Of a stretch of 64,000 nucleotides of DNA, positions 1-64,000 are shown piece by piece. This stretch comes from Frigoribacterium sp. JB110. GTDB taxonomy: Bacteria; Actinomycetota; Actinomycetes; Actinomycetales; Microbacteriaceae. A program made the translations under genes and the position numbers. Within the stretch, counting starts at the first letter, position 1; the number at the start of each line of letters is the position of its first letter. The notes beneath the pieces are model-generated. The model was not told where the DNA came from and searched no databases. It worked only from the letters and a program-made list of their open reading frames with translations. The DNA is taken from the NCBI RefSeq assembly GCF_900163665.1, contig NZ_FUIA01000011.1, positions 62,001 through 126,000 of the forward strand, given 5' to 3'.

Positions 1-521
1 CATGGCTGTTCCCCGAAGCGACGCTCTCGTTCCTCGGCGCGACGATCAGCTGGAAGTCGCTCGGCACCTTCCTGGTGATTCTCGCGGTGATGGGACTGAT
101 CCAGCTCCTCTTCCGCGGCACGAAGCTCGGCCTCGCACTGCGCGCCGTGGCCGACAATCCGTCGTCCGCCGCACTCGCCGGCATTCCCGTCGGACGCCAT
201 CTCATGATCGGCTGGGGCCTCGCTGCCGCCCTCGGCGCCATCGCGGGCGCGCTCATCGCGCCGCGTCTGTCGCTGACGCCCGGCATGTTCGACACGGTGC
301 TCGTCTATGCACTGGCCGCCGTCATCCTCGGCGGGCTGTCCAGCCCGATCGGCGTCGTCGTGGCCGCCTGGATCATCGGCGTGCTCGAGAACCTCGCCGC
401 GGTCTACGTGCCGCTGATCGGGCACGACCTCAAGATCGCCGTGCCGTTCGTGCTCCTGTTCATCGTGCTGCTGATCAGGCCGCAGGGCCTGTTCGGCCGC
501 AAGACCGTCGTGCGAGTGTGA
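1..521 (+). CDS. livH: Branched-chain amino acid ABC transporter permease, LivH type (5' partial)
   Basis: This is the C-terminal part of a LivH-family inner-membrane permease of a branched-chain amino acid (HAAT family) ABC importer. The frame is already open at base 3, so the start lies outside the window; about 172 residues are present. They are strongly hydrophobic with several membrane segments and end in the RPQGLFG motif usual at LivH C termini. The stop is 8 bp before livM, so the two are co-transcribed. The two ATPases (LivG, LivF) are not in the visible part and may lie upstream. Confidence 0.9.
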   Translation, partial: WLFPEATLSFLGATISWKSLGTFLVILAVMGLIQLLFRGTKLGLALRAVADNPSSAALAGIPVGRHLMIGWGLAAALGAIAGALIAPRLSLTPGMFDTVLVYALAAVILGGLSSPIGVVVAAWIIGVLENLAAVYVPLIGHDLKIAVPFVLLFIVLLIRPQGLFGRKTVVRV

Positions 522-529
522 GGAACGAG

Positions 530-1579
530 ATGTCCGCTTCACCTTCTGTCCCCGACCTCACCGCCCCCCTGACCACGCCGGCGCCCGGCCGACGCGCATG
601 GTGGAAGTACGCCGTCGCCGCGGTCATCGTCATCGCGCTGCTGGTCGCTCCGCTCGTGCTGCAGGTGGAGGCGAACCAGCAGCTGGCCCGCGTCGGCGTC
701 TTCGCCGTCGCCGTGCTCGGCCTGAACGTGATCATGGGGTACACCGGCCAGGTCTCGCTCGGTCAGATCTTCTTCGTCGGCTTCGGCGCGTACGCGACGG
801 CGTACGGCGTGAACAACGACTGGCCGATCGTCGTCACCTTCATCGCCGCGATCGTGCTGCCGGGCATCGCCGGGCTCTTCGTGGCCTTCGCCGCGGCGCG
901 CCTCGGCGGGCTCGCCATCGCGATGGTCACGATCGCACTGCCCGTCATCGGGGTGCCGCTCGCGAAGCGACTCTCCGACCTCACCGGGGGGTCGCAGGGC
1001 ACCTCGGCGCGCTTCTCCGATGCACCGGAGTGGACCGGCCTCGCCGACGACCAGTGGCAGTACTACACCGTGCTGCTCATCGCCGGCATCTGCTTCATCC
1101 TGGTGGCGAATCTCACGCGCGGGAAGTTCGGCCGCGCGCTGGCCATCGTGAAGGAGAACGAGAACGTCGCCAAGTCGATGGGCATCTCGCCCTACCGCTA
1201 CAAGGTGATGTCCTTCACGATCGCCGCCATGATCGGAGGTGTGGCCGGCTTCCTCTACATGGTCGTCATCCAGTACACGAGCCCGGAGACGCTCGCGTTC
1301 CACCACTCGATCAACCTGCTCGCCTCGATGGTCGTCGGCGGCGCCGCGAGCATCTTCGGCTCGCTGCTCGGCGGCATCTACTACGTGTTCGTGCCGAGCA
1401 TCACCAACGAGATCGCACCGACGCTGACCGCGCTCATCCAGGGCGTCATCCTGCTCGCGGTCCTGATCGTCCTGCCCGGCGGGCTCGCAAGCGTGCCGCA
1501 CCGCATCAGACGCCTGTTCCGCGGGCGCCGCTCGGCTGATCGGCCGAATGATCGCGCGGATGATCGACCGAGTTCGTAA
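530..1579 (+). CDS. livM: Branched-chain amino acid ABC transporter permease, LivM type
   Basis: Second permease of the same importer, 349 residues. The start ATG at 530 is chosen because it lies 8 bp after the livH stop and follows a GAGGAACGAG-type ribosome site; the open frame extends further upstream only as antisense-free overlap with livH. After a polar N-terminus of about 25 residues there are about eight membrane segments, the LivM-typical block NVIMGYTGQVSLGQ near residue 65, and a C-terminal LPGGL before a charged tail. LivH and LivM form the membrane channel for leucine, isoleucine, valine or related amides; the exact substrate cannot be read from sequence. Confidence 0.92.
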   Translation: MSASPSVPDLTAPLTTPAPGRRAWWKYAVAAVIVIALLVAPLVLQVEANQQLARVGVFAVAVLGLNVIMGYTGQVSLGQIFFVGFGAYATAYGVNNDWPIVVTFIAAIVLPGIAGLFVAFAAARLGGLAIAMVTIALPVIGVPLAKRLSDLTGGSQGTSARFSDAPEWTGLADDQWQYYTVLLIAGICFILVANLTRGKFGRALAIVKENENVAKSMGISPYRYKVMSFTIAAMIGGVAGFLYMVVIQYTSPETLAFHHSINLLASMVVGGAASIFGSLLGGIYYVFVPSITNEIAPTLTALIQGVILLAVLIVLPGGLASVPHRIRRLFRGRRSADRPNDRADDRPSS

Positions 1580-1616
1580 CGTCCCTTCAGACACCACCAA
1601 CGAAAGAGGTTCCGTC

Positions 1617-2876
1617 ATGATCCTGAACAGCAGGAAAGCGAAGTGGCTCGGCACCGTCGCCGTCGGCTCCGCACTCGCCATCGCACTGGCCGGCTGCGGC
1701 CGCGACGACGGCGGCTCCGGCGGCGGCGATGACGGCGGATCGAGCCCCGGCATCACAGACGAGGAGATCACGCTCGGCGTCACGACGCCGCTCTCCGGCG
1801 CTACGGCTGGCCCGGGCAACTGCACGGTTGCGGGCCTCGTCGCCTACATGGGCGAGCGCAATGACGAGGGAGGCATCGAGTTCGGCGACGGCAAGACCCG
1901 CACGGTCGACGTGCAGGCGTGGGACGACGCCTACGACCCGCAGAAGGCGCTGCAGAACTTCCAGCAGAACTCGGGCGACGTATTCGCCTTCACCTCGGGG
2001 CTCGGCACACCGACCAACCGCGCCTACCGCGACGCGGCGATCGACGAGGAGGTGCCGCAGGTGCTGGTCCAGACCGGCGACCCGATCTTCTCCGACCAGG
2101 CCGAGAGCCCGTGGCAGCTCGGATTCGTGCCCACGTACATGAACGAGGGCGCGGCGTTCGGCGAGCTGCTCGCGGAGTCGGGTGACGATCTCACTGTGGC
2201 GATCCTGTCGCAGAACGACGACTACGGCGAGGGCTACGTCGAGGGCTTCAAGGAGGCCATCGAGGGAACGGGCGTCGAGGTCGTGAAAGAGCTCACCTAC
2301 GAGGCAACCGACCCCTCCGTCGACCCCCAGCTGACACAACTGGCGGACACCGAAGCCGACGTGTTCTTCAACGCCATGTCGATCACGCCGCTGGTGATCT
2401 CGTCGATCGAGAAGACGCGCGAGCTCGGCTGGTCGCCCAGCTGGTTCCTGCCCTCGAACACATCGAGCCCCGTGGCCATCCTCGGCCCGGCGAACGCCGA
2501 CCCCGAGGACGGCTTCTACTCGGTGTCGTTCGCCAAGGCGCCGCAGTCCCCCGCGTACGCGGACGATGAGGACGTGACCACCTTCCTCGAATCCCTCGAG
2601 ACCTACTCGGGCGACTACACCACGACGCCCGACTTCCCGCACTGCATGTGGAGCTACATGGTCGGCGCCACCCTCGACCAGGCGTTCCAGAACATGGAGG
2701 AGCCCACGCGCGAGTCGTTCATGGAGGCGCTGCGCAGCGTCTCCGACCTGCAGGCACCACTGATGCTGGACGGCACAGCGGTGGACACCACGGAGGACGG
2801 CCAGCCGGCCGTGTCGAGCCTGGTCGTGCAGGAGTACAACGGCAACGGCTACGAGACAGTCGATTCGCTCGGATGA
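1617..2876 (+). CDS. Branched-chain amino acid ABC transporter substrate-binding lipoprotein
   Basis: Extracytoplasmic binding protein of the importer, 419 residues, of the periplasmic-binding-protein type 1 (LivJ/LivK, Peripla_BP_6) family. The ATG at 1617 follows GAAAGAGG. It begins with a lipoprotein signal: basic RKAK, hydrophobic core and lipobox LAGC at about residues 22-25, then a Gly/Asp/Ser linker. The mature part has the family features ITLGVTTPLSG at the first strand and a central hinge region. It is the last gene of the liv operon; a hairpin follows 19 bp after the stop. The many acidic residues fit a surface-exposed protein. The ligand may be a branched-chain amino acid, urea or a short amide. 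Confidence 0.9.
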   Translation: MILNSRKAKWLGTVAVGSALAIALAGCGRDDGGSGGGDDGGSSPGITDEEITLGVTTPLSGATAGPGNCTVAGLVAYMGERNDEGGIEFGDGKTRTVDVQAWDDAYDPQKALQNFQQNSGDVFAFTSGLGTPTNRAYRDAAIDEEVPQVLVQTGDPIFSDQAESPWQLGFVPTYMNEGAAFGELLAESGDDLTVAILSQNDDYGEGYVEGFKEAIEGTGVEVVKELTYEATDPSVDPQLTQLADTEADVFFNAMSITPLVISSIEKTRELGWSPSWFLPSNTSSPVAILGPANADPEDGFYSVSFAKAPQSPAYADDEDVTTFLESLETYSGDYTTTPDFPHCMWSYMVGATLDQAFQNMEEPTRESFMEALRSVSDLQAPLMLDGTAVDTTEDGQPAVSSLVVQEYNGNGYETVDSLG

Positions 2877-2894
2877 TCCGACCCGTCGGGTGAC

Positions 2895-2924
2895 GAGGCG
2901 TCCGTCCTTCGGGGCGGGCGCCTC
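2895..2924. terminator. Hairpin between convergent liv operon and tetR gene
   Basis: A 9-bp stem, GAGGCGTCC against GGGCGCCTC (one G:T pair), with a 12-base loop lies between two convergent genes. It has no strong T-run on either side, so it may work as a bidirectional terminator in GC-rich DNA. Confidence 0.55.
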
Positions 2925-2925
2925 A

Positions 2926-3498
2926 TCAGCTCTCCCCCGGCTTCCCGACCCGCGTCATGTCGAGCAGCTGTTCCTCCAGCGCGGCGCAGTCGTCGGGGTC
3001 CAGGATCGCGCCCCACAGCGGGGCGCTGCCGACGCCGTCGGACGCGGCCACGATGATCCGGACGGCCTGCTCCCCCAGCCCGTCCGCCATCAGCTCCTCC
3101 CGCCAGCGCCGCCCGTCGGCCGACGCGATCTCCTGGATGCCCGGCTCGCCCATCAGGTGGGCGGCCACGGCGATCTGATCGCGTGCGGAGTCGTTCGACA
3201 CTTCGGCGAAGGTCGCACGGATATAGCCTCTGGCCAGACGTCCGTGCGCGTCGCCGCGCTCTCTCTCGGTCTCGGCGTACACGGCCTCGCGGAAGCGCGC
3301 GAACAGGTCGGCCGCGCTCGCGCGCAGCAGGTGCTCTTTGGTCGGGAAGTGGTACAGCAGACCGCCCTTCGACACCCCGGCGGCAGCGGCGATCCTGGCC
3401 AGCGACACCTCCTGCCCATGGCGGGCCACCATGGGGGTCGCCGCGTCGAGGATGATCCTTCGCGTTCCGTCGGCATCGCGCCCCGCTGTGCGTCCCAT
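2926..3498 (-). CDS. TetR/AcrR family transcriptional regulator
   Basis: A 190-residue repressor. Residues 12-60 form the TetR DNA-binding domain (ILDAATPMVARHG, then the recognition helix region VSKGGLLYHFPTKEHLL). The C-terminal ligand domain has no recognisable specificity. It is the second gene of an operon: its start is 1 bp after the stop of the efflux gene, so repressor and pump are made from one transcript. The natural operator is the palindrome in front of the pump gene at about 4988-5007, giving simple feedback control that a bound drug would relieve. The ligand is not known. Confidence 0.9.
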   Translation of the reverse strand: MGRTAGRDADGTRRIILDAATPMVARHGQEVSLARIAAAAGVSKGGLLYHFPTKEHLLRASAADLFARFREAVYAETERERGDAHGRLARGYIRATFAEVSNDSARDQIAVAAHLMGEPGIQEIASADGRRWREELMADGLGEQAVRIIVAASDGVGSAPLWGAILDPDDCAALEEQLLDMTRVGKPGES

Positions 3499-3499
3499 G

Positions 3500-4972
3500 T
3501 CAGCCCACGTTAACGGCGACTGCCGGCCGCGCGTTCGGAATCAGGCGGAGTGCCACAACGGCCCCTGCGACCATCACGCCGGCGGCGATGAGCGTCGTCA
3601 CCTGCATCGAGTGCACGAAGGCTTCCCGTGCGGCATCGAGCGCAGCCCCTTCGCGCAGCTCGGCCGCGGCGCTCGCGAGCGAGTCCTGCGCGGCATCCGG
3701 AACGTCGGCCGGGAGCGCGAACCGGTACATCACGGTGAGCACGGAGCCCAGCACGGCGATGCCCATCGCCGTGCCCAGCTCGTACGCGGTCTCGGAGATC
3801 GACGAGGCCGCCCCCGACTTCTCCTGCGGCACTGACGAGACGACCGCGTCGACGCTGAGGGTCTCGGAGATGCCGATGCCGAGCCCGAGCGGCACCAGAG
3901 CGACGAGCAGCCATGACAGGTGCGTGCTGCCCTCCATGACCGCAACGGCCACCAAGCCGGCGGCTCCGAGCGCCAGGGCGAACGCGATCGCCCTGCCCCG
4001 ACCGAGACGAGCGACGAGGAAACCGACGCACGCGACGGCGAAGATCGACGCCACGGCGACGGGCAGCTGCGCCAGACCGGCGCTGAGCGGCTCCAGCCCT
4101 CGGGCGAGCTGCAGGTACTGCGAGAAGAAGAACAGCACACCGCTCATCGCGAAGACCGAGATGAAGTTCACGGCGACGGCACCGGAGAACGAGCCGTTGC
4201 GGAACAGGTCGACGTCGATCATCGGTGCGGCCGAGCGGCGCTGGCGCCGCACGAACAGGATGGACCCCGCCGCGGATGCGACGAGCGAGACGGCCAGTGC
4301 GACATCGACCGCGCCCGTGGTGAGGTGCTTGATCGCGTACACGAAGGGCACGATCGCCAGCATCGACCACGCGCTCGAGAGGAGATCGAGCCTGCCGGGG
4401 TGCGGGTTCTTCGACTCCGGCAGCACCCACGCGCCCAGGCCGACGATGACGAGCATCACCGGCACGTTGATCAGGAACACGCTCCCCCACCAGAAGTGCT
4501 CGAGCAGCGCGCCGCCGACGACGGGACCGAGTGCGATGCCGCTCGCGGCGGCCGCCGACCAGATCGCGATCGCGCGCGTGCGCTCGGCCGGATCGGTGAA
4601 GATGTTCCGGATGAGCGAGAGCGTCGACGGCATCAGCGTCGAGCCCGCCACCCCCAGCAGCACTCGCGCGACGATGAGCATCTCGGGGCTCGGCGCGAAC
4701 GCCGCCGCCACGGAGGCGATGCCGAACGCGGTGGCGCCGATCAGCAGCAGCCGCTTGCGCCCGACGCGATCGGCGATGTTGCCCATGGTGATCAGCAGGC
4801 CGGCGATCGCCAGCGAGTACACATCGCCGATCCACAGCACGGCAGTCGCGCTCGCGTCGAGATCTCTCGCGAGCGACGGCACGGCGAGGTGCAGCACCGT
4901 TGCGTCGATCGCGAGCAGCAGCACCGCCCCCGTGAGAACACCGAGGCTGAGGTAGCGCCGTGCGGATGTCAT
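3500..4972 (-). CDS. MFS drug efflux transporter, DHA2 (14-helix) family
   Basis: A 490-residue multidrug:H+ antiporter of the QacA/SmvA/LfrA-like group. It has about 14 hydrophobic segments, the motif LAVPSLARDLDASATAVLWIGDVYSL of the DHA2 family near residues 30-55 (shown here only in its LWIGDVYSL part), and the cytoplasmic loop GNIADRVGRKRLL (motif A). The start at 4972 is preferred over an in-frame GTG at about 5014 because GAGGAA lies three bases before it and the TetR operator would otherwise fall inside the gene. It is followed immediately by its TetR repressor. Substrate range cannot be told; cationic compounds are usual in this family. Confidence 0.88.
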   Translation of the reverse strand: MTSARRYLSLGVLTGAVLLLAIDATVLHLAVPSLARDLDASATAVLWIGDVYSLAIAGLLITMGNIADRVGRKRLLLIGATAFGIASVAAAFAPSPEMLIVARVLLGVAGSTLMPSTLSLIRNIFTDPAERTRAIAIWSAAAASGIALGPVVGGALLEHFWWGSVFLINVPVMLVIVGLGAWVLPESKNPHPGRLDLLSSAWSMLAIVPFVYAIKHLTTGAVDVALAVSLVASAAGSILFVRRQRRSAAPMIDVDLFRNGSFSGAVAVNFISVFAMSGVLFFFSQYLQLARGLEPLSAGLAQLPVAVASIFAVACVGFLVARLGRGRAIAFALALGAAGLVAVAVMEGSTHLSWLLVALVPLGLGIGISETLSVDAVVSSVPQEKSGAASSISETAYELGTAMGIAVLGSVLTVMYRFALPADVPDAAQDSLASAAAELREGAALDAAREAFVHSMQVTTLIAAGVMVAGAVVALRLIPNARPAVAVNVG

Positions 4973-4987
4973 GATTCCTCGTTTCGC

Positions 4988-5007
4988 TGTACCGTCCGGT
5001 CGGTATA
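4988..5007 (-). promoter_or_regulatory. TetR-type operator in front of the efflux operon
   Basis: Read on the minus strand the sequence is TATACCGACCGGACGGTACA: half sites TACCG and CGGTA around a CCGG centre, symmetric apart from paired mismatches. It lies 16-35 bases upstream of the pump ATG, the usual place and form for an autoregulatory TetR-family operator. It is the likely target of the repressor at 2926-3498. Confidence 0.65.
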
Positions 5008-5066
5008 GTTTCACGCACCCGACTGAGTTCCCGCTGAGCAGACGACCAGCGGTGCGCGAGTTTTGA

Positions 5067-5113
5067 CCGATCGTGCCGCTGTCACCGTTCGTCCGGTCGG
5101 CGCCGCCTAGCGT
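5067..5113 (+). promoter_or_regulatory. Probable activated promoter of the first GH3 gene (shared element)
   Basis: CCGATCGTGC at 5067-5076 is followed after exactly 31 bases by TAGCGT at 5108-5113, a plausible -10 box. No recognisable -35 box lies 16-18 bases before it. The same two elements at the same spacing precede the second GH3 gene (8294-8340). A missing -35 box plus a conserved upstream element suggests a promoter that needs an activator; the LytTR regulator at 12730-13479 is a candidate. The transcript leader would be about 110 bases. Confidence 0.5.
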
Positions 5114-5226
5114 GTTGACGTTGGACGCACGGGCGCGCCGAAAAGCGCACAGCAGCAGCAGAGATGCCCTGCGTTCGACACAAGGGCGAGACGAAGCAGC
5201 CGCCTATGACCAGGAGGAGTCCCAGA

Positions 5227-8184
5227 GTGAGTGACGCGACGGCGAAGTCGAAACGACGCCCCATGTCGAACAAGAAGTTCCTGTCCATCTGGATACCGGT
5301 GCTCGCCTTCGTGGCGCTGATCACCGTCGTCCTCAATGTCGCGCTGAACGTGGGCTTCAACTGGGTCGCCTCACAGCTCGGAGGCGGCACCTACACCGTC
5401 AACCAGTCGGAGGAAGCCGCCGATTGGGACACCGACTACTACCAGGCTGACTTCGACACGATCGAGGACGTCGACGCCGCCTCGCGCGAGGTGGTGCAGG
5501 ACATCGCCGGCGAGGGCATCGTGCTGGCGAAGAACTCGTCGCAGGCATTGCCGATCGATGAGGGCGCCGCCGTCACGATGCTCGGCGCCGCGGCCGTCAA
5601 CCCGGTCTACGGCGGCGCCGGCTCCGGCTCCGTCGACACATCGACCGCCGTCACGCCCCAGCAGGGCCTCGAGAACGCCGGCTTCACGGTGAACCAGCCC
5701 GTGATCGACGAGCTGACGGCCTTCACCGAGGAGAACCCTCGCGGCTTCATCGAGATGGACAAGCCGGATGTGTCGACCTACACGATCGGCGAGATGCCCG
5801 TCTCCGGCTACGACGCCGTCGCCGATTCCTTCGGCGAGTACGGCGATGCCGCCGTGATCTTCGTCGGTCGCCCCGGCGGCGAGGGCGGCGACCTCACCAC
5901 CGACATGTCCGGTTGGGACGAGAACTATGAGGACGGCCAGCACCAGCTCGAGCTGAACAAGGACGAACTGGACCTGATCGATCTCGCCACCGCCAGCTTC
6001 GACACCGTGATCGTGGCTGTGAACGCTTCGACGACGATGGAGATGGGCCCGGTCCAGAACAATGCAGATGTCGACGGTGTGCTGCTGATCGGCTCCCCGG
6101 GAGCCACCGGGTTCAACGCGGTCGGCGAGGTGCTCTCCGGCGCCGTCAACCCGTCGGGCCACACGGTCGACACCTGGGCATCCGACTTCACCAAGGATCC
6201 GAGCTTCGCGAACTTCGGCGAATTCGTCTACGAGAACCTCGACGTCGAGTACCCGGCATCGGTGCTGGAGGCCGCTGCCTCCAACGCCGACGTCACCTCC
6301 GATGCCCCGTTCATCAACTACCAGGAGGGCATCTACGTCGGCTACCGCTACTACGAGACGGCCGCTGCCGAGGGCTTCATCGACTACGACGACGCCGTCG
6401 TGTACCCGTTCGGCTACGGCCTGAGCTACACCGACTTCTCCTGGCAGGTCACCGACCGATCCCTCGGCGACGTCGACGGCGAGATCTCGCTCGACGTCGA
6501 GGTGACCAACGACGGCACGACCGCCGGCAAGGACGTCGTCGAGCTCTACTACTCGGCGCCGTACACCCCTGGCGGCATCGAGAAGCCCGAGGTCGTGCTG
6601 GGCGCGTTCGCCAAGACCGGTGAGATCGCACCAGGCGAGAGCGAGACCGTCACCGTCTCACTGAACGTCGAGGACATGGCTTCGTACGACTACGAGGACG
6701 CGGCGGCGTACGTGCTGGAGGCCGGCGACTACGACCTCTCGCTGCGCACCGATTCGCACACGCCGGCCGACGGCGTCGACGCCATCCCCTACGCGGTCGA
6801 CGAGACGGTCGTCTACGGCGAGGACAACCAGCGCTCGTCCGACGAGGCTGGCGTGACCAACCAGTTCGACGACGTGTCGGAGATGTTCACGGATGAGCCA
6901 GAAGAGGGCAGGATCCTGAACATGTCGCGCGCCGACTTCGCCGGCACCTTCCCGACGGCGCCGAGCGATGACCTGATGCAGGCGACCGACGAGATCGCGG
7001 AAGGCTTCGCACCGTACGACGCCGAGGCGGCCCAGGACCCGGATGCCGAAGCACCGACCACCGGTCAGGACACCGACCTGACACTGGTGAACCTGCGCGG
7101 CCTGCCGATCGACGACCCGCAGTGGGACGAGCTGCTCGACTCGCTGACGATCGACGAGATGACCGAGATGCTGCTCAACGGCGCGTATCAGACGGGCGCC
7201 CTGCCCAGCATCGCAAAGCCGATCACCACCGACCTCGACGGCCCTGCCGGGTTCTCGTCGTTCATCAACGCGTCGGTGAACGGCACGGCGTACCCGACCG
7301 AGTTCCTCATCGCACAGACGTGGAACGTCGAGCTGAGCAGGGCCATGGGCACCATGGTGGGCAACGAGGCGCTGTTCAAGGATGTGTCGGGCTGGTACGC
7401 GCCGGCCGTGAACCTGCACCGCTCCCCGTTCGCCGGTCGCAACTTCGAGTACTACTCGGAGGACCCGTTCCTGTCGGGCGCCATGGGGCTCGCGTCCACG
7501 GAAGGAGCCGCCTCGAAGGGCGTGTACACGGCTCTGAAGCACTTCGCGCTGAACGATATGGAGGCCAATCGCGTGAACAACGGCATCGCGGTCTGGGCCA
7601 ATGAGCAGACGATCCGCGAGGTGTACCTGAAGCCGTTCGAGATGATCGTCAAGGACGCCGAGATGCCCGTGGAGTACATCGCGGACGAGAACGGCACGGT
7701 CGAGGAGACGACAGTCGGGACGACCGCGGTGATGAGCTCGTTCAACCGCATCGGCGCCACGTGGGCCGGCGGCTCCGAGGCGCTGATGACGGACGTGCTG
7801 CGCGGCGAGTGGGGCTTCGACGGCTTCGCCATCAGCGACTTCAACCTGTACCGCTACATGAACCCGAACCAGAGCATCGCGGCGGGAACGGACCTCACCC
7901 TCACATTCGCCCCGTCGAAGTCGTTCGACGACACGAGCTCGGCGACGGCGCAGCAGGATATCCGGAAGGCGACGCACCACGTGCTGTACGCGGTCGCGAA
8001 CTCGAACGCGATGAACGGCTTCGCACCCGGCTCGACGGTCAGCTACGAGCCGCCGATGTGGCGCTGGATCCAGCTCGCAGCGACCATCCTGGTCGGCGTT
8101 CTGGTGCTGCTCGGCGTGTACCTCGTGATCCGCCGCGTGCGCAGGCACCGCGCGGGCGACGACGAGGTGCGCCTCGCGGAATGA
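5227..8184 (+). CDS. Membrane-anchored glycoside hydrolase family 3 protein with swapped domain order
   Basis: A 985-residue GH3 enzyme, probably a beta-glucosidase/glucanase facing outward. The GTG at 5227 is chosen because AGGAGGAG stands about 9 bases before it. Residues about 16-38 are a membrane anchor. The order is unusual: a GH3 C-terminal-type sandwich comes first (GEGIVLAKNS near 95), then an Fn3-like segment (YPFGYGLSYTDF near 393), and the catalytic (beta/alpha)8 domain last (from about 624), with the nucleophile Asp871 in GFAISDF. A second membrane helix (about 944-968) and a basic tail close the protein, so both ends are tethered. Reversed GH3 domain order is known from Ruminococcus albus and Butyrivibrio enzymes. 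The substrate is not known. Confidence 0.85.
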   Translation: MSDATAKSKRRPMSNKKFLSIWIPVLAFVALITVVLNVALNVGFNWVASQLGGGTYTVNQSEEAADWDTDYYQADFDTIEDVDAASREVVQDIAGEGIVLAKNSSQALPIDEGAAVTMLGAAAVNPVYGGAGSGSVDTSTAVTPQQGLENAGFTVNQPVIDELTAFTEENPRGFIEMDKPDVSTYTIGEMPVSGYDAVADSFGEYGDAAVIFVGRPGGEGGDLTTDMSGWDENYEDGQHQLELNKDELDLIDLATASFDTVIVAVNASTTMEMGPVQNNADVDGVLLIGSPGATGFNAVGEVLSGAVNPSGHTVDTWASDFTKDPSFANFGEFVYENLDVEYPASVLEAAASNADVTSDAPFINYQEGIYVGYRYYETAAAEGFIDYDDAVVYPFGYGLSYTDFSWQVTDRSLGDVDGEISLDVEVTNDGTTAGKDVVELYYSAPYTPGGIEKPEVVLGAFAKTGEIAPGESETVTVSLNVEDMASYDYEDAAAYVLEAGDYDLSLRTDSHTPADGVDAIPYAVDETVVYGEDNQRSSDEAGVTNQFDDVSEMFTDEPEEGRILNMSRADFAGTFPTAPSDDLMQATDEIAEGFAPYDAEAAQDPDAEAPTTGQDTDLTLVNLRGLPIDDPQWDELLDSLTIDEMTEMLLNGAYQTGALPSIAKPITTDLDGPAGFSSFINASVNGTAYPTEFLIAQTWNVELSRAMGTMVGNEALFKDVSGWYAPAVNLHRSPFAGRNFEYYSEDPFLSGAMGLASTEGAASKGVYTALKHFALNDMEANRVNNGIAVWANEQTIREVYLKPFEMIVKDAEMPVEYIADENGTVEETTVGTTAVMSSFNRIGATWAGGSEALMTDVLRGEWGFDGFAISDFNLYRYMNPNQSIAAGTDLTLTFAPSKSFDDTSSATAQQDIRKATHHVLYAVANSNAMNGFAPGSTVSYEPPMWRWIQLAATILVGVLVLLGVYLVIRRVRRHRAGDDEVRLAE

Positions 8185-8196
8185 CCGGCTGATGCG

Positions 8197-8242
8197 GAAT
8201 CGGCGCCCGGTGGCTCTTCTGCCGCCTGGCGCCGATTCTGTG
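8197..8242 (+). terminator. Terminator hairpin after the first GH3 gene
   Basis: An 11-bp perfect stem (GAATCGGCGCC at 8197-8207 and its complement at 8228-8238) begins 13 bp after the GH3 stop. It separates the gene from the promoter element of the next GH3 gene. Confidence 0.6.
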
Positions 8243-8293
8243 TGCGGGAGGCGCATCCTGATCCGCTGCGTACGGATCATGCGCGCAGAACGG

Positions 8294-8340
8294 CCGATCG
8301 TGCACGGGGCGGACCGGAACGCCCAGCCGGCTCATAGCGT
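8294..8340 (+). promoter_or_regulatory. Probable activated promoter of the second GH3 gene (shared element)
   Basis: CCGATCGTGC at 8294-8303, 31 intervening bases, then TAGCGT at 8335-8340, as in front of the first GH3 gene. The intervening bases differ between the two copies, so this is not simple duplication of the whole region. The leader to the ATG at 8487 would be about 145 bases. Another TAGCGT occurs at about 8438. Confidence 0.5.
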
Positions 8341-8386
8341 CGAAGGTGCGCAACGCCCGCCGGTTCACACAGCAATGCGGACACGG

Positions 8387-8408
8387 GCCGCCTCGTCGAC
8401 GAGGCGGC
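8387..8408. repeat. 22-bp perfect palindrome in the leader of the second GH3 gene
   Basis: Two 11-base arms, GCCGCCTCGTC and GACGAGGCGGC, meet with no spacer. The site lies about 80 bases before the GH3 start and inside the presumed transcript leader. It may be a protein-binding site or a stem in the leader RNA; nothing decides between them. Confidence 0.45.
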
Positions 8409-8486
8409 AGCGACGGCGGCGGAGCGCGTTTGGTTCCCTAGCGTCGCCGACGACGGCGACGCGCCAAAGACGATACGGGGATATTG

Positions 8487-10847
8487 ATGAGGAAGTCAGC
8501 AGTCACATCCGGGCTTGTGCTCACGACCGGGCTCGCAGTGGTGCTCACCAGCTGCGCGAGCACCGACGGGGGCTCCTACTCGACGGAGGAGGTGACAGAC
8601 GGAACCACCGACATCGTCGTCGTGACGAACCCCGGTGACGGAAAGACCCTCACCATGGCGAAGGACTCCTTCGAGCTGATCGAAGAGACCGACGGCGGCA
8701 GCACCCTGGCGTTCAAGGACATGAACGGCAACGGCGAGCTCGACGCCTGGGAGGACTGGCGCCTCGACCCCGAAGAGCGCGCGGCCGCCCTCGCACCCCA
8801 GCTCAGCGCTGATCAGGTCTCCGGCCTGATGCTGTTCTCGAGCCACGAGCGCGCTCCGGGCGATGGGCTCACCGACGCCCAGCAGGAGTACCTCTCGGAT
8901 TCCTACCTGCGCAACGTGCTGTACGCGGGCGGCAACGACATCGAGCCGGTCGTCGAGTGGACGAACGAGATGCAGGCGTACGTCGAAACCCTCGTCTCCG
9001 ACGACGAGCCGTACATCCCCGTGAACTTCAGCTCCGACCCGCGCAACGACGCGGCCGACAGCTACGCTGGCGCGTCGGGCGGCGTGTCGCAGTGGCCGTC
9101 GTCGCTCGGCATGGCCGCGACGTTCGATCCGGATGTCGTCGAGCAGTTCGGCAGCGTCGCCTCGGCCGAGTACCGCGCGATGGGGCTGGCGAACGCACTC
9201 AGCCCGCAGATCGATCTCGCGACGGAGCCGCGCTGGCTGCGCGTCAACGGCACCTTCGGCGAAGAGGTCGACCTGGCCAGCGAGATGGCTTCGGCGTACG
9301 TCGACGGATTCCAGGGCACGTTCGACGAAGACGGAGAGAACCTCGGCTGGGGCACGGATTCCGTGTCGACCGTGATCAAGCACTTCCCCGGCGACGGCGT
9401 CGGCGAGGGCGGACGCGAGGCGCACACGAACGCCGGCAAGTACGGCGTCCTGCCCGGCGACAATCTGGATGAGCACGTCGCACCGTTCCTCGCCGCAATC
9501 GATGCAGGCGGCGTGATGACGTCGTACTCGATCCTGCTCGACGGCGAGGGCGACCCCGCCTACGGCAACGACATGGGAAGCGCCTACGACTCCGAGCGCG
9601 TCGACATCCTGCGCGAAGAGAACGGCTACGACGGCGTGATCGTCACCGACTGGGGCGTGACCGCCGGCGGCGAGACCGATCCGGATGCTCTCATCGGCAC
9701 GAGCTGGGGTGCGGACGACCTCACCGTCGAAGAGCGCCACTTCGAGGTGCTCAAGGCCGGCGTCGACCAGTTCGGCGGCAACAACGACATCGCCCCGATC
9801 CAGGAGGCGTACACGATGTGGGAGGCGGCACACGAGGCCGGCGACCTCGGGCAGAGCGCCGAGGACCGCTGGGCCGACAGCGGCCGTCGCATTCTGACCA
9901 ACCTGTTCCGGGTCGGTGTGTACGACAGCGCCTACCAGGACCTCGCCGTCTCGGAGGAGGTCGTCGGCAACGACGACTTCAAGCAGGCAGGCCTCGACGC
10001 ACAGCACGACTCGCTCGTCGTTCTGAAGAACAACGACGGGACCATCGCCGATGGCACCACGGCCGAGGACCTCGAGGACCTCACCGTGTACATCCCGCGC
10101 TCGTTCGACACCGGCCACGACGGACTGTTCGGGCCGGCGACGTACACCGAGGGCGAGTCGATCGACCTCGAGACCGCTGAGCACTACTTCGGCACGGTCG
10201 TCACCGACGAGGCGGAGCTGAACGATGACGAGGAGGTCGTCTCGTACACGGCCCCTGACCTCTCAGACGTCGACCTCGTGCTCGTCGGGATGAGCAACCC
10301 GAACAACGGCACCAACTTCGACAGTGCGGGCCTCGACCAGGAGACGGGCGAGTTCTACCCGCTGTCCCTGCAGTACCGCCCGTACACGGCGGACGGCGAC
10401 AGCGTGCGCAAGACCTCGATCAGCGGCGACACCCTCGAAGACGGCAGCAAGGAGAACCGCTCCTACTACGGCAGCACATCCCGCATCTCGAACGAGGCCG
10501 ATCTCGACGCCTTCGAGCGCGCGGTCGACGCCGTCGAGGCCAGCGGCGAGGACATCCCCGTCGTCACGCTGCTGTCGATCTCCAACGGCGCCGTCATCCC
10601 CACGGAGTTCGAAGCGGACTCCGACGCCATCGTCTGGGGCTCCGGCGTCAGCGACGCGGCGTTCCTCGACGTCGCGCTCGGACTGAACGAGCCGACAGGC
10701 CGCCTGCCGATCGCGCTGCCGAAGGACATGGACTCCGTCGAGGCGAGCCTCGAGGACGTCGCAGACACCACCCCGTACGTCGACTCTGAAGGCAACTCGT
10801 ACGAGTTCGGCTTCGGCCTCGGCGCCGACGGGCAGCCCATCGAATAA
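8487..10847 (+). CDS. Glycoside hydrolase family 3 lipoprotein
   Basis: A 786-residue exported GH3 enzyme. The ATG at 8487 follows a weak ribosome site (ACGGGGATATTG). It has a lipoprotein signal with lipobox LTSC at about residues 22-25. The domain order is the usual one: catalytic barrel first, with KHFPGDG (Lys-His pair) and the nucleophile Asp388 in GVIVTDWG, then the GH3 C-terminal sandwich ending in FGFGLG. An EF-hand-like stretch DMNGNGELDAWEDW follows the signal region, possibly binding calcium. Together with the upstream anchored GH3 protein it suggests cell-surface breakdown of a beta-glucan or a similar glycoside. Its own terminator follows. Confidence 0.87.
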   Translation: MRKSAVTSGLVLTTGLAVVLTSCASTDGGSYSTEEVTDGTTDIVVVTNPGDGKTLTMAKDSFELIEETDGGSTLAFKDMNGNGELDAWEDWRLDPEERAAALAPQLSADQVSGLMLFSSHERAPGDGLTDAQQEYLSDSYLRNVLYAGGNDIEPVVEWTNEMQAYVETLVSDDEPYIPVNFSSDPRNDAADSYAGASGGVSQWPSSLGMAATFDPDVVEQFGSVASAEYRAMGLANALSPQIDLATEPRWLRVNGTFGEEVDLASEMASAYVDGFQGTFDEDGENLGWGTDSVSTVIKHFPGDGVGEGGREAHTNAGKYGVLPGDNLDEHVAPFLAAIDAGGVMTSYSILLDGEGDPAYGNDMGSAYDSERVDILREENGYDGVIVTDWGVTAGGETDPDALIGTSWGADDLTVEERHFEVLKAGVDQFGGNNDIAPIQEAYTMWEAAHEAGDLGQSAEDRWADSGRRILTNLFRVGVYDSAYQDLAVSEEVVGNDDFKQAGLDAQHDSLVVLKNNDGTIADGTTAEDLEDLTVYIPRSFDTGHDGLFGPATYTEGESIDLETAEHYFGTVVTDEAELNDDEEVVSYTAPDLSDVDLVLVGMSNPNNGTNFDSAGLDQETGEFYPLSLQYRPYTADGDSVRKTSISGDTLEDGSKENRSYYGSTSRISNEADLDAFERAVDAVEASGEDIPVVTLLSISNGAVIPTEFEADSDAIVWGSGVSDAAFLDVALGLNEPTGRLPIALPKDMDSVEASLEDVADTTPYVDSEGNSYEFGFGLGADGQPIE

Positions 10848-10862
10848 CCCCACAGTGTGATG

Positions 10863-10894
10863 GGGTGCCGCCGATTCGTCGCGCGGCACCCTTT
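10863..10894 (+). terminator. Rho-independent terminator after the second GH3 gene
   Basis: A 9-bp perfect stem, GGGTGCCGC and GCGGCACCC, with an 11-base loop and a TTT run directly after it. Confidence 0.75.
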
Positions 10895-10922
10895 CATGCG
10901 TCATCACAAAAGGTAGGAAATC

Positions 10923-11342
10923 ATGAAGGACACTCTCACGCGCTTCGGCCTGGTCATCTCCCTCGCGGCGGTCGGCGTCGTCGGTCTCGCCGGCTGCGGC
11001 TCAGGCGGCGAATCGGCGGACGGCGGGTCGTCGGACGCGGGCTCCGGTGAAGAGAGCGAAGCGTTCGTCGCCGACCTGCAGGAGGGCGTCGACATCGTCA
11101 ACGGGCAGATCGAGGCCGTCGACGGGGCGATGGAGCAGATCATGCTCGCCTCCGACGTCGAGGACCCGACGCAGAAGTACGGCATGTGGGTCATGCCCTA
11201 CTACCCGTCGGATGCCGTCGAGGAGTACATCTCCACCGTTCAGATCGAGAACGGCACCGACTTCCAGATCACAGCCACCTCGGCCGAGTCCGGCACGGAG
11301 TGGAACATGGACCAGAACGGCGACATGGCCGAGGCGGAGTAA
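10923..11342 (+). CDS. Small lipoprotein of unknown function
   Basis: A 139-residue predicted lipoprotein with start ATG at 10923 after AAAGGTAGG. The signal peptide ends in lipobox LAGC near residues 22-25, followed by a Gly/Ser/Asp linker. The rest is acidic, has a short helix-like segment (VDIVNGQIEAVDGAMEQIM) and a C-terminal part that may be beta-rich. I do not recognise the family. It sits between the GH3 genes and the convergent two-component genes; it could be a sensor partner or binding protein for the same surface system, but that rests on position alone. Confidence 0.75.
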   Translation: MKDTLTRFGLVISLAAVGVVGLAGCGSGGESADGGSSDAGSGEESEAFVADLQEGVDIVNGQIEAVDGAMEQIMLASDVEDPTQKYGMWVMPYYPSDAVEEYISTVQIENGTDFQITATSAESGTEWNMDQNGDMAEAE

Positions 11343-11359
11343 CTCTCCCCCTCCGCTTC

Positions 11360-11402
11360 ACGGCGGGTTCTCGGCGCTTCGGCGCCTGGAACCCGCCGTT
11401 GT
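11360..11402. terminator. Bidirectional terminator between lipoprotein and histidine kinase genes
   Basis: An 11-bp perfect stem (ACGGCGGGTTC and GAACCCGCCGT) encloses a second small GC hairpin. It lies between convergent genes and has a short T-rich tail on the plus side. Confidence 0.75.
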
Positions 11403-11407
11403 TCGTC

Positions 11408-12733
11408 TCAGGCGGGACGCGGCAGCAGGATTCGCACCGTGAACCAGTCGTTCTCGTGCCGGAACGAGATCGAGCCGTCGAGGTCTTCGACGATGCGGCG
11501 CATGCTCTGCGTGCCGAAGCCGTGGCGGGAGCGGTCGGGCTTGGTGGTGCGCGGCAGCCCTCTCACGAACTCCACCTCGTGATCCCAGTAGTTCTCGATC
11601 CGGATCATCACGAGCCCGCCCTGGGTGAACACGGACACCTTCAGCAGCCGCTTGTCGATGTCATCGATCTGCCGACACGCCTCGATCGCATTGTCGATCG
11701 CATTGCCGAACAGCGCGCTGAGCTTCGGCAGCTCGACGAAGTCGACCGCCTTGCCGTCGACGACGTTCGTCATCGAGATGCGCTCCTGCAGGCACTTCTC
11801 CATCTTCGAACTGAGGATGACGTCGAGCACGCGGTTGCCGGTCTTGATCTCGGTCTCGTAGCCAGTGATGCTCGATTCCAGGTCGGTGAGGTATTCGCTG
11901 CGTCGCTCCGGTGACTCCTCGGCGCGGATGGCTTCGACGTAGTAGCGCAGGTCGTGGTGCATCCGGTTCAGCTCTTGGATGTTGCGCTTCGACTGCAGGT
12001 ACTGCTCGTGCTGCAGCTGCATCACGAGCTCGGTCTCCGCCAGCGCCATCGCCTTGTGCGTCTCGTTGCGGTGCCCCTGCTGGGTGTACAGCGCCACGAA
12101 GCCCGCAAGATCGACGAGCGTGCGGATGTAGAAGATGTCGGTAGGGCTGTTGCCGCTGAACGGGGTGGTCGTCAGCACGAAGCTGAGGTTGCTGACCAGG
12201 AAGGTCGTACCGGTGATGGCGATCGACGAGATCAGAGCCCTGTAGCTGACGCCCAGGCGCTCGCGCGGCTGGATGTTGCGTCGCTCGATGATGTGCGCCA
12301 GAGCGAAGCACGCGCCGTAGCAGGCCACCAGCAGCCCCAGGGATCCGAAGAACGGACCCGTGCCGAGCTCGGGGCTCGGCACCTCGGGCATCCAGTGCAC
12401 CCACAGCTGCCACTCCAGCGATGCGACGAGCTCGGCCAGCACGAACGCCCGGGCCGTGAGGTAGCCTGCATCCCGCCCCTGCAGATCTGTGGCGAACCGC
12501 ACGAAGCCGTACATCACCAGCATCGAGGCGACCATGCCGAGGGTCCACAGCCCGATCGGAAGCCTGTCGGCGAGCAGCTGGACGCCGATCAGCGCCGGCA
12601 GCGCTGCCACGATCAGAGAGATCCACGCCCACAGGCGGAAGCGCCGCCGCATCATCAGGATGTAGCACAGCGCCGCTCCCCACTCGGCGAGGCCCGTGTA
12701 CCACCGGGGGATGTCCGGCAGCAGGTCGGTCAT
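11408..12733 (-). CDS. Sensor histidine kinase, GHKL/AgrC-like
   Basis: A 441-residue membrane sensor kinase. The N-terminal half (about residues 10-220) holds about six hydrophobic segments; a coiled, Gln/Glu-rich linker follows; the motif MHHDLRYYVEAI near residue 255 carries the likely phospho-acceptor histidine in the HDLR form typical of AgrC/CitA-like kinases. The C-terminal ATPase has the N box NAIDNAIEAC and the G box HGFGTQSMRRIVE. Its start overlaps the stop of the response regulator by 4 bp (ATGA), so the pair is co-translated. The stimulus is unknown; kinases of this class often sense peptides or small organic molecules. Confidence 0.88.
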   Translation of the reverse strand: MTDLLPDIPRWYTGLAEWGAALCYILMMRRRFRLWAWISLIVAALPALIGVQLLADRLPIGLWTLGMVASMLVMYGFVRFATDLQGRDAGYLTARAFVLAELVASLEWQLWVHWMPEVPSPELGTGPFFGSLGLLVACYGACFALAHIIERRNIQPRERLGVSYRALISSIAITGTTFLVSNLSFVLTTTPFSGNSPTDIFYIRTLVDLAGFVALYTQQGHRNETHKAMALAETELVMQLQHEQYLQSKRNIQELNRMHHDLRYYVEAIRAEESPERRSEYLTDLESSITGYETEIKTGNRVLDVILSSKMEKCLQERISMTNVVDGKAVDFVELPKLSALFGNAIDNAIEACRQIDDIDKRLLKVSVFTQGGLVMIRIENYWDHEVEFVRGLPRTTKPDRSRHGFGTQSMRRIVEDLDGSISFRHENDWFTVRILLPRPA

Positions 12734-13479
12734 ACGAGCTGGCCGCCGATGTAGTTCGTCAGCCCCTCGAGCAGCCCCTTCTTGCGCGATCGGCTGATCC
12801 GGATGGAATCACCGTTCGACATCACGCAGTCGTCGCCGTCGACCTGCACGACGTGCTTCAGGTTGACCAGGTAGCTCGAGTGCGAGCGGTAGAAGCTGCG
12901 CGGCGAGAGCAGGTCGTCGAATTCCTGAAGCGTCGCGCTGAACGTCTGCGGGCCGTTCACCGTGTGCACCCAGATCTGGTGACGACTGCTCTCGATGTAG
13001 ACGATGTCGCTGATGTCGACGCGGCGCGGCGCCGAGCGCGGCCCGACGAGGATCGAGGTCTGCTCGACCCGGCCCAGCTGGGCGATGCTGCGGTCCATCT
13101 CGCTGGTGACCGCGAACATCGACACCGGCTTGAGCAGGTAACTCAGCGCCTGCACTGCGTAGCCGTTCACGGCGTACTGCGCCGTTTTGGTGACGAAGAT
13201 CAGAATGACCGACGTGTCGACCTTGCGGATCTCGGCCGCCGCCCGCATGCCGTCGATGCCGGCCATCTGGATGTCGAGGAAGATGATGTCGTACTGGGGC
13301 TGGTACCCCTCGATGATCGCGGCGCCGTCCTCGAACTCGCTCAGCCGGATGGTCAGTTCGTTGTCGGTCTCGTAGGTGCGCAGCATCGTCCGCAGCCGCT
13401 CGCGATCGCGGTCGTCGTCCTCGACGATCGCAATGGAGAGAGTCGATCGCTTGTGCGGTGAGGACCCGGCGGCACGCAT
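12730..13479 (-). CDS. LytTR-family response regulator
   Basis: A 249-residue regulator with an N-terminal receiver domain (IAIVEDDDRDRERL; phospho-acceptor Asp in IIFLDIQMAG) and a C-terminal LytTR DNA-binding domain (from ISDIVYIESS to YRSHSSYLVNLKHV). The start at 13479 is preferred: TAAAAT lies exactly seven bases before the ATG and no ribosome site is visible, which fits a leaderless transcript. It is the first gene of the regulator-kinase operon. LytTR regulators usually bind upstream of -35-poor promoters, which makes the two GH3 promoters nearby natural candidate targets. Confidence 0.9.
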   Translation of the reverse strand: MRAAGSSPHKRSTLSIAIVEDDDRDRERLRTMLRTYETDNELTIRLSEFEDGAAIIEGYQPQYDIIFLDIQMAGIDGMRAAAEIRKVDTSVILIFVTKTAQYAVNGYAVQALSYLLKPVSMFAVTSEMDRSIAQLGRVEQTSILVGPRSAPRRVDISDIVYIESSRHQIWVHTVNGPQTFSATLQEFDDLLSPRSFYRSHSSYLVNLKHVVQVDGDDCVMSNGDSIRISRSRKKGLLEGLTNYIGGQLV

Positions 13480-13486
13480 ACCCAAG

Positions 13487-13526
13487 ATTTTAGCCGCCGA
13501 AGCTGAGCCCGGGCCATGCAGCTCAG
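13487..13526 (-). promoter_or_regulatory. Promoter region of the two-component operon
   Basis: TAAAAT (minus strand, 13492-13487) is a good -10 box seven bases before the ATG. An inverted repeat CTGAGC/GCTCAG at 13503-13508 and 13521-13526 covers the -35 position and could be a regulator site, perhaps for autoregulation. Confidence 0.5.
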
Positions 13527-13622
13527 GTGCGTGAAAGGCCCCGAACGGCCCTGATAGCGGCAGTTTCTCGCACCCGCGCGGCGGGGCGCGTTCCTCGCGG
13601 CAGGTGATCGACGCTGAGTCGT

Positions 13623-14279
13623 CTAGGAGCGCTGGCGCAGCATCTCGATGATGCCGTCGAGGTGCACGCGCGTCGCCTGCTCGGCGGCGTCGGCGTCGCC
13701 GGCCACCACGGCGTCGATGATCGCGATGTGCTCGGGCGCCGACCTCGCGGCCCGCCCCGGCTCGTATGCGAGCCGGAACTGATGCCTGGCCGACTGCGCG
13801 CTCAGCCGCTCGAGCAGGTGCGCAGCGGTGGCATGGCCCGCGATGTCGCGCACCCTGCGGTCGAGGTCCTGATTCAGCCTGGCGTACCCGACGAGGTCTC
13901 CCGCCCCTACCGCAGCGGCGATCTCCTCACTCAGCCCCCGCAGGTCGTCCGCCTGCTCGTCGGTGATCCTCGCTGCCGCCTTGCGCGCCACGAGCGTCTC
14001 GAGCCCGATCCTGGCCTCGACGATCTCGATCGCCTCGCCCACGCTGATCGCGCGCACCCGCGCCCCTCGGTTGGGCAGTCGCTCGACGATCCCCTCCGCC
14101 GAGAGGTTCATCAGCGCCGACCGCACGGCCGCGCGCGATGCGTCGAAGCTCTCGCTGAGGTCCGCCTCGATCAGCCGCTGGTTCGGGGCGAAGCTCCCGT
14201 CGAGGATCGCGCTCCGGATGACCTGCGTGAGGTCACCCGCATCACCCTCGGGTCTCGTGCTCGTCTCGACCGTCGACAT
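13623..14279 (-). CDS. GntR family regulator, FCD subfamily
   Basis: A 218-residue regulator. The start at 14279 is chosen because GGAAAGG precedes it; upstream in-frame codons give only a low-complexity Arg/Ala stretch. Residues 15-75 hold the winged helix (VIRSAILDGSFAPNQRLIEADLSE, recognition helix SRAAVRSALMNLSAEGIV; quoted in parts), and residues about 85-215 the all-helical FCD ligand domain. FCD regulators usually sense organic acids. No catabolic operon lies beside it, so the target is not evident. Two GACAAT words about 25 bp apart lie upstream of the gene but are not clearly an operator. Confidence 0.85.
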   Translation of the reverse strand: MSTVETSTRPEGDAGDLTQVIRSAILDGSFAPNQRLIEADLSESFDASRAAVRSALMNLSAEGIVERLPNRGARVRAISVGEAIEIVEARIGLETLVARKAAARITDEQADDLRGLSEEIAAAVGAGDLVGYARLNQDLDRRVRDIAGHATAAHLLERLSAQSARHQFRLAYEPGRAARSAPEHIAIIDAVVAGDADAAEQATRVHLDGIIEMLRQRS

Positions 14280-14509
14280 GCGCCGTCCTTTCCCCCTGCG
14301 TGCGGGTCGCGCCGGTGCCTCGTCGCGCCGACTTCCCCCTTCGACGCTACCGCGCCCATCCGGATTGTCTACGAAATCTGCCCACATTATTGTCGCAGAT
14401 CCGGATGATGCGCCTGCTCACGCGAACGTGTCCCTGTGTGCCGAGTGTGCCCATTGCAGGCGAACACCAGTGACGCACTCGAACGCACAGAGCACGCTCG
14501 ACGACATGA

Positions 14510-14549
14510 AGCGGCCCGCTCCCCGGATCGGAAGGGGGAACGGGCCGCT
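14510..14549 (-). terminator. Terminator hairpin downstream of pck
   Basis: A strong stem of 9 plus 5 bp with one internal mismatch (AGCGGCCCG, then TCCCC, against the complement) lies about 50 bp beyond the pck stop and in front of the GntR gene promoter region. It probably ends the pck transcript. Confidence 0.65.
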
Positions 14550-14602
14550 GGTGACTCACCCCGGCGTGCGGTCCGGGTGAGCGGGCGAGGACCGGAGTGC
14601 GG

Positions 14603-16441
14603 TCAGGTCCTCGCGGCTTCAAGACGGCGCCTGAGACCGGCCAGCTGCTCGCGCAGCGCTGCCGGAACTCGATCGCCGAAGGTATCGAAGAACTCCTCGG
14701 TGAGGTCGGCCTCGGCCGACCAGGTGTCGGTGTCGACTCGGAACAGCTCCCGAAGGTCGTCATCGGGAACGTCGATGCCCGTCAGGTCGATTGCGCCCGG
14801 CTCCGGCAGCCCCCCGATCGGCGACTCGACCGCAGCGGCTTCGCCGCGCAGTCGCTCGGCGATCCAGGCGATGACCCTGGAGTTCTCGCCGAACCCGGGC
14901 CAGAGGAACCGGCCGTCGTCGCCCTTGCGGAACCAGTTCACCTGGAAGATCGTCGGCGGGTGGGAGACGCGCGAGGCCATGTCGACCCAGTGCCCGAAGT
15001 AGTCGGCCATGTTGTAGCCGCAGAACGGCATCATGGCGAACGGGTCGCGGCGCAGCTCACCGACAGTGCCCTCGGCCGCGGCTGTGCGCTCCGACGAGAT
15101 CGTCGCTCCCAGGAACACGCCGTGCTCCCAGTCGCGGGCCTCGACGACGAGCGGGACGTTGGTCGCGCGGCGCCCGCCGAACAGGATGGCGTCGAGCGGC
15201 ACGGCCTCCTCCCAATCCGGCGAGATCGTCGGCGCCTGCGACGCGGCGACCGTGAAACGCGAGTTCGGGTGCGCTGCCGGGCGCCCGGAATCCGGAGTCC
15301 AGTCGTTTCCCTGCCAGTCGATGAGGTGCTCAGGCACGTCGTCGGTCAGACCCTCCCACCAGACGTCCCCGTCGTCGGTGAGCGCGACGTTCGTGAAGAT
15401 GACATTGCCCCACAGGGTCTCGACCGCCGTGACGTTCGTCGATTCGCCCGTGCCGGGGGCCACGCCGAAGAAGCCGGCCTCGGGATTGATCGCGTACAGG
15501 CGGCCGTCGTCGCCTGGGCGGATCCAGGTGATGTCATCGCCGAGCGTCTCGACGCGCCAGCCAGGCAGCGTCGGACGCATCATGGCGAGGTTCGTCTTGC
15601 CGCACGCGGAGGGGAATGCCGCAGCCACATGGTAGGCGCGCCCAGCGGGGTCGATCACCCGGATGAGCAGCATGTGCTCGGCGAGCCAGCCCTGATCACG
15701 GCCGAGAACCGAGGCGATCCGCAGCGCGAAGCACTTCTTCGCGAGGATGGCATTGCCGCCGTATCCGGAGCCGAAGGACCAGACCTCGAGTGTGTCGGGG
15801 AAGTGCGCGATGTACTTGTCATCATTCGACGGCCACGCGACATCCGGCTCATCCTGGTGCAGCGGGCGTCCGACCGAGTGCACCGTGCGCACCCACTCCT
15901 GCCCGTCGGCGATCAGTGCGGTGACCTCGTCGCCGACACGGGTCATCAGTTCGATCGACGCGACCGCGTACGGGCTGTCGGTGAGCTGCACGCCGATCTG
16001 CGAGATCGGACCGCCGACCTTGCCCATCGAGAACGGCACGACGTACATCGTGCGACCGCGCATGGATCCGGCGAACTTCGGCCGCAGCGTCTCGTGCATC
16101 TCGTCGGGCGCGACCCAGTTGTTGGTCGGTCCTGCGTCGTCACGGCGCTCGGAGCAGATGAAGGTGCGCCCCTCGAGGCGGGCGACATCACCGGCATCGG
16201 AGCGGGCGAGGAACGAGTTCGGGCGCTTGGCATCGTCCAGCCGGATGAGCGTGCCCTGCTGAACCATCTCGTCCATGAGCGCGTCGTGCTCGTCTCGGGA
16301 GCCTGACACCCAGTGGATGCGGTCGGGCTGGGTCAGTTCGGCGACCTCGTTCACCCAGGCGAGGAGCTCGCTCATTCCCGGACCCGCATAGCCGGGCGCA
16401 GGCTTGGTGGTCGGAGCGGGCGGCGCCTGGGTCATCGTCAT
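14603..16441 (-). CDS. pck: Phosphoenolpyruvate carboxykinase (GTP)
   Basis: A 612-residue GTP-dependent PEP carboxykinase (EC 4.1.1.32), which converts oxaloacetate and GTP to PEP, CO2 and GDP for gluconeogenesis. The start at 16441 follows GGAAGGGAGC; the frame extends 19 codons upstream without support. Hallmarks are the kinase-1a loop SACGKTNL with Cys280 and Lys282, the MYVVPFSMG block, and [12 protein letters not shown]. The length is normal for the family. It is monocistronic with a strong terminator and is transcribed away from a RamB-like regulator, which in actinomycetes governs acetate and gluconeogenic genes. Confidence 0.97.
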
Positions 16442-16515
16442 GATGCTCCCTTCCGTATGAATGAGCGGTTGCACCCACTCTGGAGGACATCCGGCCACTC
16501 TTCAGGCGATTCGAC

Positions 16516-16546
16516 TTGATAAGAAGGGCGGTTCTTTAGATAAGGT
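16516..16546 (+). promoter_or_regulatory. Putative promoter of the RamB-like gene
   Basis: TTGATA at 16516 and TAGATA at 16537 are spaced 15 bp, slightly short; TAAGGT at 16541-16546 lies six bases before the ATG and could be an alternative -10 box. GATAAG occurs twice (16518 and 16539), about two helical turns apart, so a regulator site may overlap. The region also serves the divergent pck gene. Confidence 0.35.
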
Positions 16547-16552
16547 GAAGGA

Positions 16553-18010
16553 ATGACTCCCCTCACGGACACGCGATCCGGGCTCGAGCTGAAGACCCTC
16601 GGTCACCGCATCCGGCACTACCGCCTCGCCACCGGCTTCACACTCGACGAGCTCGGCGCCAAGGTGGGCGTCGCAGGCAGTCAGCTCAGCCTGATCGAGA
16701 ACGGCAAGCGCGAACCCAAGCTGTCGCTGCTGCAGGCGATCGCCGAGGCGGCGGAGACGAGTGTGAGCGACCTGATCTCAGGCGAGCCGCCGAACAGGCG
16801 CGCGGCGCTGGAGATCGAGCTGGAGCGCGCACAGTCCAGCACCGTGTTCCGTCGCCTGGGGGTGCCGGCGGTGAAGGTCACCAAGTCGATGTCGGATGAC
16901 ACGATCGAGTCGGTGCTCGGCCTGCATCGCGAGCTGCAGCGTCGCGAGGCGGAGGCCATCGCCACCCCCGAGGAGGCGAGGCGCGCCAACACCGAGCTGC
17001 GCCTGCGGATGCGGGCGAAGCACAATTACCTGCCAGACATCGAGAAGCTCGCGGAGAAGCAGCTGGCCGCTGCGGGACACTCCACGGGCGCGCTCACGCA
17101 CCGCACGGTGAGCATCATGGCCGAGCAGCTCGGCTTCCGCCTCATCTATGTGAACGACCTGCCGGAGTCGACCCGGTCGATCACCGACCTGGAGAACGGA
17201 CGCATCTACCTGCCGCCCGCATCGATCCCCGGCGGGCACGGCCTGCGCTCGATGGCGCTGCAGGCGATGGCGCACCGCCTGCTCGGCCACAGGCCGCCCA
17301 CCGACTACGCCGACTTCCTGCAGCAGCGGCTCGAGATCAACTACTACGCGGCGTGCTGCCTGATTCCCGAGACCAAGGCCGTGGCGTTCCTGACCGAGGC
17401 GAAGAAGGACCGTAACCTCGCCGTCGAGGACTTCCGGGACGCGTTCGGAGTGACGCACGAGTCCGCCGCCATGCGCATGACGAACCTGATGACCACGCAC
17501 CTCGACATGCGACTGCACTTCATGCGCATCGGTTCGGCCGGCCAGATCGAGCGGGTGTATGAGAACGACGACCTGCCGCTCCCCGAGGATGTGACGGGTT
17601 CGGTCGAGGGGCAGATCGTGTGCAAGAACTTCTCGGCGCGCGACGCGTTCGAGCGCCACAATCGCACGACTGAGCACTACCAGTACACCGACACTCCTGC
17701 AGGAACGTACTGGTGCTCGACGCAGACGGGCACCCGCGACGACGGAGCGTTCTCGATCACGGTCGGAGTGCCGTTCGACGACGCGCGATTCTGGCGCGGC
17801 CGCGAGACGCAGAACCGCCGCGTGTCGACCTGTCCTGACGAATCGTGCTGCCGCAGGGCCCCCGGCGAGCTGTCCGACCGCTGGCGCGGCAAGGCATGGC
17901 CGAGCGCGCGCGTGCACGCGCACATCTTCACCCCGCTCCCCCGCGGAACCTTCCCCGGCGTCGACGACAGCACCGTGTTCGAGTTCCTCGACCACCACGC
18001 CCGCTCGTAG
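16553..18010 (+). CDS. RamB-like XRE transcriptional regulator with ImmA/IrrE-type domain
   Basis: A 485-residue regulator of the short-chain fatty-acid/acetate regulator family (RamB of Corynebacterium, Rv0465c of mycobacteria). Residues about 15-70 are an XRE helix-turn-helix (LGHRIRHYRLATGFTLDELG, SQLSLIENGKREPKLS). The middle contains an ImmA/IrrE-like domain in which the usual HExxH zinc motif is not intact (QAMAHRLLGH near residue 240). The C-terminal part carries a Cys pair (CPDESCC) and aromatic residues of the DUF2083 type. It is divergent from pck with 111 bp between the starts, consistent with control of gluconeogenesis. Family assignment is firm; the target is inferred. Confidence 0.87.
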   Translation: MTPLTDTRSGLELKTLGHRIRHYRLATGFTLDELGAKVGVAGSQLSLIENGKREPKLSLLQAIAEAAETSVSDLISGEPPNRRAALEIELERAQSSTVFRRLGVPAVKVTKSMSDDTIESVLGLHRELQRREAEAIATPEEARRANTELRLRMRAKHNYLPDIEKLAEKQLAAAGHSTGALTHRTVSIMAEQLGFRLIYVNDLPESTRSITDLENGRIYLPPASIPGGHGLRSMALQAMAHRLLGHRPPTDYADFLQQRLEINYYAACCLIPETKAVAFLTEAKKDRNLAVEDFRDAFGVTHESAAMRMTNLMTTHLDMRLHFMRIGSAGQIERVYENDDLPLPEDVTGSVEGQIVCKNFSARDAFERHNRTTEHYQYTDTPAGTYWCSTQTGTRDDGAFSITVGVPFDDARFWRGRETQNRRVSTCPDESCCRRAPGELSDRWRGKAWPSARVHAHIFTPLPRGTFPGVDDSTVFEFLDHHARS

Positions 18011-18023
18011 CCCGCGAGCCCGC

Positions 18024-18091
18024 CGAGTGCCTACGTTCCTCGCGAGTGCCTATGCAGTTGCGTAGGCACTCGCGGAATTCCTAGGCGCTCG
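18024..18091. repeat. Nested four-copy inverted repeat between convergent genes
   Basis: The decamer CGAGTGCCTA occurs at 18024-18033 and 18043-18052, and its complement at 18063-18072 (perfect) and 18082-18091 (one mismatch). The copies are spaced 19, 20 and 19 bp, making a nested dyad; the inner pair forms a 12-bp stem with a 10-base loop. The last copy overlaps the stop codon of the LLM gene. It probably acts as a two-way terminator, but the regular spacing is unusual. Confidence 0.75.
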
Positions 18092-18848
18092 CGAGGGAAA
18101 GGAAGGCCGCGTACTCGTCGAGGTCGTCGGACGAGGTGATCGCGCGGAGCACGACCTCGTCGACCGCTGCGGCGTACTCGGCGAGACGCGGGGCGATGTC
18201 GCCGTCGGCCACGACGGGAAGAACCGTGTCGCGAGCGCCGAAGCCGAGGCGGGCGAAGTGCCGCTCGTAGGCGGGGAACGACGCATATCTGTCGGCTTCC
18301 GCCTCGAGTCGGCCTCGGGCATCCGGATGCACGTTGGCACGCGCGTAGAGCACCGCAGACGCAGCCGGATCGATGTCGTGGAGCTCGCGCGCCTGCGTCG
18401 CCGCAGCCTCGGGGGTGAGCCAGCTCAGCACGGCGCCATCGGCGCGGGATGCGGCGAGTTCACGCATCTTGGGGCCGAGCGCCCCCACCGCGAGTCGAGC
18501 ACCAGTGCCCGCGCGGAGCTCCTCCAGCGCCGTGGAGACGAGGTCGAGCGCACCGCGGCGGGTCTGTCCCGCGCCGATGCCCAGCGTGAGGCGGTCCTCG
18601 GGGAGTTCGAGCCGTGCGATGTCGTCGAGCAGGGCGGATGCCGGGCGGCGGTCGACAGGAATCACCCCCGTCCCGACACGAAGCGAATCGGTCTCGCGCA
18701 CCGCGGCCGCGGCGACCTCCAACGCGTTGACGCCCGGCGTCTCGTTGATCCAGAGGGAACGGAACCCCGCTGCCTCGAGCCGTGGGGCGAGCGCCGCCGC
18801 CTTCTCGGCGCCGAGCGCGCCCGCGATTCCGAGGGAGATGTGTGTCAT
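18081..18848 (-). CDS. LLM-class flavin-dependent oxidoreductase
   Basis: A 255-residue luciferase-like monooxygenase-fold protein, probably using F420 or FMN. The start at 18848 follows AAGGCTGAG. It has the family signature at the start (ISLGIAGALG), the barrel segments TGVIPVDRRPASALLDDIARL and LTLGIGAGQTRRGAL (quoted in parts), and is shorter than typical 300-residue members, missing part of the insertion loops. It is not in an obvious operon. No substrate can be assigned. Confidence 0.8.
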   Translation of the reverse strand: MTHISLGIAGALGAEKAAALAPRLEAAGFRSLWINETPGVNALEVAAAAVRETDSLRVGTGVIPVDRRPASALLDDIARLELPEDRLTLGIGAGQTRRGALDLVSTALEELRAGTGARLAVGALGPKMRELAASRADGAVLSWLTPEAAATQARELHDIDPAASAVLYARANVHPDARGRLEAEADRYASFPAYERHFARLGFGARDTVLPVVADGDIAPRLAEYAAAVDEVVLRAITSSDDLDEYAAFLSLASA

Positions 18849-18920
18849 GGTCTCAGCCTTGCCGTGCCGCCGCTCTCGGTCAACCTGACCGCGCGGCTGC
18901 GACATGCGGCCCCGCGCCCG

Positions 18921-19802
18921 CTATGCCGCGGCGCGCTCCGCGGCCTCGACGACGTTGGTCATCAGCAGCGCCACCGTCATGGGTCCCACCCCGCCCGGGT
19001 TCGGCGACACGAAGCCCGCGACCTCGGCGGCATCCGGGTGCACGTCGCCGTAGACCTTGCTCTTGCCCGTCTCCGGGTCGTCCTCGCGGGTCACGCCCAC
19101 GTCGAGCACCGCGGCTCCCGGCTTCACATCCTCCGGACGGATCAGGTGCTTCACACCCGCCGACGCCACGATCACGTCGGCCTGGCGCAGGTACTGCCCC
19201 ATGTCGACCGTGCCCGTGTGCACCTGCGTGACGGTCGCGTTGATCTCGCGACGGGTCAGCAGCAGACCGATCGAGCGGCCGATCGTCACGCCACGACCGA
19301 CCACGACGACGTGCTTGCCCTTGAGGTCGTAGTCGTTGCGCAGCAGCAGTTCGATCACGCCGCGCGGCGTGCACGGCAGCGGGGTGTCGATCCGCGAGTT
19401 CACGTTGAGCACGAGCCGGCCGAGGTTGGTCGGGTGCAGTCCGTCCGCGTCCTTGGCCGGGTCGATGCGCTCCAGCACCGCGTCGGTGTCGATGTGCTTC
19501 GGCAGCGGCAGCTGCACGATGTAGCCATGGCAGGTCGGATCGGCGTTCAGCTCATCGATCAGCGCGTTCACCTGCTCCTGCGTCGCATCCGCGGGAAGCT
19601 CGCGCTGGATCGAGTTCATCCCGATCGCCTCAGACTGGCGATGCTTCATCCCCACATACAGCTGCGACGCCGGATCCGCGCCCACCAGCACCGTCGCGAT
19701 CCCCGGGGTGATCCCCTTGTCCCGCAGCGCCGCAACGCGCTCCGCCAGTTCCGTCTTGATCGCCGCCGACGCGACCTTGCCATCGAGCACCTTCGCGGTC
19801 AT
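18921..19802 (-). CDS. folD: Bifunctional methylenetetrahydrofolate dehydrogenase/cyclohydrolase FolD
   Basis: A 293-residue FolD that interconverts 5,10-methylene-THF and 10-formyl-THF using NADP. The start at 19802 follows GAGGAGG. The catalytic region [10 protein letters not shown] places the key lysine at residue 53; other signatures are QLPLPKHID and the dinucleotide-binding [15 protein letters not shown]. It lies 151 bp downstream of glyA on the same strand. The pair supplies one-carbon units for purines, thymidylate and methionine. TATGCT in the gap may give folD its own promoter; otherwise it would share the riboswitch-controlled glyA transcript. Confidence 0.97.
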
Positions 19803-19953
19803 ATGTTGCCTCCTCGTCGAGCACCAGCCCGCTTCCGGGCACACTGGTTACCTATCAGCATAGGGAATTGATCGTTCGATTGATAGACGCAGTTGCTGCA
19901 CCGGACGAGCCGCCCGGGGTCAGCAGACGGACCAGCGTCGGCGCTCAGCGTTC

Positions 19954-21252
19954 TCAGGCGCCCGCGTACCCCGTCGATGCGTGCTCGACATCCGGATACA
20001 GCGGGAACGCGGCAGCGAGCTTCTCGACGCGGGAGCGCAGCGCGGCGATGTCGGGACTCGGCTGCAGCGCAAGCGCGATGACGTCGGCGACCTCGGTGAA
20101 CTCCGCGTCGTCGAAGCCGCGGGTCGCCAGCGCGGGCGTGCCGATGCGCAGGCCGGACGTGACCATCGGCGGACGCGGGTCGTTCGGGACGGAGTTGCGG
20201 TTCACGGTGATCCGGATCTCGTGCAGCAGGTCCTCCGCCGCCTTGCCGTCGATCGCGGCATCGCGCAGATCGACGAGCACGAGGTGCACGTCGGTGCCGC
20301 CTGAGCGCACCGAGATGCCGGCATCGGTGACGTCCTGCTGTGCGAGGCGTTCGGCGAGGATCTTCGCGCCGCGCAGCGTGCGCTCCTGACGGTCGCGGAA
20401 CGCGTCGGTCCCCGCGAGCTTGAACGCCGTGGCCTTCGCGGCGATCACGTGCATCAGCGGGCCGCCCTGCTGACCGGGGAAGACCGCGGAGTTGATCTTC
20501 TTGGCCACGTCGGCGTCGTTGGAGAGGATGAAGCCCGAGCGCGGGCCGCCGATCGTCTTGTGCACGGTCGAGGAGACGACGTGGGCGTGCGGCACGGGGT
20601 TCGGGTGCAGACCTGCGGCCACGAGCCCGGCGAAGTGCGCCATGTCGACCCACAGGTACGCGCCGACCTCGTCGGCGATCTCGCGGAAGGCCGCGAAGTC
20701 GAGCTGGCGCGGGTAGGCCGACCAACCGGCGATGATCACCTTCGGCTTGTGCTCATGCGCCAACCGGCGCACCTCGTCCATGTCGACGCGCGACGTCTCC
20801 GCGTCGACCTCGTACGGCACGATGTCGTAGAGGCGGCCGGAGAAGTTGATCTTCATGCCGTGCGTCAGGTGCCCGCCGTGGTCGAGCGACAGGCCGAGGA
20901 TCGTGTCGCCGGGACGCGCGATCGCGTGCAGCACGGCTGCGTTCGCTGACGCGCCCGAGTGGGCCTGCACGTTGGCGTGCTCCGCACCGAACAGCTCCTT
21001 CGCGCGCTCGATCGCGAGGCTCTCGGCGACGTCGACTTCCTCGCACCCGCCGTAGTAGCGGCGGCCGGGGTAGCCCTCCGCGTACTTGTTCGTGAGCACG
21101 GAGCCCTGCGACTGCAGCACCGACAGCGGAACGAAGTTCTCGGAGGCGATCATCTCGAGGAAGCCGCGCTGGCGGTCTAGCTCTCGCTGCAGCACCTGCG
21201 CGATCTCGGGGTCGACCTCGGTGAGCGGGGCGTTGAAAAGCGGATCAGTCAT
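19954..21252 (-). CDS. glyA: Serine hydroxymethyltransferase
   Basis: A 432-residue PLP enzyme that converts serine and THF to glycine and 5,10-methylene-THF (EC 2.1.2.1). The start at 21252 follows CTGGAG. Signatures are IASENFVP near residue 34, the PLP-binding [14 protein letters not shown] with Lys232, and [16 protein letters not shown]. It is preceded by a ZTP-type riboswitch, so expression should rise when 10-formyl-THF is short and ZTP/ZMP accumulates. folD follows on the same strand, the usual metabolic partner. Confidence 0.97.
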
Positions 21253-21285
21253 GCGAACTCCAGAGAAAGGTGGGAGGTGATCGCA

Positions 21286-21366
21286 TCGGCCCAGGCGCGC
21301 GGCCGACTGCCGTCCAAGTCGCTCCCCGGTGGTGTCCCACCTCCGGCGCCAGTCGCGACGCCGCAA
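21286..21366 (-). ncRNA. ZTP (pfl) riboswitch upstream of glyA
   Basis: On the minus strand, 34-114 bases before the glyA ATG, I can read the conserved elements of the ZTP riboswitch in order: CGCGACTGGCG, then GGTGGGACACCACCGGGGAG (a hairpin GGTGG/CCACC followed by the conserved CGGGGAGC), a variable linker with a GC-rich stretch, and the 3' element GCGCCTGGGC. The class binds ZTP/ZMP and controls one-carbon and purine genes, glyA and folD among them, which matches the context. Boundaries are approximate. A pairing between the 3' part and the ribosome-site region (ACCTCCCACC) may be the expression platform. Confidence 0.88.
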
Positions 21367-21443
21367 GTCTACCGGAGCGCCCGCGCACGTTTCCGCCCGT
21401 GACCCGTCGCCCTCAAGGGGCGCGCACGTGGCACGCTAGCGGC

Positions 21444-22604
21444 ATGGGAATCGTGATCCACTCCGCACGTCTCGTCGGCCCCGGATGCCCCGATGCGGCA
21501 GAGACCGGATGGGTGCGGTTCGAGGGCCGCACGGTCGCGTCGTCCGGCACGGGTGCCCTGGTGCCGGAGGCGATCGCGCACGGAGACGAGGTGATCGACG
21601 CCTCGGCCATCGCCGCCGGCGCGACGCTGACGCCCGGTTTCATCGACATCCATTGCCACGGCGGCGGCGGACACGCCTTCGACGACGGCGGCGACGCGAT
21701 CCTGGCGGCCAGGGCGGCGCACCGTGCGCACGGCACGACACGCGCGCTGATCTCTCTTGTCACTGCCGACATCGCATCGCTCGCCCGCAGGGCCGCGACG
21801 GTCGCACAGCTCGCACGTTCGCACCCGGATGTGCTGGGCGCCCACCTCGAGGGCCCGTTCCTCGACCCCGGTCATCACGGCGCGCACGATCCGGCTCTGC
21901 TGCGCGCGCCTGAGCCTCGCGACGTCGACACGCTGCTCGAGGCGGGCGCGGGCACGGTGCGGCAGATCACGGTGGCCCCTGAGATCAGCGGCGGGCTCGA
22001 CGCGGTGGCGCGCATCGTCGCGGCCGGCGCCGCGGCGGCGATCGGCCACACCGATGCCGATGCCTCGACGACCCGCGAGGCGATCGACCGCGGCGCGACG
22101 ATCCTCACGCACGCGTTCAACGCCATGCCTGGTGTGCACCATCGACGCCCCGGCCCGCTGCCGGCAGCCGCCTCCGATGAGCGCGTGACCCTCGAGCTGA
22201 TCGCCGACGGTGTGCACGTCGAGCCGGATGTCATGCGCATGCTGTTCCTCGCCGCCCCCGGCCGGGTCGCGCTCGTGACCGACGCGATGGCGGCGACGGG
22301 CATGCCGGATGGGGCATATACGCTCGGCACGCTCGGCGTCGACGTCGCTCGCGGCGTCGCGCGCGTGCGCGAGACGGGCGCGATCGCCGGCTCGACCCTG
22401 ACACAGGACGAGGCGCTCCGCCGTGCCGTCGCGTTCGGCGCACCGCTGAACGAGGCCGTCGCCGCGCTCACCGCGGTCCCTGCACACGCGATCGGTCGCC
22501 CCGACCTCGGATCCCTCGCCCCGGGCTCCGCGGCCGACGCGGTCCTGCTCGACGGCGCGCTGCGCGTCAGCGCGGTCTGGTCATCCGGCGCCCGCGAGGT
22601 CTGA
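21444..22604 (+). CDS. nagA: N-acetylglucosamine-6-phosphate deacetylase
   Basis: A 386-residue amidohydrolase that removes acetate from GlcNAc-6-phosphate in amino-sugar and peptidoglycan recycling. The metal-binding motif is FIDIHCHGG with His70 and His72; other family blocks are HLEGPF, GHTDAD, TILTHAFNAM and ALVTDAM. The start at 21444 has no good ribosome site; the longer upstream frame runs through the glyA riboswitch and is not credible. No nagB or GlcNAc transporter lies beside it. A strong terminator follows. Confidence 0.92.
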   Translation: MGIVIHSARLVGPGCPDAAETGWVRFEGRTVASSGTGALVPEAIAHGDEVIDASAIAAGATLTPGFIDIHCHGGGGHAFDDGGDAILAARAAHRAHGTTRALISLVTADIASLARRAATVAQLARSHPDVLGAHLEGPFLDPGHHGAHDPALLRAPEPRDVDTLLEAGAGTVRQITVAPEISGGLDAVARIVAAGAAAAIGHTDADASTTREAIDRGATILTHAFNAMPGVHHRRPGPLPAAASDERVTLELIADGVHVEPDVMRMLFLAAPGRVALVTDAMAATGMPDGAYTLGTLGVDVARGVARVRETGAIAGSTLTQDEALRRAVAFGAPLNEAVAALTAVPAHAIGRPDLGSLAPGSAADAVLLDGALRVSAVWSSGAREV

Positions 22605-22626
22605 CGCGAGCCGAGCAGGGGCCGGC

Positions 22627-22655
22627 GGGCCCGAGTCCCCCGACTCGGGCCCCTT
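22627..22655 (+). terminator. Terminator after nagA
   Basis: An 11-bp perfect stem, GGGCCCGAGTC and GACTCGGGCCC, with a CCCC loop, followed by CTT, 23 bp after the nagA stop. Confidence 0.75.
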
Positions 22656-22936
22656 CCGGATTCGTGCACCCCGCCGGGGCGCGGAGCCCCTCCCCCGAGA
22701 CGCTCCGGCACATCCGGCGATCGGCGTTCGGCTCCTCGCGGAAACGCTGGGGACCCCTCCCCTCAGGACCCGAACGCACAACCCCTTCACACATGAGACG
22801 GCGACCGGGCCGATTCATCACGCGACTTCCGAGAAATTTCTTCCGACCAGTCGCACGCACCGCAGAACCCCGGACATCCCCGCAGAATCCGACGGTGAAC
22901 TGGCGCATTGCATAACAATCGACGCACAATAGGGGG
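22656..22936. other. Intergenic region before the ECF sigma gene
   Basis: About 280 bases with no credible gene; open frames here show no recognisable protein. The last 35 bases are AT-richer (TTGCAT at about 22905, CACAAT six bases before the sigma ATG) and probably hold the sigma gene promoter. Nothing else is recognised. Confidence 0.5.
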
Positions 22937-24796
22937 ATGCGTGCCCGCGAGACCGACGACAACGAGATGACGGCTGACGCCGATCTCGTGCTGCGTTCTC
23001 GCTCCGGCGACGCCGACGCGTTCGGTGAGCTGTGGCAGCGGCACTACCGCTCCGGCATCGTCGCCGCACGGAGCATCTCCCACGATCTCGACGCCGACGA
23101 CCTAGTGCAGGAGGCGTACGCGAAGGTCTTCCAGGCGATCAGGCGCGGGGGCGGCCCGACCGGTTCGTTCCGTGCCTACCTGTTCACCGCCATCCGGAAC
23201 ATCGCCTCGAGCTGGGGCAGGGCCAGCGCATCCGCCGCCGCCGGCGAGCTCGAAGACGTCGAAGATCCGGGCTCCAGCGAAGAGGCTGTCGACGCGGCGC
23301 TCGATCAGAGCCTCACGGTCACCGCGTTCCGTTCGCTGCCCAGCCGGTGGCAGGAGGTGCTCTGGTACACCGAAGTCGAGGGCATGAAGCCCGCAGAGGT
23401 TGCGCCGCTGCTCGGCGTGAAGCCGGGGGCGGTCTCCCAGCTCGCGCTCCGGGCGCGCGAAGGCCTGCGCGAATCCTGGATCCAGGCCCACATCGCGTCG
23501 GTTCCAGAAGACTCCGACTGCGCGTGGACGATCGAGCGCATCGGCGCGCACACCCGCGGCAATCTCGGCTCCCGCGACAGCGCCAAGGCCGATGCGCACA
23601 TCGCCTCGTGCCCGCGCTGCGCCATCGTCGCCTCTGAGGCACAGGATGTCGGCAGCCGGCTCGTCATGGTGCTGCTGCCGCTCGCGGTCGGCGTCGCCGG
23701 CGCCGGCGGCTACCTCGCGTCTCTGCAGCGCGGCGGCGAAGCGGTTGCGCTGATGGCGATGCCGCAGGGCGTCGTCGAGGGTGCGAGCGTGATCGCAGGT
23801 GAGAGCGTGGCTCCGGATCTCGTCGGTCACGGTGCGGCGCTCTTCGGCCACCTCGTCGAGCAGGGCGCTGCGCTCATCGGCGCGGTGGCGGCCGGCGCCG
23901 CCGGCCTTGCGGGAGCCGGCTCATCCGGCGCATCCGCCGGGTCGTCGTCCAGCGGCGGGCTGATGACGGTCGCCGGTGTGGCGACGGCGGGAATCGCCTC
24001 GCTCGCCATCGCGGGCGTCGTCGCCGCGGCAGCCGTTCTGCCTGGCTATCTGAGCCCTCCGACGGAAGGCACCCAGTCGGCGTTGCAGGAATCGACCTCG
24101 CCCACGGGCGCGGAGATCGAGCCGGACTCAGATCTCGCCGACGCGTCGGACGAGTCGGCGAGTTCGAAGACGCCGAAGCCCGCGCCGAAGAAGCCGAGCC
24201 CCACGCCGAAGGCGACGGAACCGCCCGCCGAACCGGCTCCGTCCCCGACACGGGATGACTCCCCCGAGGCGACGCCGAGCGGTGACGAGACGCCGACCCC
24301 TGAACCGACGACCGAGCCGACGCCGGAACCGCCGGGCGACGAGGACACCGGGAACGAGGACACCGGGAACGAAGACACCGGAAACGACGACACCGGCGGC
24401 GACGGTAACGACGACGAGGATCCGGGCAACGACGATGAGGTCGAGCTCTCCGAGGACGTGGACAGCAGCAACTGGATGGGCAACAGCCCCACTTTCAAGC
24501 TCGCCGCCACAGCGACGCCAGGTGAGAACGTGCATTTCGCCGTCGAGGACACGGACAACGATCCAATTGGCCTCGCACTGGACCTCGAGCCCAACATCCT
24601 GTGCGAGGTGTTCGCGGACACAAGCGTCGTCGAGGACGTTAAGATCGCCGATGACCAGGGAGTCGCCGTCGTCGAACTGGACAAGAAGTGCTGGATGTCG
24701 CCGGATGACTCTGTCACGATCATGCTCCAGGACGACCCTCAATCGGCCGTCGTCCTGAGCCTCAAGGACATCGTCCCCGGCATCCTCAGGGGCTGA
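22937..24796 (+). CDS. ECF sigma factor fused to zinc anti-sigma domain, membrane helices and an outer domain
   Basis: A 619-residue one-chain signalling protein. Residues about 20-95 are sigma region 2 (DLVQEAYAKVFQAI), about 125-180 region 4 (LPSRWQEVLWYTEVEGM, LLGVKPGAVSQLALRAREGL; in parts). A zinc anti-sigma motif His221-x3-Cys225-x2-Cys228 follows. Two to three membrane segments lie between about 237 and 370, then a Pro/Thr/Glu-rich linker of about 120 residues with four DTGNE-type repeats, and a C-terminal domain of about 110 residues with two cysteines, probably outside the cell. Actinobacterial ECF subgroups with such fused extensions are known. The start could also be the in-frame ATG at 22967. 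Release would need proteolysis or a conformational change. Confidence 0.85.
   Translation: MRARETDDNEMTADADLVLRSRSGDADAFGELWQRHYRSGIVAARSISHDLDADDLVQEAYAKVFQAIRRGGGPTGSFRAYLFTAIRNIASSWGRASASAAAGELEDVEDPGSSEEAVDAALDQSLTVTAFRSLPSRWQEVLWYTEVEGMKPAEVAPLLGVKPGAVSQLALRAREGLRESWIQAHIASVPEDSDCAWTIERIGAHTRGNLGSRDSAKADAHIASCPRCAIVASEAQDVGSRLVMVLLPLAVGVAGAGGYLASLQRGGEAVALMAMPQGVVEGASVIAGESVAPDLVGHGAALFGHLVEQGAALIGAVAAGAAGLAGAGSSGASAGSSSSGGLMTVAGVATAGIASLAIAGVVAAAAVLPGYLSPPTEGTQSALQESTSPTGAEIEPDSDLADASDESASSKTPKPAPKKPSPTPKATEPPAEPAPSPTRDDSPEATPSGDETPTPEPTTEPTPEPPGDEDTGNEDTGNEDTGNDDTGGDGNDDEDPGNDDEVELSEDVDSSNWMGNSPTFKLAATATPGENVHFAVEDTDNDPIGLALDLEPNILCEVFADTSVVEDVKIADDQGVAVVELDKKCWMSPDDSVTIMLQDDPQSAVVLSLKDIVPGILRG
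24344..24403 (+). repeat. 15-bp tandem repeat, four copies, inside the sigma gene linker
   Basis: Units of GACACCGGGAACGAG and variants encode DTGNE, DTGNE, DTGND and DTGGD. In-frame repeats of this kind can change copy number by slippage and so alter the length of the presumed extracellular linker. Confidence 0.85.
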
Positions 24797-24860
24797 GCAC
24801 CCACCCGCGAGATGCGCACCTTCACGACCTCCGGCTGTCGCTACCTGCGCGTCTCGGCGG

Positions 24861-24888
24861 CCTGGGGCCTGGGGCCTGGGGCCTGGGG
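24861..24888 (+). repeat. Tandem heptamer CCTGGGG, four copies
   Basis: Four perfect head-to-tail copies of CCTGGGG lie 45 bp upstream of the DUF3105 start, outside any gene. The position, just before the TAGACT box of that gene, would let copy-number change alter promoter spacing. Confidence 0.9.
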
Positions 24889-24933
24889 CAGGTTCCCAGC
24901 GCCCGCGCACATGCGCGCGCATAGACTCCTCTG

Positions 24934-25653
24934 GTGGCTTCGAAACGATCCGGCTCCAGCTCCAGCGCCCCTCGCGGACGCAGCGGCAACCCCGCCCGCG
25001 CAGCGGAGGCCGAGCGCCTCGCCAAGCAGCGGAAGTCTGAGACCGTCAGCGCGAAGGCCGAGTACGAGGAGAACGTGCGCAAGCGCCGCCGCGGGATCGC
25101 CGCGTGGTGGGCCGTCGGCTCCGTCGCCGCTGTGGCCGTCGCTGCGCTCATCGCCTGGTCGTTCATCACGACACCGTGGAACGAATACGACATCGCGTCG
25201 GTCGACCCGTCGTCGATCGAGGGCGTGGAGACCTTCGACAACGGCACCGACCACGTCACCGGAGAGGTCGACTACCCGCAGAACCCGCCGGCCGGCGGCC
25301 CGCACAACCAGGCGTGGCTGAACTGCGGCGTCTACACCGAGGTGCAGGAGGATGAGCACGCCGTGCACTCCCTGGAGCACGGCGCCGTCTGGATCACGTA
25401 TGACGCCGATTCCCTCACCGACGCGGAGGTCGAGCGCCTGCGCGAGTACGTGCCAGGCGGCTACGGCCTGATGTCGCCGTACGAGGGCATGGACACGCCC
25501 ATCGCCGTGAGCGCGTGGAACGCCCAGCTGAAGCTCGATTCCGTCGACGACAGCCGCATCGAAGAGTTCTTCCAGGCCTACTGGCGCAGCCCCGATGTGC
25601 CGGAGCCCGGCGCATCCTGCACCGGTGCGATCGACGGCCCTGGTCGCCTCTGA
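24934..25653 (+). CDS. DUF3105 membrane protein
   Basis: A 239-residue protein with a cytosolic basic, Ser/Ala-rich start, a coiled helix (about 20-50), one membrane segment (WWAVGSVAAVAVAALIAWSFI, about 57-77, quoted as 21 in two parts WWAVGSVAAV and AVAALIAWSFI) and an outer DUF3105 domain with the family blocks PPAGGPHNQAWLNCGVY and HSLEHGAVWITYD. The conserved His and Cys residues suggest a metal or redox role, not proven for the family. The GTG at 24934 lies six bases after TAGACT and lacks a ribosome site, so the mRNA may be leaderless. DUF3105 next to DUF305 is a common actinobacterial pair. Confidence 0.87.
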   Translation: MASKRSGSSSSAPRGRSGNPARAAEAERLAKQRKSETVSAKAEYEENVRKRRRGIAAWWAVGSVAAVAVAALIAWSFITTPWNEYDIASVDPSSIEGVETFDNGTDHVTGEVDYPQNPPAGGPHNQAWLNCGVYTEVQEDEHAVHSLEHGAVWITYDADSLTDAEVERLREYVPGGYGLMSPYEGMDTPIAVSAWNAQLKLDSVDDSRIEEFFQAYWRSPDVPEPGASCTGAIDGPGRL

Positions 25654-25668
25654 CGCTCCCGGATCACC

Positions 25669-26385
25669 ATGCCAGACGCCCAGCGCATCGAACCGGATGA
25701 CCCGGAGGCCGACGCATCATCGGAGCGTGCGGCCGGATCATCCGGATCTGCGCGCCGTCGCCGGTGGCCGCTGATCGCGTTGGCGATCGTGCTCGTCGCA
25801 GGAGCCGCGTTCGCGATCGGCCGCTTCACCACCTTCGGCGCGGTGACCGGCCCGAATGACGCCGACGTCGGATTCGCACGCGACATGCAGGTGCACCATT
25901 CCCAGGCCGTCGAGATGGCCCTGATCGAGTATGCGGCGACGACCGACGAGGAGCTGCGCTTCACCGCGTACGACATCGCGACCGGTCAGGCGGCGCAGGG
26001 CGGCGAGATGTACGGGTGGCTCGTCGAATGGGGTGCGCCGCAGTACGGCACCGACCCGCTGATGGCGTGGATGCAGGGCACCGAGCACGATCACGGCGGC
26101 GCCGTCACGCCGACCGCCACCGATGCCGAACTGCGCGACGCGATGGGTATGGCGACCGACGACCAGCTCGCCGAGCTGCGGGCGAAGGCCGGCACCATGG
26201 CAGGCGACTGCCTCTTCGTCGACCTCATGGTGACCCACCACACGGGAGCCCTGGAGATGGTCGAGGCCGTGCGCGAACTCGGCGCCGATCCGCGCGTGCA
26301 CCAGGTCGCCGGCGCCATGGGAGAGACCCAGCAGCGCGAGATCGACGCGATGAACGCCATCGCGGATCGGATCGGCTGCGAGTAG
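25669..26385 (+). CDS. DUF305 membrane-anchored protein
   Basis: A 238-residue protein with an N-terminal membrane anchor (RRRWPLIALAIVLVAGAAFA, about 32-51) and an outer helical DUF305 domain, a ferritin-like four-helix fold. It has the repeated family motifs MQVHHSQAVEMALIEY and MVTHHTGALEMVEAV, whose His/Met residues suggest metal (often copper) binding. The start is 15 bp after the DUF3105 stop, so the two form an operon. DUF305 proteins often occur with copper-handling genes, but none is visible here, so the metal is uncertain. Confidence 0.87.
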   Translation: MPDAQRIEPDDPEADASSERAAGSSGSARRRRWPLIALAIVLVAGAAFAIGRFTTFGAVTGPNDADVGFARDMQVHHSQAVEMALIEYAATTDEELRFTAYDIATGQAAQGGEMYGWLVEWGAPQYGTDPLMAWMQGTEHDHGGAVTPTATDAELRDAMGMATDDQLAELRAKAGTMAGDCLFVDLMVTHHTGALEMVEAVRELGADPRVHQVAGAMGETQQREIDAMNAIADRIGCE

Positions 26386-26393
26386 CGGCAGAC

Positions 26394-27143
26394 CTATGCC
26401 TCGTCCGGCGTGGTCCAGGTGAGCGGATTCTGGTTCCACGAGTTGCCGACCGAGACAGCGATCTTGCCCGCGATATAGCGGTCGACCGACCACTCCAGGA
26501 TGCGCCCGTGCGGGTCTCGCGACACGCGGCGGTGCGCCAGCAGGGCGGATCCCCTGCCGACTCCGAGCAGCTGCGCGTCACGCGCCTTCGCGCCCTCAGC
26601 ACTGAAGCTGTGCTCCGCATGCGTGAAGCGCACGCCGTGCTCGGCGAGTGCGACGGTGACCGACGGCACATCGGACGCAAGCGCCGCCACGAATTGGCCC
26701 ACCCACTCCGTGTAGCGAGTGCGCTCGAGCATCACCACGTCGCCGTCGAGCGAGCGCACGCGCACCACAGACAGCACACGCGCACCGTGCGGGGCCAGCA
26801 GCAGCTGCTCGTCGAGCGCGTCGGCGATCTTCCATGCGCTCTCGATCACGTGCCCGCCGGGCTCATGTCCGTGACCGCGCGCCCACTGCGCGAAGCTGTG
26901 GAACTCGTCGAAAGACGACCGGGGGTTCGGTACGCGCACCACAGACTTCGGTCGCCCCCTGGTGCCGTCGACGATCCCCTCGGCGACGAGCTCCTTGAGC
27001 GCGACGCGCACGGTGCCGAGCGAGGCGCCGAAGCGCTCGGCGAGCACCCGCTCCGGCGGAAGCGAGTCGCCGACGCCGTACGCGCCGTCGCGGATCTCCG
27101 CGCGCAGCGCATCGGCGATGGTCCTGAACGCGAATGCCTGCAC
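26394..27143 (-). CDS. GntR family regulator, HutC/UTRA subfamily
   Basis: A 249-residue regulator. The GTG start at 27143 follows AAGGGAG. Residues 1-70 are the winged helix (IADALRAEIRDGAYGVGD, LGTVRVALKELVAEGIV); about 85-240 is the UTRA ligand domain (RVRSLDGDVVMLERTRY). It is divergent from the ABC importer operon at 27377 with two palindromic sites between them, so it is the probable local repressor. UTRA proteins sense small effectors such as phosphonates, sugar phosphates or histidine derivatives; the operon's phosphatases favour a phosphorus compound. Confidence 0.88.
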   Translation of the reverse strand: MQAFAFRTIADALRAEIRDGAYGVGDSLPPERVLAERFGASLGTVRVALKELVAEGIVDGTRGRPKSVVRVPNPRSSFDEFHSFAQWARGHGHEPGGHVIESAWKIADALDEQLLLAPHGARVLSVVRVRSLDGDVVMLERTRYTEWVGQFVAALASDVPSVTVALAEHGVRFTHAEHSFSAEGAKARDAQLLGVGRGSALLAHRRVSRDPHGRILEWSVDRYIAGKIAVSVGNSWNQNPLTWTTPDEA

Positions 27144-27280
27144 CCCGCGTCTCCCTTCGTGCGTCGCGCCGGTCGCTGTCGACCGATTCGGGCCCTCAGT
27201 CTATGCGTCGCCACGCCCGTCATTCGGACGCCTCTCCGCGTTCATCCGGCGTTCGATCCGCGCTCATCGATTCGACATGT

Positions 27281-27324
27281 TCACTAGTGATCTTTATGGT
27301 GAAGTCGTCAGCATCACTAGCGAT
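27281..27324. promoter_or_regulatory. Two operator-like palindromes between gntR and the ABC operon
   Basis: TCACTAGTGA at 27281-27290 is a perfect palindrome, and ATCACTAGCGAT at 27313-27324 is the same site with one mismatch. Their centres are 33 bp apart, about three helical turns, so both face the same side of the DNA. The central TA between inverted arms suits HutC/UTRA-type GntR operators. Confidence 0.65.
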
Positions 27325-27376
27325 GTTCTCATTCAGTACTCTCTCCCCCTTCAGGAAAGGCAGCGTCCAGAAGATC

Positions 27377-28507
27377 ATGCGCACACGAGTTCTCGCCGCG
27401 ATCGGCGTCATCGCCGCAACCGCGTTCGCCCTCGCCGGATGCTCCGGCGGCGGCTCCTCCGAAGCCTCCGAGACCTGGCGCACCGCGACCAGCGCCGAAG
27501 ACGGCGGCGGAATGGACAAGCTCATCGAAGACGCACAGGCCGAGGGCGCGTTCAACGCGATGGGCCTGTACGAGGACTGGGCCAACTACGGCGGCGTGCT
27601 CGACGCGTTCAGCGACAAGTACGACATCGAGATCAACAACGACACGTCGACCGGCTCCAGCCAGGACCTCGTCAACGCCGTCGTCAACCGCCAGGGCCAA
27701 GACACCTCCCTCGACTACCTCGACACCGGCCTCAGCTACGCCGTACAGGCCGACGCTGACGGGCTGCTCGCCGAGTACCTGCCGGCGACGATCGACGACG
27801 TTCCCGAGCAGTACGTCGGCGAGAACAGCACTTGGATCAACCAGTACGGCGGCACCATCGCGATCGCGTGCGACACCTCGCGCATCGAGGTGTGCCCGAC
27901 GTCGTTCCAGGATCTGCTCGATCCGCAGTACCAGGGACAGGTGGCGCTGCCCAACAGTCCGGAGACCTCCGAGTCGTCATTCATGATCGTGCACGCGGCG
28001 TCTCTCGCGAACGGCGGATCGTTCGACGACATCGAACCGGGTGTCGAGTTCTTCCGTGACCTGCAGCAGAGCGGCAGCTTCCTTCCGGTGCAGGGCAATG
28101 CCGGCACGATCGAGACGGGCGAGACGCCGATCCTGCTGGAGTGGACCTACACTCTGCAGCCCATCGCCGACCGGTTGGCTGACGAGTCGGGCATCGACGT
28201 CGAGGTGAACATCCCGACCGACGGCATCGTGTCGTCCTTCTACACGGCATCACTCAACGACGACGCCCCGCACCCCGCGACAGCGCGCCTGTTCTACGAG
28301 TTCCTCTTCTCCGACGAGGGGCAGAACCTCCTGCTGGCCGGCGGGGTCTCCCCCGTGCGGCTCGACGCGATGATCGAGGCCGGCACCGTGGACGAGGACG
28401 CGCTGGACGCCCTCCCCAGCGCTGAGCTCGGCGAGATGCCGTCACTCGAGCAGCGCCAGGCGAACCAGCAGGTGATCGACGCCGAGTGGGCGTCGGCCAT
28501 CCAGTGA
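27377..28507 (+). CDS. ABC transporter substrate-binding lipoprotein (AfuA/2-aminoethylphosphonate type)
   Basis: A 376-residue binding protein of the iron/thiamine/phosphonate/putrescine-type cluster. The ATG at 27377 begins a lipoprotein signal (MRTRVLAAIGVIAATAFALA, lipobox LAGC); a longer in-frame start at 27299 would add a meaningless stretch. The mature protein has the type 2 binding fold (VNAVVNRQGQDTSLDYLDTG early; YEFLFSDEGQNLLLAGGVSP late). It is the first gene of a six-gene operon. The phosphatases at the operon end suggest a phosphorylated or phosphonate ligand, but iron or polyamine cannot be excluded from the sequence. Confidence 0.85.
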   Translation: MRTRVLAAIGVIAATAFALAGCSGGGSSEASETWRTATSAEDGGGMDKLIEDAQAEGAFNAMGLYEDWANYGGVLDAFSDKYDIEINNDTSTGSSQDLVNAVVNRQGQDTSLDYLDTGLSYAVQADADGLLAEYLPATIDDVPEQYVGENSTWINQYGGTIAIACDTSRIEVCPTSFQDLLDPQYQGQVALPNSPETSESSFMIVHAASLANGGSFDDIEPGVEFFRDLQQSGSFLPVQGNAGTIETGETPILLEWTYTLQPIADRLADESGIDVEVNIPTDGIVSSFYTASLNDDAPHPATARLFYEFLFSDEGQNLLLAGGVSPVRLDAMIEAGTVDEDALDALPSAELGEMPSLEQRQANQQVIDAEWASAIQ

Positions 28508-29385
28508 GCGCCGCGCGCACCTCCCCGGCTCGTCGAGCACGCCTCGGCGGGTCAGGGACGCCGGCCGTCGCCGCCCTCGCGCCGATGGCACTTCTCCTGG
28601 CCTGCTTCTTCCTCCTGCCCATCGTCGGCATGGCGCTCACCGCGTTCACTGTGTCGGACGGGGCCGGCGGGTCGCACCTCGGCCTGGAGAACTTCGCGAG
28701 CCTCGCCGACCGCGGCCAGGCCATCGCGAACTCCGTGAAGGTCTCCGCCATCGGCGCCCTCGTCGGCGCCGCCATCGGCTCCGTCAGCTCCTTCTGCATC
28801 GCTCAGATCCGCTCGAAGAAGCTCGACGCCATCGTGGCCGTGCTCTCGTCTGTGCTCGCGAACGACGGCGGTGCGCCCCTCGCGTTCAGCTTCATCGTGA
28901 CGCTCGGCAACACCGGATTCCTGTTCGCGCTGCTCGGGCTGGACGCCATCGGCTTCTCGTTGTACAGCTGGCAGGGCCTGGTCGTGATGTACCAGTACTT
29001 CCTCGTGCCGACGATGATCATGGTGACGCTCCCCACCTTCGTCGGTCTGAGGCGCGAGTGGCAGGAGGCGAACCTCAGCCTCGGCGGCTCCGCCTGGACG
29101 TTCTGGCGCCGCGTCGGGCTTCCCGTCGCCGCCCCCGCTCTCCTCGGCGGCTGGGTGCTGCTGTTCGGCTCCGCGTATGCCACGCATGCGTCGGCGGCAG
29201 TCCTGATCGGCACCGGTGGCTTCCCCCTGGTCACACTCACCATCGCCTCGGAGCTGCGGTCCGGCGTGTCGTCGGGCGGCGAGGAGGCGGCGATGGCGCT
29301 CGGCGTGACGATGGTGGTCATCGCGGTCGTCGTGCTGTTCCTGTTCAACCGACTGCAGAGGATGTCCGCGCGATGGATCAGCTGA
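28504..29385 (+). CDS. ABC transporter permease (first subunit)
   Basis: A 293-residue permease with about six membrane segments and the coupling-loop motif WQEANLSLGGSAWTFWRRVG near residue 190, the EAA-type loop that docks on the ATPase. The GTG at 28504 overlaps the stop of the binding-protein gene (GTGA), so translation is coupled. It pairs with the second permease to form the importer channel. Confidence 0.88.
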   Translation: MSAARTSPARRARLGGSGTPAVAALAPMALLLACFFLLPIVGMALTAFTVSDGAGGSHLGLENFASLADRGQAIANSVKVSAIGALVGAAIGSVSSFCIAQIRSKKLDAIVAVLSSVLANDGGAPLAFSFIVTLGNTGFLFALLGLDAIGFSLYSWQGLVVMYQYFLVPTMIMVTLPTFVGLRREWQEANLSLGGSAWTFWRRVGLPVAAPALLGGWVLLFGSAYATHASAAVLIGTGGFPLVTLTIASELRSGVSSGGEEAAMALGVTMVVIAVVVLFLFNRLQRMSARWIS

Positions 29386-30254
29386 ACCGCCCTGCCCGCG
29401 CTCTGCGCTGGACCCCGATTGTGCTCGTCGGCGCCTACCTGGCCATCCCGATCCTGTGCTCGATCGCCTTCGCCGTCTTCCCCGGCGGGTCGTTCTCGCT
29501 CGAGTCGTACAGCGTGCTCGGAAGCGACGCCAGCCTGCTCGACGCCGCTGCGCGCACTCTCACGATCGCGGTGCTCACGGTCGTCGTGCTGCTGGCAGTG
29601 CTCGTGCCCGCCGTCGTCGCCGTGCACCTGTGGGCACCGAAGCTGCGCCCTGTGCTCGAGATCCTGTGCACTCTGCCCCTCGTCGTACCGTCGATCGCGC
29701 TCGCGGCCGGCGTGGTGTCGATGCTGCGCTGGGGCGCATCGCAGGGCCGCGGAAGCATCCCGAACGAGATCAGCCAGACGTTGCAGAACCCCGATCTGCC
29801 GCTGATCCTCGTGGGGACCTACGTCGTGCTCTGCCTGCCGTTCACGTTCCGATCGATCGATGCGGGCCTGCGCACGATTCCCCTCAAGGCGATCGTCGAG
29901 GGGTCGACGATCCTCGGATCGTCCACGTGGGGCACCATCTGGCGCGTCGTGCTGCCGAACATCCGCGGGCCCGTGCAGTTCTCGGTGTTCTTCGGAACCG
30001 CGCTGTGCTTCGGCGAGTTCTCGATCGCGGCGACGCTCAGCCAGCAGACGGTGCCGGTATGGCTGTTCACCGTGTCGAACACCGACTTCCGGGCGTCCAT
30101 CGCCGTGGCTGTGCTCCTCAACCTGACCACCTGGGCGCTCATGCTCCTCGCCACCTTCGCCGCCGGCCGACTCGCGCCGGCCCCGCACGTCGACGAGGAC
30201 GACGCCTCTGTTCCGACTCCGCGCACTCCGTCCCGGAAGGTGACCGCATCATGA
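29373..30254 (+). CDS. ABC transporter permease (second subunit)
   Basis: A 293-residue permease, about six membrane segments, with the EAA-type loop VEGSTILGSSTWGTIWRVVL near residue 190. The ATG at 29373 overlaps the previous gene by 13 bp; the upstream open frame is a shadow of that gene. The C-terminal tail of about 30 residues is Pro/Thr-rich and polar. Confidence 0.88.
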   Translation: MDQLNRPARALRWTPIVLVGAYLAIPILCSIAFAVFPGGSFSLESYSVLGSDASLLDAAARTLTIAVLTVVVLLAVLVPAVVAVHLWAPKLRPVLEILCTLPLVVPSIALAAGVVSMLRWGASQGRGSIPNEISQTLQNPDLPLILVGTYVVLCLPFTFRSIDAGLRTIPLKAIVEGSTILGSSTWGTIWRVVLPNIRGPVQFSVFFGTALCFGEFSIAATLSQQTVPVWLFTVSNTDFRASIAVAVLLNLTTWALMLLATFAAGRLAPAPHVDEDDASVPTPRTPSRKVTAS

Positions 30255-31300
30255 CCGCCACAGACAACAACGAGGTCACTCTCGAGAAGGTGACCAAGCG
30301 CTTCGGCGACACGACCGTACTGCGCGACATGGACGTCCGGATCGCGCCGGGTGAGCTGCTGAGCGTGCTCGGGCCATCAGGATGCGGCAAGACGACCGCC
30401 CTGCGCATCCTGGCCGGCTTCGAGAAGCCGACATCGGGCAGCATCCGCGTCGGCGGGAGCGACATCACGACCCTCGCACCGAACCGGCGCGACATCGGCA
30501 TGGTGTTCCAGGCGTACAGCCTGTTCCCCAACCTCTCGGTGCGGCAGAACGTCGAGTACGGGCTGCGCATCCGTCGTGTGAAGCCGCCAGCACGGCACAA
30601 GCGCGCAGAAGAGCTGCTCGAGATGTGCGGCTTGGAGCACCTGGCCGCACGGTTCCCGCATCAGCTGTCCGGAGGACAGCAGCAGCGCGTCGCCCTCGCC
30701 AGAGCGCTCGCGGTCCGCCCCTCCGTGCTGCTGCTCGACGAGCCGCTCTCCGCGCTCGACGCAATCGTGCGCTCGCAGATCCGCGACGAGATCCGACGCC
30801 TGCAGCAGCAGCTCGGCATCACGACCATGTTCGTCACCCACGACCAGGGCGAAGCGCTGGCGATCGCCGACCGCGTCGCTGTGCTCAACGGCGGACGCAT
30901 CGAACAGATCGCCGCGCCGCAGGATGTGTACCAGCGCCCCGCCACTGAATTCGTCGCCCGCTTCGTCGGCACCGTCTCAGAAATCGGCGTCCCCGACACC
31001 TTCGACGGCGGCACCGTGCCACTGGCGCAGCCGGCACCCGGGCTGGACACGCTCTTCGTCCGCCCCGAGGACGTCGAGCTGCTTCCGGACGACTCCGGCG
31101 ATGCGACGGTCACGGAGCAGACCTATCTCGGAGACCGGACCATCGTCCGCGCCGAGACGAAGGCCGGCCTGCGCGTGACCGCGTCGGTGTCCGCCGCAGG
31201 AGCGGGCCCAGTCGCCCCCGGAACGCGCGTGGCTGTCCGCGTGCTCTCCTCCCCTGCGCTGCGCGTGCCCCATGGCACGAGCGAGAAGGTCGCCGCGTGA
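30251..31300 (+). CDS. ABC transporter ATPase, MalK/PotA-like
   Basis: A 349-residue ATPase that energises the importer. It shows Walker A GPSGCGKTT, Q-loop VFQAYSLFPNLSV, signature LSGGQQQRVALARAL, Walker B LLLDEPLSALD and the switch THDQ, then a C-terminal TOBE-type regulatory domain (FVRPEDVEL). The ATG overlaps the permease stop by 4 bp. The whole operon is therefore translationally coupled. Confidence 0.93.
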   Translation: MTATDNNEVTLEKVTKRFGDTTVLRDMDVRIAPGELLSVLGPSGCGKTTALRILAGFEKPTSGSIRVGGSDITTLAPNRRDIGMVFQAYSLFPNLSVRQNVEYGLRIRRVKPPARHKRAEELLEMCGLEHLAARFPHQLSGGQQQRVALARALAVRPSVLLLDEPLSALDAIVRSQIRDEIRRLQQQLGITTMFVTHDQGEALAIADRVAVLNGGRIEQIAAPQDVYQRPATEFVARFVGTVSEIGVPDTFDGGTVPLAQPAPGLDTLFVRPEDVELLPDDSGDATVTEQTYLGDRTIVRAETKAGLRVTASVSAAGAGPVAPGTRVAVRVLSSPALRVPHGTSEKVAA

Positions 31301-31983
31301 CTGATCTCGCCATCGCCGCCGAGGGCATCCGGATGACCGCCCGCGCGGTCGTGTTCGACTGCGACGGCATCCTGGTCGACTCGGAATCGATCTGGCTGCA
31401 GCTGATCTCGGAGGTGCTCGCCGACGTCGCGGACGCCGACCCCGAGCAGTTCCACGGCTCCAGCGTGGACGATGCGGCCACCGGAATCGCCGCGCTCACC
31501 GGCACCGAGCCCTCCGCCATGCGCGCAGACCTCGTTCGTCGCTACTCGGCTCGGCTCGCCCCCGGGGTGGCCCCGATGCCTGGAGCGATCGCACTCGTCA
31601 CGCGCCTGGCAGCGGCCGTGCCGGTCGCCGTGGCGAGCAACGGCCTGCGCGCCGACGTGGAGATGATGCTCGACAGCATCGGACTGCTCGATACAGTGCA
31701 TGTCGTGCGCACGCTCAGCGACGTCGCTTCGGGGAAGCCGGCCCCCGATCTCTACCTCGACGCCGCGCATCTGCTCGGCGTCGAGCCCGGTCGCACCATC
31801 GCCTTCGAGGACTCGCCCGCCGGGTCCCGTGCCGCGCGTGCGGCGGGGATGACGGTGATCGGCGTCAACGCCGACCCCGCCGTCTCGCTCGACTGCGATG
31901 CGCGCTTCACCTCCCTCACCGACATCGACGCACAGCTCGTTCCTACCCCGGAGCGGGAGAATCTGGAGACGAAAGCACCATGA
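31297..31983 (+). CDS. HAD family phosphatase (beta-phosphoglucomutase/phosphatase-like)
   Basis: A 228-residue HAD hydrolase. Motif I VVFDCDGILVDSE contains the nucleophile and acid/base aspartates; motif II is VAVASNGL; motif III lysine is in SGKPAPDLYL; motif IV is FEDSPAG. The GTG at 31297 overlaps the ATPase stop (GTGA); an internal ATG at 31333 would trim 12 residues. Proteins of this type dephosphorylate small sugar or polyol phosphates. Its place inside the importer operon suggests it works on the imported compound or its product. Confidence 0.85.
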   Translation: MTDLAIAAEGIRMTARAVVFDCDGILVDSESIWLQLISEVLADVADADPEQFHGSSVDDAATGIAALTGTEPSAMRADLVRRYSARLAPGVAPMPGAIALVTRLAAAVPVAVASNGLRADVEMMLDSIGLLDTVHVVRTLSDVASGKPAPDLYLDAAHLLGVEPGRTIAFEDSPAGSRAARAAGMTVIGVNADPAVSLDCDARFTSLTDIDAQLVPTPERENLETKAP

Positions 31984-32870
31984 CGACTCCCCTTGACGCA
32001 CACACCGACGCCGGGTCACTCCGTCTGATGACGTGGAACATCTGGTGCGGCGGACGCGAAGTCGACGACGCAGGCAGGAAGCAGATCGAAGTGCTGGACG
32101 GCCAGGCGTCCGACGTGCTCTTCCTCCAGGAGGCATGGCAGCATTCGGCGGCACCATTGGCCGCGGAACTCCGGATGGCCGTTGCGCAGCAGGGATTCGA
32201 CAACGCCGTACTGAGCCCGCACGCGATCCGGCTGATTCCGACCGACACCGATCCGTATGCAACCGCAGCGATCATCCGGACCCCGATCGGCGACGTGCTC
32301 GCCTGGTCGGTGCATCTGTCTCCGTGGGACTACGGGCCGTACCGACACGGAGCCAGTGCGGGCGAGAGGAATGCCGTGTTCGCGGCAGAACGTGACATTC
32401 CCGGCGAGCAGGAGCGCGAGCAGCAGATCGGCGCCGTGCTCTCCTCAACCGACCGAATCCTCTCCGAGGTCGGCGATATGCCCGTGATCATCGCAGGCGA
32501 CTTCAACGTGCCGTCCACGCTCGACTGGGACGGCCGGATCCGCCCTTCGACCGATTGGCCGGCCACACGGGCGCTGCTCGAGGCCGGCTACACCGATGCG
32601 TTCCGCGCCGTGCATCCCGATCCTGCTGCCGCTCCCGGCCTGACCTGGGCACAGATCCACACGCTCGAGGACGAGCCGCGCGACCGCATCGACTTCATTT
32701 CGGTGCGCGGTCTCACGGTCGTCGCCGCTGACCACTACGGTTCGGCGATCGATCCCGACCAGGGTGCTGGGTTCACCGAACACGGCGGCCGGAACGACTA
32801 CATCCCGAGTCACGCGGGGAACTCGTTCCCGTCCGACCATCTGGCGGTGCGCGCAGTCGTCACGCACTGA
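31980..32870 (+). CDS. Endonuclease/exonuclease/phosphatase-fold hydrolase
   Basis: A 296-residue EEP-superfamily enzyme without a signal peptide. Visible catalytic blocks are MTWNIWCGG (Asn), LQEAW (metal-binding Glu), VHLSPWDYGPY (His), IIAGDFNVPS (Asp-x-Asn) and the closing PSDHLAV (Asp-His). The family hydrolyses phosphodiesters or phosphomonoesters (nucleases, sphingomyelinases, inositol phosphatases). Located at the end of the importer operon with a 4-bp overlap with the HAD gene, it probably cleaves an imported organophosphate diester whose product the HAD enzyme could dephosphorylate. Confidence 0.85.
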   Translation: MTTPLDAHTDAGSLRLMTWNIWCGGREVDDAGRKQIEVLDGQASDVLFLQEAWQHSAAPLAAELRMAVAQQGFDNAVLSPHAIRLIPTDTDPYATAAIIRTPIGDVLAWSVHLSPWDYGPYRHGASAGERNAVFAAERDIPGEQEREQQIGAVLSSTDRILSEVGDMPVIIAGDFNVPSTLDWDGRIRPSTDWPATRALLEAGYTDAFRAVHPDPAAAPGLTWAQIHTLEDEPRDRIDFISVRGLTVVAADHYGSAIDPDQGAGFTEHGGRNDYIPSHAGNSFPSDHLAVRAVVTH

Positions 32871-32915
32871 GGCCGCGCCGCACACAGGATGCACGGGTGT
32901 CTCGTCGAGTGAGCG

Positions 32916-32961
32916 CCGGGCGCCGGTGGGACGGGCCGCTGCCCGCTCCACCGGCGCCCGG
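32916..32961. terminator. Bidirectional terminator between two convergent operons
   Basis: A 14-bp perfect stem (CCGGGCGCCGGTGG at 32916-32929 and its complement at 32948-32961) with an 18-base loop lies between the stops of the phosphatase operon and the GH2 operon. Confidence 0.8.
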
Positions 32962-32966
32962 ATGGA

Positions 32967-35900
32967 TCACTCCACGATTTGGATGTCCCGGATCTTCGTG
33001 TTCCCCTTCGTCTCGACGTAGACCCGGTAGTCGCCCACGTCGTAGGTGCCCGTGGCGTTGTTGCCGATCGTGTGCGTCGCCTCCTGCGTCGTCTCGGATC
33101 CGTCGGCATGGGTCTCGGTCACAACGATGGTGAGCTCGTTCGTCGGTCCCGGTGTCTTCGCCACCGTTGCGGCCGCCTCTGTGCTCACGATCTCATCCGG
33201 ATCGTCATCCGCGCTGGATTCCTCCTCGTACAGCCGCGCGACCTGCGCGTCATCCAAGGGCAACCCGAACACGTGCACATCGTCGAGCGCGCCGGTGAGG
33301 AAGTCGACATCGTCGCCCTCCCACTCGGCGCGGCCGAGCGCGATCGCTCCCGTGGCACCCGTCGCGCCCTTCGCCTCGACGGCACTCGCCTGCTCACCGT
33401 CCACGTAGAGCGCGAGCTTCTCATCCTGCGCATCGCGCACGCCCACCAGGTGGTACCAGACGCCCTGCTCCGGCACGATTTCGGCAACCGCCCGCGGGCC
33501 ATCGGGGAAGCTCATCGCGAATCCCCCGATGTCTGCGCCGTACTGCAGGAAGAAGCTGCTCGATTCGTCCAGGCCGTCCGCGCTGGCGAAGGTGACGTAC
33601 CCGGAGTCCGGAATCTCGTCCAGCCGCACCCATGTCGAGATCGAATAGCTGTCGGTGCCGTCGACGCCGTCGACCTGCGCCGTGGCCTGCTGGCCGCCGT
33701 CGAAGGCGATCGCGCTGCCGTCGCCGGCTGACTCGCGCTGTTCGGTCCACGTCACGCCGTCGCCGAGTTGCAGCGTGCTGCCGTTCTCGGTGAGGTCGGC
33801 GCTGGTGCTCCCTTCTCCTTCGTCCATCGACCAGTGCGCGAAGCCTTCGCCATCGGCGTCGGGGTCATCCGGAATGGGGGATCCCGATCCGTATGCGATC
33901 ACGCGAGCGTTGATCTCAGCGACCCGGTCGAAGTCCATCTTCGGCACGCGCCTGTCGTAGGTCCAGAAGCCGTTGACCTCTCCCTCCACGTCGGTGAGCT
34001 GTGTGTACACCGATCCGGAGAGGAAGTCACGAGACGGACGGAGAAGCTTCGCCGTATTGGCGACGTAGCTGTCGGTCAGAGCCTCGACCGAGTCCACCTC
34101 ACCGTAGGGGTTGACCGAGCCGCCAGGCCACACGTGACCCGGAACCGACAGCGAGAATCCGCCGTGCTCACCGTCGATCGATGCGCGGTTCTCATCGGGC
34201 TGAGGGAGCGCAGGGCCGACGTACATGTGCCAGTCGATGATGTCGCCTCGCCCGGAGTCGCCGTGCGAGTTGCAGCAGTTCACACCGCTGTGCGCGTTCA
34301 CGATCCTGGTCGGATCGAGTTCGCCGACCTCATCGGCGATGCGACCGGTGGCCTGCTGATCCCATTCGCCCCAGCCCTCGTTGAACGGCACCCAACCGAT
34401 CACGGACGTGTACGAGTCCATCTGATCGACCATGGTCGCCAGCTGACTCTCGAATGCCGCGCGCGACTCGTCGTCCTGGTTGCCACCGTTGTTGCTCGGC
34501 ATGTCCTGCCAGACGAGCATGCCGAGCTGATCGGCGTGGTGGTACCACCGCGCAGGCTCGACCTTGATGTGCTTGCGGATCGTGTTGAAGCCCAGTTCCT
34601 TGGTCTGCTCGATGTCCCAGCGCAGCGCCTCGTCGGTCGGTGCCGTGGAGACGCCGTCCGGCCAGTACCCCTGATCGAGCGTGGAGAGAAGGAAGGTCTG
34701 CTCCCCGTTCAGCAGGATGCGCTGCGTTCCACCCGATTCGCTGATCTCGATGGAGCGCATGCCGGCGTAGCTGCGCACCGTGTCGGCGCCCGTCGAGATG
34801 TCGATGTCGTAGAGGAAGGGGTCGTCGGGACTCCACAGACGCGGGTCGTCCACGGTTACGTCGATGGGCTCGCCGCCCTCGCCCGTCGCCTGCCCCACAG
34901 TCTCGCCGTCAGCCGACACCGTGACCGTGGTCGCGACACCGTCGTTGCCCTCGGTCTGCACGACGAAAGCTGACTCTTCGAGATCGGGCGTCACGTCCAA
35001 TTCTGTGACAGAGGACTCGGGCACCGGCTCCATCCATGCCGTCTGCCAGATGCCGGACGACGGCGTGTAGAAGATGCCGGAGGGGTTGACCTCCTGTTTG
35101 CCGCGCACCACGTTCGTGGTGTCGTCGTGCACACGCACAACGAGCTCGTTGACGCCCTCGTGAAGCGCATCCGTCGCGTCGGCGCTGAACGCGTCGTACC
35201 CGCCGGTGTGCGTGGCGATCTGCGTGCCGTTGACCAGGATCTGCGAGTCGTAGTCGACAGCGCCGAACTGCAGCATGAGACGGTTGCCGTCGCCGATCTT
35301 CCAATCGGCCGGCACCTCGAACGTGCGACGGTACGCGAAGTCGTCCTCGTGGCGGGCGATGCCGCTGAGCTCGGACTCGATGGGATACGGCACGACGACC
35401 TCTTCCGAGTAGGCCTCGCCTGTCGGCGCGGCTTCATCGCCCTCGAGCGCCTCGAACTGCCACGTGCCGTTGAGGTTCTGCCATTCATCGCGCTGCAGCT
35501 GCGGGCGGGGGTACTCAGGAAGCGGCGCCTCGGGGTCGACGTCCTCAGCCCACGGGGTCCGCATCGTGTACTCGGAGCCGTTCACCACAGGCAGGTCGAA
35601 GGGCGCGACCGACTCGCCGTCGAGGGCGAGGGAGCCATCGCCGTCGTAGGCCAGCCGTGTCACCGAGCCGCTCTGCACCGGAGTGTCCGCAGTGACCTGC
35701 AGCGAGCCCTCTGCCAGCGCGGCATCGGCAATGGGGATCTCGTAGCCGTCCGAGGTGAGCGCGAACTGCGTCGCATCGATCGCGCCGGAAAGTGCGCCGC
35801 CGAAGTCCGCGACAGCGACGGTGCCGCCCGCGTCCAGTCGGATGTCTGCGGTGACGCCGTCGTATGAGTCCGGCAGCGTGAACGCATCAGCCGGAATCGT

Positions 35901-36428
35901 CGTGCGCTCGAAGCCCGGCCCGGTCCACCCGAGATCGATGTACGCGCCTCCCGCGTTCTGGAACAGTTCGAAGCGGAAGTCGTGGGCCCCGGCGGTCAGG
36001 TCGACCGGATCGGCGGTCTGGCGGACGTCCCAGTCGTCGACCCAGTGATCGATCAGGAGCTCGTCGTCGACCCAGAGCCGGAACCCGTTGTCGCCGATGG
36101 CGTCGAAGACGTACTCACCATCATCCGGAACGTGCAGATCGCCGCTCCATCGGGCGCCGACCTGCTCGGTCCGACCGGTGCGCTGCTCGTAGACGGGCAC
36201 CAGGTTCTGATAGTCCACGGCCGCGTCGATCACCGTGCTCTGCAGCTCCCCGAGCGCAAAATCTTCTCCCGTGGTGAAGTACTCGGCCTTCAGGCCCGGC
36301 CGGTCCGACGCCGCCTGCGCCGGCGCCGCGACGGCGACCCCGGATAACGCTATTGCGAAGGCTGCTGCGACTGCTATGCCGCCGCGCGCCCCACGCCGTC
36401 GTGGGTTCGCGATCATGTCCACTGTCAT
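32967..36428 (-). CDS. Secreted PA14-GH2-LamG glycoside hydrolase
   Basis: A 1153-residue secreted enzyme. A twin-Arg-like basic start and hydrophobic core end in AAPAQA near residue 39. A PA14 carbohydrate-binding domain follows (about 46-185), then the GH2 sugar-binding and Ig-like domains (about 315-560) and the GH2 barrel with the acid/base Glu684 in NEGWGEWD and a probable nucleophile Glu754 in IDGEHGG. A LamG/concanavalin-like domain spans about 865-1060, and a short beta-domain ends the protein. No sorting signal or anchor is seen. It overlaps the permease stop by 4 bp (ATGA). GH2 covers beta-galactosidases, mannosidases and, in Streptomyces, galactofuranosidases; the importer beside it favours the last. 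Confidence 0.87.
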   Translation of the reverse strand: MTVDMIANPRRRGARGGIAVAAAFAIALSGVAVAAPAQAASDRPGLKAEYFTTGEDFALGELQSTVIDAAVDYQNLVPVYEQRTGRTEQVGARWSGDLHVPDDGEYVFDAIGDNGFRLWVDDELLIDHWVDDWDVRQTADPVDLTAGAHDFRFELFQNAGGAYIDLGWTGPGFERTTIPADAFTLPDSYDGVTADIRLDAGGTVAVADFGGALSGAIDATQFALTSDGYEIPIADAALAEGSLQVTADTPVQSGSVTRLAYDGDGSLALDGESVAPFDLPVVNGSEYTMRTPWAEDVDPEAPLPEYPRPQLQRDEWQNLNGTWQFEALEGDEAAPTGEAYSEEVVVPYPIESELSGIARHEDDFAYRRTFEVPADWKIGDGNRLMLQFGAVDYDSQILVNGTQIATHTGGYDAFSADATDALHEGVNELVVRVHDDTTNVVRGKQEVNPSGIFYTPSSGIWQTAWMEPVPESSVTELDVTPDLEESAFVVQTEGNDGVATTVTVSADGETVGQATGEGGEPIDVTVDDPRLWSPDDPFLYDIDISTGADTVRSYAGMRSIEISESGGTQRILLNGEQTFLLSTLDQGYWPDGVSTAPTDEALRWDIEQTKELGFNTIRKHIKVEPARWYHHADQLGMLVWQDMPSNNGGNQDDESRAAFESQLATMVDQMDSYTSVIGWVPFNEGWGEWDQQATGRIADEVGELDPTRIVNAHSGVNCCNSHGDSGRGDIIDWHMYVGPALPQPDENRASIDGEHGGFSLSVPGHVWPGGSVNPYGEVDSVEALTDSYVANTAKLLRPSRDFLSGSVYTQLTDVEGEVNGFWTYDRRVPKMDFDRVAEINARVIAYGSGSPIPDDPDADGEGFAHWSMDEGEGSTSADLTENGSTLQLGDGVTWTEQRESAGDGSAIAFDGGQQATAQVDGVDGTDSYSISTWVRLDEIPDSGYVTFASADGLDESSSFFLQYGADIGGFAMSFPDGPRAVAEIVPEQGVWYHLVGVRDAQDEKLALYVDGEQASAVEAKGATGATGAIALGRAEWEGDDVDFLTGALDDVHVFGLPLDDAQVARLYEEESSADDDPDEIVSTEAAATVAKTPGPTNELTIVVTETHADGSETTQEATHTIGNNATGTYDVGDYRVYVETKGNTKIRDIQIVE

Positions 36429-37486
36429 TCCTCTCTGTCGGTTGCCACGTTGCTGGAACGGGCCTGCGCAGCCTCGGCTGCCGTCTCCGCACGCGCGCCC
36501 TTCGCCTGCACGCGGGAGAGATATACCTGTGCGACCGCGACGGCTGCCAGCAGCGCACCGTTGACCACCGTCTGCCAGTTGGAGTTGGTCAGGCCCAATC
36601 TGTTGATCAGATTCGCCACCACCTGGAGCAGGGTGATGCCGGCGAGCGAGCCGAAGACCGTTCCGGCGCCGCCGGTGAGGACGGTGCCGCCCAGCACCAC
36701 GGCCGAGATCGCCGTGAGTTCGAGGCCGACGCCCAGCGTCGTCACTCCCGAACCGGTGTACGAGGCGGTCATCGCTCCGGCCAGGCCGGCGAGCGCTCCG
36801 CTAGACGAATAGGCGATGATCAGCGAACGCCGCACCGGGAGCCCCATCAGACTGGCGGCGTCGAGCTGTCCGCCCGCTGCGAGCAGCGTTGCCCCGTAGG
36901 ACGTCCTGCGGGCGATGACGACGCCGACGAGGAACAGGATGATCACGACCCAGACGTTGTGGCCGAGTCCGAACAACTGTCCTCCGGCGAACGCTCCGAA
37001 ACCGCTGCCAGGGTCCACGGCGAAGGTGACCGCGCCCTCCTGTGTGAGGAACAGCAGCAGCCCGCGAGCGAACAGCAGGCCCCCGAGCGTCACGATGAAC
37101 GCCGGCACCAGCGTCTGCGCGACGATCAGTCCCTGGACGAGCCCGATCGCGCCGCACACTGCCAGCGGGAGCAGCAGAGCGGTCACGAAGCCGTACTGCG
37201 AGCCCCACGCTGCCAGGACGCCGCCCAGCGCGTACACCGAGCCGACCGACAGGTCGATGCCGCCGGTGAAGATCACGAAGGTCAGACCGAGCGCGAGGGG
37301 CGCGTAGAACGACGCCTGCGTGGCGATCTGGAAGAGATTGCCCGCAGTGCCGAACGTCGGGAAGGCGAAGAACATCACCACCACCAGAACGCCCAGCACG
37401 ACCAGCGCACCGTTGCGCTGCGCGATCCGTGCGATCGCGGCGCCGGATGTCAGCGAGGACCCGGTTCTCGACAAGGTGCCGTTCAC
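36425..37486 (-). CDS. CUT2 sugar ABC permease, YjfF-like
   Basis: A 353-residue permease of the ribose/galactofuranose type. The GTG at 37486 overlaps the stop of the previous permease (GTGA); the longer open frame is a shadow. It has about eight to ten membrane segments and the family motifs TGGIDLSVGSVYALGG near residue 75 and LTAISAVVLGGTVLTGGAG near residue 260. Two different permeases with one dual ATPase is the arrangement of the E. coli YtfQRT-YjfF galactofuranose importer. Confidence 0.88.
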   Translation of the reverse strand: MNGTLSRTGSSLTSGAAIARIAQRNGALVVLGVLVVVMFFAFPTFGTAGNLFQIATQASFYAPLALGLTFVIFTGGIDLSVGSVYALGGVLAAWGSQYGFVTALLLPLAVCGAIGLVQGLIVAQTLVPAFIVTLGGLLFARGLLLFLTQEGAVTFAVDPGSGFGAFAGGQLFGLGHNVWVVIILFLVGVVIARRTSYGATLLAAGGQLDAASLMGLPVRRSLIIAYSSSGALAGLAGAMTASYTGSGVTTLGVGLELTAISAVVLGGTVLTGGAGTVFGSLAGITLLQVVANLINRLGLTNSNWQTVVNGALLAAVAVAQVYLSRVQAKGARAETAAEAAQARSSNVATDREE

Positions 37487-38475
37487 TGTCGCTTCCTTCC
37501 CACCTGGGCGAACACCGCGACGACGATCACCATCGCCGTGATCATCTGCGTCATCGAATCGGGAACGTTGTGGGAGATGAGTGTCGCCGAGATCAGCTGC
37601 ATCAGCAGCGCTCCGGCGACGGTCCCCATGACGCGGACCGTTCCACCGTTCAGCGAGGTCCCACCGATGACGACGGCGGCGATCGCGTTCAGCTCCATCA
37701 GCAGGCCGAGCGTCTTCGGGTCGCTGGCCTGAGAGCGCGCGGCCGCCAGCACACCAGCCACCGCCGCCAGCAGCGCGCAGACGACGTACGCCGTGATGAT
37801 GACACGCCTGATCGGCACACCGGCCAGTTCGGCGGCTCGTTTGTTGCCGCCGACCGACTCGATGAACAGCCCGAACGTCGTCCGCCGGACGACGAACAGC
37901 ACGATCACAACGGCGACCGCCGCGATCAGCACCGTGTACGGAATGCCGAGAAGCGACGCACGCCCGAGCGCCACGATTCCCGGGTCGTCGATCGACTTGA
38001 TGGAGCCGCCGATCACGTTGGCGAGCCCACGTCCGCCCACCATGATCGCCAGCGTCGCGACGATCGGCTGCAGGCCGACCACGGCGACCAGGAATCCCGC
38101 CAAGAGCCCGAAGGCGACGCCGACGAGCAGCGCGATGAGCATGGCCGGTGCGGTGCCGTACCCGATGTACAGCGGCATCACAGCAGCGGACAGCGCCATC
38201 ACGGCGCCGACGGAGAGATCGATTCCCTTGGTGCCGATCACGATCGCCATGCCGAGCGCGACGATGAGCGTCGGAGCCGCTTGGATCAGCTGCAGCCGCA
38301 GGTTCGACAGCGTGAGGAAGTGTTCGGTGATCCCTGCGTTGAGGACGAGCAGGACGAGCAGCGCCGCGTACACGCCGTACGCGGAGATCCACTCCCGCAC
38401 GCGCGCGCCGCGGGGCCTGGACGGCGCGCTCGCACTGGAGGCGATCGCTTCGGTCACGCTCTCCTTCACGCTCAT
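37483..38475 (-). CDS. CUT2 sugar ABC permease, YtfT-like
   Basis: A 330-residue permease. It has the motifs GTKGIDLSVGAVMALSA near residue 83 and LNAIAAVVIGGTSLNGGTV near residue 265, and about eight membrane segments. Its ATG overlaps the ATPase stop by 4 bp. With the YjfF-like subunit it forms a heterodimeric channel. Confidence 0.88.
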   Translation of the reverse strand: MSVKESVTEAIASSASAPSRPRGARVREWISAYGVYAALLVLLVLNAGITEHFLTLSNLRLQLIQAAPTLIVALGMAIVIGTKGIDLSVGAVMALSAAVMPLYIGYGTAPAMLIALLVGVAFGLLAGFLVAVVGLQPIVATLAIMVGGRGLANVIGGSIKSIDDPGIVALGRASLLGIPYTVLIAAVAVVIVLFVVRRTTFGLFIESVGGNKRAAELAGVPIRRVIITAYVVCALLAAVAGVLAAARSQASDPKTLGLLMELNAIAAVVIGGTSLNGGTVRVMGTVAGALLMQLISATLISHNVPDSMTQMITAMVIVVAVFAQVGRKRQ

Positions 38476-40013
38476 GCGTCGCCCTCCGTCCCCACGAGGG
38501 AGCGAAGCAGACCCTGGTTGGTCAGCGACGCGCCCGACAGCTCGGCGTCGACCGCGCCGTCGCGAAGCACGATGACGCGGTTCGCCGTGTCGACCAGCTC
38601 CTCGGTCTCGGAGGAGATCATGACCACAGCCAGGCCCTCAGCCGCTAGTTCGTCGATGAGGCCACGCACCTCGAGCTTGGCTCCGACGTCGATGCCGCGC
38701 GTGGGCTCGTCCAGCAGAAAGACCTTGGGTCGAGTCGCCAGCCAGCGTGCGATCAGCACCTTCTGCTGGTTCCCTCCGGAGAGCTCACCGACCTTCTGCT
38801 CGGGCGAGGAGACCTTGATCTTCAGCCGACGCACGTACTCGTCGACCAGTGCGTTCGTCTTCGCTCGCGAGAGGATACCGCCCTGCGAAACTCGCTTGGT
38901 GACGGCGAGGACGATGTTCTCCCTCACCGAGAGGTCCGGGATGATTCCCTCTGCCTTGCGGTCCTCGGACAGCAGTGCGATTCCCGCCCTCATGGCAGCT
39001 CGGATGGAGTTGCGCCGCACCTTCGCGCCGTCGACTTCTGCGGTGCCGCGCGATGCGGGAAGAGCGCCGTAGATCGCTTTCACGGTCTCGCTGCGTCCAG
39101 CTCCGAGCAGACCGCCCAGACCGAGCACCTCTCCGGCGCGGACCGTCAGGCTGACCCCTGAGAGTTTTCCCGGAACGTCGAAGTCGCGCACGCTGAGCGC
39201 CGCTCGCGCGTCGTCGGCGTCGTCATCGCCCTGCACGCTGCCGTCGCCGGCTCCGCTCGTCTCCCCGATGTCCCGTCCGAGCATGTGCGCGATCAGATCG
39301 CGGCGGCTGAGGTGCTGCATCTCACCCGTGTGCACCAGCTCGCCGTCGCGCAGGATCGTCACACGGTCACAGAGCTGCCAGAGCTCGTCCAGTCGATGCG
39401 AGACGAAGATCAGCGCACAGCCGTCGTCGCGCAGCCTGCGGGCGATCCGGAACAGGGTCTCGACCTCGCGCTGTTCCAGCGATGAGGTCGGTTCGTCCAT
39501 GATGACGACCTTCGCGTCGATGGTGACGGCTCGCCCCAGTGCGACCATCTGCTGCACTCCGAGCCCCAGCGTCTCCAGCTCTGCCGTGACGTCGACGTGG
39601 ATGCCGAGATCGTCGAGCAGGTCCTTCGCCCTCACGTTCATCGAACGCATGTCGATCAGCCCGTACCATGTGCGCGGCTCCCGCCCAAGGAAGATGTTCC
39701 GCGCGATCGACAGCTTCGGCACCAGGTTGACCTCCTGATACACCGTGGAGATACCGATGTTCTGCGCATCAGCCGGCTGGCTGAACGTCACCTCGTCGCC
39801 CTGATAGATGATCGATCCGCCGTCGGGTCGGTAGACGCCCGTCAGCACCTTGATCAGCGTCGACTTGCCTGCGCCGTTCTCGCCCACCAGCGCGTGGATC
39901 GAGCCCGGATGCACTGCGAGATCCACTTCACGGAGTGCGTGGACACCGGCGAAGGACTTCGACACTCGGCGCGCTTCGAACGCCGGAGGTCTCGTCGCAT
40001 CGGAATTGCTCAT
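38472..40013 (-). CDS. CUT2 sugar ABC ATPase with two nucleotide-binding domains
   Basis: A 513-residue duplicated ATPase of the RbsA/MglA/YtfR type. The first domain has Walker A GENGAGKST, an altered signature LGLGVQQMVALGRA in place of LSGGQ, and Walker B VVIMDEPTSSL. The second has the usual degenerate Walker A LGAGRSE, signature LSGGNQQKV and Walker B FLLDEPTRGID. One intact and one degenerate ATP site is normal for this family. A hairpin separates it from the binding-protein gene upstream, which probably sets a lower expression level for the ATPase and permeases. Confidence 0.92.
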   Translation of the reverse strand: MSNSDATRPPAFEARRVSKSFAGVHALREVDLAVHPGSIHALVGENGAGKSTLIKVLTGVYRPDGGSIIYQGDEVTFSQPADAQNIGISTVYQEVNLVPKLSIARNIFLGREPRTWYGLIDMRSMNVRAKDLLDDLGIHVDVTAELETLGLGVQQMVALGRAVTIDAKVVIMDEPTSSLEQREVETLFRIARRLRDDGCALIFVSHRLDELWQLCDRVTILRDGELVHTGEMQHLSRRDLIAHMLGRDIGETSGAGDGSVQGDDDADDARAALSVRDFDVPGKLSGVSLTVRAGEVLGLGGLLGAGRSETVKAIYGALPASRGTAEVDGAKVRRNSIRAAMRAGIALLSEDRKAEGIIPDLSVRENIVLAVTKRVSQGGILSRAKTNALVDEYVRRLKIKVSSPEQKVGELSGGNQQKVLIARWLATRPKVFLLDEPTRGIDVGAKLEVRGLIDELAAEGLAVVMISSETEELVDTANRVIVLRDGAVDAELSGASLTNQGLLRSLVGTEGDA

Positions 40014-40080
40014 ACTGGTCTCCCGCGACCGCCTGCGGAAGGTTGTCCGTGCGTGCGGCCGATCAGTTGCCGTAGAAGGT

Positions 40081-40115
40081 GCGCGGCTCCGAGGCTCTCC
40101 GCCTCGGAGCCGCGC
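40081..40115 (-). terminator. Hairpin between binding-protein and ATPase genes (partial terminator)
   Basis: A 15-bp perfect stem (GCGCGGCTCCGAGGC and its complement) with a five-base loop sits 5 bp after the binding-protein stop and inside the operon. It has no T-run. Such stems protect or partly stop the transcript so that binding protein is made in excess. Confidence 0.75.
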
Positions 40116-40120
40116 CTGCG

Positions 40121-41197
40121 TCAGAAGGCCTGCCCGAGGTCCTTCTCCGCGTTTTCCGCGGTGTATTCCCCATCGGCGATGATGACGTCCTCGGAGATGG
40201 CCTCCCCGTCGTAGAACTTCTGCAGCGTTTCGAACACCAGCGGACCGAACCGCGGGTTCGACTCGATCACCGCGTTGTAGTTTCCGTCGACGATCGCCTG
40301 CACCGCGTTGCGGGTGCCGTCGACGGAGACGATCTTGATGTCTTCGCCCGCCTGCTTTCCCGCCTCCTGCACCGCAGCCATCGCACCGAGCCCCGACTCG
40401 TCGTTGAACGCGTAGACCGCGTCGATCTCCGGGTTGGTCTGGAGCAGCTGCGCCGTGACCGTCTGTCCCTCATCACGGGACGCGTTCGCCGTCTGCTCGG
40501 CGACGATGTTGATGTCGGGGTACTTCTCCTCGACCTGCTCGACGAAGCCGTCGCGGCGCCCGTCTGTGACGTTGTTGCCCGACGGACCGAGCAGCACTGC
40601 GACGTTCGCCTCCTCGTCGGTGACCGCGGCCAGCTGATCCGCCGCGCGCTGGCCCTGCACGTAGAAATCCGACCCGAGGAACGTGAGGTAGTCCTCGCAC
40701 GACGTATCTGTCACCTTGCGGTCGATCGTGACGACGGGGACGCCTGCATCGCTCGCCGCATCGAGCGCGGGGGTGAGACCGTCCGAGTTGACAGGCGCGA
40801 CCACCAGGATGTCCACGCCCTGGTTGATCATCTCCTGGATGTCGCTGATCTGCTTGGGAAGCTCGGCGTTGGCATTGGTGACGATGACCTCCGCACCGGC
40901 GTCGGCGGCGGCATCCCGGATCGACTGCGTCTCGGCAGCGCGGAACGCGGCGGAGTCGGGTTCCGACTGGGAGAACCCGACGGTCGCTCCCTCGAGCTCA
41001 ACCGGATCGACGCCGTAGTCGTCGATCGTGCAGCCCTCGCCTTCGGCCGCCGGCTGTTCGTTCGCGGCTTCTGCCGCTTCCCCTTCGTCGCCGGTGGTGG
41101 CTGTCTCACCGGTATTCGTGCATCCGGCGAGAGCGAAGACGACCATCGCCGCGAATGCGGCTCCGGCCATCGGCTTCATCGTGCGCAGCTTTCGCAT
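40121..41197 (-). CDS. CUT2 sugar-binding lipoprotein, YtfQ-like
   Basis: A 358-residue type 1 periplasmic binding protein (Peripla_BP_4). The ATG at 41197 follows GGAGAG. It has a lipoprotein signal with lipobox LAGC, an acidic linker, and the YtfQ-type beginning VGFSQSEPDSAAFRAAET, matching the FSQ...WRAAET pattern of the galactofuranose-binding protein. Two cysteines (GCTIDD and TSCEDY) may form a disulphide. It leads the importer/GH2 operon. Galactofuranose is the best guess for the ligand; ribose or another pentose or hexose is possible. Confidence 0.88.
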   Translation of the reverse strand: MRKLRTMKPMAGAAFAAMVVFALAGCTNTGETATTGDEGEAAEAANEQPAAEGEGCTIDDYGVDPVELEGATVGFSQSEPDSAAFRAAETQSIRDAAADAGAEVIVTNANAELPKQISDIQEMINQGVDILVVAPVNSDGLTPALDAASDAGVPVVTIDRKVTDTSCEDYLTFLGSDFYVQGQRAADQLAAVTDEEANVAVLLGPSGNNVTDGRRDGFVEQVEEKYPDINIVAEQTANASRDEGQTVTAQLLQTNPEIDAVYAFNDESGLGAMAAVQEAGKQAGEDIKIVSVDGTRNAVQAIVDGNYNAVIESNPRFGPLVFETLQKFYDGEAISEDVIIADGEYTAENAEKDLGQAF

Positions 41198-41256
41198 TTT
41201 TACTCTCCGTTGAGTGTGTGGCGGACTGTCTGAGTGACGTGACCCGACCGTACCAT

Positions 41257-41309
41257 AAACGATCACTTTCAAACGGAAAAGATCGCTTTCACACATACCT
41301 AAACGAACA
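41257..41309 (-). promoter_or_regulatory. Repeated DeoR-type sites at the importer promoter
   Basis: The words AAACGATCA (41257), AAACGGAAA (41271) and AAACGAACA (41301) and the direct repeat GATCRCTTTCA (41261-41271 and 41281-41291, exactly 20 bp apart) lie 60-110 bases before the binding-protein start. On the minus strand TATGGT at about 41256-41251 may be the -10 box, so bound regulator would cover the promoter. Similar AAACGA words stand at the deoR gene promoter. Confidence 0.6.
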
Positions 41310-41340
41310 GTGCCGAATGCCGCCCGTGCGAGACTTCGGC

Positions 41341-42120
41341 TCAGCGCTCGCTCACGAGCACATCGACGCCGCTTTCTGCCAGCGCGCTGCGCGCCCTCTC
41401 CGGCAGTGCCGCATCGCTCACCAGAGCGTCGAGGGAGCCCATGTCGACGAACGTCGTCAGGCCGACGACGCCCCATTTCTCCGCGTCCGCCAGAACCATC
41501 GATCGACTTGCGCGTTCCAACAGCTGCTGATTCACCTGCGCCTCGAGCAGATTGGGAGATGTGCACCCGGCATCGATGTCGACCCCGTGGGCGCCCAGCA
41601 CGACGACATCGAGGTGCAGCCGCTCCAACGACCCCAGGGCGATCGGACCGACCAGCGCGCGCGACCGCGTGCTCTCACCACCCGAGAGGATCACTCGGGC
41701 GTCCGACGCCCTCCAGAACTCCTCCGCGACCGGCACTGAGTTCGTCATCACTGTGAGATCGGGCACGCCGATCAGCGCACGAGCGAATGCCAGGGTCGTC
41801 GTCCCGGCGCCGATGCCGACGACCTCGCCCGGTTCGATCTGCGAGGCGGCGAGCGCCGCGATCTCCCGCTTCGCCCCGGCATTTCGCAGCAGCTTCTCCT
41901 CAGGCGACGGCTCAGCTGCGACGCGACCGCCCCTGACGCGCGCGCCGCCGTGCACCCGCTCGATCAGCCCCTCGCGGGCGAGCTGTTCGATGTCCCGCCG
42001 CACGGTCATCAACGAGACGCCGAGTTTGTCTGAGAGGTCGCGCACACGCACCGTCCCGCGCTCACGAACCTCCTGCACGACGCGTTCGCGACGGTCGGGA
42101 GCGAGGTCCGATGGAGACAT
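41341..42120 (-). CDS. DeoR/GlpR family transcriptional regulator
   Basis: A 259-residue regulator. Residues 5-60 are the DeoR helix-turn-helix (RGTVRVRDLSDKLGVSLMTVRRDIEQL; in part) with the family tail GLIERVHGGA. The C-terminal sugar-phosphate-binding domain has GIGAGTTTLAFA and VLGAHGVDIDAG. It is transcribed toward the importer operon, 143 bp ahead of it. TAAAGT stands seven bases before the ATG with no ribosome site, so the mRNA is probably leaderless. It likely represses the importer/GH2 operon and itself until a phosphorylated sugar is made. Confidence 0.9.
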   Translation of the reverse strand: MSPSDLAPDRRERVVQEVRERGTVRVRDLSDKLGVSLMTVRRDIEQLAREGLIERVHGGARVRGGRVAAEPSPEEKLLRNAGAKREIAALAASQIEPGEVVGIGAGTTTLAFARALIGVPDLTVMTNSVPVAEEFWRASDARVILSGGESTRSRALVGPIALGSLERLHLDVVVLGAHGVDIDAGCTSPNLLEAQVNQQLLERASRSMVLADAEKWGVVGLTTFVDMGSLDALVSDAALPERARSALAESGVDVLVSER

Positions 42121-42127
42121 ACGTCAC

Positions 42128-42157
42128 ACTTTATGTGCGAACGAACAAAAACGACAG
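42128..42157 (-). promoter_or_regulatory. deoR promoter with overlapping operator words
   Basis: TAAAGT (42133-42128) is the -10 box. GAACGAACA at 42139-42147 and AAACGACAG at 42149-42157, ten bp apart, cover the spacer and -35 position and match the words at the importer promoter. This fits autorepression. Confidence 0.55.
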
Positions 42158-42293
42158 CCCGACCGCACAGAAACCCACGGAACCCCGGCAGCTTCACCGA
42201 ACAACGCGACCGCAACCGACGTTCCGGTCCGCCCTCGCGTCGTCCGGCCGCCTCGCCGTACGCGCCACCGTGACTCATCGAACCGCCCGATGC

Positions 42294-42329
42294 AGAACGA
42301 ACCCCCGAGGCCGCAGCCTCGGGGGTTCG
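42294..42329 (-). terminator. Rho-independent terminator after rplL
   Basis: A 14-bp perfect stem (CGAACCCCCGAGGC and its complement) with a four-base loop, followed on the minus strand by TTCT, 26 bp after the rplL stop. Confidence 0.9.
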
Positions 42330-42354
42330 TTGCAGAGTGTCGCTGTGACGGGTC

Positions 42355-42744
42355 TTACTTGAGACCCACCGTTGCGCCGGCCTCCTCGAGCTTCGCCTTG
42401 GCGGCCTCAGCGGCCTCCTTGGGCGCAGCCTCGAGAACTGCCTTCGGAACGCCGTCGACGAGCGCCTTCGCGTCACCCAGGCCGAGCGAGGTCAGCTCGC
42501 GGACAGCCTTGATGACCTGGATCTTCTTGTCGCCTGCACTCTCGAGGATGACGTCGAAATCGGTCTGCTCCTCTTCGGCCTCAGCGTCGCCACCGGCAGC
42601 CGGGGCGCCGGCAACGGCAACGGCGGCCGGAGCCGCGGCGGTGACGTCGAACTTCTCTTCGAACGCCTTAACGAACTCGCTGAGCTCGATGAGCGTGAGC
42701 TCCTCGAACGCGCTGAGCAGCTCTTCGGTGCTGAGCTTCGCCAT
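42355..42744 (-). CDS. rplL: 50S ribosomal protein L7/L12
   Basis: A 129-residue stalk protein that recruits translation GTPases. It shows the N-terminal dimer helix pair ([20 protein letters not shown]), an Ala/Gly hinge and the C-terminal domain with [20 protein letters not shown]. It is the second gene of the rplJ-rplL operon, 49 bp after rplJ, and is followed by a strong terminator. Confidence 0.98.
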
Positions 42745-42793
42745 GATGTATCTCCTGTATATCCGGGGTTGTGTGGATGCTTGTCCGACCGCT

Positions 42794-43309
42794 TTACGCG
42801 GCGGTGTCCTGCTTCTCGCGCAGTGCCTCGACCGTGCGCACCGTCTTGGACGGCAGCGCCTGGAAGACCGCGGCAGCCTTCGACATCGAAGCCTTCATCA
42901 TGCCTGCGACCTTCGACAGGAGAACCTCACGGCTCTCCAGGTCGGCGAGCTTGTTGACTTCGTCCGAGCTGAGAGCGGCACCGTCGAAGTAGCCGCCCTT
43001 GATGACGAGAAGAGGGTGTGCCTTGGCGAATGCACGCAGACCCTTGGCCACGGCGACGGGGTCACCGTGGACGAAGGCGATGGCCGACGGACCGATGAGG
43101 TCGGCGTCCAGCTCCGAGATCCCCGCGTTGTTCGCGGCGATCTTGGTCAGCGTGTTCTTCACCACGGCGTATTCCGCGTCCTGACGAATGCTGTCGCGAA
43201 GCTCCTTGAGCTCGGCAACCGTCAGCCCGCGGTACTCGGTAAGCACGACGGCGGTCGAGTCTTCGAAGTTCTTCTGAAGCTCGGCAACCGTTGCGTCCTT
43301 GTGCGCCAT
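42794..43309 (-). CDS. rplJ: 50S ribosomal protein L10
   Basis: A 171-residue stalk-base protein that anchors L7/L12 dimers. The start at 43309 follows TAGGAGTGG; upstream codons belong to the leader. Signatures are [23 protein letters not shown] (in part) and [12 protein letters not shown]. It is usually autoregulated through its mRNA leader, and the leader here has the needed hairpins. Confidence 0.98.
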
Positions 43310-43377
43310 GGCCACTCCTAGATCTGTACGAGACGCCCCGAGGAAACGGAGCGCCGACCAGGACCGCCGCATACACA

Positions 43378-43425
43378 GAAAAAAGCTCCGGCGCAAGCGC
43401 ACGGAGCGGAACCTGAGAACTCAGG
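43378..43425 (-). promoter_or_regulatory. rplJ leader hairpins, possible L10 attenuator
   Basis: On the minus strand a hairpin CCTGAG-TT-CTCAGG (43425-43412) is followed by a GC-rich stem, GCTCCG/CGGAGC with inner GCGC/GCGC (43407-43385), and then a run of six T residues. This terminator-like structure stands about 70 bases before the rplJ ATG and about 115 bases after the promoter, so it should act as an attenuator. It resembles the L10-leader arrangement known from Bacillus, but I cannot confirm the kink-turn. Confidence 0.6.
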
Positions 43426-43524
43426 AGATTCGTTCGTGACACCTGCGCGGGCCTCTGCTGAGCAGTGCTTCGATCGTTGCACGATTTCTCGCGCCACGAC
43501 GACCGGCGGTCTTTGGCTTCGTCA

Positions 43525-43553
43525 AGCCTACGGCACGACCCTGCTCCGTCCAA
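43525..43553 (-). promoter_or_regulatory. Promoter of rplJ-rplL
   Basis: On the minus strand TTGGAC (43553-43548), a 17-bp spacer and TAGGCT (43530-43525) make a near-consensus housekeeping promoter. The leader would be about 210 bases long. Confidence 0.75.
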
Positions 43554-43598
43554 ATCCGTTCGCGCATCGCGGTCCCCGGGCCGAGCCGGGAAGCGCGC

Positions 43599-44174
43599 TC
43601 AACGCGGAACGGTTCGCACGGTGCAACGGGGATCGACACCGGCCAACCCCATCGATGCGTCGGCGACGAGCCACTCAGACACCCAGTCTCCCCGCCCCGT
43701 CAGCCGGATGCCGAATGACTTGCTCCCCCCGAGCAGCCCCGTCAGAAGTCCGCTGTTCACCACCGTGGTATAGCCCTCCGGCGTGCCGGAGGTCGTCGTG
43801 TTTCCGAGCAGTCCGCCGAGAAGCGGCTCGAGGACCCCTCCCGTGATGAGCTGTCCGAACTCTGCATCCTCGGATGTGTACCCGTCGCCGTCGGGAGGGA
43901 TTCGCCAGTAGATCGTCACCGACGGGCTCAGCCCCAGCAGTCCTCCGGATGCGACGCATCCGGGTGCTCGCGACGCGATCGGCGTCGGCACGGTATCCGC
44001 GGTGAACTCCGCACCTCCGACCTCTGCGTCCACCCACCCCGCCTCGGTGTCCTGCGCCGAAGGCACAAGCACGGCGACGGCGAGGAGCGCGATTCCGACG
44101 ACACCCGCCGACAGCCGCAGCGGCAGCTCGTCGACACGACGAATCCGCCGACGCATGCGCGACGCGGCCGTCAT
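43599..44174 (-). CDS. Exported protein with SipW-type signal peptide, unknown function
   Basis: A 191-residue protein with a basic start, a hydrophobic core (about 23-40) and then AGWVDAEVGGAEFTAD, which matches the pattern (Ala, Trp, Asp-x-Glu, Phe) after the cleavage site of SipW-dependent exported proteins. The rest is Gly/Thr/Ser-rich, with GGLLGNTTTSGTPEGYTT and two cysteines, and has no recognised domain. It overlaps the previous gene by 4 bp (ATGA), so it belongs to the SipW cluster. It could be a fibre or surface-coat subunit or an accessory protein. Confidence 0.75.
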   Translation of the reverse strand: MTAASRMRRRIRRVDELPLRLSAGVVGIALLAVAVLVPSAQDTEAGWVDAEVGGAEFTADTVPTPIASRAPGCVASGGLLGLSPSVTIYWRIPPDGDGYTSEDAEFGQLITGGVLEPLLGGLLGNTTTSGTPEGYTTVVNSGLLTGLLGGSKSFGIRLTGRGDWVSEWLVADASMGLAGVDPRCTVRTVPR

Positions 44175-44803
44175 GTCCCGACTCCGTCTTCGCGGCGGCG
44201 AGCCCGCCCGATCAGCAGTGCGGCGCCGCCGACGAGCAGCACCGCTCCCCCTGCCAGCACCCAGGGGAGACCGGCTGGCAGCCCGGTAGGCGGCAGCGGA
44301 TCATCCGACCATGCGTCGACTTCCTCTCCCGCTCCGACCACCTTCACCCGCAGTCGTGTGGCATCCGCGGCGGCGCCCGAGGCGACGCCGACCTGCAGGC
44401 GCAGGTGCGTGACCGCGGCGGAATCCACCTCGTCCAGCACCACCGTCTCGTCGTCGCGCGGCACCTCCCACCCCGTACGCAGATGCACCGCTCCGCTCGG
44501 GCATTCGCCTCCGCGCCATGGAACGCCGCATGAGGCCGCGTCGACGACCAGCGGCGTCCCACCCGAGGCGCTCATCCCGATGGTGAGAGTGCCTGGCTCC
44601 GGTGCATCCGCGCTGATCTCGATGTCCCACCGCATCGGCTCCCCCGGCAGCATGCCGATCGCCTGGTCCCAGTCAGCCACGGAGACCACGCGTATGTACT
44701 GCCCTTGGCGCACTTCGGTGGTCGGCGCCGCCGCCGCGGGGGCTCCGAGCGCGAGCACGCTGAGAATCCCGCCCACGGCCGCAGCGCCGATCCCGCACCT
44801 CAC
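44171..44803 (-). CDS. Surface protein with LPPTG-type C-terminal anchor
   Basis: A 210-residue exported protein. The signal peptide ends in APAAAA near residue 26; the outer domain is probably beta-rich with one cysteine pair (SCGVPWRGGEC); the C-terminus is LPPTG, a hydrophobic segment (LPWVLAGGAVLLVGGAALLI) and an Arg-rich tail, the form of a sortase sorting signal. No sortase is in the window. It overlaps the peptidase gene by 4 bp. The order in the operon suggests that it helps to attach or assemble the SipW substrates on the envelope. Confidence 0.78.
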   Translation of the reverse strand: MRCGIGAAAVGGILSVLALGAPAAAAPTTEVRQGQYIRVVSVADWDQAIGMLPGEPMRWDIEISADAPEPGTLTIGMSASGGTPLVVDAASCGVPWRGGECPSGAVHLRTGWEVPRDDETVVLDEVDSAAVTHLRLQVGVASGAAADATRLRVKVVGAGEEVDAWSDDPLPPTGLPAGLPWVLAGGAVLLVGGAALLIGRARRREDGVGT

Positions 44804-45480
44804 GCTGCTTCTCCCCGTCCGCGGTCGCGCGGCCAGAACGCCCAGACCACGAGCAGCGTCGCGGCGATGGTGATGCCGCCCAGTATGAGTGGATTGCTCA
44901 TCGCCGCGATCACCGGGGCGATGCCCGGAACCGCGAACAGCACGATGCGAACCGTGGTCACCTCATACGGATACGGATCATCGACATCGTTCGCGTCGCC
45001 GCGCATCGTGATCACGCGGGCATCATCGCTCGCACCGTCGTCGACAGACGTGACCCTGTGGGTGACGGGCAGATCATCCGGACGATCGACTGTGACCACA
45101 TCTCCCACGTCGATCTCGGCAGCCGCGACCTCCTGCACCACGGCGACGGAACCGGCGGGGATCGTCGGTGACATCGACCCCGTGCGGAACATGATCAGCG
45201 TGATGTTCGCGGCCACCGCGAGGATCACGAGGAGGATGCAGACCAGGCCGGCCGCCGCAGCGACCCACAGCAGCGCCTCCCCGACCGCCCCGCCGACGCG
45301 CGCGCCTCGACGCGGCGGCCGAGAAGCCGGTTCCGGCCCGCGGCCTGAGGCTGTGCGTCGCTCGCGGCGCGTCGCCGATGATGCGGCGCGCTCGTCGGGA
45401 GGCCCCGCCCGCACGTCGAGGTCGTCGCCGGGATCGCCCGGCCGACGCTCTACTGAACCGACTCCGCGTTCCACTGCCAC
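44800..45480 (-). CDS. Signal peptidase I, SipW-like
   Basis: A serine signal peptidase of the ER/archaeal/SipW type. The catalytic serine is in RTGSMSPTI, and the second catalytic residue is His in VTHRV instead of the Lys of ordinary bacterial enzymes, as in Bacillus SipW; box E is RGDANDVDD. A membrane helix precedes the active site (about residues 70-95) and another lies near the C-terminus. The start is uncertain: GTG at 45480 has GGAAG six bases before it and overlaps the previous gene by 31 bp; GTG at 45414 is the alternative. It should process the two nearby exported proteins. Confidence 0.85.
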   Translation of the reverse strand: MAVERGVGSVERRPGDPGDDLDVRAGPPDERAASSATRRERRTASGRGPEPASRPPRRGARVGGAVGEALLWVAAAAGLVCILLVILAVAANITLIMFRTGSMSPTIPAGSVAVVQEVAAAEIDVGDVVTVDRPDDLPVTHRVTSVDDGASDDARVITMRGDANDVDDPYPYEVTTVRIVLFAVPGIAPVIAAMSNPLILGGITIAATLLVVWAFWPRDRGRGEAA

Positions 45481-45992
45481 AGCACGCTTCCGGCATCCCC
45501 CTGTTCGAGCGCGTCCTCCGCCGTCACCTGGAGGCACAGGTAGACGTCCGTGCCCTGTTCCATCACATCGGGCACCGCGCTCCCACCGGCGAACGCGGTC
45601 TCGTCGCAGCCGAACGCCGTCGTCGCGACGGCGTCGAAGCTCAGCTTCCCCGCGGTGGCGAAGTCGCCGCTGCCGATCGGGGCGACCGCCTCGAGCTCGG
45701 CGTCGTACGAACCTGTCACCCGCAGCGCGTACGCCTCGTACACGGTGTCGCCGGGTGCGAGGTTGTCGGCGCCCGTTTCGAAGGTGAGTGCCGCTGCGCC
45801 CTCTTGGGATGTGTGATCCTCGAAGGTCTCATTGTCGGTGGACCCCTGGAACACGAAGGTCCCGGCCGCGAAGTCGCCCGTGGCGAACTCCGAGTCGTTC
45901 CACGCCGCCAGGGTCACCGCCGTGCCGACGCCGAGCACGAGCCCCCCGGCGAGTACGGCCAGTACCTTGCGTCGATCTGCTGTCTTGACCAT
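45450..45992 (-). CDS. Exported protein with alternate (SipW/TasA-type) signal peptide
   Basis: A 180-residue protein whose start at 45992 follows AAGGGAG. The signal region KTADRRKVLAVLAGGLVLGV and the following LAAWNDSEFATGDFAAGTF have the Trp-Asn-Asp-Ser-Glu pattern typical of TasA/CalY-like SipW substrates. The mature domain is acidic and probably a beta-sandwich, with a likely disulphide (FGCDETAF and VYLCLQV). It heads the four-gene cluster with the SipW peptidase. TasA-like proteins build biofilm fibres in Bacillus; the actinobacterial role is not established. Confidence 0.83.
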   Translation of the reverse strand: MVKTADRRKVLAVLAGGLVLGVGTAVTLAAWNDSEFATGDFAAGTFVFQGSTDNETFEDHTSQEGAAALTFETGADNLAPGDTVYEAYALRVTGSYDAELEAVAPIGSGDFATAGKLSFDAVATTAFGCDETAFAGGSAVPDVMEQGTDVYLCLQVTAEDALEQGDAGSVLWQWNAESVQ

Positions 45993-46135
45993 GTGTCTCC
46001 CTTGAGACTCGGGTGGTGAACGGGAGCGCCGCTCCCAGCGCACCGGAGTATCGGCACGTCGATATATTCTCCTCTGTGTCGACGACGCACGCAACCGTCC
46101 CGCCGGCATGTCCGTCGTCCGGACGGGTGCCGCCG

Positions 46136-47053
46136 TCAGCCGTCTTCGCTGTCGAACGGCGCCAGCTCGGGCGCCGCGTCGAGCAGCACCTGCTGGAGGG
46201 CCCGCACCGCTGACGACTGCTCACGATCGGCTCGCCACGCGAAGGTCGCCGTCTCCCGGTGCGGACGCGGCGTCAGACGGCGCGTCACGATGGGCCTTCC
46301 CTCGTAGCTCATCCGGTTGCGGGGGCGTTGGATGAACAGCGAGTACCCGACACCGCGCGCGACGAGCGACCGGATGAACTCGAAGTTCGGCGTGCGGGTG
46401 AGGACCCGCGGCACGAGCCCGCACGCGTCGAAGTACGCCATCGTGTCCTCGACGCTCGGCGAGACGTCCATCAGGATCAGCGGCTGATCGATCAGGTCAC
46501 CCGCCTCGACGACCCTGTGCGCGGCGAGCGGATGGTCCGGTGACAGGATCGCGTGCATCTCGGTGTCGTAGATCGCGGTCGTGCGCAGCTCCGGATGGAC
46601 CTGCAGGTTGTACGCCAGGCCGCAGTCCAGCTGCCCCGTCCGCACACCGTCGACGATCTGATCCTTTCCGAGCGAGACCACGTGCAGCGTGACGTCCGGG
46701 TGCCGCTTCGCCATCGTCGCCCAGGCTGCTGCCATCACCGTCGGTGCCAGCGAGGGGAAGCACCCGACGGTCACCGTGCCGCTCGGCCCGTCGCCGCGAC
46801 CGAGGCTCTCGATGGCGCCCGCGCGCTGCAGCACATCTGCCGCCTGCGCGAGCACCTCTTCTCCCTGCTGAGTCAGCTCGATCCCCGCGGCCTTCGTCCG
46901 GATGCACAGGGTGAGCCCCAGGACGCGCTCGAGATCGTCGATGGCCGCGGCGATCGACGACCTCGACACGTGCTCTCGCTCTGCGGCGCCGCTGATGCTT
47001 CCGGCACGTGCGGCTGCACGGAAGTGCGCGAGCTGACGCAGCGTGATGTTCAT
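46136..47053 (-). CDS. LysR family transcriptional regulator
   Basis: A 305-residue LysR protein. The start at 47053 follows GGTGG. Residues 1-60 are the LysR helix-turn-helix (ITLRQLAHFRAAARAGSIS, SRSSIAAAIDDLERVLG); the rest is the type 2 periplasmic-binding-like effector domain. It lies 17 bp after the stop of the MFS transporter on the same strand, so it is co-transcribed with it and is probably its regulator. An organic acid is a usual effector with this transporter family. Confidence 0.9.
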   Translation of the reverse strand: MNITLRQLAHFRAAARAGSISGAAEREHVSRSSIAAAIDDLERVLGLTLCIRTKAAGIELTQQGEEVLAQAADVLQRAGAIESLGRGDGPSGTVTVGCFPSLAPTVMAAAWATMAKRHPDVTLHVVSLGKDQIVDGVRTGQLDCGLAYNLQVHPELRTTAIYDTEMHAILSPDHPLAAHRVVEAGDLIDQPLILMDVSPSVEDTMAYFDACGLVPRVLTRTPNFEFIRSLVARGVGYSLFIQRPRNRMSYEGRPIVTRRLTPRPHRETATFAWRADREQSSAVRALQQVLLDAAPELAPFDSEDG

Positions 47054-47070
47054 GCCACCACCCTGCCGCA

Positions 47071-48381
47071 TCAGCCGTCAGCCGTGAGCTCCTTGCCCTT
47101 CGACTCTCGCATGGCGATCGCGACGACCGTACTGATCAGGCAGAGCACGATGATGTATCCGACGAACAGCCAGTGCTGTCCGATCGAGGAGACCCAGGTG
47201 TTCAGGTAGGGCGCCGTGCCGCCGAGGAAGGCGCCTGCCGTCGCGTATCCGATGCCGATGATCGTGGCGCGCACGCGCGTCGGCACCAGCTCGGCGAAGA
47301 TCGCGCCGAGCGGTGCGCAGTTCGCGGCGAGCAGGACGGACGCGGCTGCCATCGCGAGCCAGAGCCGGAACGGACTGTCGCTGAGCAGGAACTCGAGCGG
47401 GAAGGCGAGCACGGCGAACCCGATCGAGAAGATGAGCAGAACGGGTCGCCTCCCCCACCGGTCGGCGAGCGCGCCCATGACGGGCACCGCGATGAGGAAG
47501 ACCGCTTGGCCGAGCAGACCCGCCACGAGTGACGCGTTCGCGTCCATTCCGAACTCGCGCACGGCGTACCCCGGGGCGAAGATGAACCACGTGTAGAAGG
47601 CGACGACGCCGCTGATGGTGAGCCCGACGATCGTCAGAAGCGCGCGCGAGTTCTCGCGCATCTCCCGGAACACGTCAGTCAGGCGGCGCTTCGGACGGTC
47701 CGCCTCGAGTCGCTGACTCTCCTCGTGCACATCGGACTCGGCCATCCGGAGCCTGATCCAGATCGCGTACACGCCGATGAGGGCGCCGGCGGCGAACGGG
47801 ATGCGCCACCCGAAGGCCTCCAGCTGCTCTGTGGTGAACACCGCGGTCATCAGCACGCCGAGGCCCGTCGCTCCCATCGTGCCGATTCCGACGCCGAGCC
47901 ATGGTGTGCTCGCCCACAGTGCGCGATGACGGCGCGGCGCGATCTCGGCGAGGTACGTGAACGCACTGCCGGTCTCACCGCCATGGGCGAGACCCTGCAC
48001 GAGGCGCGCCACCAGGAGCACCACGCCGGCGAACCACCCGACGGTGTCGGCGGTCGGGGCGACGGCGATCAGCAGACTGCCTCCCGCTGCGAGCAGAATG
48101 GCGCACGTCAACGAGAAGCGGCGTCCCTTCCTGTCAGCGATGACACCGAACAGCCACCCGCCGATCGGACGCATCACGAACCCGACCGCGAACACGGCCA
48201 GCGTCGACAGCAGCGATGAGATGGGGTCGTCACTCACGAAGAAGCGCGCGGCGAAGTACGCCGCGAAGATCGAGTAGATGTTCCAGTCGAACCATTCGAG
48301 CGCGTTGCCGATGTTCACGGCGACGAGGTCGCGGACGCGCCGCTGTGCAGGCGCTTTGTCGGTCTGATCGTGAATCGTCAT
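47071..48381 (-). CDS. MFS metabolite:H+ symporter (MHS family)
   Basis: A 436-residue importer with 12 hydrophobic segments. The start at 48381 follows GAAGGTGA. It has the MHS signature NIGNALEWFDWNIYSIFAAY at the first helix, motif A in DRKGRRFSL and LADRWGRRPVL, and the RLVQGLAHGGETGSA block of helix 4. The family takes up dicarboxylates, shikimate, proline/betaine or aromatic acids. It is followed by a LysR gene and is divergent from a DUF3237 gene; a small acid catabolic function is possible. Confidence 0.88.
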   Translation of the reverse strand: MTIHDQTDKAPAQRRVRDLVAVNIGNALEWFDWNIYSIFAAYFAARFFVSDDPISSLLSTLAVFAVGFVMRPIGGWLFGVIADRKGRRFSLTCAILLAAGGSLLIAVAPTADTVGWFAGVVLLVARLVQGLAHGGETGSAFTYLAEIAPRRHRALWASTPWLGVGIGTMGATGLGVLMTAVFTTEQLEAFGWRIPFAAGALIGVYAIWIRLRMAESDVHEESQRLEADRPKRRLTDVFREMRENSRALLTIVGLTISGVVAFYTWFIFAPGYAVREFGMDANASLVAGLLGQAVFLIAVPVMGALADRWGRRPVLLIFSIGFAVLAFPLEFLLSDSPFRLWLAMAAASVLLAANCAPLGAIFAELVPTRVRATIIGIGYATAGAFLGGTAPYLNTWVSSIGQHWLFVGYIIVLCLISTVVAIAMRESKGKELTADG

Positions 48382-48518
48382 TGGTTCACCTTCGTTGTTG
48401 CCGGGTTGCCTATGCACAGTGCCCCCTCCGCAGGCACCCGCACAACGCTCGACTTCCGCCATGCGATGTCGGGAACGTGTGCAACAACTCCCCGCGCAGC
48501 GCTCCTAGGCTCTCTGTC

Positions 48519-49001
48519 ATGAGCAATGACGCACATTCCGCGGCGCCGGACGCGCCCCACCTGGAGTACTTCGCAACGATCACCGCGCACGTCGCGGTTC
48601 CGATCGAACTGGGCGAGATGCCGGGAGGCGCACAGCGCATCATTCCGATCACCGGCGGCACGCTCTCCGGCCCGGATGCCGACGGCACGATCCTGCCAGG
48701 CGGCGCGGACCATCAGGTTCTTCGCTCTTCGACCACGACTCAGCTGCTCGCCAGATACGCGATCGAGACGGACGACGGCCACCGGATCGCGGTGGAGAAC
48801 ATCGGTGTGCGCAACGGTTCCGAGGCCGACATCGCCACGCTCGTGGCGGGCGGAACGGTCCCATCGGAGCGCATCTACTTCCGCTGCCTTCCGAGGCTGA
48901 CCGGATCAGGACGATGGACATGGTTGAGCGATCGTCTCTTCGTCGGCACCGGAACCCGTCACCCCGATCGCGTGAAGGTCGACGTCTTCATGGTCGCCTG
49001 A
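48519..49001 (+). CDS. DUF3237 domain protein
   Basis: A 160-residue cytosolic protein that is one DUF3237 beta-barrel domain (HLEYFATITAHVAVP at the start, GRWTWLSDRLFVGTGTRH at the end). Function is unknown; members often sit with transport or catabolic genes for aromatic or sugar acids. TAGGCT seven bases before the ATG and no ribosome site suggest a leaderless mRNA. It is divergent from the MHS transporter with 137 bp between starts and may be part of the same pathway. Confidence 0.82.
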   Translation: MSNDAHSAAPDAPHLEYFATITAHVAVPIELGEMPGGAQRIIPITGGTLSGPDADGTILPGGADHQVLRSSTTTQLLARYAIETDDGHRIAVENIGVRNGSEADIATLVAGGTVPSERIYFRCLPRLTGSGRWTWLSDRLFVGTGTRHPDRVKVDVFMVA

Positions 49002-49063
49002 TCCGCGCCGACGACGGTGCGTCGACCCCGGCGCCGCCCGGCCTCGGGCGTAGGCTGAAGCGC

Positions 49064-49747
49064 GTGTCACCAGAACTGCAGGCCCGGATCGTCGCGGACT
49101 CCCGCGACCGGGTCGGGTGGCTCAGGGCCAGAGCCGCCGGCATCACCGCAACGGACGTGGCACAGCTGTCGACCGACGCGTCGATCCAGCGGGCCGCGGT
49201 TTCCAAGCTCGGCGGCGGACCGCGCTTCTCCGGCAACGCGTTCACCGAGCACGGCCGCAGGCGCGAGCCCGAGATCGCGGCGTGGGTTGCCGCGACGCAC
49301 GGCATCCAGCCCTCGTCCGCGCTCTTCCATGCGGAGTCGGAGCGGCGCCACCTGGCGACACCGGATGGCATCGCCGAGGATTCGAGCGGACGCATTCTGC
49401 TCTCTGAGATCAAGACGACGAACAAGCCCTTCCGCAGCGTGCCCCGCACCTATCTGCGACAGGTCTGGTGGCAGCAGCACGTGCTGGGCGCAGAGCGCAC
49501 GCTGTTCGCGTGGGAGCAGCACCGCGACTTCCAGCCGCTGCACGACGAGCCCACGTGCATGTGGATCGACCGGGACGATGACGAGATCGCCCGCCTCGTG
49601 CGGCTCGCGACCTCACTGATCGACGAACTGTACCGCCGCACAACCGGCAACGACGTGCCGACGAACCGTGCACTCACCCCTCGCGAAGAAGCGCTCCACC
49701 GCGCCGCCTCGCGCTCGGCCTACCAGGCGCTCGCCCTCACCGACTGA
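49064..49747 (+). CDS. YqaJ-like PD-(D/E)XK nuclease domain protein
   Basis: A 227-residue protein of the YqaJ/lambda-exonuclease type. Residues about 25-175 hold the nuclease fold: GITATDVAQL, EHGRRREPEIAAWV, ATPDGI (Asp) and LLSEIKTT (Glu-x-Lys). The GTG at 49064 has TAGGCT seven bases before it and no ribosome site. Such genes are often phage-derived recombinases, but no recombinase partner or phage gene is near, so this is a chromosomal single gene. Many actinobacteria carry such stand-alone copies; the role is unknown. Confidence 0.8.
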   Translation: MSPELQARIVADSRDRVGWLRARAAGITATDVAQLSTDASIQRAAVSKLGGGPRFSGNAFTEHGRRREPEIAAWVAATHGIQPSSALFHAESERRHLATPDGIAEDSSGRILLSEIKTTNKPFRSVPRTYLRQVWWQQHVLGAERTLFAWEQHRDFQPLHDEPTCMWIDRDDDEIARLVRLATSLIDELYRRTTGNDVPTNRALTPREEALHRAASRSAYQALALTD

Positions 49748-49799
49748 ACCTCGGCGCCCGCCGAAGGTCCCGCGCGGTCCTGCCGCAGGCCATCGCACG

Positions 49800-49836
49800 G
49801 AATCTGGGAGTGTCACGCCGAATCGCTCCGAGATTC
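49800..49836 (+). terminator. Probable terminator after the nuclease gene
   Basis: GAATCTGGGAG (49800-49810) pairs with CTCCGAGATTC (49826-49836) apart from one internal mismatch region; a 15-base loop lies between. It stands before the MarR-controlled promoter. Confidence 0.5.
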
Positions 49837-49878
49837 TGCGCGTCCTCTGCGATCCTGCACCCATCCTCGCGCCAATTA

Positions 49879-49922
49879 GTTGCGCTACGTCAACCATTCG
49901 CATATAGTTGACGTACTACAAC
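49879..49922 (+). promoter_or_regulatory. Promoter of the efflux/marR operon with two MarR-type operators
   Basis: GTTGCGCTACGTCAAC (49879-49894) and GTTGACGTACTACAAC (49907-49922) are two GTTG-N8-CAAC palindromes and also inverted copies of each other with three mismatches, 28 bp centre to centre. They overlap TTGCGC (49880-49885), a 17-bp spacer and TATAGT (49903-49908). MarR dimers bound at both would block the promoter. Confidence 0.8.
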
Positions 49923-49977
49923 CTTTTGCGGCGCCATTCTCGCGACCACGCCGCCCGTCTCTCCCGAAGGGAGTCAG

Positions 49978-51702
49978 TTGTCCACGACTGAAGAGAAGAG
50001 GGCCACTCGACGCAAGCTCGAGGCCCTGTCCGGCCTGCTGCTGGCCATGTTCTGCTCGATGCTGTCGATGACGGTCGTCGGCTCATCGATGCCGATCATC
50101 GTCGACGATCTCGGCGGCACGCAGACGCAGTACACCTGGGTCATCACCATGACGCTGCTGACGACGGCGATCTCCACCCCGATCTGGGGAAAGCTGGCCG
50201 ACCTCGTCAATCGCAAGGTCCTCATGCTCGTCGCGCTCGTCATCTTCGTGCTCGCCTCGGCCGGCGCCGGCGCATCGCAGACAGCCGAGATGCTCATCTT
50301 CTTCCGAGCGCTGCAGGGCATCGGCGGCGGCGGTCTGCAGTCGCTCAGCCAGGTGCTGATGGCCGACATCCTGAGCCCGCGCGAGCGCGGCAGGTACATG
50401 GGCCTGTTCGCCGGCGTGATGTCGATCGGCCTCGTAGGCGGCCCCCTCCTGGGCGGCGTGCTGACCGATTCGGTCGGCTGGCACTGGAACTTCTACGTCG
50501 GCATCCCGCTCGGCGTCGCCGCATTCATCGTGCTGACCAAGACGCTCAAGATCCGGCAGGCGAGGCCTGCGAAGATCCGGATCGACTACATCGGCATCGT
50601 GCTTCTGTCCGTCGCCGCCGGTTTCCTGCTCGTGTGGATCTCGAATGTGCAGTCCTACGGCTGGATCAGCTGGGAGACGCTGTACATGGTCGGCATCTCC
50701 GTGGTCGCCACCACCGCGTTCATCATCGTCGAGATGAGGGTCGCCGAACCGCTGATCCCGATGAACCTGTTCCGCAACAGGACGTTCACGCTGGCAGTGC
50801 TCGCGTCCATCTCGATCGGTGTCTCGATGTTCGGCACCTCCGTCTATCTCGCGCAGTACATGCAGGTCTCGCGCGGATTCGGTCCGACTGAGGCCGGGCT
50901 GATGACCATCCCGATGGCCGTCGGCATGATGGGCTCGTCCGTGGTCATCGGCCAGCTCGTCTCGCGCACGGGCAAGTGGAAGCGCTACGTCGTGCTCGGC
51001 GGTGCGCTGATGATCGCCGGCACGTCACTGCTTTCGACGCTGCAGTACGACACTCCGCTGTGGATGGCAGGCGTGTTCATGTTCCTGCTCGGCGCCGGTA
51101 CGGGAATGACGATGCAGAACCTCGTGCTGGTCGTGCAGAACGCCTCAGATCCGCGTGAGATCGGCGTCGCCTCGTCCGGTGTGAACTTCTTCCGTTCCGT
51201 TGGCGGCACCACGGGGGTGGCCGTGATGGGCTCGGTGCTCGCAGCGAGCATGACACAGCGACTCGAAGACCGCGCGGCGGACGTCAGGTCCGCCATGACG
51301 GAGCTCGGACCGCAGGGCGCCGAGATCGCTGACAAACTCTCCGGCGGCAGCCTGCCCCCGACGCGCGACCTGCCGGAACCGATCGCCGTGATCATCGAGC
51401 AGGTCTCCGCCGTCGCGATCTCGCACGCGTTCCTCGTGGGTGTCCCGCTCGCAGTGCTGAGCCTCATCGCGATCTGCTTCCTGCCGAACCGGGAGCTCAA
51501 CCAGAAGAACACGCAGGAGCAGCTGACGACCAGCGCGGCGAACGGAGCGGTCGAGCAGACGGCATCCGATGAAGACGCATGGAGCAACGCCGACCGCGAG
51601 CACCCCGGCCTGAGCGAAGCCCGCGATGTGGCGCTCGCGTCGACCGGAGCCATCCGGCTGCCTGCGCACTCGAAGAAGGAGAAGGACGACGATGACGGCT
51701 GA
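49978..51702 (+). CDS. MFS drug efflux transporter, EmrB/QacA (DHA2) family
   Basis: A 574-residue 14-helix efflux pump. The TTG start at 49978 follows AAGGGAG. Family signs are SSMPIIVDDLGGTQTQYTWV in helix 1-2 (in part), motif A GKLADLVNRKVL, and RALQGIGGGGLQSLSQVLMAD of helix 4 (in part). A long polar C-terminal tail (about 70 residues, ending DDDDG) is unusual for the family. The operon is controlled by the MarR protein encoded next, as in emrRAB-type systems. The drug spectrum is unknown. Confidence 0.9.
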   Translation: MSTTEEKRATRRKLEALSGLLLAMFCSMLSMTVVGSSMPIIVDDLGGTQTQYTWVITMTLLTTAISTPIWGKLADLVNRKVLMLVALVIFVLASAGAGASQTAEMLIFFRALQGIGGGGLQSLSQVLMADILSPRERGRYMGLFAGVMSIGLVGGPLLGGVLTDSVGWHWNFYVGIPLGVAAFIVLTKTLKIRQARPAKIRIDYIGIVLLSVAAGFLLVWISNVQSYGWISWETLYMVGISVVATTAFIIVEMRVAEPLIPMNLFRNRTFTLAVLASISIGVSMFGTSVYLAQYMQVSRGFGPTEAGLMTIPMAVGMMGSSVVIGQLVSRTGKWKRYVVLGGALMIAGTSLLSTLQYDTPLWMAGVFMFLLGAGTGMTMQNLVLVVQNASDPREIGVASSGVNFFRSVGGTTGVAVMGSVLAASMTQRLEDRAADVRSAMTELGPQGAEIADKLSGGSLPPTRDLPEPIAVIIEQVSAVAISHAFLVGVPLAVLSLIAICFLPNRELNQKNTQEQLTTSAANGAVEQTASDEDAWSNADREHPGLSEARDVALASTGAIRLPAHSKKEKDDDDG

Positions 51703-52171
51703 CCCCCTCGCCGCCTCCGCCGACGAGCGCGACGAGGCGATCCGGATGGTCGAGGGCGAGTTCATGAGCATGGCCGGCCGGTTCCGACGCCTGATCGCAC
51801 GGCGAGCCGACCGACTCTCCCCCGGCCTGCTGCCTGGCGGATTCAAGGTGTTCACGACGATCGCCCTCGATGGACCGCTCACCGCGTCGGCGGTCGGCGA
51901 GCAGCTGCTGCTCGACAAGGGGCAGATGAGCCGGATGGTCGCCGCCCTCGAGGAGCGGAACCTCGTGGTGCGCACACCAGATCCGAACGACCGACGCGCC
52001 CAGCTGCTCGAGGCGACGCCGGAGGCGAAGGCGCGACTCGACGAGATCCATCACGATCCGTCGGAGCGCAACCTGAAGCGCAAGCTCGACCGCTGGCACG
52101 TCGCCGACATCCGGCGATTGGCTGATCTGCTGCACGCACTCAATGAGGAAGAGGACGTCAGCCGCGACTGA
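51692..52171 (+). CDS. MarR family transcriptional regulator
   Basis: A 159-residue regulator with the MarR winged helix (LTASAVGEQLLLDKGQMSRMVAALEERNLV, with the wing RTPDPNDRRAQLLEATPEA; both quoted in parts of the chain). The ATG at 51692 follows AAGGA and overlaps the pump gene by 11 bp. It probably represses the operon through the two palindromes at 49879-49922. Confidence 0.9.
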   Translation: MTADPLAASADERDEAIRMVEGEFMSMAGRFRRLIARRADRLSPGLLPGGFKVFTTIALDGPLTASAVGEQLLLDKGQMSRMVAALEERNLVVRTPDPNDRRAQLLEATPEAKARLDEIHHDPSERNLKRKLDRWHVADIRRLADLLHALNEEEDVSRD

Positions 52172-52321
52172 CCCGGCGCAGAACCGCCCCGTCGCACCAG
52201 CCGGAAGCCTCGTCGCACCATCCGGAATCCGCCTCCTTCAGTCGGCTCACCGGGGAGCGCTCGCGAGCGCCTTCGTGAGTGCGGCGGAATGCTCGCGCTC
52301 GGCCGGCGGCGTGCCGTAAGC

Positions 52322-52335
52322 TGGGAGCGCTCCCA
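52322..52335. promoter_or_regulatory. Perfect CebR/CelR-type LacI operator
   Basis: TGGGAGCGCTCCCA is a perfect 14-bp palindrome identical to the CebR box of Streptomyces and the CelR box of Thermobifida, which control cellobiose/cello-oligosaccharide genes. It lies 113 bp upstream of the binding-protein start. A degenerate copy GGGGAGCGCTCGCG stands at 52252-52265. The cognate LacI-family regulator is not in the window. Confidence 0.85.
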
Positions 52336-52447
52336 CAGTCGCAACGAAGACGTTATCGACGAGCGCACCGTTTCACCGTCCGACGCGCTTGTATGGCTTA
52401 GGCGGGTGTGGGCGCCCGAACATCAATAGTCAGAGAGGACGTTGAGC

Positions 52448-53804
52448 ATGAGGACACGCAACATTCGGCAATGGGGTGCCGGAATCGCCGGAGGACTCGT
52501 CGCCGTGCTGGCACTGGCGGGCTGCGCCGGCGACGATCTCGGCGGCGGCACCACGGGCGGCGGAGACACCGACGCGGATTGCAGCGCATTCGAACAGTAC
52601 GGGTCGTTCGACGGCGACCAGGTCACGATGTCGTCGACGATCTCGGACCAGGAGGCAGACCAGCTCGAGGAGTCATGGGCCGACTTCGTCGCATGCACTG
52701 GCATCACGATCGAGCACAACGGCACGAACGAGTTCGAATCGCAGATCTTCGTGCAGGTCGAGGGCGGCAACGCGCCCGACCTCGCGATCTTCCCGCAGCC
52801 GGGCCTGATGCAGCGCATGCACGGCGACGGGCATCTGGTGCCGGCCGGCGACGATGTGGTCGCGACAGCGAACGAGAACTTGGCTGCGCTATGGCCAGAT
52901 CGACGGTGAACAGTACGGCGTGCCGGTCATGGGGTCGGTGAAGTCTTTCGTCTGGTATTCGCCGAGTGCGTTCGAAGACAGCGGCTACGAGGTTCCCGAG
53001 ACCTGGGACGACATGATGAGCCTCACGGATGAGATCGTCGCCGACCACGGCAGCGACACAGTGAAGCCCTGGTGCTTCGGCATCGAGTCGGGCGGTGCCA
53101 CCGGATGGCCGGCAACCGACTTCGTCGAGGACATGGTGCTCCGCGAAGCGGGCCCCGACGTCTACGATCAGTGGGTCGACCACGAGATCCCATTCGACGA
53201 CCCGCAGATCGTCGCATCGCTCGACCGCGCAGGCGACATCCTCCAGAACGAGGACTACGTCAACGGCGGCATCGGCGACACCCGCTCCATCGCCTCGACG
53301 CCGTGGTCAGACGCCGGGCTGCCGGTTCTGGAGGACAACTGCTACATGTTCCGCGCCGCGTCGTTCTTCGAGGCGCAGCTGCCTGAGGGCACGGATGTCG
53401 GCCCCGACGGCGACATCTTCGCGTTCTACCTGCCGGCCGACACCGCTGACGAGCAGCCGCTGCTCGTCGCGGGCGACAACGTCGCCGCGTTCAACGACAA
53501 CGAGGCCACGCAGGCCGTGCAGGCCTACCTGGCCTCACCCGAGTGGGCGAACGAGCGCGTGTCGATCGGCGGCGTCGTGAGCCCGAACCAGGGCGTCGAC
53601 CCCGCGAATGCCTCGTCCGACGTGCTGCGGCTCACACTCGAGCTGATGCAGGATGAAGACGCGGTCGCACGCTTCGACGGCTCCGACCTGATGCCCTCCG
53701 AAGTGGGTGCAGGCACGTTCTGGTCGGAGATGACGGCGTGGATCGACGGCCAGAAGGACGGCGAAGCCGCCCTCGCCGCGATCGAGAGCAGCTGGCCCGA
53801 GTGA
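52448..53804 (+). pseudogene. Sugar ABC substrate-binding lipoprotein gene with a one-base frameshift
   Basis: The reading frame starts at 52448 (MRTRNIRQWGAGIAGG, lipobox LAGC) and is of the AglE/solute-binding family 1 type. It runs normally to about NENL near 52880 and then stops early at 52909; the protein continues one frame over, from WLRYGQIDGEQYGVPVMG, to 53804. Removing one T in the TT at 52880-52881 joins both parts into a 451-residue protein of normal length. Either the gene is recently broken or there is a sequencing error; the rest is well preserved and both permease genes are intact. The start is supported by GAGAGGAC. It would bind an alpha-glucoside or a cello-oligosaccharide. 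Confidence 0.85.
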
Positions 53805-53869
53805 CGCTCGTGCGGGTCGGGATGGTGTGAGCCGTCCCGACCCGCTTTCGCCCATTCTGGAGGTGTCAC

Positions 53870-54847
53870 GTGGGTTTCTTTCTCTATTCGAAGAACGGCC
53901 AGTTGGTCCTCGCGATCCTGGTCTTCCTGGCGATCCTTGCGCTTCTGCTCCTCATCGCGCGGGCCGCCGACAATGTGAAGGGCAGGAAGCAGACGTTCGT
54001 GATGGTCGCCGTATTCGGCGGCCCCGCATTGCTGCTGCTCCTGCTCGGACAGGTCTATCCGGCGATCCGCACGATGTGGATGTCGCTGATGGACAAGCGC
54101 ACCGAGAACTTCGTCGGCCTCGACAACTACGGCTACCTGTTCCAGGACGGCCTGACGGCGTTCGGGAACACGATGCTGTGGGTGGTGATGGTGCCGCTCG
54201 GCTCGACGCTGATCGGTCTCGTCTACGCGGTGCTGATCGACAAGTCGCGCTTCGAGAAGGTCGCGAAGTCGATGCTGTTCCTGCCGATGGCGATCTCGTT
54301 CGTCGGCGCCGGCATCATCTGGAAGTTCGTCTACGAGTACCGCGGATCGGCTCAGGAGCAGATCGGACTGCTGAACGCGATGATCACGTGGCTCGGCTTC
54401 GAGCCCGTGCGCTTCCTGCAGGATTCGCCGCTGAACACGATCTTCCTGATCGCGGTGATGGTGTGGATCCAGGCGGGGTTCGCGATGGTGGTGCTCTCGG
54501 CGGCGATCAAGGCCGTGCCGAGCGACATCATCGAGGCAGCCAAGCTCGACGGTGCGAACGCGTGGCAGCTGTTCAGTCGGGTGACGGTGCCCAGCATCCG
54601 TCCCTCGCTGATCGTCGTGCTCACGACCATCTGCATCGCGACGCTGAAGGTCTTCGACATCACGCTCACCATGACCGGCGCAGAGTTCAACACTCAGGTG
54701 CTGGCGAACGAGATGTACGACTGGTCGTTCACATTCGGTGACAACGGCATCGGATCCGCGATGGCCGTGGTGATCTTCGTGCTCGTGATCCCGCTGGTGA
54801 TCTACAACGTGCGGCAGATGAACAAGAACAAGGCGGTGCGCGGATGA
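53870..54847 (+). CDS. Sugar ABC permease, AglF/MalF type
   Basis: A 325-residue CUT1-family permease. The GTG at 53870 follows GGAGGTG. It has an extra N-terminal membrane helix, about seven to eight segments in all, and the EAA loop IEAAKLDGANAWQLFSRVTV near residue 225. It is in an operon with the frameshifted binding-protein gene and the AglG-like permease; no ATPase is present, so a shared MsiK-type ATPase elsewhere probably energises it. Confidence 0.88.
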   Translation: MGFFLYSKNGQLVLAILVFLAILALLLLIARAADNVKGRKQTFVMVAVFGGPALLLLLLGQVYPAIRTMWMSLMDKRTENFVGLDNYGYLFQDGLTAFGNTMLWVVMVPLGSTLIGLVYAVLIDKSRFEKVAKSMLFLPMAISFVGAGIIWKFVYEYRGSAQEQIGLLNAMITWLGFEPVRFLQDSPLNTIFLIAVMVWIQAGFAMVVLSAAIKAVPSDIIEAAKLDGANAWQLFSRVTVPSIRPSLIVVLTTICIATLKVFDITLTMTGAEFNTQVLANEMYDWSFTFGDNGIGSAMAVVIFVLVIPLVIYNVRQMNKNKAVRG

Positions 54848-55758
54848 GCACGCAGACTCTCACGTCGGTGAACCCCACGAAGCGTCCTGGCAGCGCGGCC
54901 GGGTCGTTCAGACGACTCGTCAGCAACCGGATCGGGAGCGCCGTCGCGCTCGTGATCGCGGTGCTCTGGACGGTGCCGACCTTCGGCCTGTTCGTCTCGT
55001 CGTTCCGACCCGAAGCCGAGATCAAGAGCAGCGGGTGGTGGACGATCTTCACCGATCCGCAGTTCACCCTCGACAACTACGAGCAGATTCTGGGGGGCGC
55101 CACGTCGACGAACCTGGCTGCGTACTTCCAGAACTCCGTCGTCATCGCCGTGCCGGCGACACTGGCACCCCTGATCCTCGCGATCATGGCGTCGTACGCG
55201 TTCTCGGTGCTGGAGTGGAAGGGCCGCGACATCGTGTTCGTCGTGGTCTTCGCCCTGCAGATCGTTCCCCTGCAGATGGCGCTGATCCCGCTGCTGCGCG
55301 TCTTCTCTGGCACGGCGATCGCCGATGTGTTCCCGTTCCTGTCACTGTGGGTGGCGCACACGATCTTCGGGTTGCCGCTGGCGATCTTCCTGCTGCACAA
55401 CTTCATGTCAGAAGTGCCGCGGGATCTCATCGAGGCGGCTCGGATAGACGGCGCGGGGCACGTCTCGGTGTTCCTGCGGGTGATGCTGCCGCTGATGCTG
55501 CCCGCGATCGCGAGCTACGCGATCTTCCAGTTCCTCTGGGTGTGGAACGACCTGCTCGTGGGTCTGACCTTCTCCGGCGGATCGCGGACGGTGCAGCCGC
55601 TCACGGCCGCGCTGGCCGCGATGACGGGAGACAGGGGTCAGGACTGGCACCTGCTCACGGCGGGGGCGTTCGTCTCGATCATCCTTCCGCTGGTCGTCTT
55701 CTTCGCTCTGCAGCGGTTCTTCGTGCGGGGACTGCTGGCTGGTTCTGTCAAGGGATGA
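54844..55758 (+). CDS. Sugar ABC permease, AglG/MalG type
   Basis: A 304-residue CUT1-family permease with six membrane segments and the EAA loop IEAARIDGAGHVSVFLRVML near residue 195. The ATG overlaps the AglF-like stop by 4 bp. Ends in RGLLAGSVKG, typical of MalG-type C-termini. It is the last gene of the operon and is followed by a perfect palindromic terminator. Confidence 0.9.
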   Translation: MSTQTLTSVNPTKRPGSAAGSFRRLVSNRIGSAVALVIAVLWTVPTFGLFVSSFRPEAEIKSSGWWTIFTDPQFTLDNYEQILGGATSTNLAAYFQNSVVIAVPATLAPLILAIMASYAFSVLEWKGRDIVFVVVFALQIVPLQMALIPLLRVFSGTAIADVFPFLSLWVAHTIFGLPLAIFLLHNFMSEVPRDLIEAARIDGAGHVSVFLRVMLPLMLPAIASYAIFQFLWVWNDLLVGLTFSGGSRTVQPLTAALAAMTGDRGQDWHLLTAGAFVSIILPLVVFFALQRFFVRGLLAGSVKG

Positions 55759-55762
55759 GACG

Positions 55763-55804
55763 AGAATCGGGGCCCCGCACCATATGGTGCGGGGCCCCGA
55801 TTCT
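55763..55804. terminator. 42-bp perfect palindrome, bidirectional terminator
   Basis: Two 21-base arms starting AGAATCGGGGCCCC meet at CATATG with no spacer, between the convergent sugar permease and rplA genes. TCTT on the plus side and TTCT-like bases on the other strand complete it. It ends both transcripts. Confidence 0.9.
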
Positions 55805-55824
55805 TCAGGCGCTGCGGATGTTCC

Positions 55825-56517
55825 TCAGACGGCGAGGCCGTTGACGTCCATCGGGATGCCCGGGCCGAACGTGGTCGACACCGTGCCCTTCTGCACGTAG
55901 CGACCCTTCGAGCTCGACGGCTTGAGGCGAACGATCTCATCCAGGGCAGCCTGGATGTTCTCGTTCAGCTGCTCTGCACCGAAGGACGCCTTGCCCACGA
56001 TGAAGTGAACGTTGGCGTGCTTGTCGACGCGGAAGTCGATCTTTCCGCCCTTGATGTCCTCGACGGCCTTGGCCGGGTTCGGGGTGACCGTGCCGGTCTT
56101 CGGGTTCGGCATCAGACCGCGCGGGCCGAGGACCTTGCCGAGACGACCGACCTGGCCCATCAGCTCCGGCACGGCGACGGCCGCATCGAAGTCGGTCCAG
56201 CCGGCGGCGACCTTCGCGATGAGCTCGGTGCTGCCGACCTCGTCGGCGCCTGCCGCTGCGGCAGCCTCTGCCGCGTCGCCGTTCGCAAAGACGATGACCT
56301 TCGCGGTCTTGCCCGTGCCGTGCGGCAGCATGACGGTGCCGCGCACCATCTGGTCTGCCTTGCGGGGGTCGACCGAGAGCTTCAGCGCGACCTCAACGGT
56401 CGAGTCGAACTTCGTCGAACCCGTCTCCTTCGCGAGAGCAACTGCCTCGCTCGGCGTGTAGAACTTGCCGGCCTCGATCTTCGAGGCGGCGGCAGCGTAA
56501 GCCTTGGACTTCGCCAT
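55825..56517 (-). CDS. rplA: 50S ribosomal protein L1
   Basis: A 230-residue protein of the L1 stalk that also represses the rplK-rplA mRNA in many bacteria. Signatures are [15 protein letters not shown] and [20 protein letters not shown]. It is the second gene of the operon, 14 bp after rplK. In most bacteria rplJ-rplL follow directly; here about 12.5 kb of other genes intervene. Confidence 0.98.
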
Positions 56518-56531
56518 GATTTCTCTCCCCC

Positions 56532-56963
56532 TCAGTCCTCGACCGTGATGCCCATGGAACGGGCGGTGCCTGCGATGATCTTCGACGCGGCGTCGATGTC
56601 GTTGGCGTTCAGATCCGGCTGCTTGGTCTTGGCGATCTCCTCGACCTGAGCCTTCGTGATCTTGCCGACCTTGACGGTGTGCGGCGTGCCGGAGCCGCTC
56701 TTCACACCTGCGGCCTTCTTGATGAGCTCTGCCGCCGGGGGCGTCTTGAGGACGAACGTGAAGCTGCGGTCCTCGTAGACGGTGATCTCCACCGGGACGA
56801 CATTGCCGCGCTGCTGCTCAGTCGCGGCGTTGTACGCCTTGCAGAACTCCATGATGTTGACGCCGTGCTGACCCAGTGCGGGGCCGATCGGCGGCGCCGG
56901 GTTGGCCTGGCCGGCCTGGATCTGGAGCTTGATCAGCCCCGAGACCTTCTTCTTCGGTGCCAT
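56532..56963 (-). CDS. rplK: 50S ribosomal protein L11
   Basis: A 143-residue protein of the GTPase-associated centre. Signatures are [20 protein letters not shown] (from residue 13) and the C-terminal RNA-binding domain with [13 protein letters not shown]. The start follows GAGGAAAGGAAAGG. It begins the rplK-rplA operon. Confidence 0.98.
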
Positions 56964-56983
56964 TACCTTTCCTTTCCTCGAGC

Positions 56984-57078
56984 GGATGCCTCAGGCATCC
57001 CTCTCCCGCGGATCCGGCACTTCCGGACCGCGGTGACGTTCGTGCGCGCCGAAGCGCCGCACAAACCATCCAAGTCTA
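56984..57078 (-). promoter_or_regulatory. rplK promoter and leader hairpin
   Basis: TAGACT (minus strand, 57078-57073) is the likely -10 box; no strong -35 box is seen. The leader of about 100 bases has a perfect hairpin GGATGCC-TGA-GGCATCC (57000-56984) just before the ribosome site, which may be a site for L1 autoregulation. Confidence 0.5.
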
Positions 57079-57101
57079 CCCGATCCGAACGACTGATCGC
57101 G

Positions 57102-58085
57102 TCACGCGTCGCGGTACTGTTCCACGATGCGCTCCCCCAGCTTCCGCAGCTGAGCGCGCACCTGGATGGGTTCGATGACCTCGGCGACACTGGACCACGC
57201 CGCCAGCTGCTCGGCGAGCGCCTCGACTCGATGCGCTCGCACCTCGACGACCGGATGCTCGACCTGCGCCCCCTCCTCAGCGGCTTCGATCATCCGGGCC
57301 TGCGCGCCGAATCGGTCCAGTAGCGCCCGCACCGCCCACGGCTGGACCCGCACGGTCGCTCGCACATCGCCGCGCATGCCCTCGACGCGCTCGACCATCC
57401 GCGCCCACTCACGAGAGCCGTCGAAGCCCTCCGGCGCGACGCCGCGCTGCGGCAGCGCCTCGAGCTCCCGAATGCGGTCGACGCGATATGTGCGCAGGCC
57501 ATCCGCATCCGCGGAATCGCTGCCGATGGCGACCGGTGCGCCGAGCAGATACCAACGCGGCCCGCGGCTGCCCACGACGAGCGGAACGAGCTCGAGCTGG
57601 CGCTCGCCTCGCGAGCCGTCGTAGCTCACCCGCACTCGACGCTCATCGGCGATCGCCGACTGCAGTTCGGCCACCGTCTGCGAGACCCCCTCCTGGTCGC
57701 TCTCACCCCACGGCACGTCGCGCACGGTGGCCGCGGCCACGCGCTGGGCCCCCTCACGAAACGGCGCAGGCATGGCGCGGACGAGTTTGCGCACCGCCGC
57801 CACACGCTCCGGTTCGGCGCCCAGGCTCTGAGTCAGGCCGATGAGCAGCGACGTGACCTCACTCTGGGTGAGCCCCGTCAGATCGGTGCGCGCACCGCCG
57901 ATCAGACGCCATCCGCCGCCGCGACCCCTGGTCGGGTAGATCGGAACGCCCGACATCGCCAGCGCCTCCAGGTCGCGTCGAGCGGTCGGCACGGAGACCT
58001 CCAGCTCGGCGGCGAGCTCCGCTGCGGTGATCTGCGGGCGCCCCTGGAGCAGCAGAAGAGCCTGGATCAGGCGATCGGCACGAAT
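57102..58085 (-). CDS. YafY-type HTH-WYL transcriptional regulator with an ATT start
   Basis: A 327-residue regulator. The N-terminal helix-turn-helix (RADRLIQALLLLQGRPQITA, AAELAAELEVSVPTARRDLE) is followed by a WYL domain with Trp178-Tyr179-Leu180 in GSRGPRWYLLG and a C-terminal WCX part. Family members almost always start MRADRL; here the codon in the place of ATG is ATT at 58085, with AGAAAGGG seven bases before it and no other start codon after the upstream stop. The first ordinary start (GTG, 57992) would remove most of the helix-turn-helix. It is divergent from a VOC gene with an operator between. Either a true ATT start or a sequencing error. Confidence 0.85.
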   Translation of the reverse strand: MRADRLIQALLLLQGRPQITAAELAAELEVSVPTARRDLEALAMSGVPIYPTRGRGGGWRLIGGARTDLTGLTQSEVTSLLIGLTQSLGAEPERVAAVRKLVRAMPAPFREGAQRVAAATVRDVPWGESDQEGVSQTVAELQSAIADERRVRVSYDGSRGERQLELVPLVVGSRGPRWYLLGAPVAIGSDSADADGLRTYRVDRIRELEALPQRGVAPEGFDGSREWARMVERVEGMRGDVRATVRVQPWAVRALLDRFGAQARMIEAAEEGAQVEHPVVEVRAHRVEALAEQLAAWSSVAEVIEPIQVRAQLRKLGERIVEQYRDA

Positions 58086-58104
58086 TGTCTCACCCTTTCT
58101 TCGA

Positions 58105-58127
58105 AAGTGATCAGTTGGTGATCACTT
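58105..58127. promoter_or_regulatory. Operator between the WYL regulator and VOC gene
   Basis: AAGTGATCA (58105-58113), GTTGG, TGATCACTT (58119-58127) is a perfect inverted repeat in the 86-bp divergent gap. It is the probable binding site of the WYL regulator and would control both genes. Confidence 0.8.
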
Positions 58128-58171
58128 CATCGACAAGCATAGAGAACAACCACACAGAAGAGGAGAACACC

Positions 58172-58567
58172 ATGTTCCGTGGCCTTGCCAATCTGAACCT
58201 CGTCGCCGACGACATGACGGCCGCCGTCGAGTGGTACGCCGCCGTCTTCGACTCGGCTCCGTACTTCGTCCGCCCCGAGACCGGCCCCGCCCAGTACGCG
58301 GAGTGGCGCTTCGGCGACGACGACGACGAGTTCGCGCTCATGGACGCGCGGTTCCGCCCCGTTCTCGCTCGCCCCGGCGGCGCCCTCGTGCACATGCACG
58401 TCGACGACATCCGGGCCTCGTTCGACCGGCTCATCGCGCTCGGCGCGCAGGAGTTCGACCCCGTGACCCAGCGCGGCGACGACTGGTGGTCAGCCTCGGT
58501 CAGCGACCCGTTCGGCAACCTGATCGGACTGATCCAGAGCCCGCATTGGGCAGCGCAGCACGAGTGA
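58172..58567 (+). CDS. VOC (glyoxalase/bleomycin resistance) family protein
   Basis: A 131-residue single-domain protein of the vicinal oxygen chelate superfamily. The ATG at 58172 follows AGAGGAG. It has the two beta-alpha-beta-beta-beta units, with LNLVADDMTAAVEWYAAVF and VHMHVDDIRASFDRLIALGA as the helices and the closing SVSDPFGNLIGLIQSPHW. YafY-WYL regulators paired with a VOC protein are common in actinobacteria. The reaction is unknown; drug binding or a metal-dependent isomerase are possible. Confidence 0.87.
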   Translation: MFRGLANLNLVADDMTAAVEWYAAVFDSAPYFVRPETGPAQYAEWRFGDDDDEFALMDARFRPVLARPGGALVHMHVDDIRASFDRLIALGAQEFDPVTQRGDDWWSASVSDPFGNLIGLIQSPHWAAQHE

Positions 58568-58573
58568 CCGCAG

Positions 58574-58622
58574 GTACGACGAGAGCGGCCTCCCCGATTC
58601 GGGGAGGCCGCTCTCGTCGTAC
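58574..58622. terminator. Bidirectional terminator between VOC and nusG genes
   Basis: A 23-bp perfect stem (left arm beginning GTACGACGAGAGCGGCC) with a three-base loop lies between two convergent genes, 6 bp after the VOC stop and 11 bp after the nusG stop. Confidence 0.9.
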
Positions 58623-58633
58623 GGGGTGTCTGA

Positions 58634-59662
58634 TCAGACCATCTTGGTGACCTGGTCGAACGCCAGCTCGACCGGAGTCTCGCGCTCGAACAGCGAAACG
58701 AGCACCGTGAGCTTGCCACTGGCCGGGTTGATCTCGCTGATCGAACCGGGGAGGCCTGCGAAGGAGCCCTCCTTGATCGTGATCGTCTCGCCGATCTCGA
58801 AGTCGATCTCGGCGGGGATGACGCGCGGTGCGGCCTTCTTCTCACCGGCGCTCGGCTTCTCGCCGGAGGCGGCCTTCTCGGCCTCCTTCAGCTCGGCGAG
58901 CGGCTTGAGCATGTTGAACGCCTCTTCGAACCGCAACGGCGTCGGGTTGTGGGCGTTGCCCACGAAGCCGGTCACGCCCGGCGTGTGGCGCACGACCGAC
59001 CAAGTGTCCTCGTTGAGCTCCATGCGCACGAGAACGTAGCTCGGGATGCGCACGCGAGTGACCATCTTGCGCTGGCCGTTCTTGATCTCGACGACGTCCT
59101 CCATCGGGACCTCGATCTGATAGATCTCGTCCTCGACCTCGAGCGTCGCCTTGCGCTGCTCGATGTTGGCCTTCACCTTGCGCTCGAAGCCGGCGTAGGA
59201 GTGGATCACGTACCACTTGCCCTCGAGGGTGCGCAGCTCCGCACGGAATTCGGCGTACGGGTCGTCGTCCTCAGCCTCGGCCTCGGCACCGCCCTGCGGC
59301 TCTGCTGCTTCGGCCTGCGGCTCTTCCGCCTCGTCCTGAGCATCCGTCGTCGCGTCGCTCTGCGTCTCGCCGGCGTCGTTGTGAGCTTCGCCGTCGCTCA
59401 GCACGTCTGCGGCTGCCTCGACCTCGGCGGTCTCGTCGATGTTCAGTGCGTCGTTCACGATCGCGTCGGCCTCCGGGTCGGTGATGTCGATGTCTTCGTC
59501 AGCAGGCTCTCCGCCATCGAGGTGGATCGCGCCGGTCTCAGGGGCCTGCGCCGCCTGCTCCTGCTCGGCCAGAACGTTGCCGTCCTGCGCCTCGTCCTCT
59601 TCGCTGGACTGCTCAGCCGCCGTCGACAGGTCGACGTCGTCGCGGTGATTGTGGGTAGTCAC
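58634..59662 (-). CDS. nusG: Transcription termination/antitermination protein NusG with long acidic N-terminus
   Basis: A 342-residue NusG; the core (about 147-342) has the NGN domain (KWYVIHSYAGFERKVKANIE) and a C-terminal KOW domain (IKEGSFAGLPGSISEINPAS). The first about 145 residues are an acidic, Ala/Glu/Asp-rich extension, longer than in most bacteria; such extensions are seen in actinomycetes. A further insert of Lys/Glu-rich residues (AEKAASGEKPSAGEKKAAPR) links the two domains. The GTG start at 59662 follows AAGTGAG. It is 36 bp downstream of secE. Confidence 0.95.
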   Translation of the reverse strand: MTTHNHRDDVDLSTAAEQSSEEDEAQDGNVLAEQEQAAQAPETGAIHLDGGEPADEDIDITDPEADAIVNDALNIDETAEVEAAADVLSDGEAHNDAGETQSDATTDAQDEAEEPQAEAAEPQGGAEAEAEDDDPYAEFRAELRTLEGKWYVIHSYAGFERKVKANIEQRKATLEVEDEIYQIEVPMEDVVEIKNGQRKMVTRVRIPSYVLVRMELNEDTWSVVRHTPGVTGFVGNAHNPTPLRFEEAFNMLKPLAELKEAEKAASGEKPSAGEKKAAPRVIPAEIDFEIGETITIKEGSFAGLPGSISEINPASGKLTVLVSLFERETPVELAFDQVTKMV

Positions 59663-59698
59663 GTCAGCTCACTTTCGATTGCGGTGCGCCAGAGGTGA

Positions 59699-59959
59699 TC
59701 AGCGGGGGATGCCGAACACCCAGGTCGTGACCCACGTGAAGAGACTGTCGAGCCCGTAGACGAGAGCCATCATGACGACCACGAAGCCGAGCACGACGGA
59801 CGTGAACTTCAGCAACTCAGAACGAGTCGGGGTGACGACCTTGCGAAGCTCGGCGATGACCTGGCGGAAGAAGATGACTATCCGCATGAAGAAGTTGGGC
59901 TTCTTCTCCGCATTGCCGTTCGCTGCGACGACGTCGCCGCCGGAAGCGTCCCTGACCAT
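59699..59959 (-). CDS. secE: Preprotein translocase subunit SecE
   Basis: An 86-residue one-helix SecE. The ATG at 59959 follows AAAGG; the longer open frame runs through the tRNA. It has the conserved amphipathic region FFRQVIAELRKVVTPTRSEL before the membrane helix (VVLGFVVVMMALVYGLDSLF). It is the smallest part of the SecYEG channel. tRNA-Trp lies 36 bp upstream and nusG follows, the usual order. Confidence 0.95.
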   Translation of the reverse strand: MVRDASGGDVVAANGNAEKKPNFFMRIVIFFRQVIAELRKVVTPTRSELLKFTSVVLGFVVVMMALVYGLDSLFTWVTTWVFGIPR

Positions 59960-59994
59960 TCGATACCTTTCGTGAGTCAGCTGGCGCTGACGCG

Positions 59995-60067
<73 letters not shown>

Positions 60068-60227
60068 AGAGAACCTTGCGGGTCTCGAGGTGCCTCTCGA
60101 TCCTCTCACAGCCCGTCGGGCAGAGTGAAAGCATGCAATGAAGCACTGGTTCCTCAAGTGTACGGCATGCGCAATGAGCCCCGCGAATTCCACGCGCGTC
60201 GCGCGCCGTCGCTGTACCGTGGGAGGC

Positions 60228-61427
60228 GTGACCGAACGAGCTCCTCTCTCCCGCAAGCTGTCCGCCATCGCCGAATCGGCGACGCTCAAGGTCGACGCCA
60301 AGGCGAAGGCACTGAAGGCTGAGGGCCGCCAGGTGATCTCCTACGCCGCAGGCGAGCCCGATTTCTCGACGCCGCAGTTCGTCGTCGACGCCGCAGCCGA
60401 GGCCCTGCGCGATCCGGCGAACTACCGCTACTCCCCCGCCCCCGGTCTGCCCGCACTGAAAGAGGCGATCGCCGCGAAGACGCTGCGCGACTCCTCGCTC
60501 GAGGTGGCGCTGAACCAGGTCATCGTCACCAACGGCGGCAAACAGGCCGTCTACCAGGCGTTCCAGACTGTGGTGAACCCCGGCGACGAGGTCCTCCTCC
60601 CCGCGCCGTACTGGACCACCTACCCCGAAGCCATTCAGCTCGCCGACGGCACGCCCGTCGAGGTGTTCGCCGGCGCCGATCAGGGCTACAAGGTGACGGT
60701 CGACCAGCTCGAGGCGGCCCGCACCGAGAAGACGACCGTGCTCGTGTTCGTGTCTCCGTCGAACCCGACCGGCGCCGTGTACTCGCCTGAGGAGACCCGC
60801 GCGATCGGCGAGTGGGCGCTCGAGCACGGCATCTGGGTGATCACCGACGAGATCTACCAGAACCTCACGTACGAAGGTGCCGTCGCGACGTCGATCGTCG
60901 AGGCGGTTCCGGATGTCGCCGGCCAGACGATCCTCGTCAACGGCGTCGCGAAGACGTACGCGATGACCGGGTGGCGCGTGGGCTGGATGATCGGGCCCGC
61001 CGACGCGATCAAGGTCGCAGGCAACCTGCAGTCGCACCTGACCAGCAACGTCAACAACATCGCACAGCGCGCAGCGATCGCGGCGATCAGCGGCCCTCAG
61101 GACGAGGCGGAGCAGATGCGCCTCGCGTTCGACCGCCGGCGCCGACTCATCGTGCAGGAGCTGTCGAAGATCGACGGTGTGAGCGTGCCGAACCCTCTCG
61201 GCGCGTTCTACGCGTACCCGGACGTCACTGGCCTGCTCGGCCGCGAATGGGCCGGGCGCCGCATCGACACCACGCTCGAGCTGGCCGACCTGATCCTCGA
61301 CGAGGTCGAGGTGGCCGTCGTGCCTGGCGAGGCATTCGGCCCCAGCGGCTATCTGCGCCTGTCCTACGCCCTCGGCGACGACCAGCTCCTGGAGGGCATC
61401 CAGCGCCTCCAGCGCCTCTTCACTTGA
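60228..61427 (+). CDS. Pyridoxal-phosphate aminotransferase, aspartate aminotransferase type
   Basis: A 399-residue class I aminotransferase (1-gamma subgroup). The PLP lysine is Lys242 in [16 protein letters not shown]; other blocks are [28 protein letters not shown] and [14 protein letters not shown]. Likely reaction: aspartate with 2-oxoglutarate; aromatic amino acids may also be accepted. TACCGT lies seven bases before the GTG, so the mRNA is probably leaderless. It is divergent from secE across the tRNA and is convergent with murB. Confidence 0.9.
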
Positions 61428-61451
61428 TCTCTGAACGCGACGTGCCGCTGA

Positions 61452-62582
61452 CTACAGCTCGACGCCGACGAAGACCGGCTCGGGCTGCAGCTCGATGCCG
61501 AACTCGCTGGACACACGAGTCTGCACGAATCGGGCGAGCTGTGTGACCTCCCAGGCGGTCGCGCCGCCGCGGTTGGTCAGCGCCAGCGTGTGCTTCGTGG
61601 ACAGCGATGCGCGCGCGCGACCGAGCCGGAACCCCTTGCTCAGCCCGGCGTTCTCGATCAGCCACGCAGCGCTGACTTTCACGCCTGCGGTCTCGACCGG
61701 TGCGGGCGGCACGTAGCCGTCGAAGCTCTCGAGCGGGATCACGCGCACGGGCTCGATGTCGGGCACCAGCGGCCAGCGCGGGCACGCCTCCGGAAGTGCG
61801 CGCGCCTCGCTCTCCGAGAGGATCGGGTTGTTGAAGAACGACCCCGCGCTGCGAGTGTCGTCGTCAGCGGGGTCGAGCACCATGCCCTTCGACGCCCGGA
61901 TCGCCAGCACCGATTCGCGCACACCGGCGAGCGTGACCTCGGCACCGACATCCGCACCGATCGCCTTGGCGATGCGCTGGTCCCGGATCGAGAATGCTCC
62001 GGTGCCGACGTCGTCGAGCTCCAGCGTGATCGACAGGATCACGGCCCTGCGCCGCGGCTCGGAGCCGTAGTGGCGCTTCAGGTCGGACGTGCGGGGGCCG
62101 AGACCCAGGTCTCCGGCAGGCACCACGTGCGTCTCGCCCGTAGCCTCGTCGATCAGCTCGACCTCGACCAGCGTCTGGTCGATCTCCTGGCCGTACGCAC
62201 CGACGTTCTGAATCGGCGCCGCACCGGCCGTGCCGGGGATGCCGCTCATCGCTTCGACGCCGGCCAGCCCCTGGCCCACCGTCCACGCGACGAACTCGTC
62301 CCAGTTCTGACCGGCCTCGATCCGGATGCGGCGGCGTCCTGCCTCCGCACCGGGCACCGCCTGAAAACCGTGCGTGAGGATCCGGATGACCGTGCCGTCG
62401 AACGGCTCGTCTCCGACCAGCAGATTGGAGCCGCCGCCGAGCACGAACCAGTCATCGCCATCGGCCCACACCTGGTGCAGGGCGTCCGTGATCCCCTCAC
62501 GGGTGTGTGCGTCGATCATGCGCTCGGGGGCGGCGCCGACCTGCAGCGTCGTCAGCTGCGAGAGCGGAAGCGGATCACTCAC
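61452..62582 (-). CDS. murB: UDP-N-acetylenolpyruvoylglucosamine reductase MurB
   Basis: A 376-residue FAD enzyme that makes UDP-MurNAc for peptidoglycan. It has the FAD-binding block VLGGGSNLLV, GVEAMSGIPGTAGAAPIQNV near residue 110 and the catalytic serine in SAGSFFNNPI. It is the third gene of an operon after two hotdog dehydratases; its ATG overlaps the previous stop by 4 bp. murB beside the HadA/HadB-like pair is common in actinomycetes. Confidence 0.95.
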   Translation of the reverse strand: MSDPLPLSQLTTLQVGAAPERMIDAHTREGITDALHQVWADGDDWFVLGGGSNLLVGDEPFDGTVIRILTHGFQAVPGAEAGRRRIRIEAGQNWDEFVAWTVGQGLAGVEAMSGIPGTAGAAPIQNVGAYGQEIDQTLVEVELIDEATGETHVVPAGDLGLGPRTSDLKRHYGSEPRRRAVILSITLELDDVGTGAFSIRDQRIAKAIGADVGAEVTLAGVRESVLAIRASKGMVLDPADDDTRSAGSFFNNPILSESEARALPEACPRWPLVPDIEPVRVIPLESFDGYVPPAPVETAGVKVSAAWLIENAGLSKGFRLGRARASLSTKHTLALTNRGGATAWEVTQLARFVQTRVSSEFGIELQPEPVFVGVEL

Positions 62583-62995
62583 GCCTGCGCGACCTCGTCG
62601 ATCCGCACGTTCGCCTGGGCCTTGGCGAGCACCTTCGTCTCGTCGAAGGTGACCGTCAGGTCGATGCGCGCGATGCCGTCGTCGATCTTGGCGACTCTGG
62701 CCTCGTAGCGGACCTCTGCCCCGTCATCCGGATCGACCACGACGGGCTTGGTGAAGCGCACCCCGTAGTCGATGATGCGGGCCGGGTCGCCGACGGCGTC
62801 GGTGACGACCGAGGCGCCGATGCCCATGGTGAGCATGCCGTGCGCGAGCACGCCGGGAAGCCCGACGCGTGCGGCGACGTCGTCGCGGTAATGGATGGGG
62901 TTGAAGTCTCCTGATGCCCCTGCGTAGCGCACGAGTGACTCGCGCGTCAGGTGCACGGTGCGCTCGGCGACGATCTGGCCGACCTCGAAACTCAT
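62579..62995 (-). CDS. MaoC-like hotdog dehydratase (HadB-like)
   Basis: A 138-residue hotdog-fold protein with the hydratase motif YAGASGDFNPIHYRDDVAAR (Asp and His catalytic) near residue 25. In mycobacteria the equivalent HadB is the catalytic half of the 3-hydroxyacyl-ACP dehydratase of fatty acid synthase II. Microbacteriaceae lack mycolic acids, so it may serve another fatty-acid or hydroxyacyl substrate. It overlaps the partner gene by 4 bp. Confidence 0.88.
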   Translation of the reverse strand: MSFEVGQIVAERTVHLTRESLVRYAGASGDFNPIHYRDDVAARVGLPGVLAHGMLTMGIGASVVTDAVGDPARIIDYGVRFTKPVVVDPDDGAEVRYEARVAKIDDGIARIDLTVTFDETKVLAKAQANVRIDEVAQA

Positions 62996-63438
62996 TCCTC
63001 AGCCCCCACAAGAAGTACGGATACGGCGGTGACGACGTGGCGCCCGTCGGCGTCGACGATCTCTGCCTCGCTGGTGATCATGGCGTTGCCGCCGACGGTG
63101 CGGATACCGGTGACCGACAGCGTCGCCGTCAGCTCGTCGCCCGCCACGATCGGTCGGGTGGCGCGGAACTTCTGCTCGGCGTGCACGGTGCGCTCGAGCA
63201 CGATGCCAGCTGTCGGGTCGCCGAGGAGCTGCTGCAGCGTGAGGTCCTGGATGACCATCGCGAACGTCGGCGGTGCGACGACGTCGGTGTACCCCGCCCG
63301 GCGAGCGGCTTCGACGTCATCGTGCACATCGGCCTCAGCGGACACGGCTCGGGCGAACTCGCGCACCTTCTCCCGGCCGACGAGATACGGTGCCGTCGGC
63401 GCGAACTCGCGCTCCGTCAGATCAGGATTGACTGCCAC
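62992..63438 (-). CDS. FAS1-type dehydratase, MaoC N-terminal domain (HadA/HadC-like)
   Basis: A 148-residue hotdog protein of the UPF0336/HadA type, with YLVGREKVREFARAVSAE at the start and APPTFAMVIQDLTLQQLL in the middle. It lacks the Asp-His catalytic pair and is probably the substrate-binding partner of the MaoC-like protein. It is the first gene of the operon with murB. TAGGAT lies six bases before the GTG, suggesting a leaderless mRNA. Confidence 0.88.
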   Translation of the reverse strand: MAVNPDLTEREFAPTAPYLVGREKVREFARAVSAEADVHDDVEAARRAGYTDVVAPPTFAMVIQDLTLQQLLGDPTAGIVLERTVHAEQKFRATRPIVAGDELTATLSVTGIRTVGGNAMITSEAEIVDADGRHVVTAVSVLLVGAEE

Positions 63439-63480
63439 CCCTCGATCCTATCCGCCACGAGTCGATAAGCATGTTGCGCG

Positions 63481-64000
63481 TCAGCGGGCCGCGCGGATCG
63501 CGCGAATGGCCATCTGCGCGGCGATCACAGCCAGGAACGCGATGAACACCCAGTTGGCGATCTGCGGATCGAGAACACCGGCGACGATCGCTCCGAGCGG
63601 CGTTGTGACGACGGTGGCGAGGGCGACGGTCACTGCCGAGACGAGGTCGACGTTGCCGTTTCGGAAGTTGCGCCACGCGGCGACCAGCGTGGTCGGGATC
63701 ATCATCAGCAGCGATGTGCCCTTGGCGACGAGGTCGCTGGCGCCGAAGACGACGATCAGCACGGGCACGACGACGATGCCGCCGCCGACGCCGATCAGGC
63801 CGGAGAGGATGCCGGTGACGAACCCGAGCCCCACCAGCGCGATGCCGAGCCAGATGTCGATCGGCACCTCTGCGCCGCGATCCGGCACGATGAAGATGAG
63901 GCTGATCATGACCGCGGCGAGGAACGCGACGAAGACCCAGCGCACGGCGGCTTCGTTGAACCGGTGCAGCAGGTGCGCGCCGATCGGAGCGCCCGCCACC
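63481..64000 (-). CDS. TauE/SafE (sulfite exporter) family permease (5' partial)
   Basis: The C-terminal part (about 172 residues) of a TauE/SafE-family membrane protein; its start lies beyond the window end. It has the second repeat signature VTGILSGLIGVGGGIVVVPV and then TSLLMMIPTTLVAAWRN and ATVVTTPLGAIVAG. Roles in the family include sulfite, sulfoacetate or other anion export; the substrate is not evident here. Confidence 0.87.
   Translation of the reverse strand, partial: VAGAPIGAHLLHRFNEAAVRWVFVAFLAAVMISLIFIVPDRGAEVPIDIWLGIALVGLGFVTGILSGLIGVGGGIVVVPVLIVVFGASDLVAKGTSLLMMIPTTLVAAWRNFRNGNVDLVSAVTVALATVVTTPLGAIVAGVLDPQIANWVFIAFLAVIAAQMAIRAIRAAR

Follow-up and report, generated by a model that had tools for sequence, protein, structure and literature searches.

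Which signal frees a sigma factor that carries its own anti-sigma domain and membrane segments within a single chain, and what does it then switch on? The question is raised by a gene in a stretch of 64,000 nucleotides of Frigoribacterium sp. JB110 (contig NZ_FUIA01000011.1), to which we refer as the window. Comparison of the locus with its relatives leads us to consider it probable that the gene encodes a sigma factor which, once freed from the membrane, turns on a small RNA as well as, in relatives, surface proteins. The features that bear on this reading are collected in Table 1.

Table 1. Features of the sigma-factor locus, in window coordinates
Feature	Position	Strand	Basis or remark
Predicted structured non-coding RNA	22623..22787	-	folding, covariation, covariance models
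GC-rich inverted repeat after nagA	22627..22653	.	read from sequence and fold
Core hairpin of the predicted RNA, apical CUCGGGGGAGG	22667..22724	-	single own-genome match of model R2 (55.5 bits); window sequence belonged to the training set of R2
Divergent ECF-type promoter: -35 GCGTGAT (22823-22817), 17-bp spacer, -10 GTCTCA (22799-22794)	22794..22823	-	
CACAAT and AGGGGG directly before ATG	22925..22936	+	putative promoter of leaderless type for the sigma gene, in this lineage
Transmembrane ECF sigma factor gene, 619 aa	22937..24796	+	open frame, Pfam
Sigma region 2, residues 42-91	23060..23209	+	PF04542 (Sigma70_r2), E 2.1e-8, over curated cut-off
Sigma region 4, residues 129-175	23321..23461	+	PF08281 (Sigma70_r4_2), E 2.3e-6, over curated cut-off
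Zinc anti-sigma domain, C195 ... H221xxxC225xxC228, residues 195-229	23519..23623	+	PF13490 (zf-HC2), over curated cut-off
First hydrophobic (membrane) segment, residues 238-263	23648..23725	+	Kyte-Doolittle scan
Last hydrophobic (membrane) segment, residues 340-374	23954..24058	+	Kyte-Doolittle scan
15-bp tandem repeat in acidic linker, 3.9 copies, 93% match	24339..24396	+	
C-terminal domain that looks Ig-like, residues 499-619, with C556 and C585	24431..24793	+	alignment with end domains of relatives

One-chain architecture of the sigma factor

The reading frame is open through all 619 codons and shows no break between the sigma and the membrane parts, a point on which the earlier note had wanted assurance; the intact frame, the Pfam matches and the hydropathy scan together confirm its claim that sigma, zinc anti-sigma and membrane parts reside in one chain. 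The ATG at 22937 was chosen as the start because the next in-frame ATG is absent from the nearest relative among the genome contigs searched (L001, Microbacterium halotolerans, 72% identity); by their record titles, nearly all relatives found are Micrococcales. Regions 2 and 4 are the only sigma regions and both are recognisable, as in ECF sigma factors, with a score of 76.2 bits for TIGR02937. The zinc motif that follows reads H221-IAS-C225-PR-C228, with C195 as the likely fourth ligand, which is the combination (an upstream Cys or His plus HxxxCxxC) that characterizes class I (zinc) anti-sigma domains. Its conservation in orthologues, also made a point of earlier, is high: C195, C225 and C228 are each kept in 74/75 wider relatives (genome contigs; the exception, L075, is a short frame), H221 is kept in 73/75 (the exceptions being L075 and the frameshifted L069), and HxxxCxxC is found in all 32 same-genus loci, the window's own counted, of which 29 have Cys and 3 have His as fourth ligand.

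Such an architecture had been taken for unusual, and it is ordinary because it has already been published (ECF48, ECF52 and ECF53; SCO4117). ECF52, represented by SCO4117 of Streptomyces coelicolor, is described as a single chain that combines a sigma part with a zinc finger, a membrane part and a Pro-rich part, and as restricted to Actinobacteria (PMC5826349), and SCO4117 figures as the best understood fused membrane sigma factor in the account of a review (PMC8999054). The window protein likewise has a zinc finger, membrane segments and a Pro-rich extension in one actinobacterial chain; it differs in that its end domain looks Ig-like, whereas that of ECF52 is carbohydrate-binding, and no carbohydrate-binding Pfam match was found in it. 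The zinc finger and membrane fusion are also shared, as far as descriptions can be compared, with ECF48 and ECF53, in which, according to the review text, a zinc finger and either one or two membrane helices are fused C-terminally and activation by proteolysis is expected (PMC8999054). A sigma part fused to a membrane anti-sigma part further recalls IutY of Pseudomonas putida (ECF243), which is activated by regulated proteolysis; IutY differs in serving Gram-negative iron-starvation cell-surface signalling, and a zinc domain is not mentioned in the review's lines on it (PMC8999054).

The outer domain had been called unrecognised, and this holds for the window protein itself, which has no Big-domain profile match over the cut-off. 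Its end domain can nevertheless be aligned with the same-genus end domains, among 10 end domains scanned Big_6 (bacterial Ig) is over the cut-off in L019 and L049 and under it in L052, L059 and L062, and AlphaFold models the window domain, made of beta strands, with moderate confidence as a beta sandwich (mean pLDDT 75.6), for which the best PDB match has E 0.019 and none reaches 0.001; on this modelling and alignment it looks Ig-like. Two Streptomyces relatives read as lectin-like by eye. The 15-bp repeats of the linker are private to the window protein, being absent from every other protein examined (same-genus and wider relatives), and the suggestion that they tune linker length is therefore unsupported as far as a conserved device is concerned.

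The end domain would be extracellular only with an odd number of membrane passes, and an outside location is the one that we presume. With two passes the Ig-like domain would be located inside the cell and the sensor would not be an outer domain; just two segments exceed the hydropathy threshold in the window protein and one to two helices are what PMC8999054 mentions in its text. We regard this topology as unlikely, given that a third segment (about residues 268-289) exceeds the threshold in L111, L113 and L121, that, across 15 scanned proteins, the loop between the first and last segment contains 0-1 Lys/Arg, that a stalk with an Ig-like domain is of the cell-surface type, and that the two Streptomyces relatives carry an apparent lectin domain.

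A promoter motif associated with the sigma gene

The promoter-motif search that the earlier note had proposed produced the main result: an ECF-type promoter, GCGTVAT-N17-GTCTCW, that is found before and beside the sigma gene in relatives. Among the 32 same-genus loci it precedes the sigma gene in 18 and is divergent in 26, with one match in total at other spacers (12-22); the promoter before the sigma gene of L085 has a spacer of 18. Within 300 bp upstream, GCGTCAT-N17-GTCTCT (≤ 1 mismatch) occurs in 37 of the 70 usable wider loci, and each of the other spacers from 10 to 25 gives only 0-6 matches in these loci. Genome-wide, the strict pattern returned 62 matches in 79 same-genus genomes versus 0 for the reversed control (35 versus 0 in 16 further genomes), and 46 of the 62 are located beside the sigma gene (positions compared by eye). 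With presence of the sigma gene called at E ≤ 1e-70 (46 genomes with, 33 without), the pattern is present in 34/46 genomes with the gene, 29 of which carry it next to the gene, versus 2/33 without.

This distribution suggests that the motif is read by the sigma factor itself. It could instead be read by another ECF sigma factor that has the sigma gene as merely one target: paralogues exist in relatives, 16 of the 62 strict sites are situated away from the sigma gene, and in L209 and L210 one further site precedes a SigK-like gene (by eye). The co-occurrence of motif and gene across genomes and the 46 sites beside the gene make this very unlikely in our view, and PMC5826349 describes positive autoregulation as common among ECF sigma factors. 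For ECF52 a putative motif CSGYN-17-SRHA, called theoretical by its authors, is given in the same source (PMC5826349), and it differs from GCGTVAT-N17-GTCTCW save for the spacing.

In the window, the pattern GCGTSAY-N17-GTSTNW, which was designed after the site had been seen, has the divergent promoter as its sole match over the 64 kb, and the strict pattern has this site as its one match in the own genome. A degenerate pattern gave 6 matches in this genome versus 4 for the reversed control, hence a wider regulon is not supported there, and the other loose-pattern matches were rejected as promoters. No ECF-type promoter precedes the sigma gene in either the window or L001, so autoregulation is not seen here; a sigma-70 consensus scan found no site before the sigma gene either. 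A leader promoter considered for the marine group (GGGACA ... GGATC before ATG) was dropped, its spacing being variable by eye. In some relatives further promoter sites precede surface proteins. Homology between the sigma end domain and four surface proteins putatively under this control was also rejected, as no BLAST match was better than E 0.02.

The predicted RNA and its linkage to the sigma gene

The divergent promoter faces an RNA with a covarying hairpin tipped by CUCGGGGGAGG, which is probably transcribed; its start was placed 7 nt after the -10 element and its end at the hairpin that precedes the stop of nagA, where the GC-rich inverted repeat is possibly a terminator shared by nagA and the RNA. 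The RNA has no Rfam 15 match at the gathering score, and at E up to 10 merely one of chance level. In a first set of 11 sequences in register, 9/18 pairs are changed on both sides, a number that 2/500 shuffles reach (172/500 reach the number of further pair types), and the covariation score is 0.323 versus a shuffled mean of 0.186; in a second set of 10 sequences, the window's included, 11/19 pairs are changed on both sides and the score is 0.389 versus 0.142. The score is reached by 0/500 shuffles in either set. Alignments A3-A5 contain 22/27 divergent sequences that were picked for the exact 11-nt tip, so that tip invariance within them is by choice, and A4 and A5 omit L102, in which the stem is offset; L083, L085, L103, L108 and L122 have the divergent promoter and lack the exact tip.

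The searches with covariance models R1 and R2, run under stricter filters at the cost of weak matches and with rough E-values, place the RNA beside the sigma gene in 31 of the 46 genomes with the gene, whereas in the other 15 neither R1 nor R2 matches there; the 33 genomes without the gene gave no R1 match and one weak R2 match. R1 had 27 matches in the 79 genomes, 24 of them beside the sigma gene (13/16 among those outside training), and R2 had 12, of which 11 beside the gene (2/3 outside training). In G021 the sigma gene is present and the sole R1 match is elsewhere in the genome. Since nagA adjoins in 28/32 same-genus loci, simple synteny accounts for some of the linkage within the genus.

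It might be argued that the protein is just an ordinary receptor sigma factor in one chain, of ECF52/53-like type, and that the hairpins beside it are terminators or GC-rich noise: besides the published architecture, the RNA is situated past the end of nagA, and positions 22001-24000 are 72% GC, where hairpins are cheap. We give this little credence in view of the both-side changes around a shared 11-nt tip in both sets, the clustering of model matches, untrained ones included, beside the sigma gene, and the ECF-type promoter that faces the RNA.

We find it equally hard to credit that the RNA is real and belongs to the plus strand, either as a nagA 3' element or as a leader whose loops are C-rich in the manner of 6C RNA, the divergent promoter being a coincidence. 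The loops would then be C-rich, which is a usual kind in Gram-positive small RNAs, nagA precedes in 28/32 loci, and the tips of the marine-type RNA described below are C-rich on its promoter-driven strand. The direction of the promoter argues against it, however, as do 27 G-U versus 7 A-C cells, which favour the promoter-driven (minus) strand, the near-absence of model matches from genomes without the sigma gene, and the minus-strand fold being the more stable in 26/27 sequences (although G-U pairs favour a G-rich strand anyway). 6C RNA (RF01066) is an actinobacterial RNA with two hairpins that bear runs of one base; the runs of the window RNA are of G on the promoter-driven strand. 6C RNA had no match in the window region and no covariance-model match in the own genome, the latter a test that is insensitive since of 14 control genomes only C. 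glutamicum matched, below the cut-off; with this low sensitivity, 6C RNA or a sponge for it was set aside.

For the preferred minus-strand RNA, a small protein in its place was considered and rejected, as none of the three frames from the -10 is stop-free in all 27 sequences (a weak test) and promoter-to-tip distances are not in one frame; mechanical open frames do exist on this strand. Pairing of a CUCGGGGGAG loop with the sigma coding sequence (24259 in the window) was discarded as not conserved because it occurs in 1/32 loci only.

In a marine-type branch the sigma gene is paired with a different RNA that has CCCAG tips; alignment A9 of this RNA is limited to the 9/14 sequences with in-register pairing, a choice that increases its pairing percentage. 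A more far-reaching reading, which we offer tentatively and hold to be rather doubtful, is that of a one-protein transmembrane receptor that has a non-coding RNA as its main (here perhaps sole) direct output. The sigma factor and a multi-hairpin RNA family would form one inherited module across Micrococcales: the RNA would have been swapped for hairpins that seem unrelated (tipped by CUCGGGGGAGG in Microbacterium, by CCCAG in the marine group) with the promoter logic kept, and surface sensing would be coupled to post-transcriptional control of surface-protein mRNAs.

Proposed mechanism and relation to GsrN

We propose that the C-terminal zinc anti-sigma domain and the membrane segments would hold the ECF sigma part at the membrane, with the Ig-like domain on its Pro/Thr/acidic stalk as the probable sensor. 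A surface or envelope signal would lead to cleavage, presumably RIP-type intramembrane proteolysis, and the freed sigma domain would recognise GCGTVAT-N17-GTCTCW. In the own genome the one convincing site would drive the small structured RNA with G-rich apical loops, from 22787 to about 22623 on the minus strand, and in relatives surface proteins may be switched on as well.

That the zinc site or the outer cysteine pair acts as a redox switch, as the earlier note envisaged, is most improbable: the zinc ligands are conserved and end-domain cysteines, where present, come as two (6/26 complete same-genus proteins), but a cysteine past residue 380 is absent from 20/26 of these proteins and from 55/60 wider relatives > 450 aa (contig ends truncate two of the 60), and the L001 end domain has none. 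The outer two-cysteine sensor thus lacks support as a conserved feature, and a conserved redox role for the outer cysteines was ruled out by this lack of conservation. Zinc anti-sigma domains in membrane systems are often not redox switches. Release by proteolysis, the other route considered at the outset, agrees with the mechanism proposed for such proteins in the pertinent parts of PMC8999054 and PMC5826349.

What is new is outside the sigma gene, namely the sharp promoter and the linked structured RNA without Rfam match; the architecture is known. The membrane-tethered switch gains a testable output in the neighbouring RNA that it probably turns on, and comparative genomics adds candidate surface-protein targets. 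If correct, the coupling of ECF sigma factors to small RNAs, known from Caulobacter, would extend to membrane-tethered sigma factors of Actinobacteria.

By analogy with GsrN of Caulobacter, the RNA would most likely act post-transcriptionally via its exposed loops. GsrN, from Caulobacter and relatives, is described as an ECF-activated small RNA that is typically near the sigma locus and has a conserved exposed C-rich loop (PMC5869019). The predicted RNA resembles it in its ECF-type promoter, its position near an ECF sigma gene, its structure and its exposed loop. Differences are that a sequence relation is not shown, that the sigma factor of GsrN is under NepR and PhyR according to the text concerned (PMC5869019), and that the window-type RNA has several hairpins and was observed here in Micrococcales only. 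In Rhizobiaceae the GsrN-type loop is also described, in the same account, as G-rich (PMC5869019).

Architecture and conservation of the sigma factor

The frame is intact and its start was taken at ATG 22937, because the second in-frame ATG is altered in Microbacterium halotolerans (L001, nearest of the wider relatives, 72% identity). The earlier note had placed sigma, zinc and membrane parts in one chain, and this description holds: the 619-residue frame is uninterrupted, three Pfam domains score over their curated cut-offs and two hydrophobic segments follow (see table). An end domain that contains two cysteines lies C-terminal to the linker. The protein matched the general sigma70-ECF superfamily of NCBIfam (76.2 bits), and among the best 25 of 64 families no equivalog reached its own cut-off.

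Features of the sigma gene and its surroundings (window nucleotides unless marked as residues)
Feature	Position	Strand	Remark
Sigma gene	22937-24796	+	619 residues
Sigma region 2	residues 42-91		Pfam, over curated cut-off
Sigma region 4	residues 129-175		Pfam, over curated cut-off
zf-HC2 zinc domain	residues 195-229		Pfam, over curated cut-off
Two hydrophobic segments	residues 238-263 and 340-374		C-terminal to zinc domain
15-bp repeat	24339-24396		In Pro/Thr/acidic linker, after hydrophobic segments
ECF-type promoter	22823-22794	-	Only degenerate-form match in the 64 kb
Predicted structured RNA	22623-22787	-	Divergent
R2 match	22667-22724		Only one in own genome; sequence in training set
ZMP/ZTP riboswitch	21282-21366	-	RF01750, 57 bits
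GGCCTGG tandem repeat	24859-24889		Perfect 7-bp repeat, 4.4 copies
DUF3105 and DUF305 genes	24934-26385		In tandem, downstream

This architecture has been described before, and the protein adds one more member to an existing class. In the actinobacterial groups ECF48, ECF52 and ECF53 the zinc finger and the membrane parts lie at the C-terminal end, and proteolytic activation is expected for them (PMC8999054, excerpt). SCO4117 (ECF52) holds a zinc finger, a membrane region and a Pro-rich stretch as well as a domain that binds carbohydrate; a strain left with the sigma domain alone was less impaired than one lacking the whole gene (PMC5826349, excerpt). The window protein resembles it in the first three parts; its end domain reads as Ig-like, whereas that of SCO4117 is carbohydrate-binding.

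Scanning a single genome for each species turned up 75 loci, almost all of them from Micrococcales as judged by record title. The zinc ligands, whose loss in orthologues the earlier note had named as refuting its reading, are kept: C195, C225 and C228 each in 74 of the 75 loci (the exception, L075, has a short frame) and H221 in 73 (exceptions L075 and the frameshifted L069). HxxxCxxC occurs in 32/32 same-genus loci, own locus counted, in which the fourth ligand is Cys (29) or His (3). The frame shifts lie at the first membrane segment in L042 and in the zinc domain in L069.

The end domain varies. Cysteines after residue 380 number none in 20 and two in 6 of the 26 complete same-genus proteins; among wider relatives of more than 450 aa they are lacking in 55 of 60 (contig ends cut two of the 60). 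The DTGN repeat was absent from every other protein compared. The window's end domain can be aligned with those of same-genus proteins and gave no significant match in a Pfam scan; among ten end domains scanned, Big_6 (Ig-like) was over cut-off in L019 and L049 and under it in L052, L059 and L062. The structure model is a beta sandwich (mean pLDDT 75.6), for which a PDB search returned nothing at E 0.001 (best 0.019); its highest-ranking rows include Ig and beta-sandwich proteins. Among the records listed are twelve Streptomyces plasmids (H5-H16) that align over 88-99% of the 252-residue query with identities of 34-36%, and in the two that were read the C-terminal part resembles, by eye, a ricin-type lectin domain. 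Given these different end domains, Ig-like or lectin-like, the domain appears to have been exchanged over evolution. It likely lies outside the cell: two segments are over threshold in the window protein, L111, L113 and L121 have a third, and in each of the 15 proteins scanned the loop from first to last segment holds 0-1 positively charged residues.

The ECF-type promoter and its putative outputs

Upstream of the sigma gene, many relatives carry GCGTCAT and GTCTCT blocks exactly 17 bp apart. With at most one mismatch and within 300 bp upstream, spacer 17 was found in 37 of 70 usable loci, against 0-6 for the other spacers from 10 to 25. A degenerate form (GCGTSAY-N17-GTSTNW), designed after inspection of the loci, the window's site among them, matched 62 times in the 75 loci; 58 of these sites are no more than 330 bp from an end of the sigma gene. 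Among the 32 same-genus loci, 18 carry this promoter type ahead of the sigma gene and 26 carry it divergently, and the remaining spacers of the 12-22 range gave a single match when combined; neither the window nor L001 has it directly before the gene. The search for a matching promoter that the earlier note had proposed was productive: the strict form GCGTVATNA-N15-GTCTCW has 62 matches in the 79 same-genus genomes and the reversed pattern 0. By comparison with sigma-gene positions, 46 adjoin the gene and 16 lie elsewhere. Of the 46 genomes with the sigma gene (counted at E <=1e-70), 34 contain the strict form, 29 of them next to the gene; of the 33 genomes without the gene, 2 contain it. In 16 further genomes GCGTCAT-N17-GTCTCT matched 35 times (17 adjoining, 18 elsewhere; reversed 0). 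The window site is the only strict-form match in the own genome, where the degenerate form occurs 6 times vs 4 reversed.

Eight of the 18 unlinked sites in the 16 further genomes precede a secreted protein with a common FLSG motif after the signal peptide, and two a SigK-like gene (both by eye); the three FLSG-type proteins run against profiles came out as choice-of-anchor G proteins. Of the 16 unlinked same-genus sites 8 were read: one (G040) stands before an SdrD/SpaA-type protein that carries a sortase signal, one (G047) before a secreted protein (by eye), and the others before membrane proteins or no clear product. On an Arthrobacter plasmid the neighbour of the sigma gene is a SpaA-type pilin gene, and in L017 it is a SpaA/VWA surface protein. 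The surface proteins at these positions suggest cell-surface remodelling as the putative output.

Behind two similar unlinked sites, one in each of two genomes (L181 1565 and L182 1482), lies a conserved stretch rich in hairpins that may be another RNA.

A predicted structured RNA beside the sigma gene

The divergent site points at nagA from its 3' side; no gene between the two is convincing, and the predicted transcript would fold into several hairpins, many with G-rich tips. The core hairpin tip CUCGGGGGAGG occurs in 22 of 27 divergent sequences, the 22 having been selected for this tip itself. In a first covariation set (11 sequences, in register) both sides changed in 9 of 18 pairs, with 86.9% of cells paired; the score of 0.323 (shuffled mean 0.186) was reached by 0/500 shuffles, and a slid partner gave at most 0.183. 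A second set (10 sequences, window included) gave 11 of 19 pairs, 87.4% and 0.389 (shuffled 0.142; 0/500; slid partner at most 0.143). The number of changed pairs was reached by 2/500 shuffles in set 1 and by none in set 2; further pair types in set 1 were not above shuffles (172/500). The promoter-driven strand has 27 G-U cells vs 7 A-C cells. No Rfam family fits the RNA. Tandem copies of it occur in G002, G030, G035 and G066 (e.g. loci L087 and L114), in L087 each with its own ECF-type promoter.

Covariance model R1 (11 training sequences; E <=0.001) had 27 matches in the 79 genomes, 24 within ~700 bp of the sigma gene (by eye), with two copies in four genomes; the three others are the weakest (3e-5, 6e-4, 8e-4), and outside the training set 13/16 adjoin the gene. 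Model R2 (10 training sequences, the window's included, 9 of the 10 lying within the 79 genomes) had 12 matches, 11 adjoining (2/3 outside the training set). Combined, the RNA adjoins the gene in 31 of the 46 genomes with it; among the 33 without, R1 matched none and R2 one (G074, weak, 3.3e-4). In 28 of 32 loci the region follows nagA, so synteny alone would also hold RNA and gene together; that genomes lacking the gene almost entirely lack the RNA speaks for a functional link.

The sequences show the parts and their conservation; in the mechanism proposed on top of these, cleavage would free the sigma part from the membrane, the freed sigma would recognise the GCGTVAT-N17-GTCTCW-type promoter, and the RNA would work via its hairpin tips. 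The nearest working analogue is GsrN, an ECF-controlled small RNA typically close to the sigma locus, which has a conserved exposed loop and base-pairs with the katG leader (PMC5869019, excerpt). A conserved RNA target was looked for among the loci and none was found. The pairing of ECF sigma and small RNA is already known, and the membrane-tethered sigma is the new element; no earlier report of this promoter and RNA was found in the literature searched, whose coverage leaves out most subscription journals.

Other branches and neighbouring features

The Salinibacterium-type branch would follow the same promoter-RNA logic with different neighbours: read by eye, the genes beside it in L005 and L028 are PtsI-like and, in convergent orientation, sdhB-like, and a second promoter copy follows the sigma-gene stop codon in the same direction. 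Such a copy, within 700 bp, was present in 28 of 71 loci examined, some of them incomplete. From 14 loci with a CCCAG tip taken into alignment, 9 sequences in register showed both sides changed in 11/12 pairs (score 0.940 vs 0.273 shuffled); a set of 13 sequences, some of them out of register, showed this in 12/14 (0.377 vs 0.178). In L003-L009, L011-L015 and others of this branch a strongly conserved leader ending GGATCAGGGGGATG stands right before the sigma ATG; the window differs. Four Leucobacter loci (L068, L070, L071, L073) have a divergent promoter variant, GCGTCAC-N17-GTGTWA with GTGTWA as its -10, upstream of the sigma gene. A long 5' hairpin whose loop is C-rich comes directly after it, and a coding-like ATG next.

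Around the window's own locus, the GGCCTGG repeat lies between the sigma and DUF3105 genes. DUF3105 was not found in the short flanks of the other 31 same-genus loci; the DUF3105-DUF305 tandem is retained, by eye, in L001. The ZMP/ZTP riboswitch adjoins a glyA-like gene and is also present in L001 (4255-4339).
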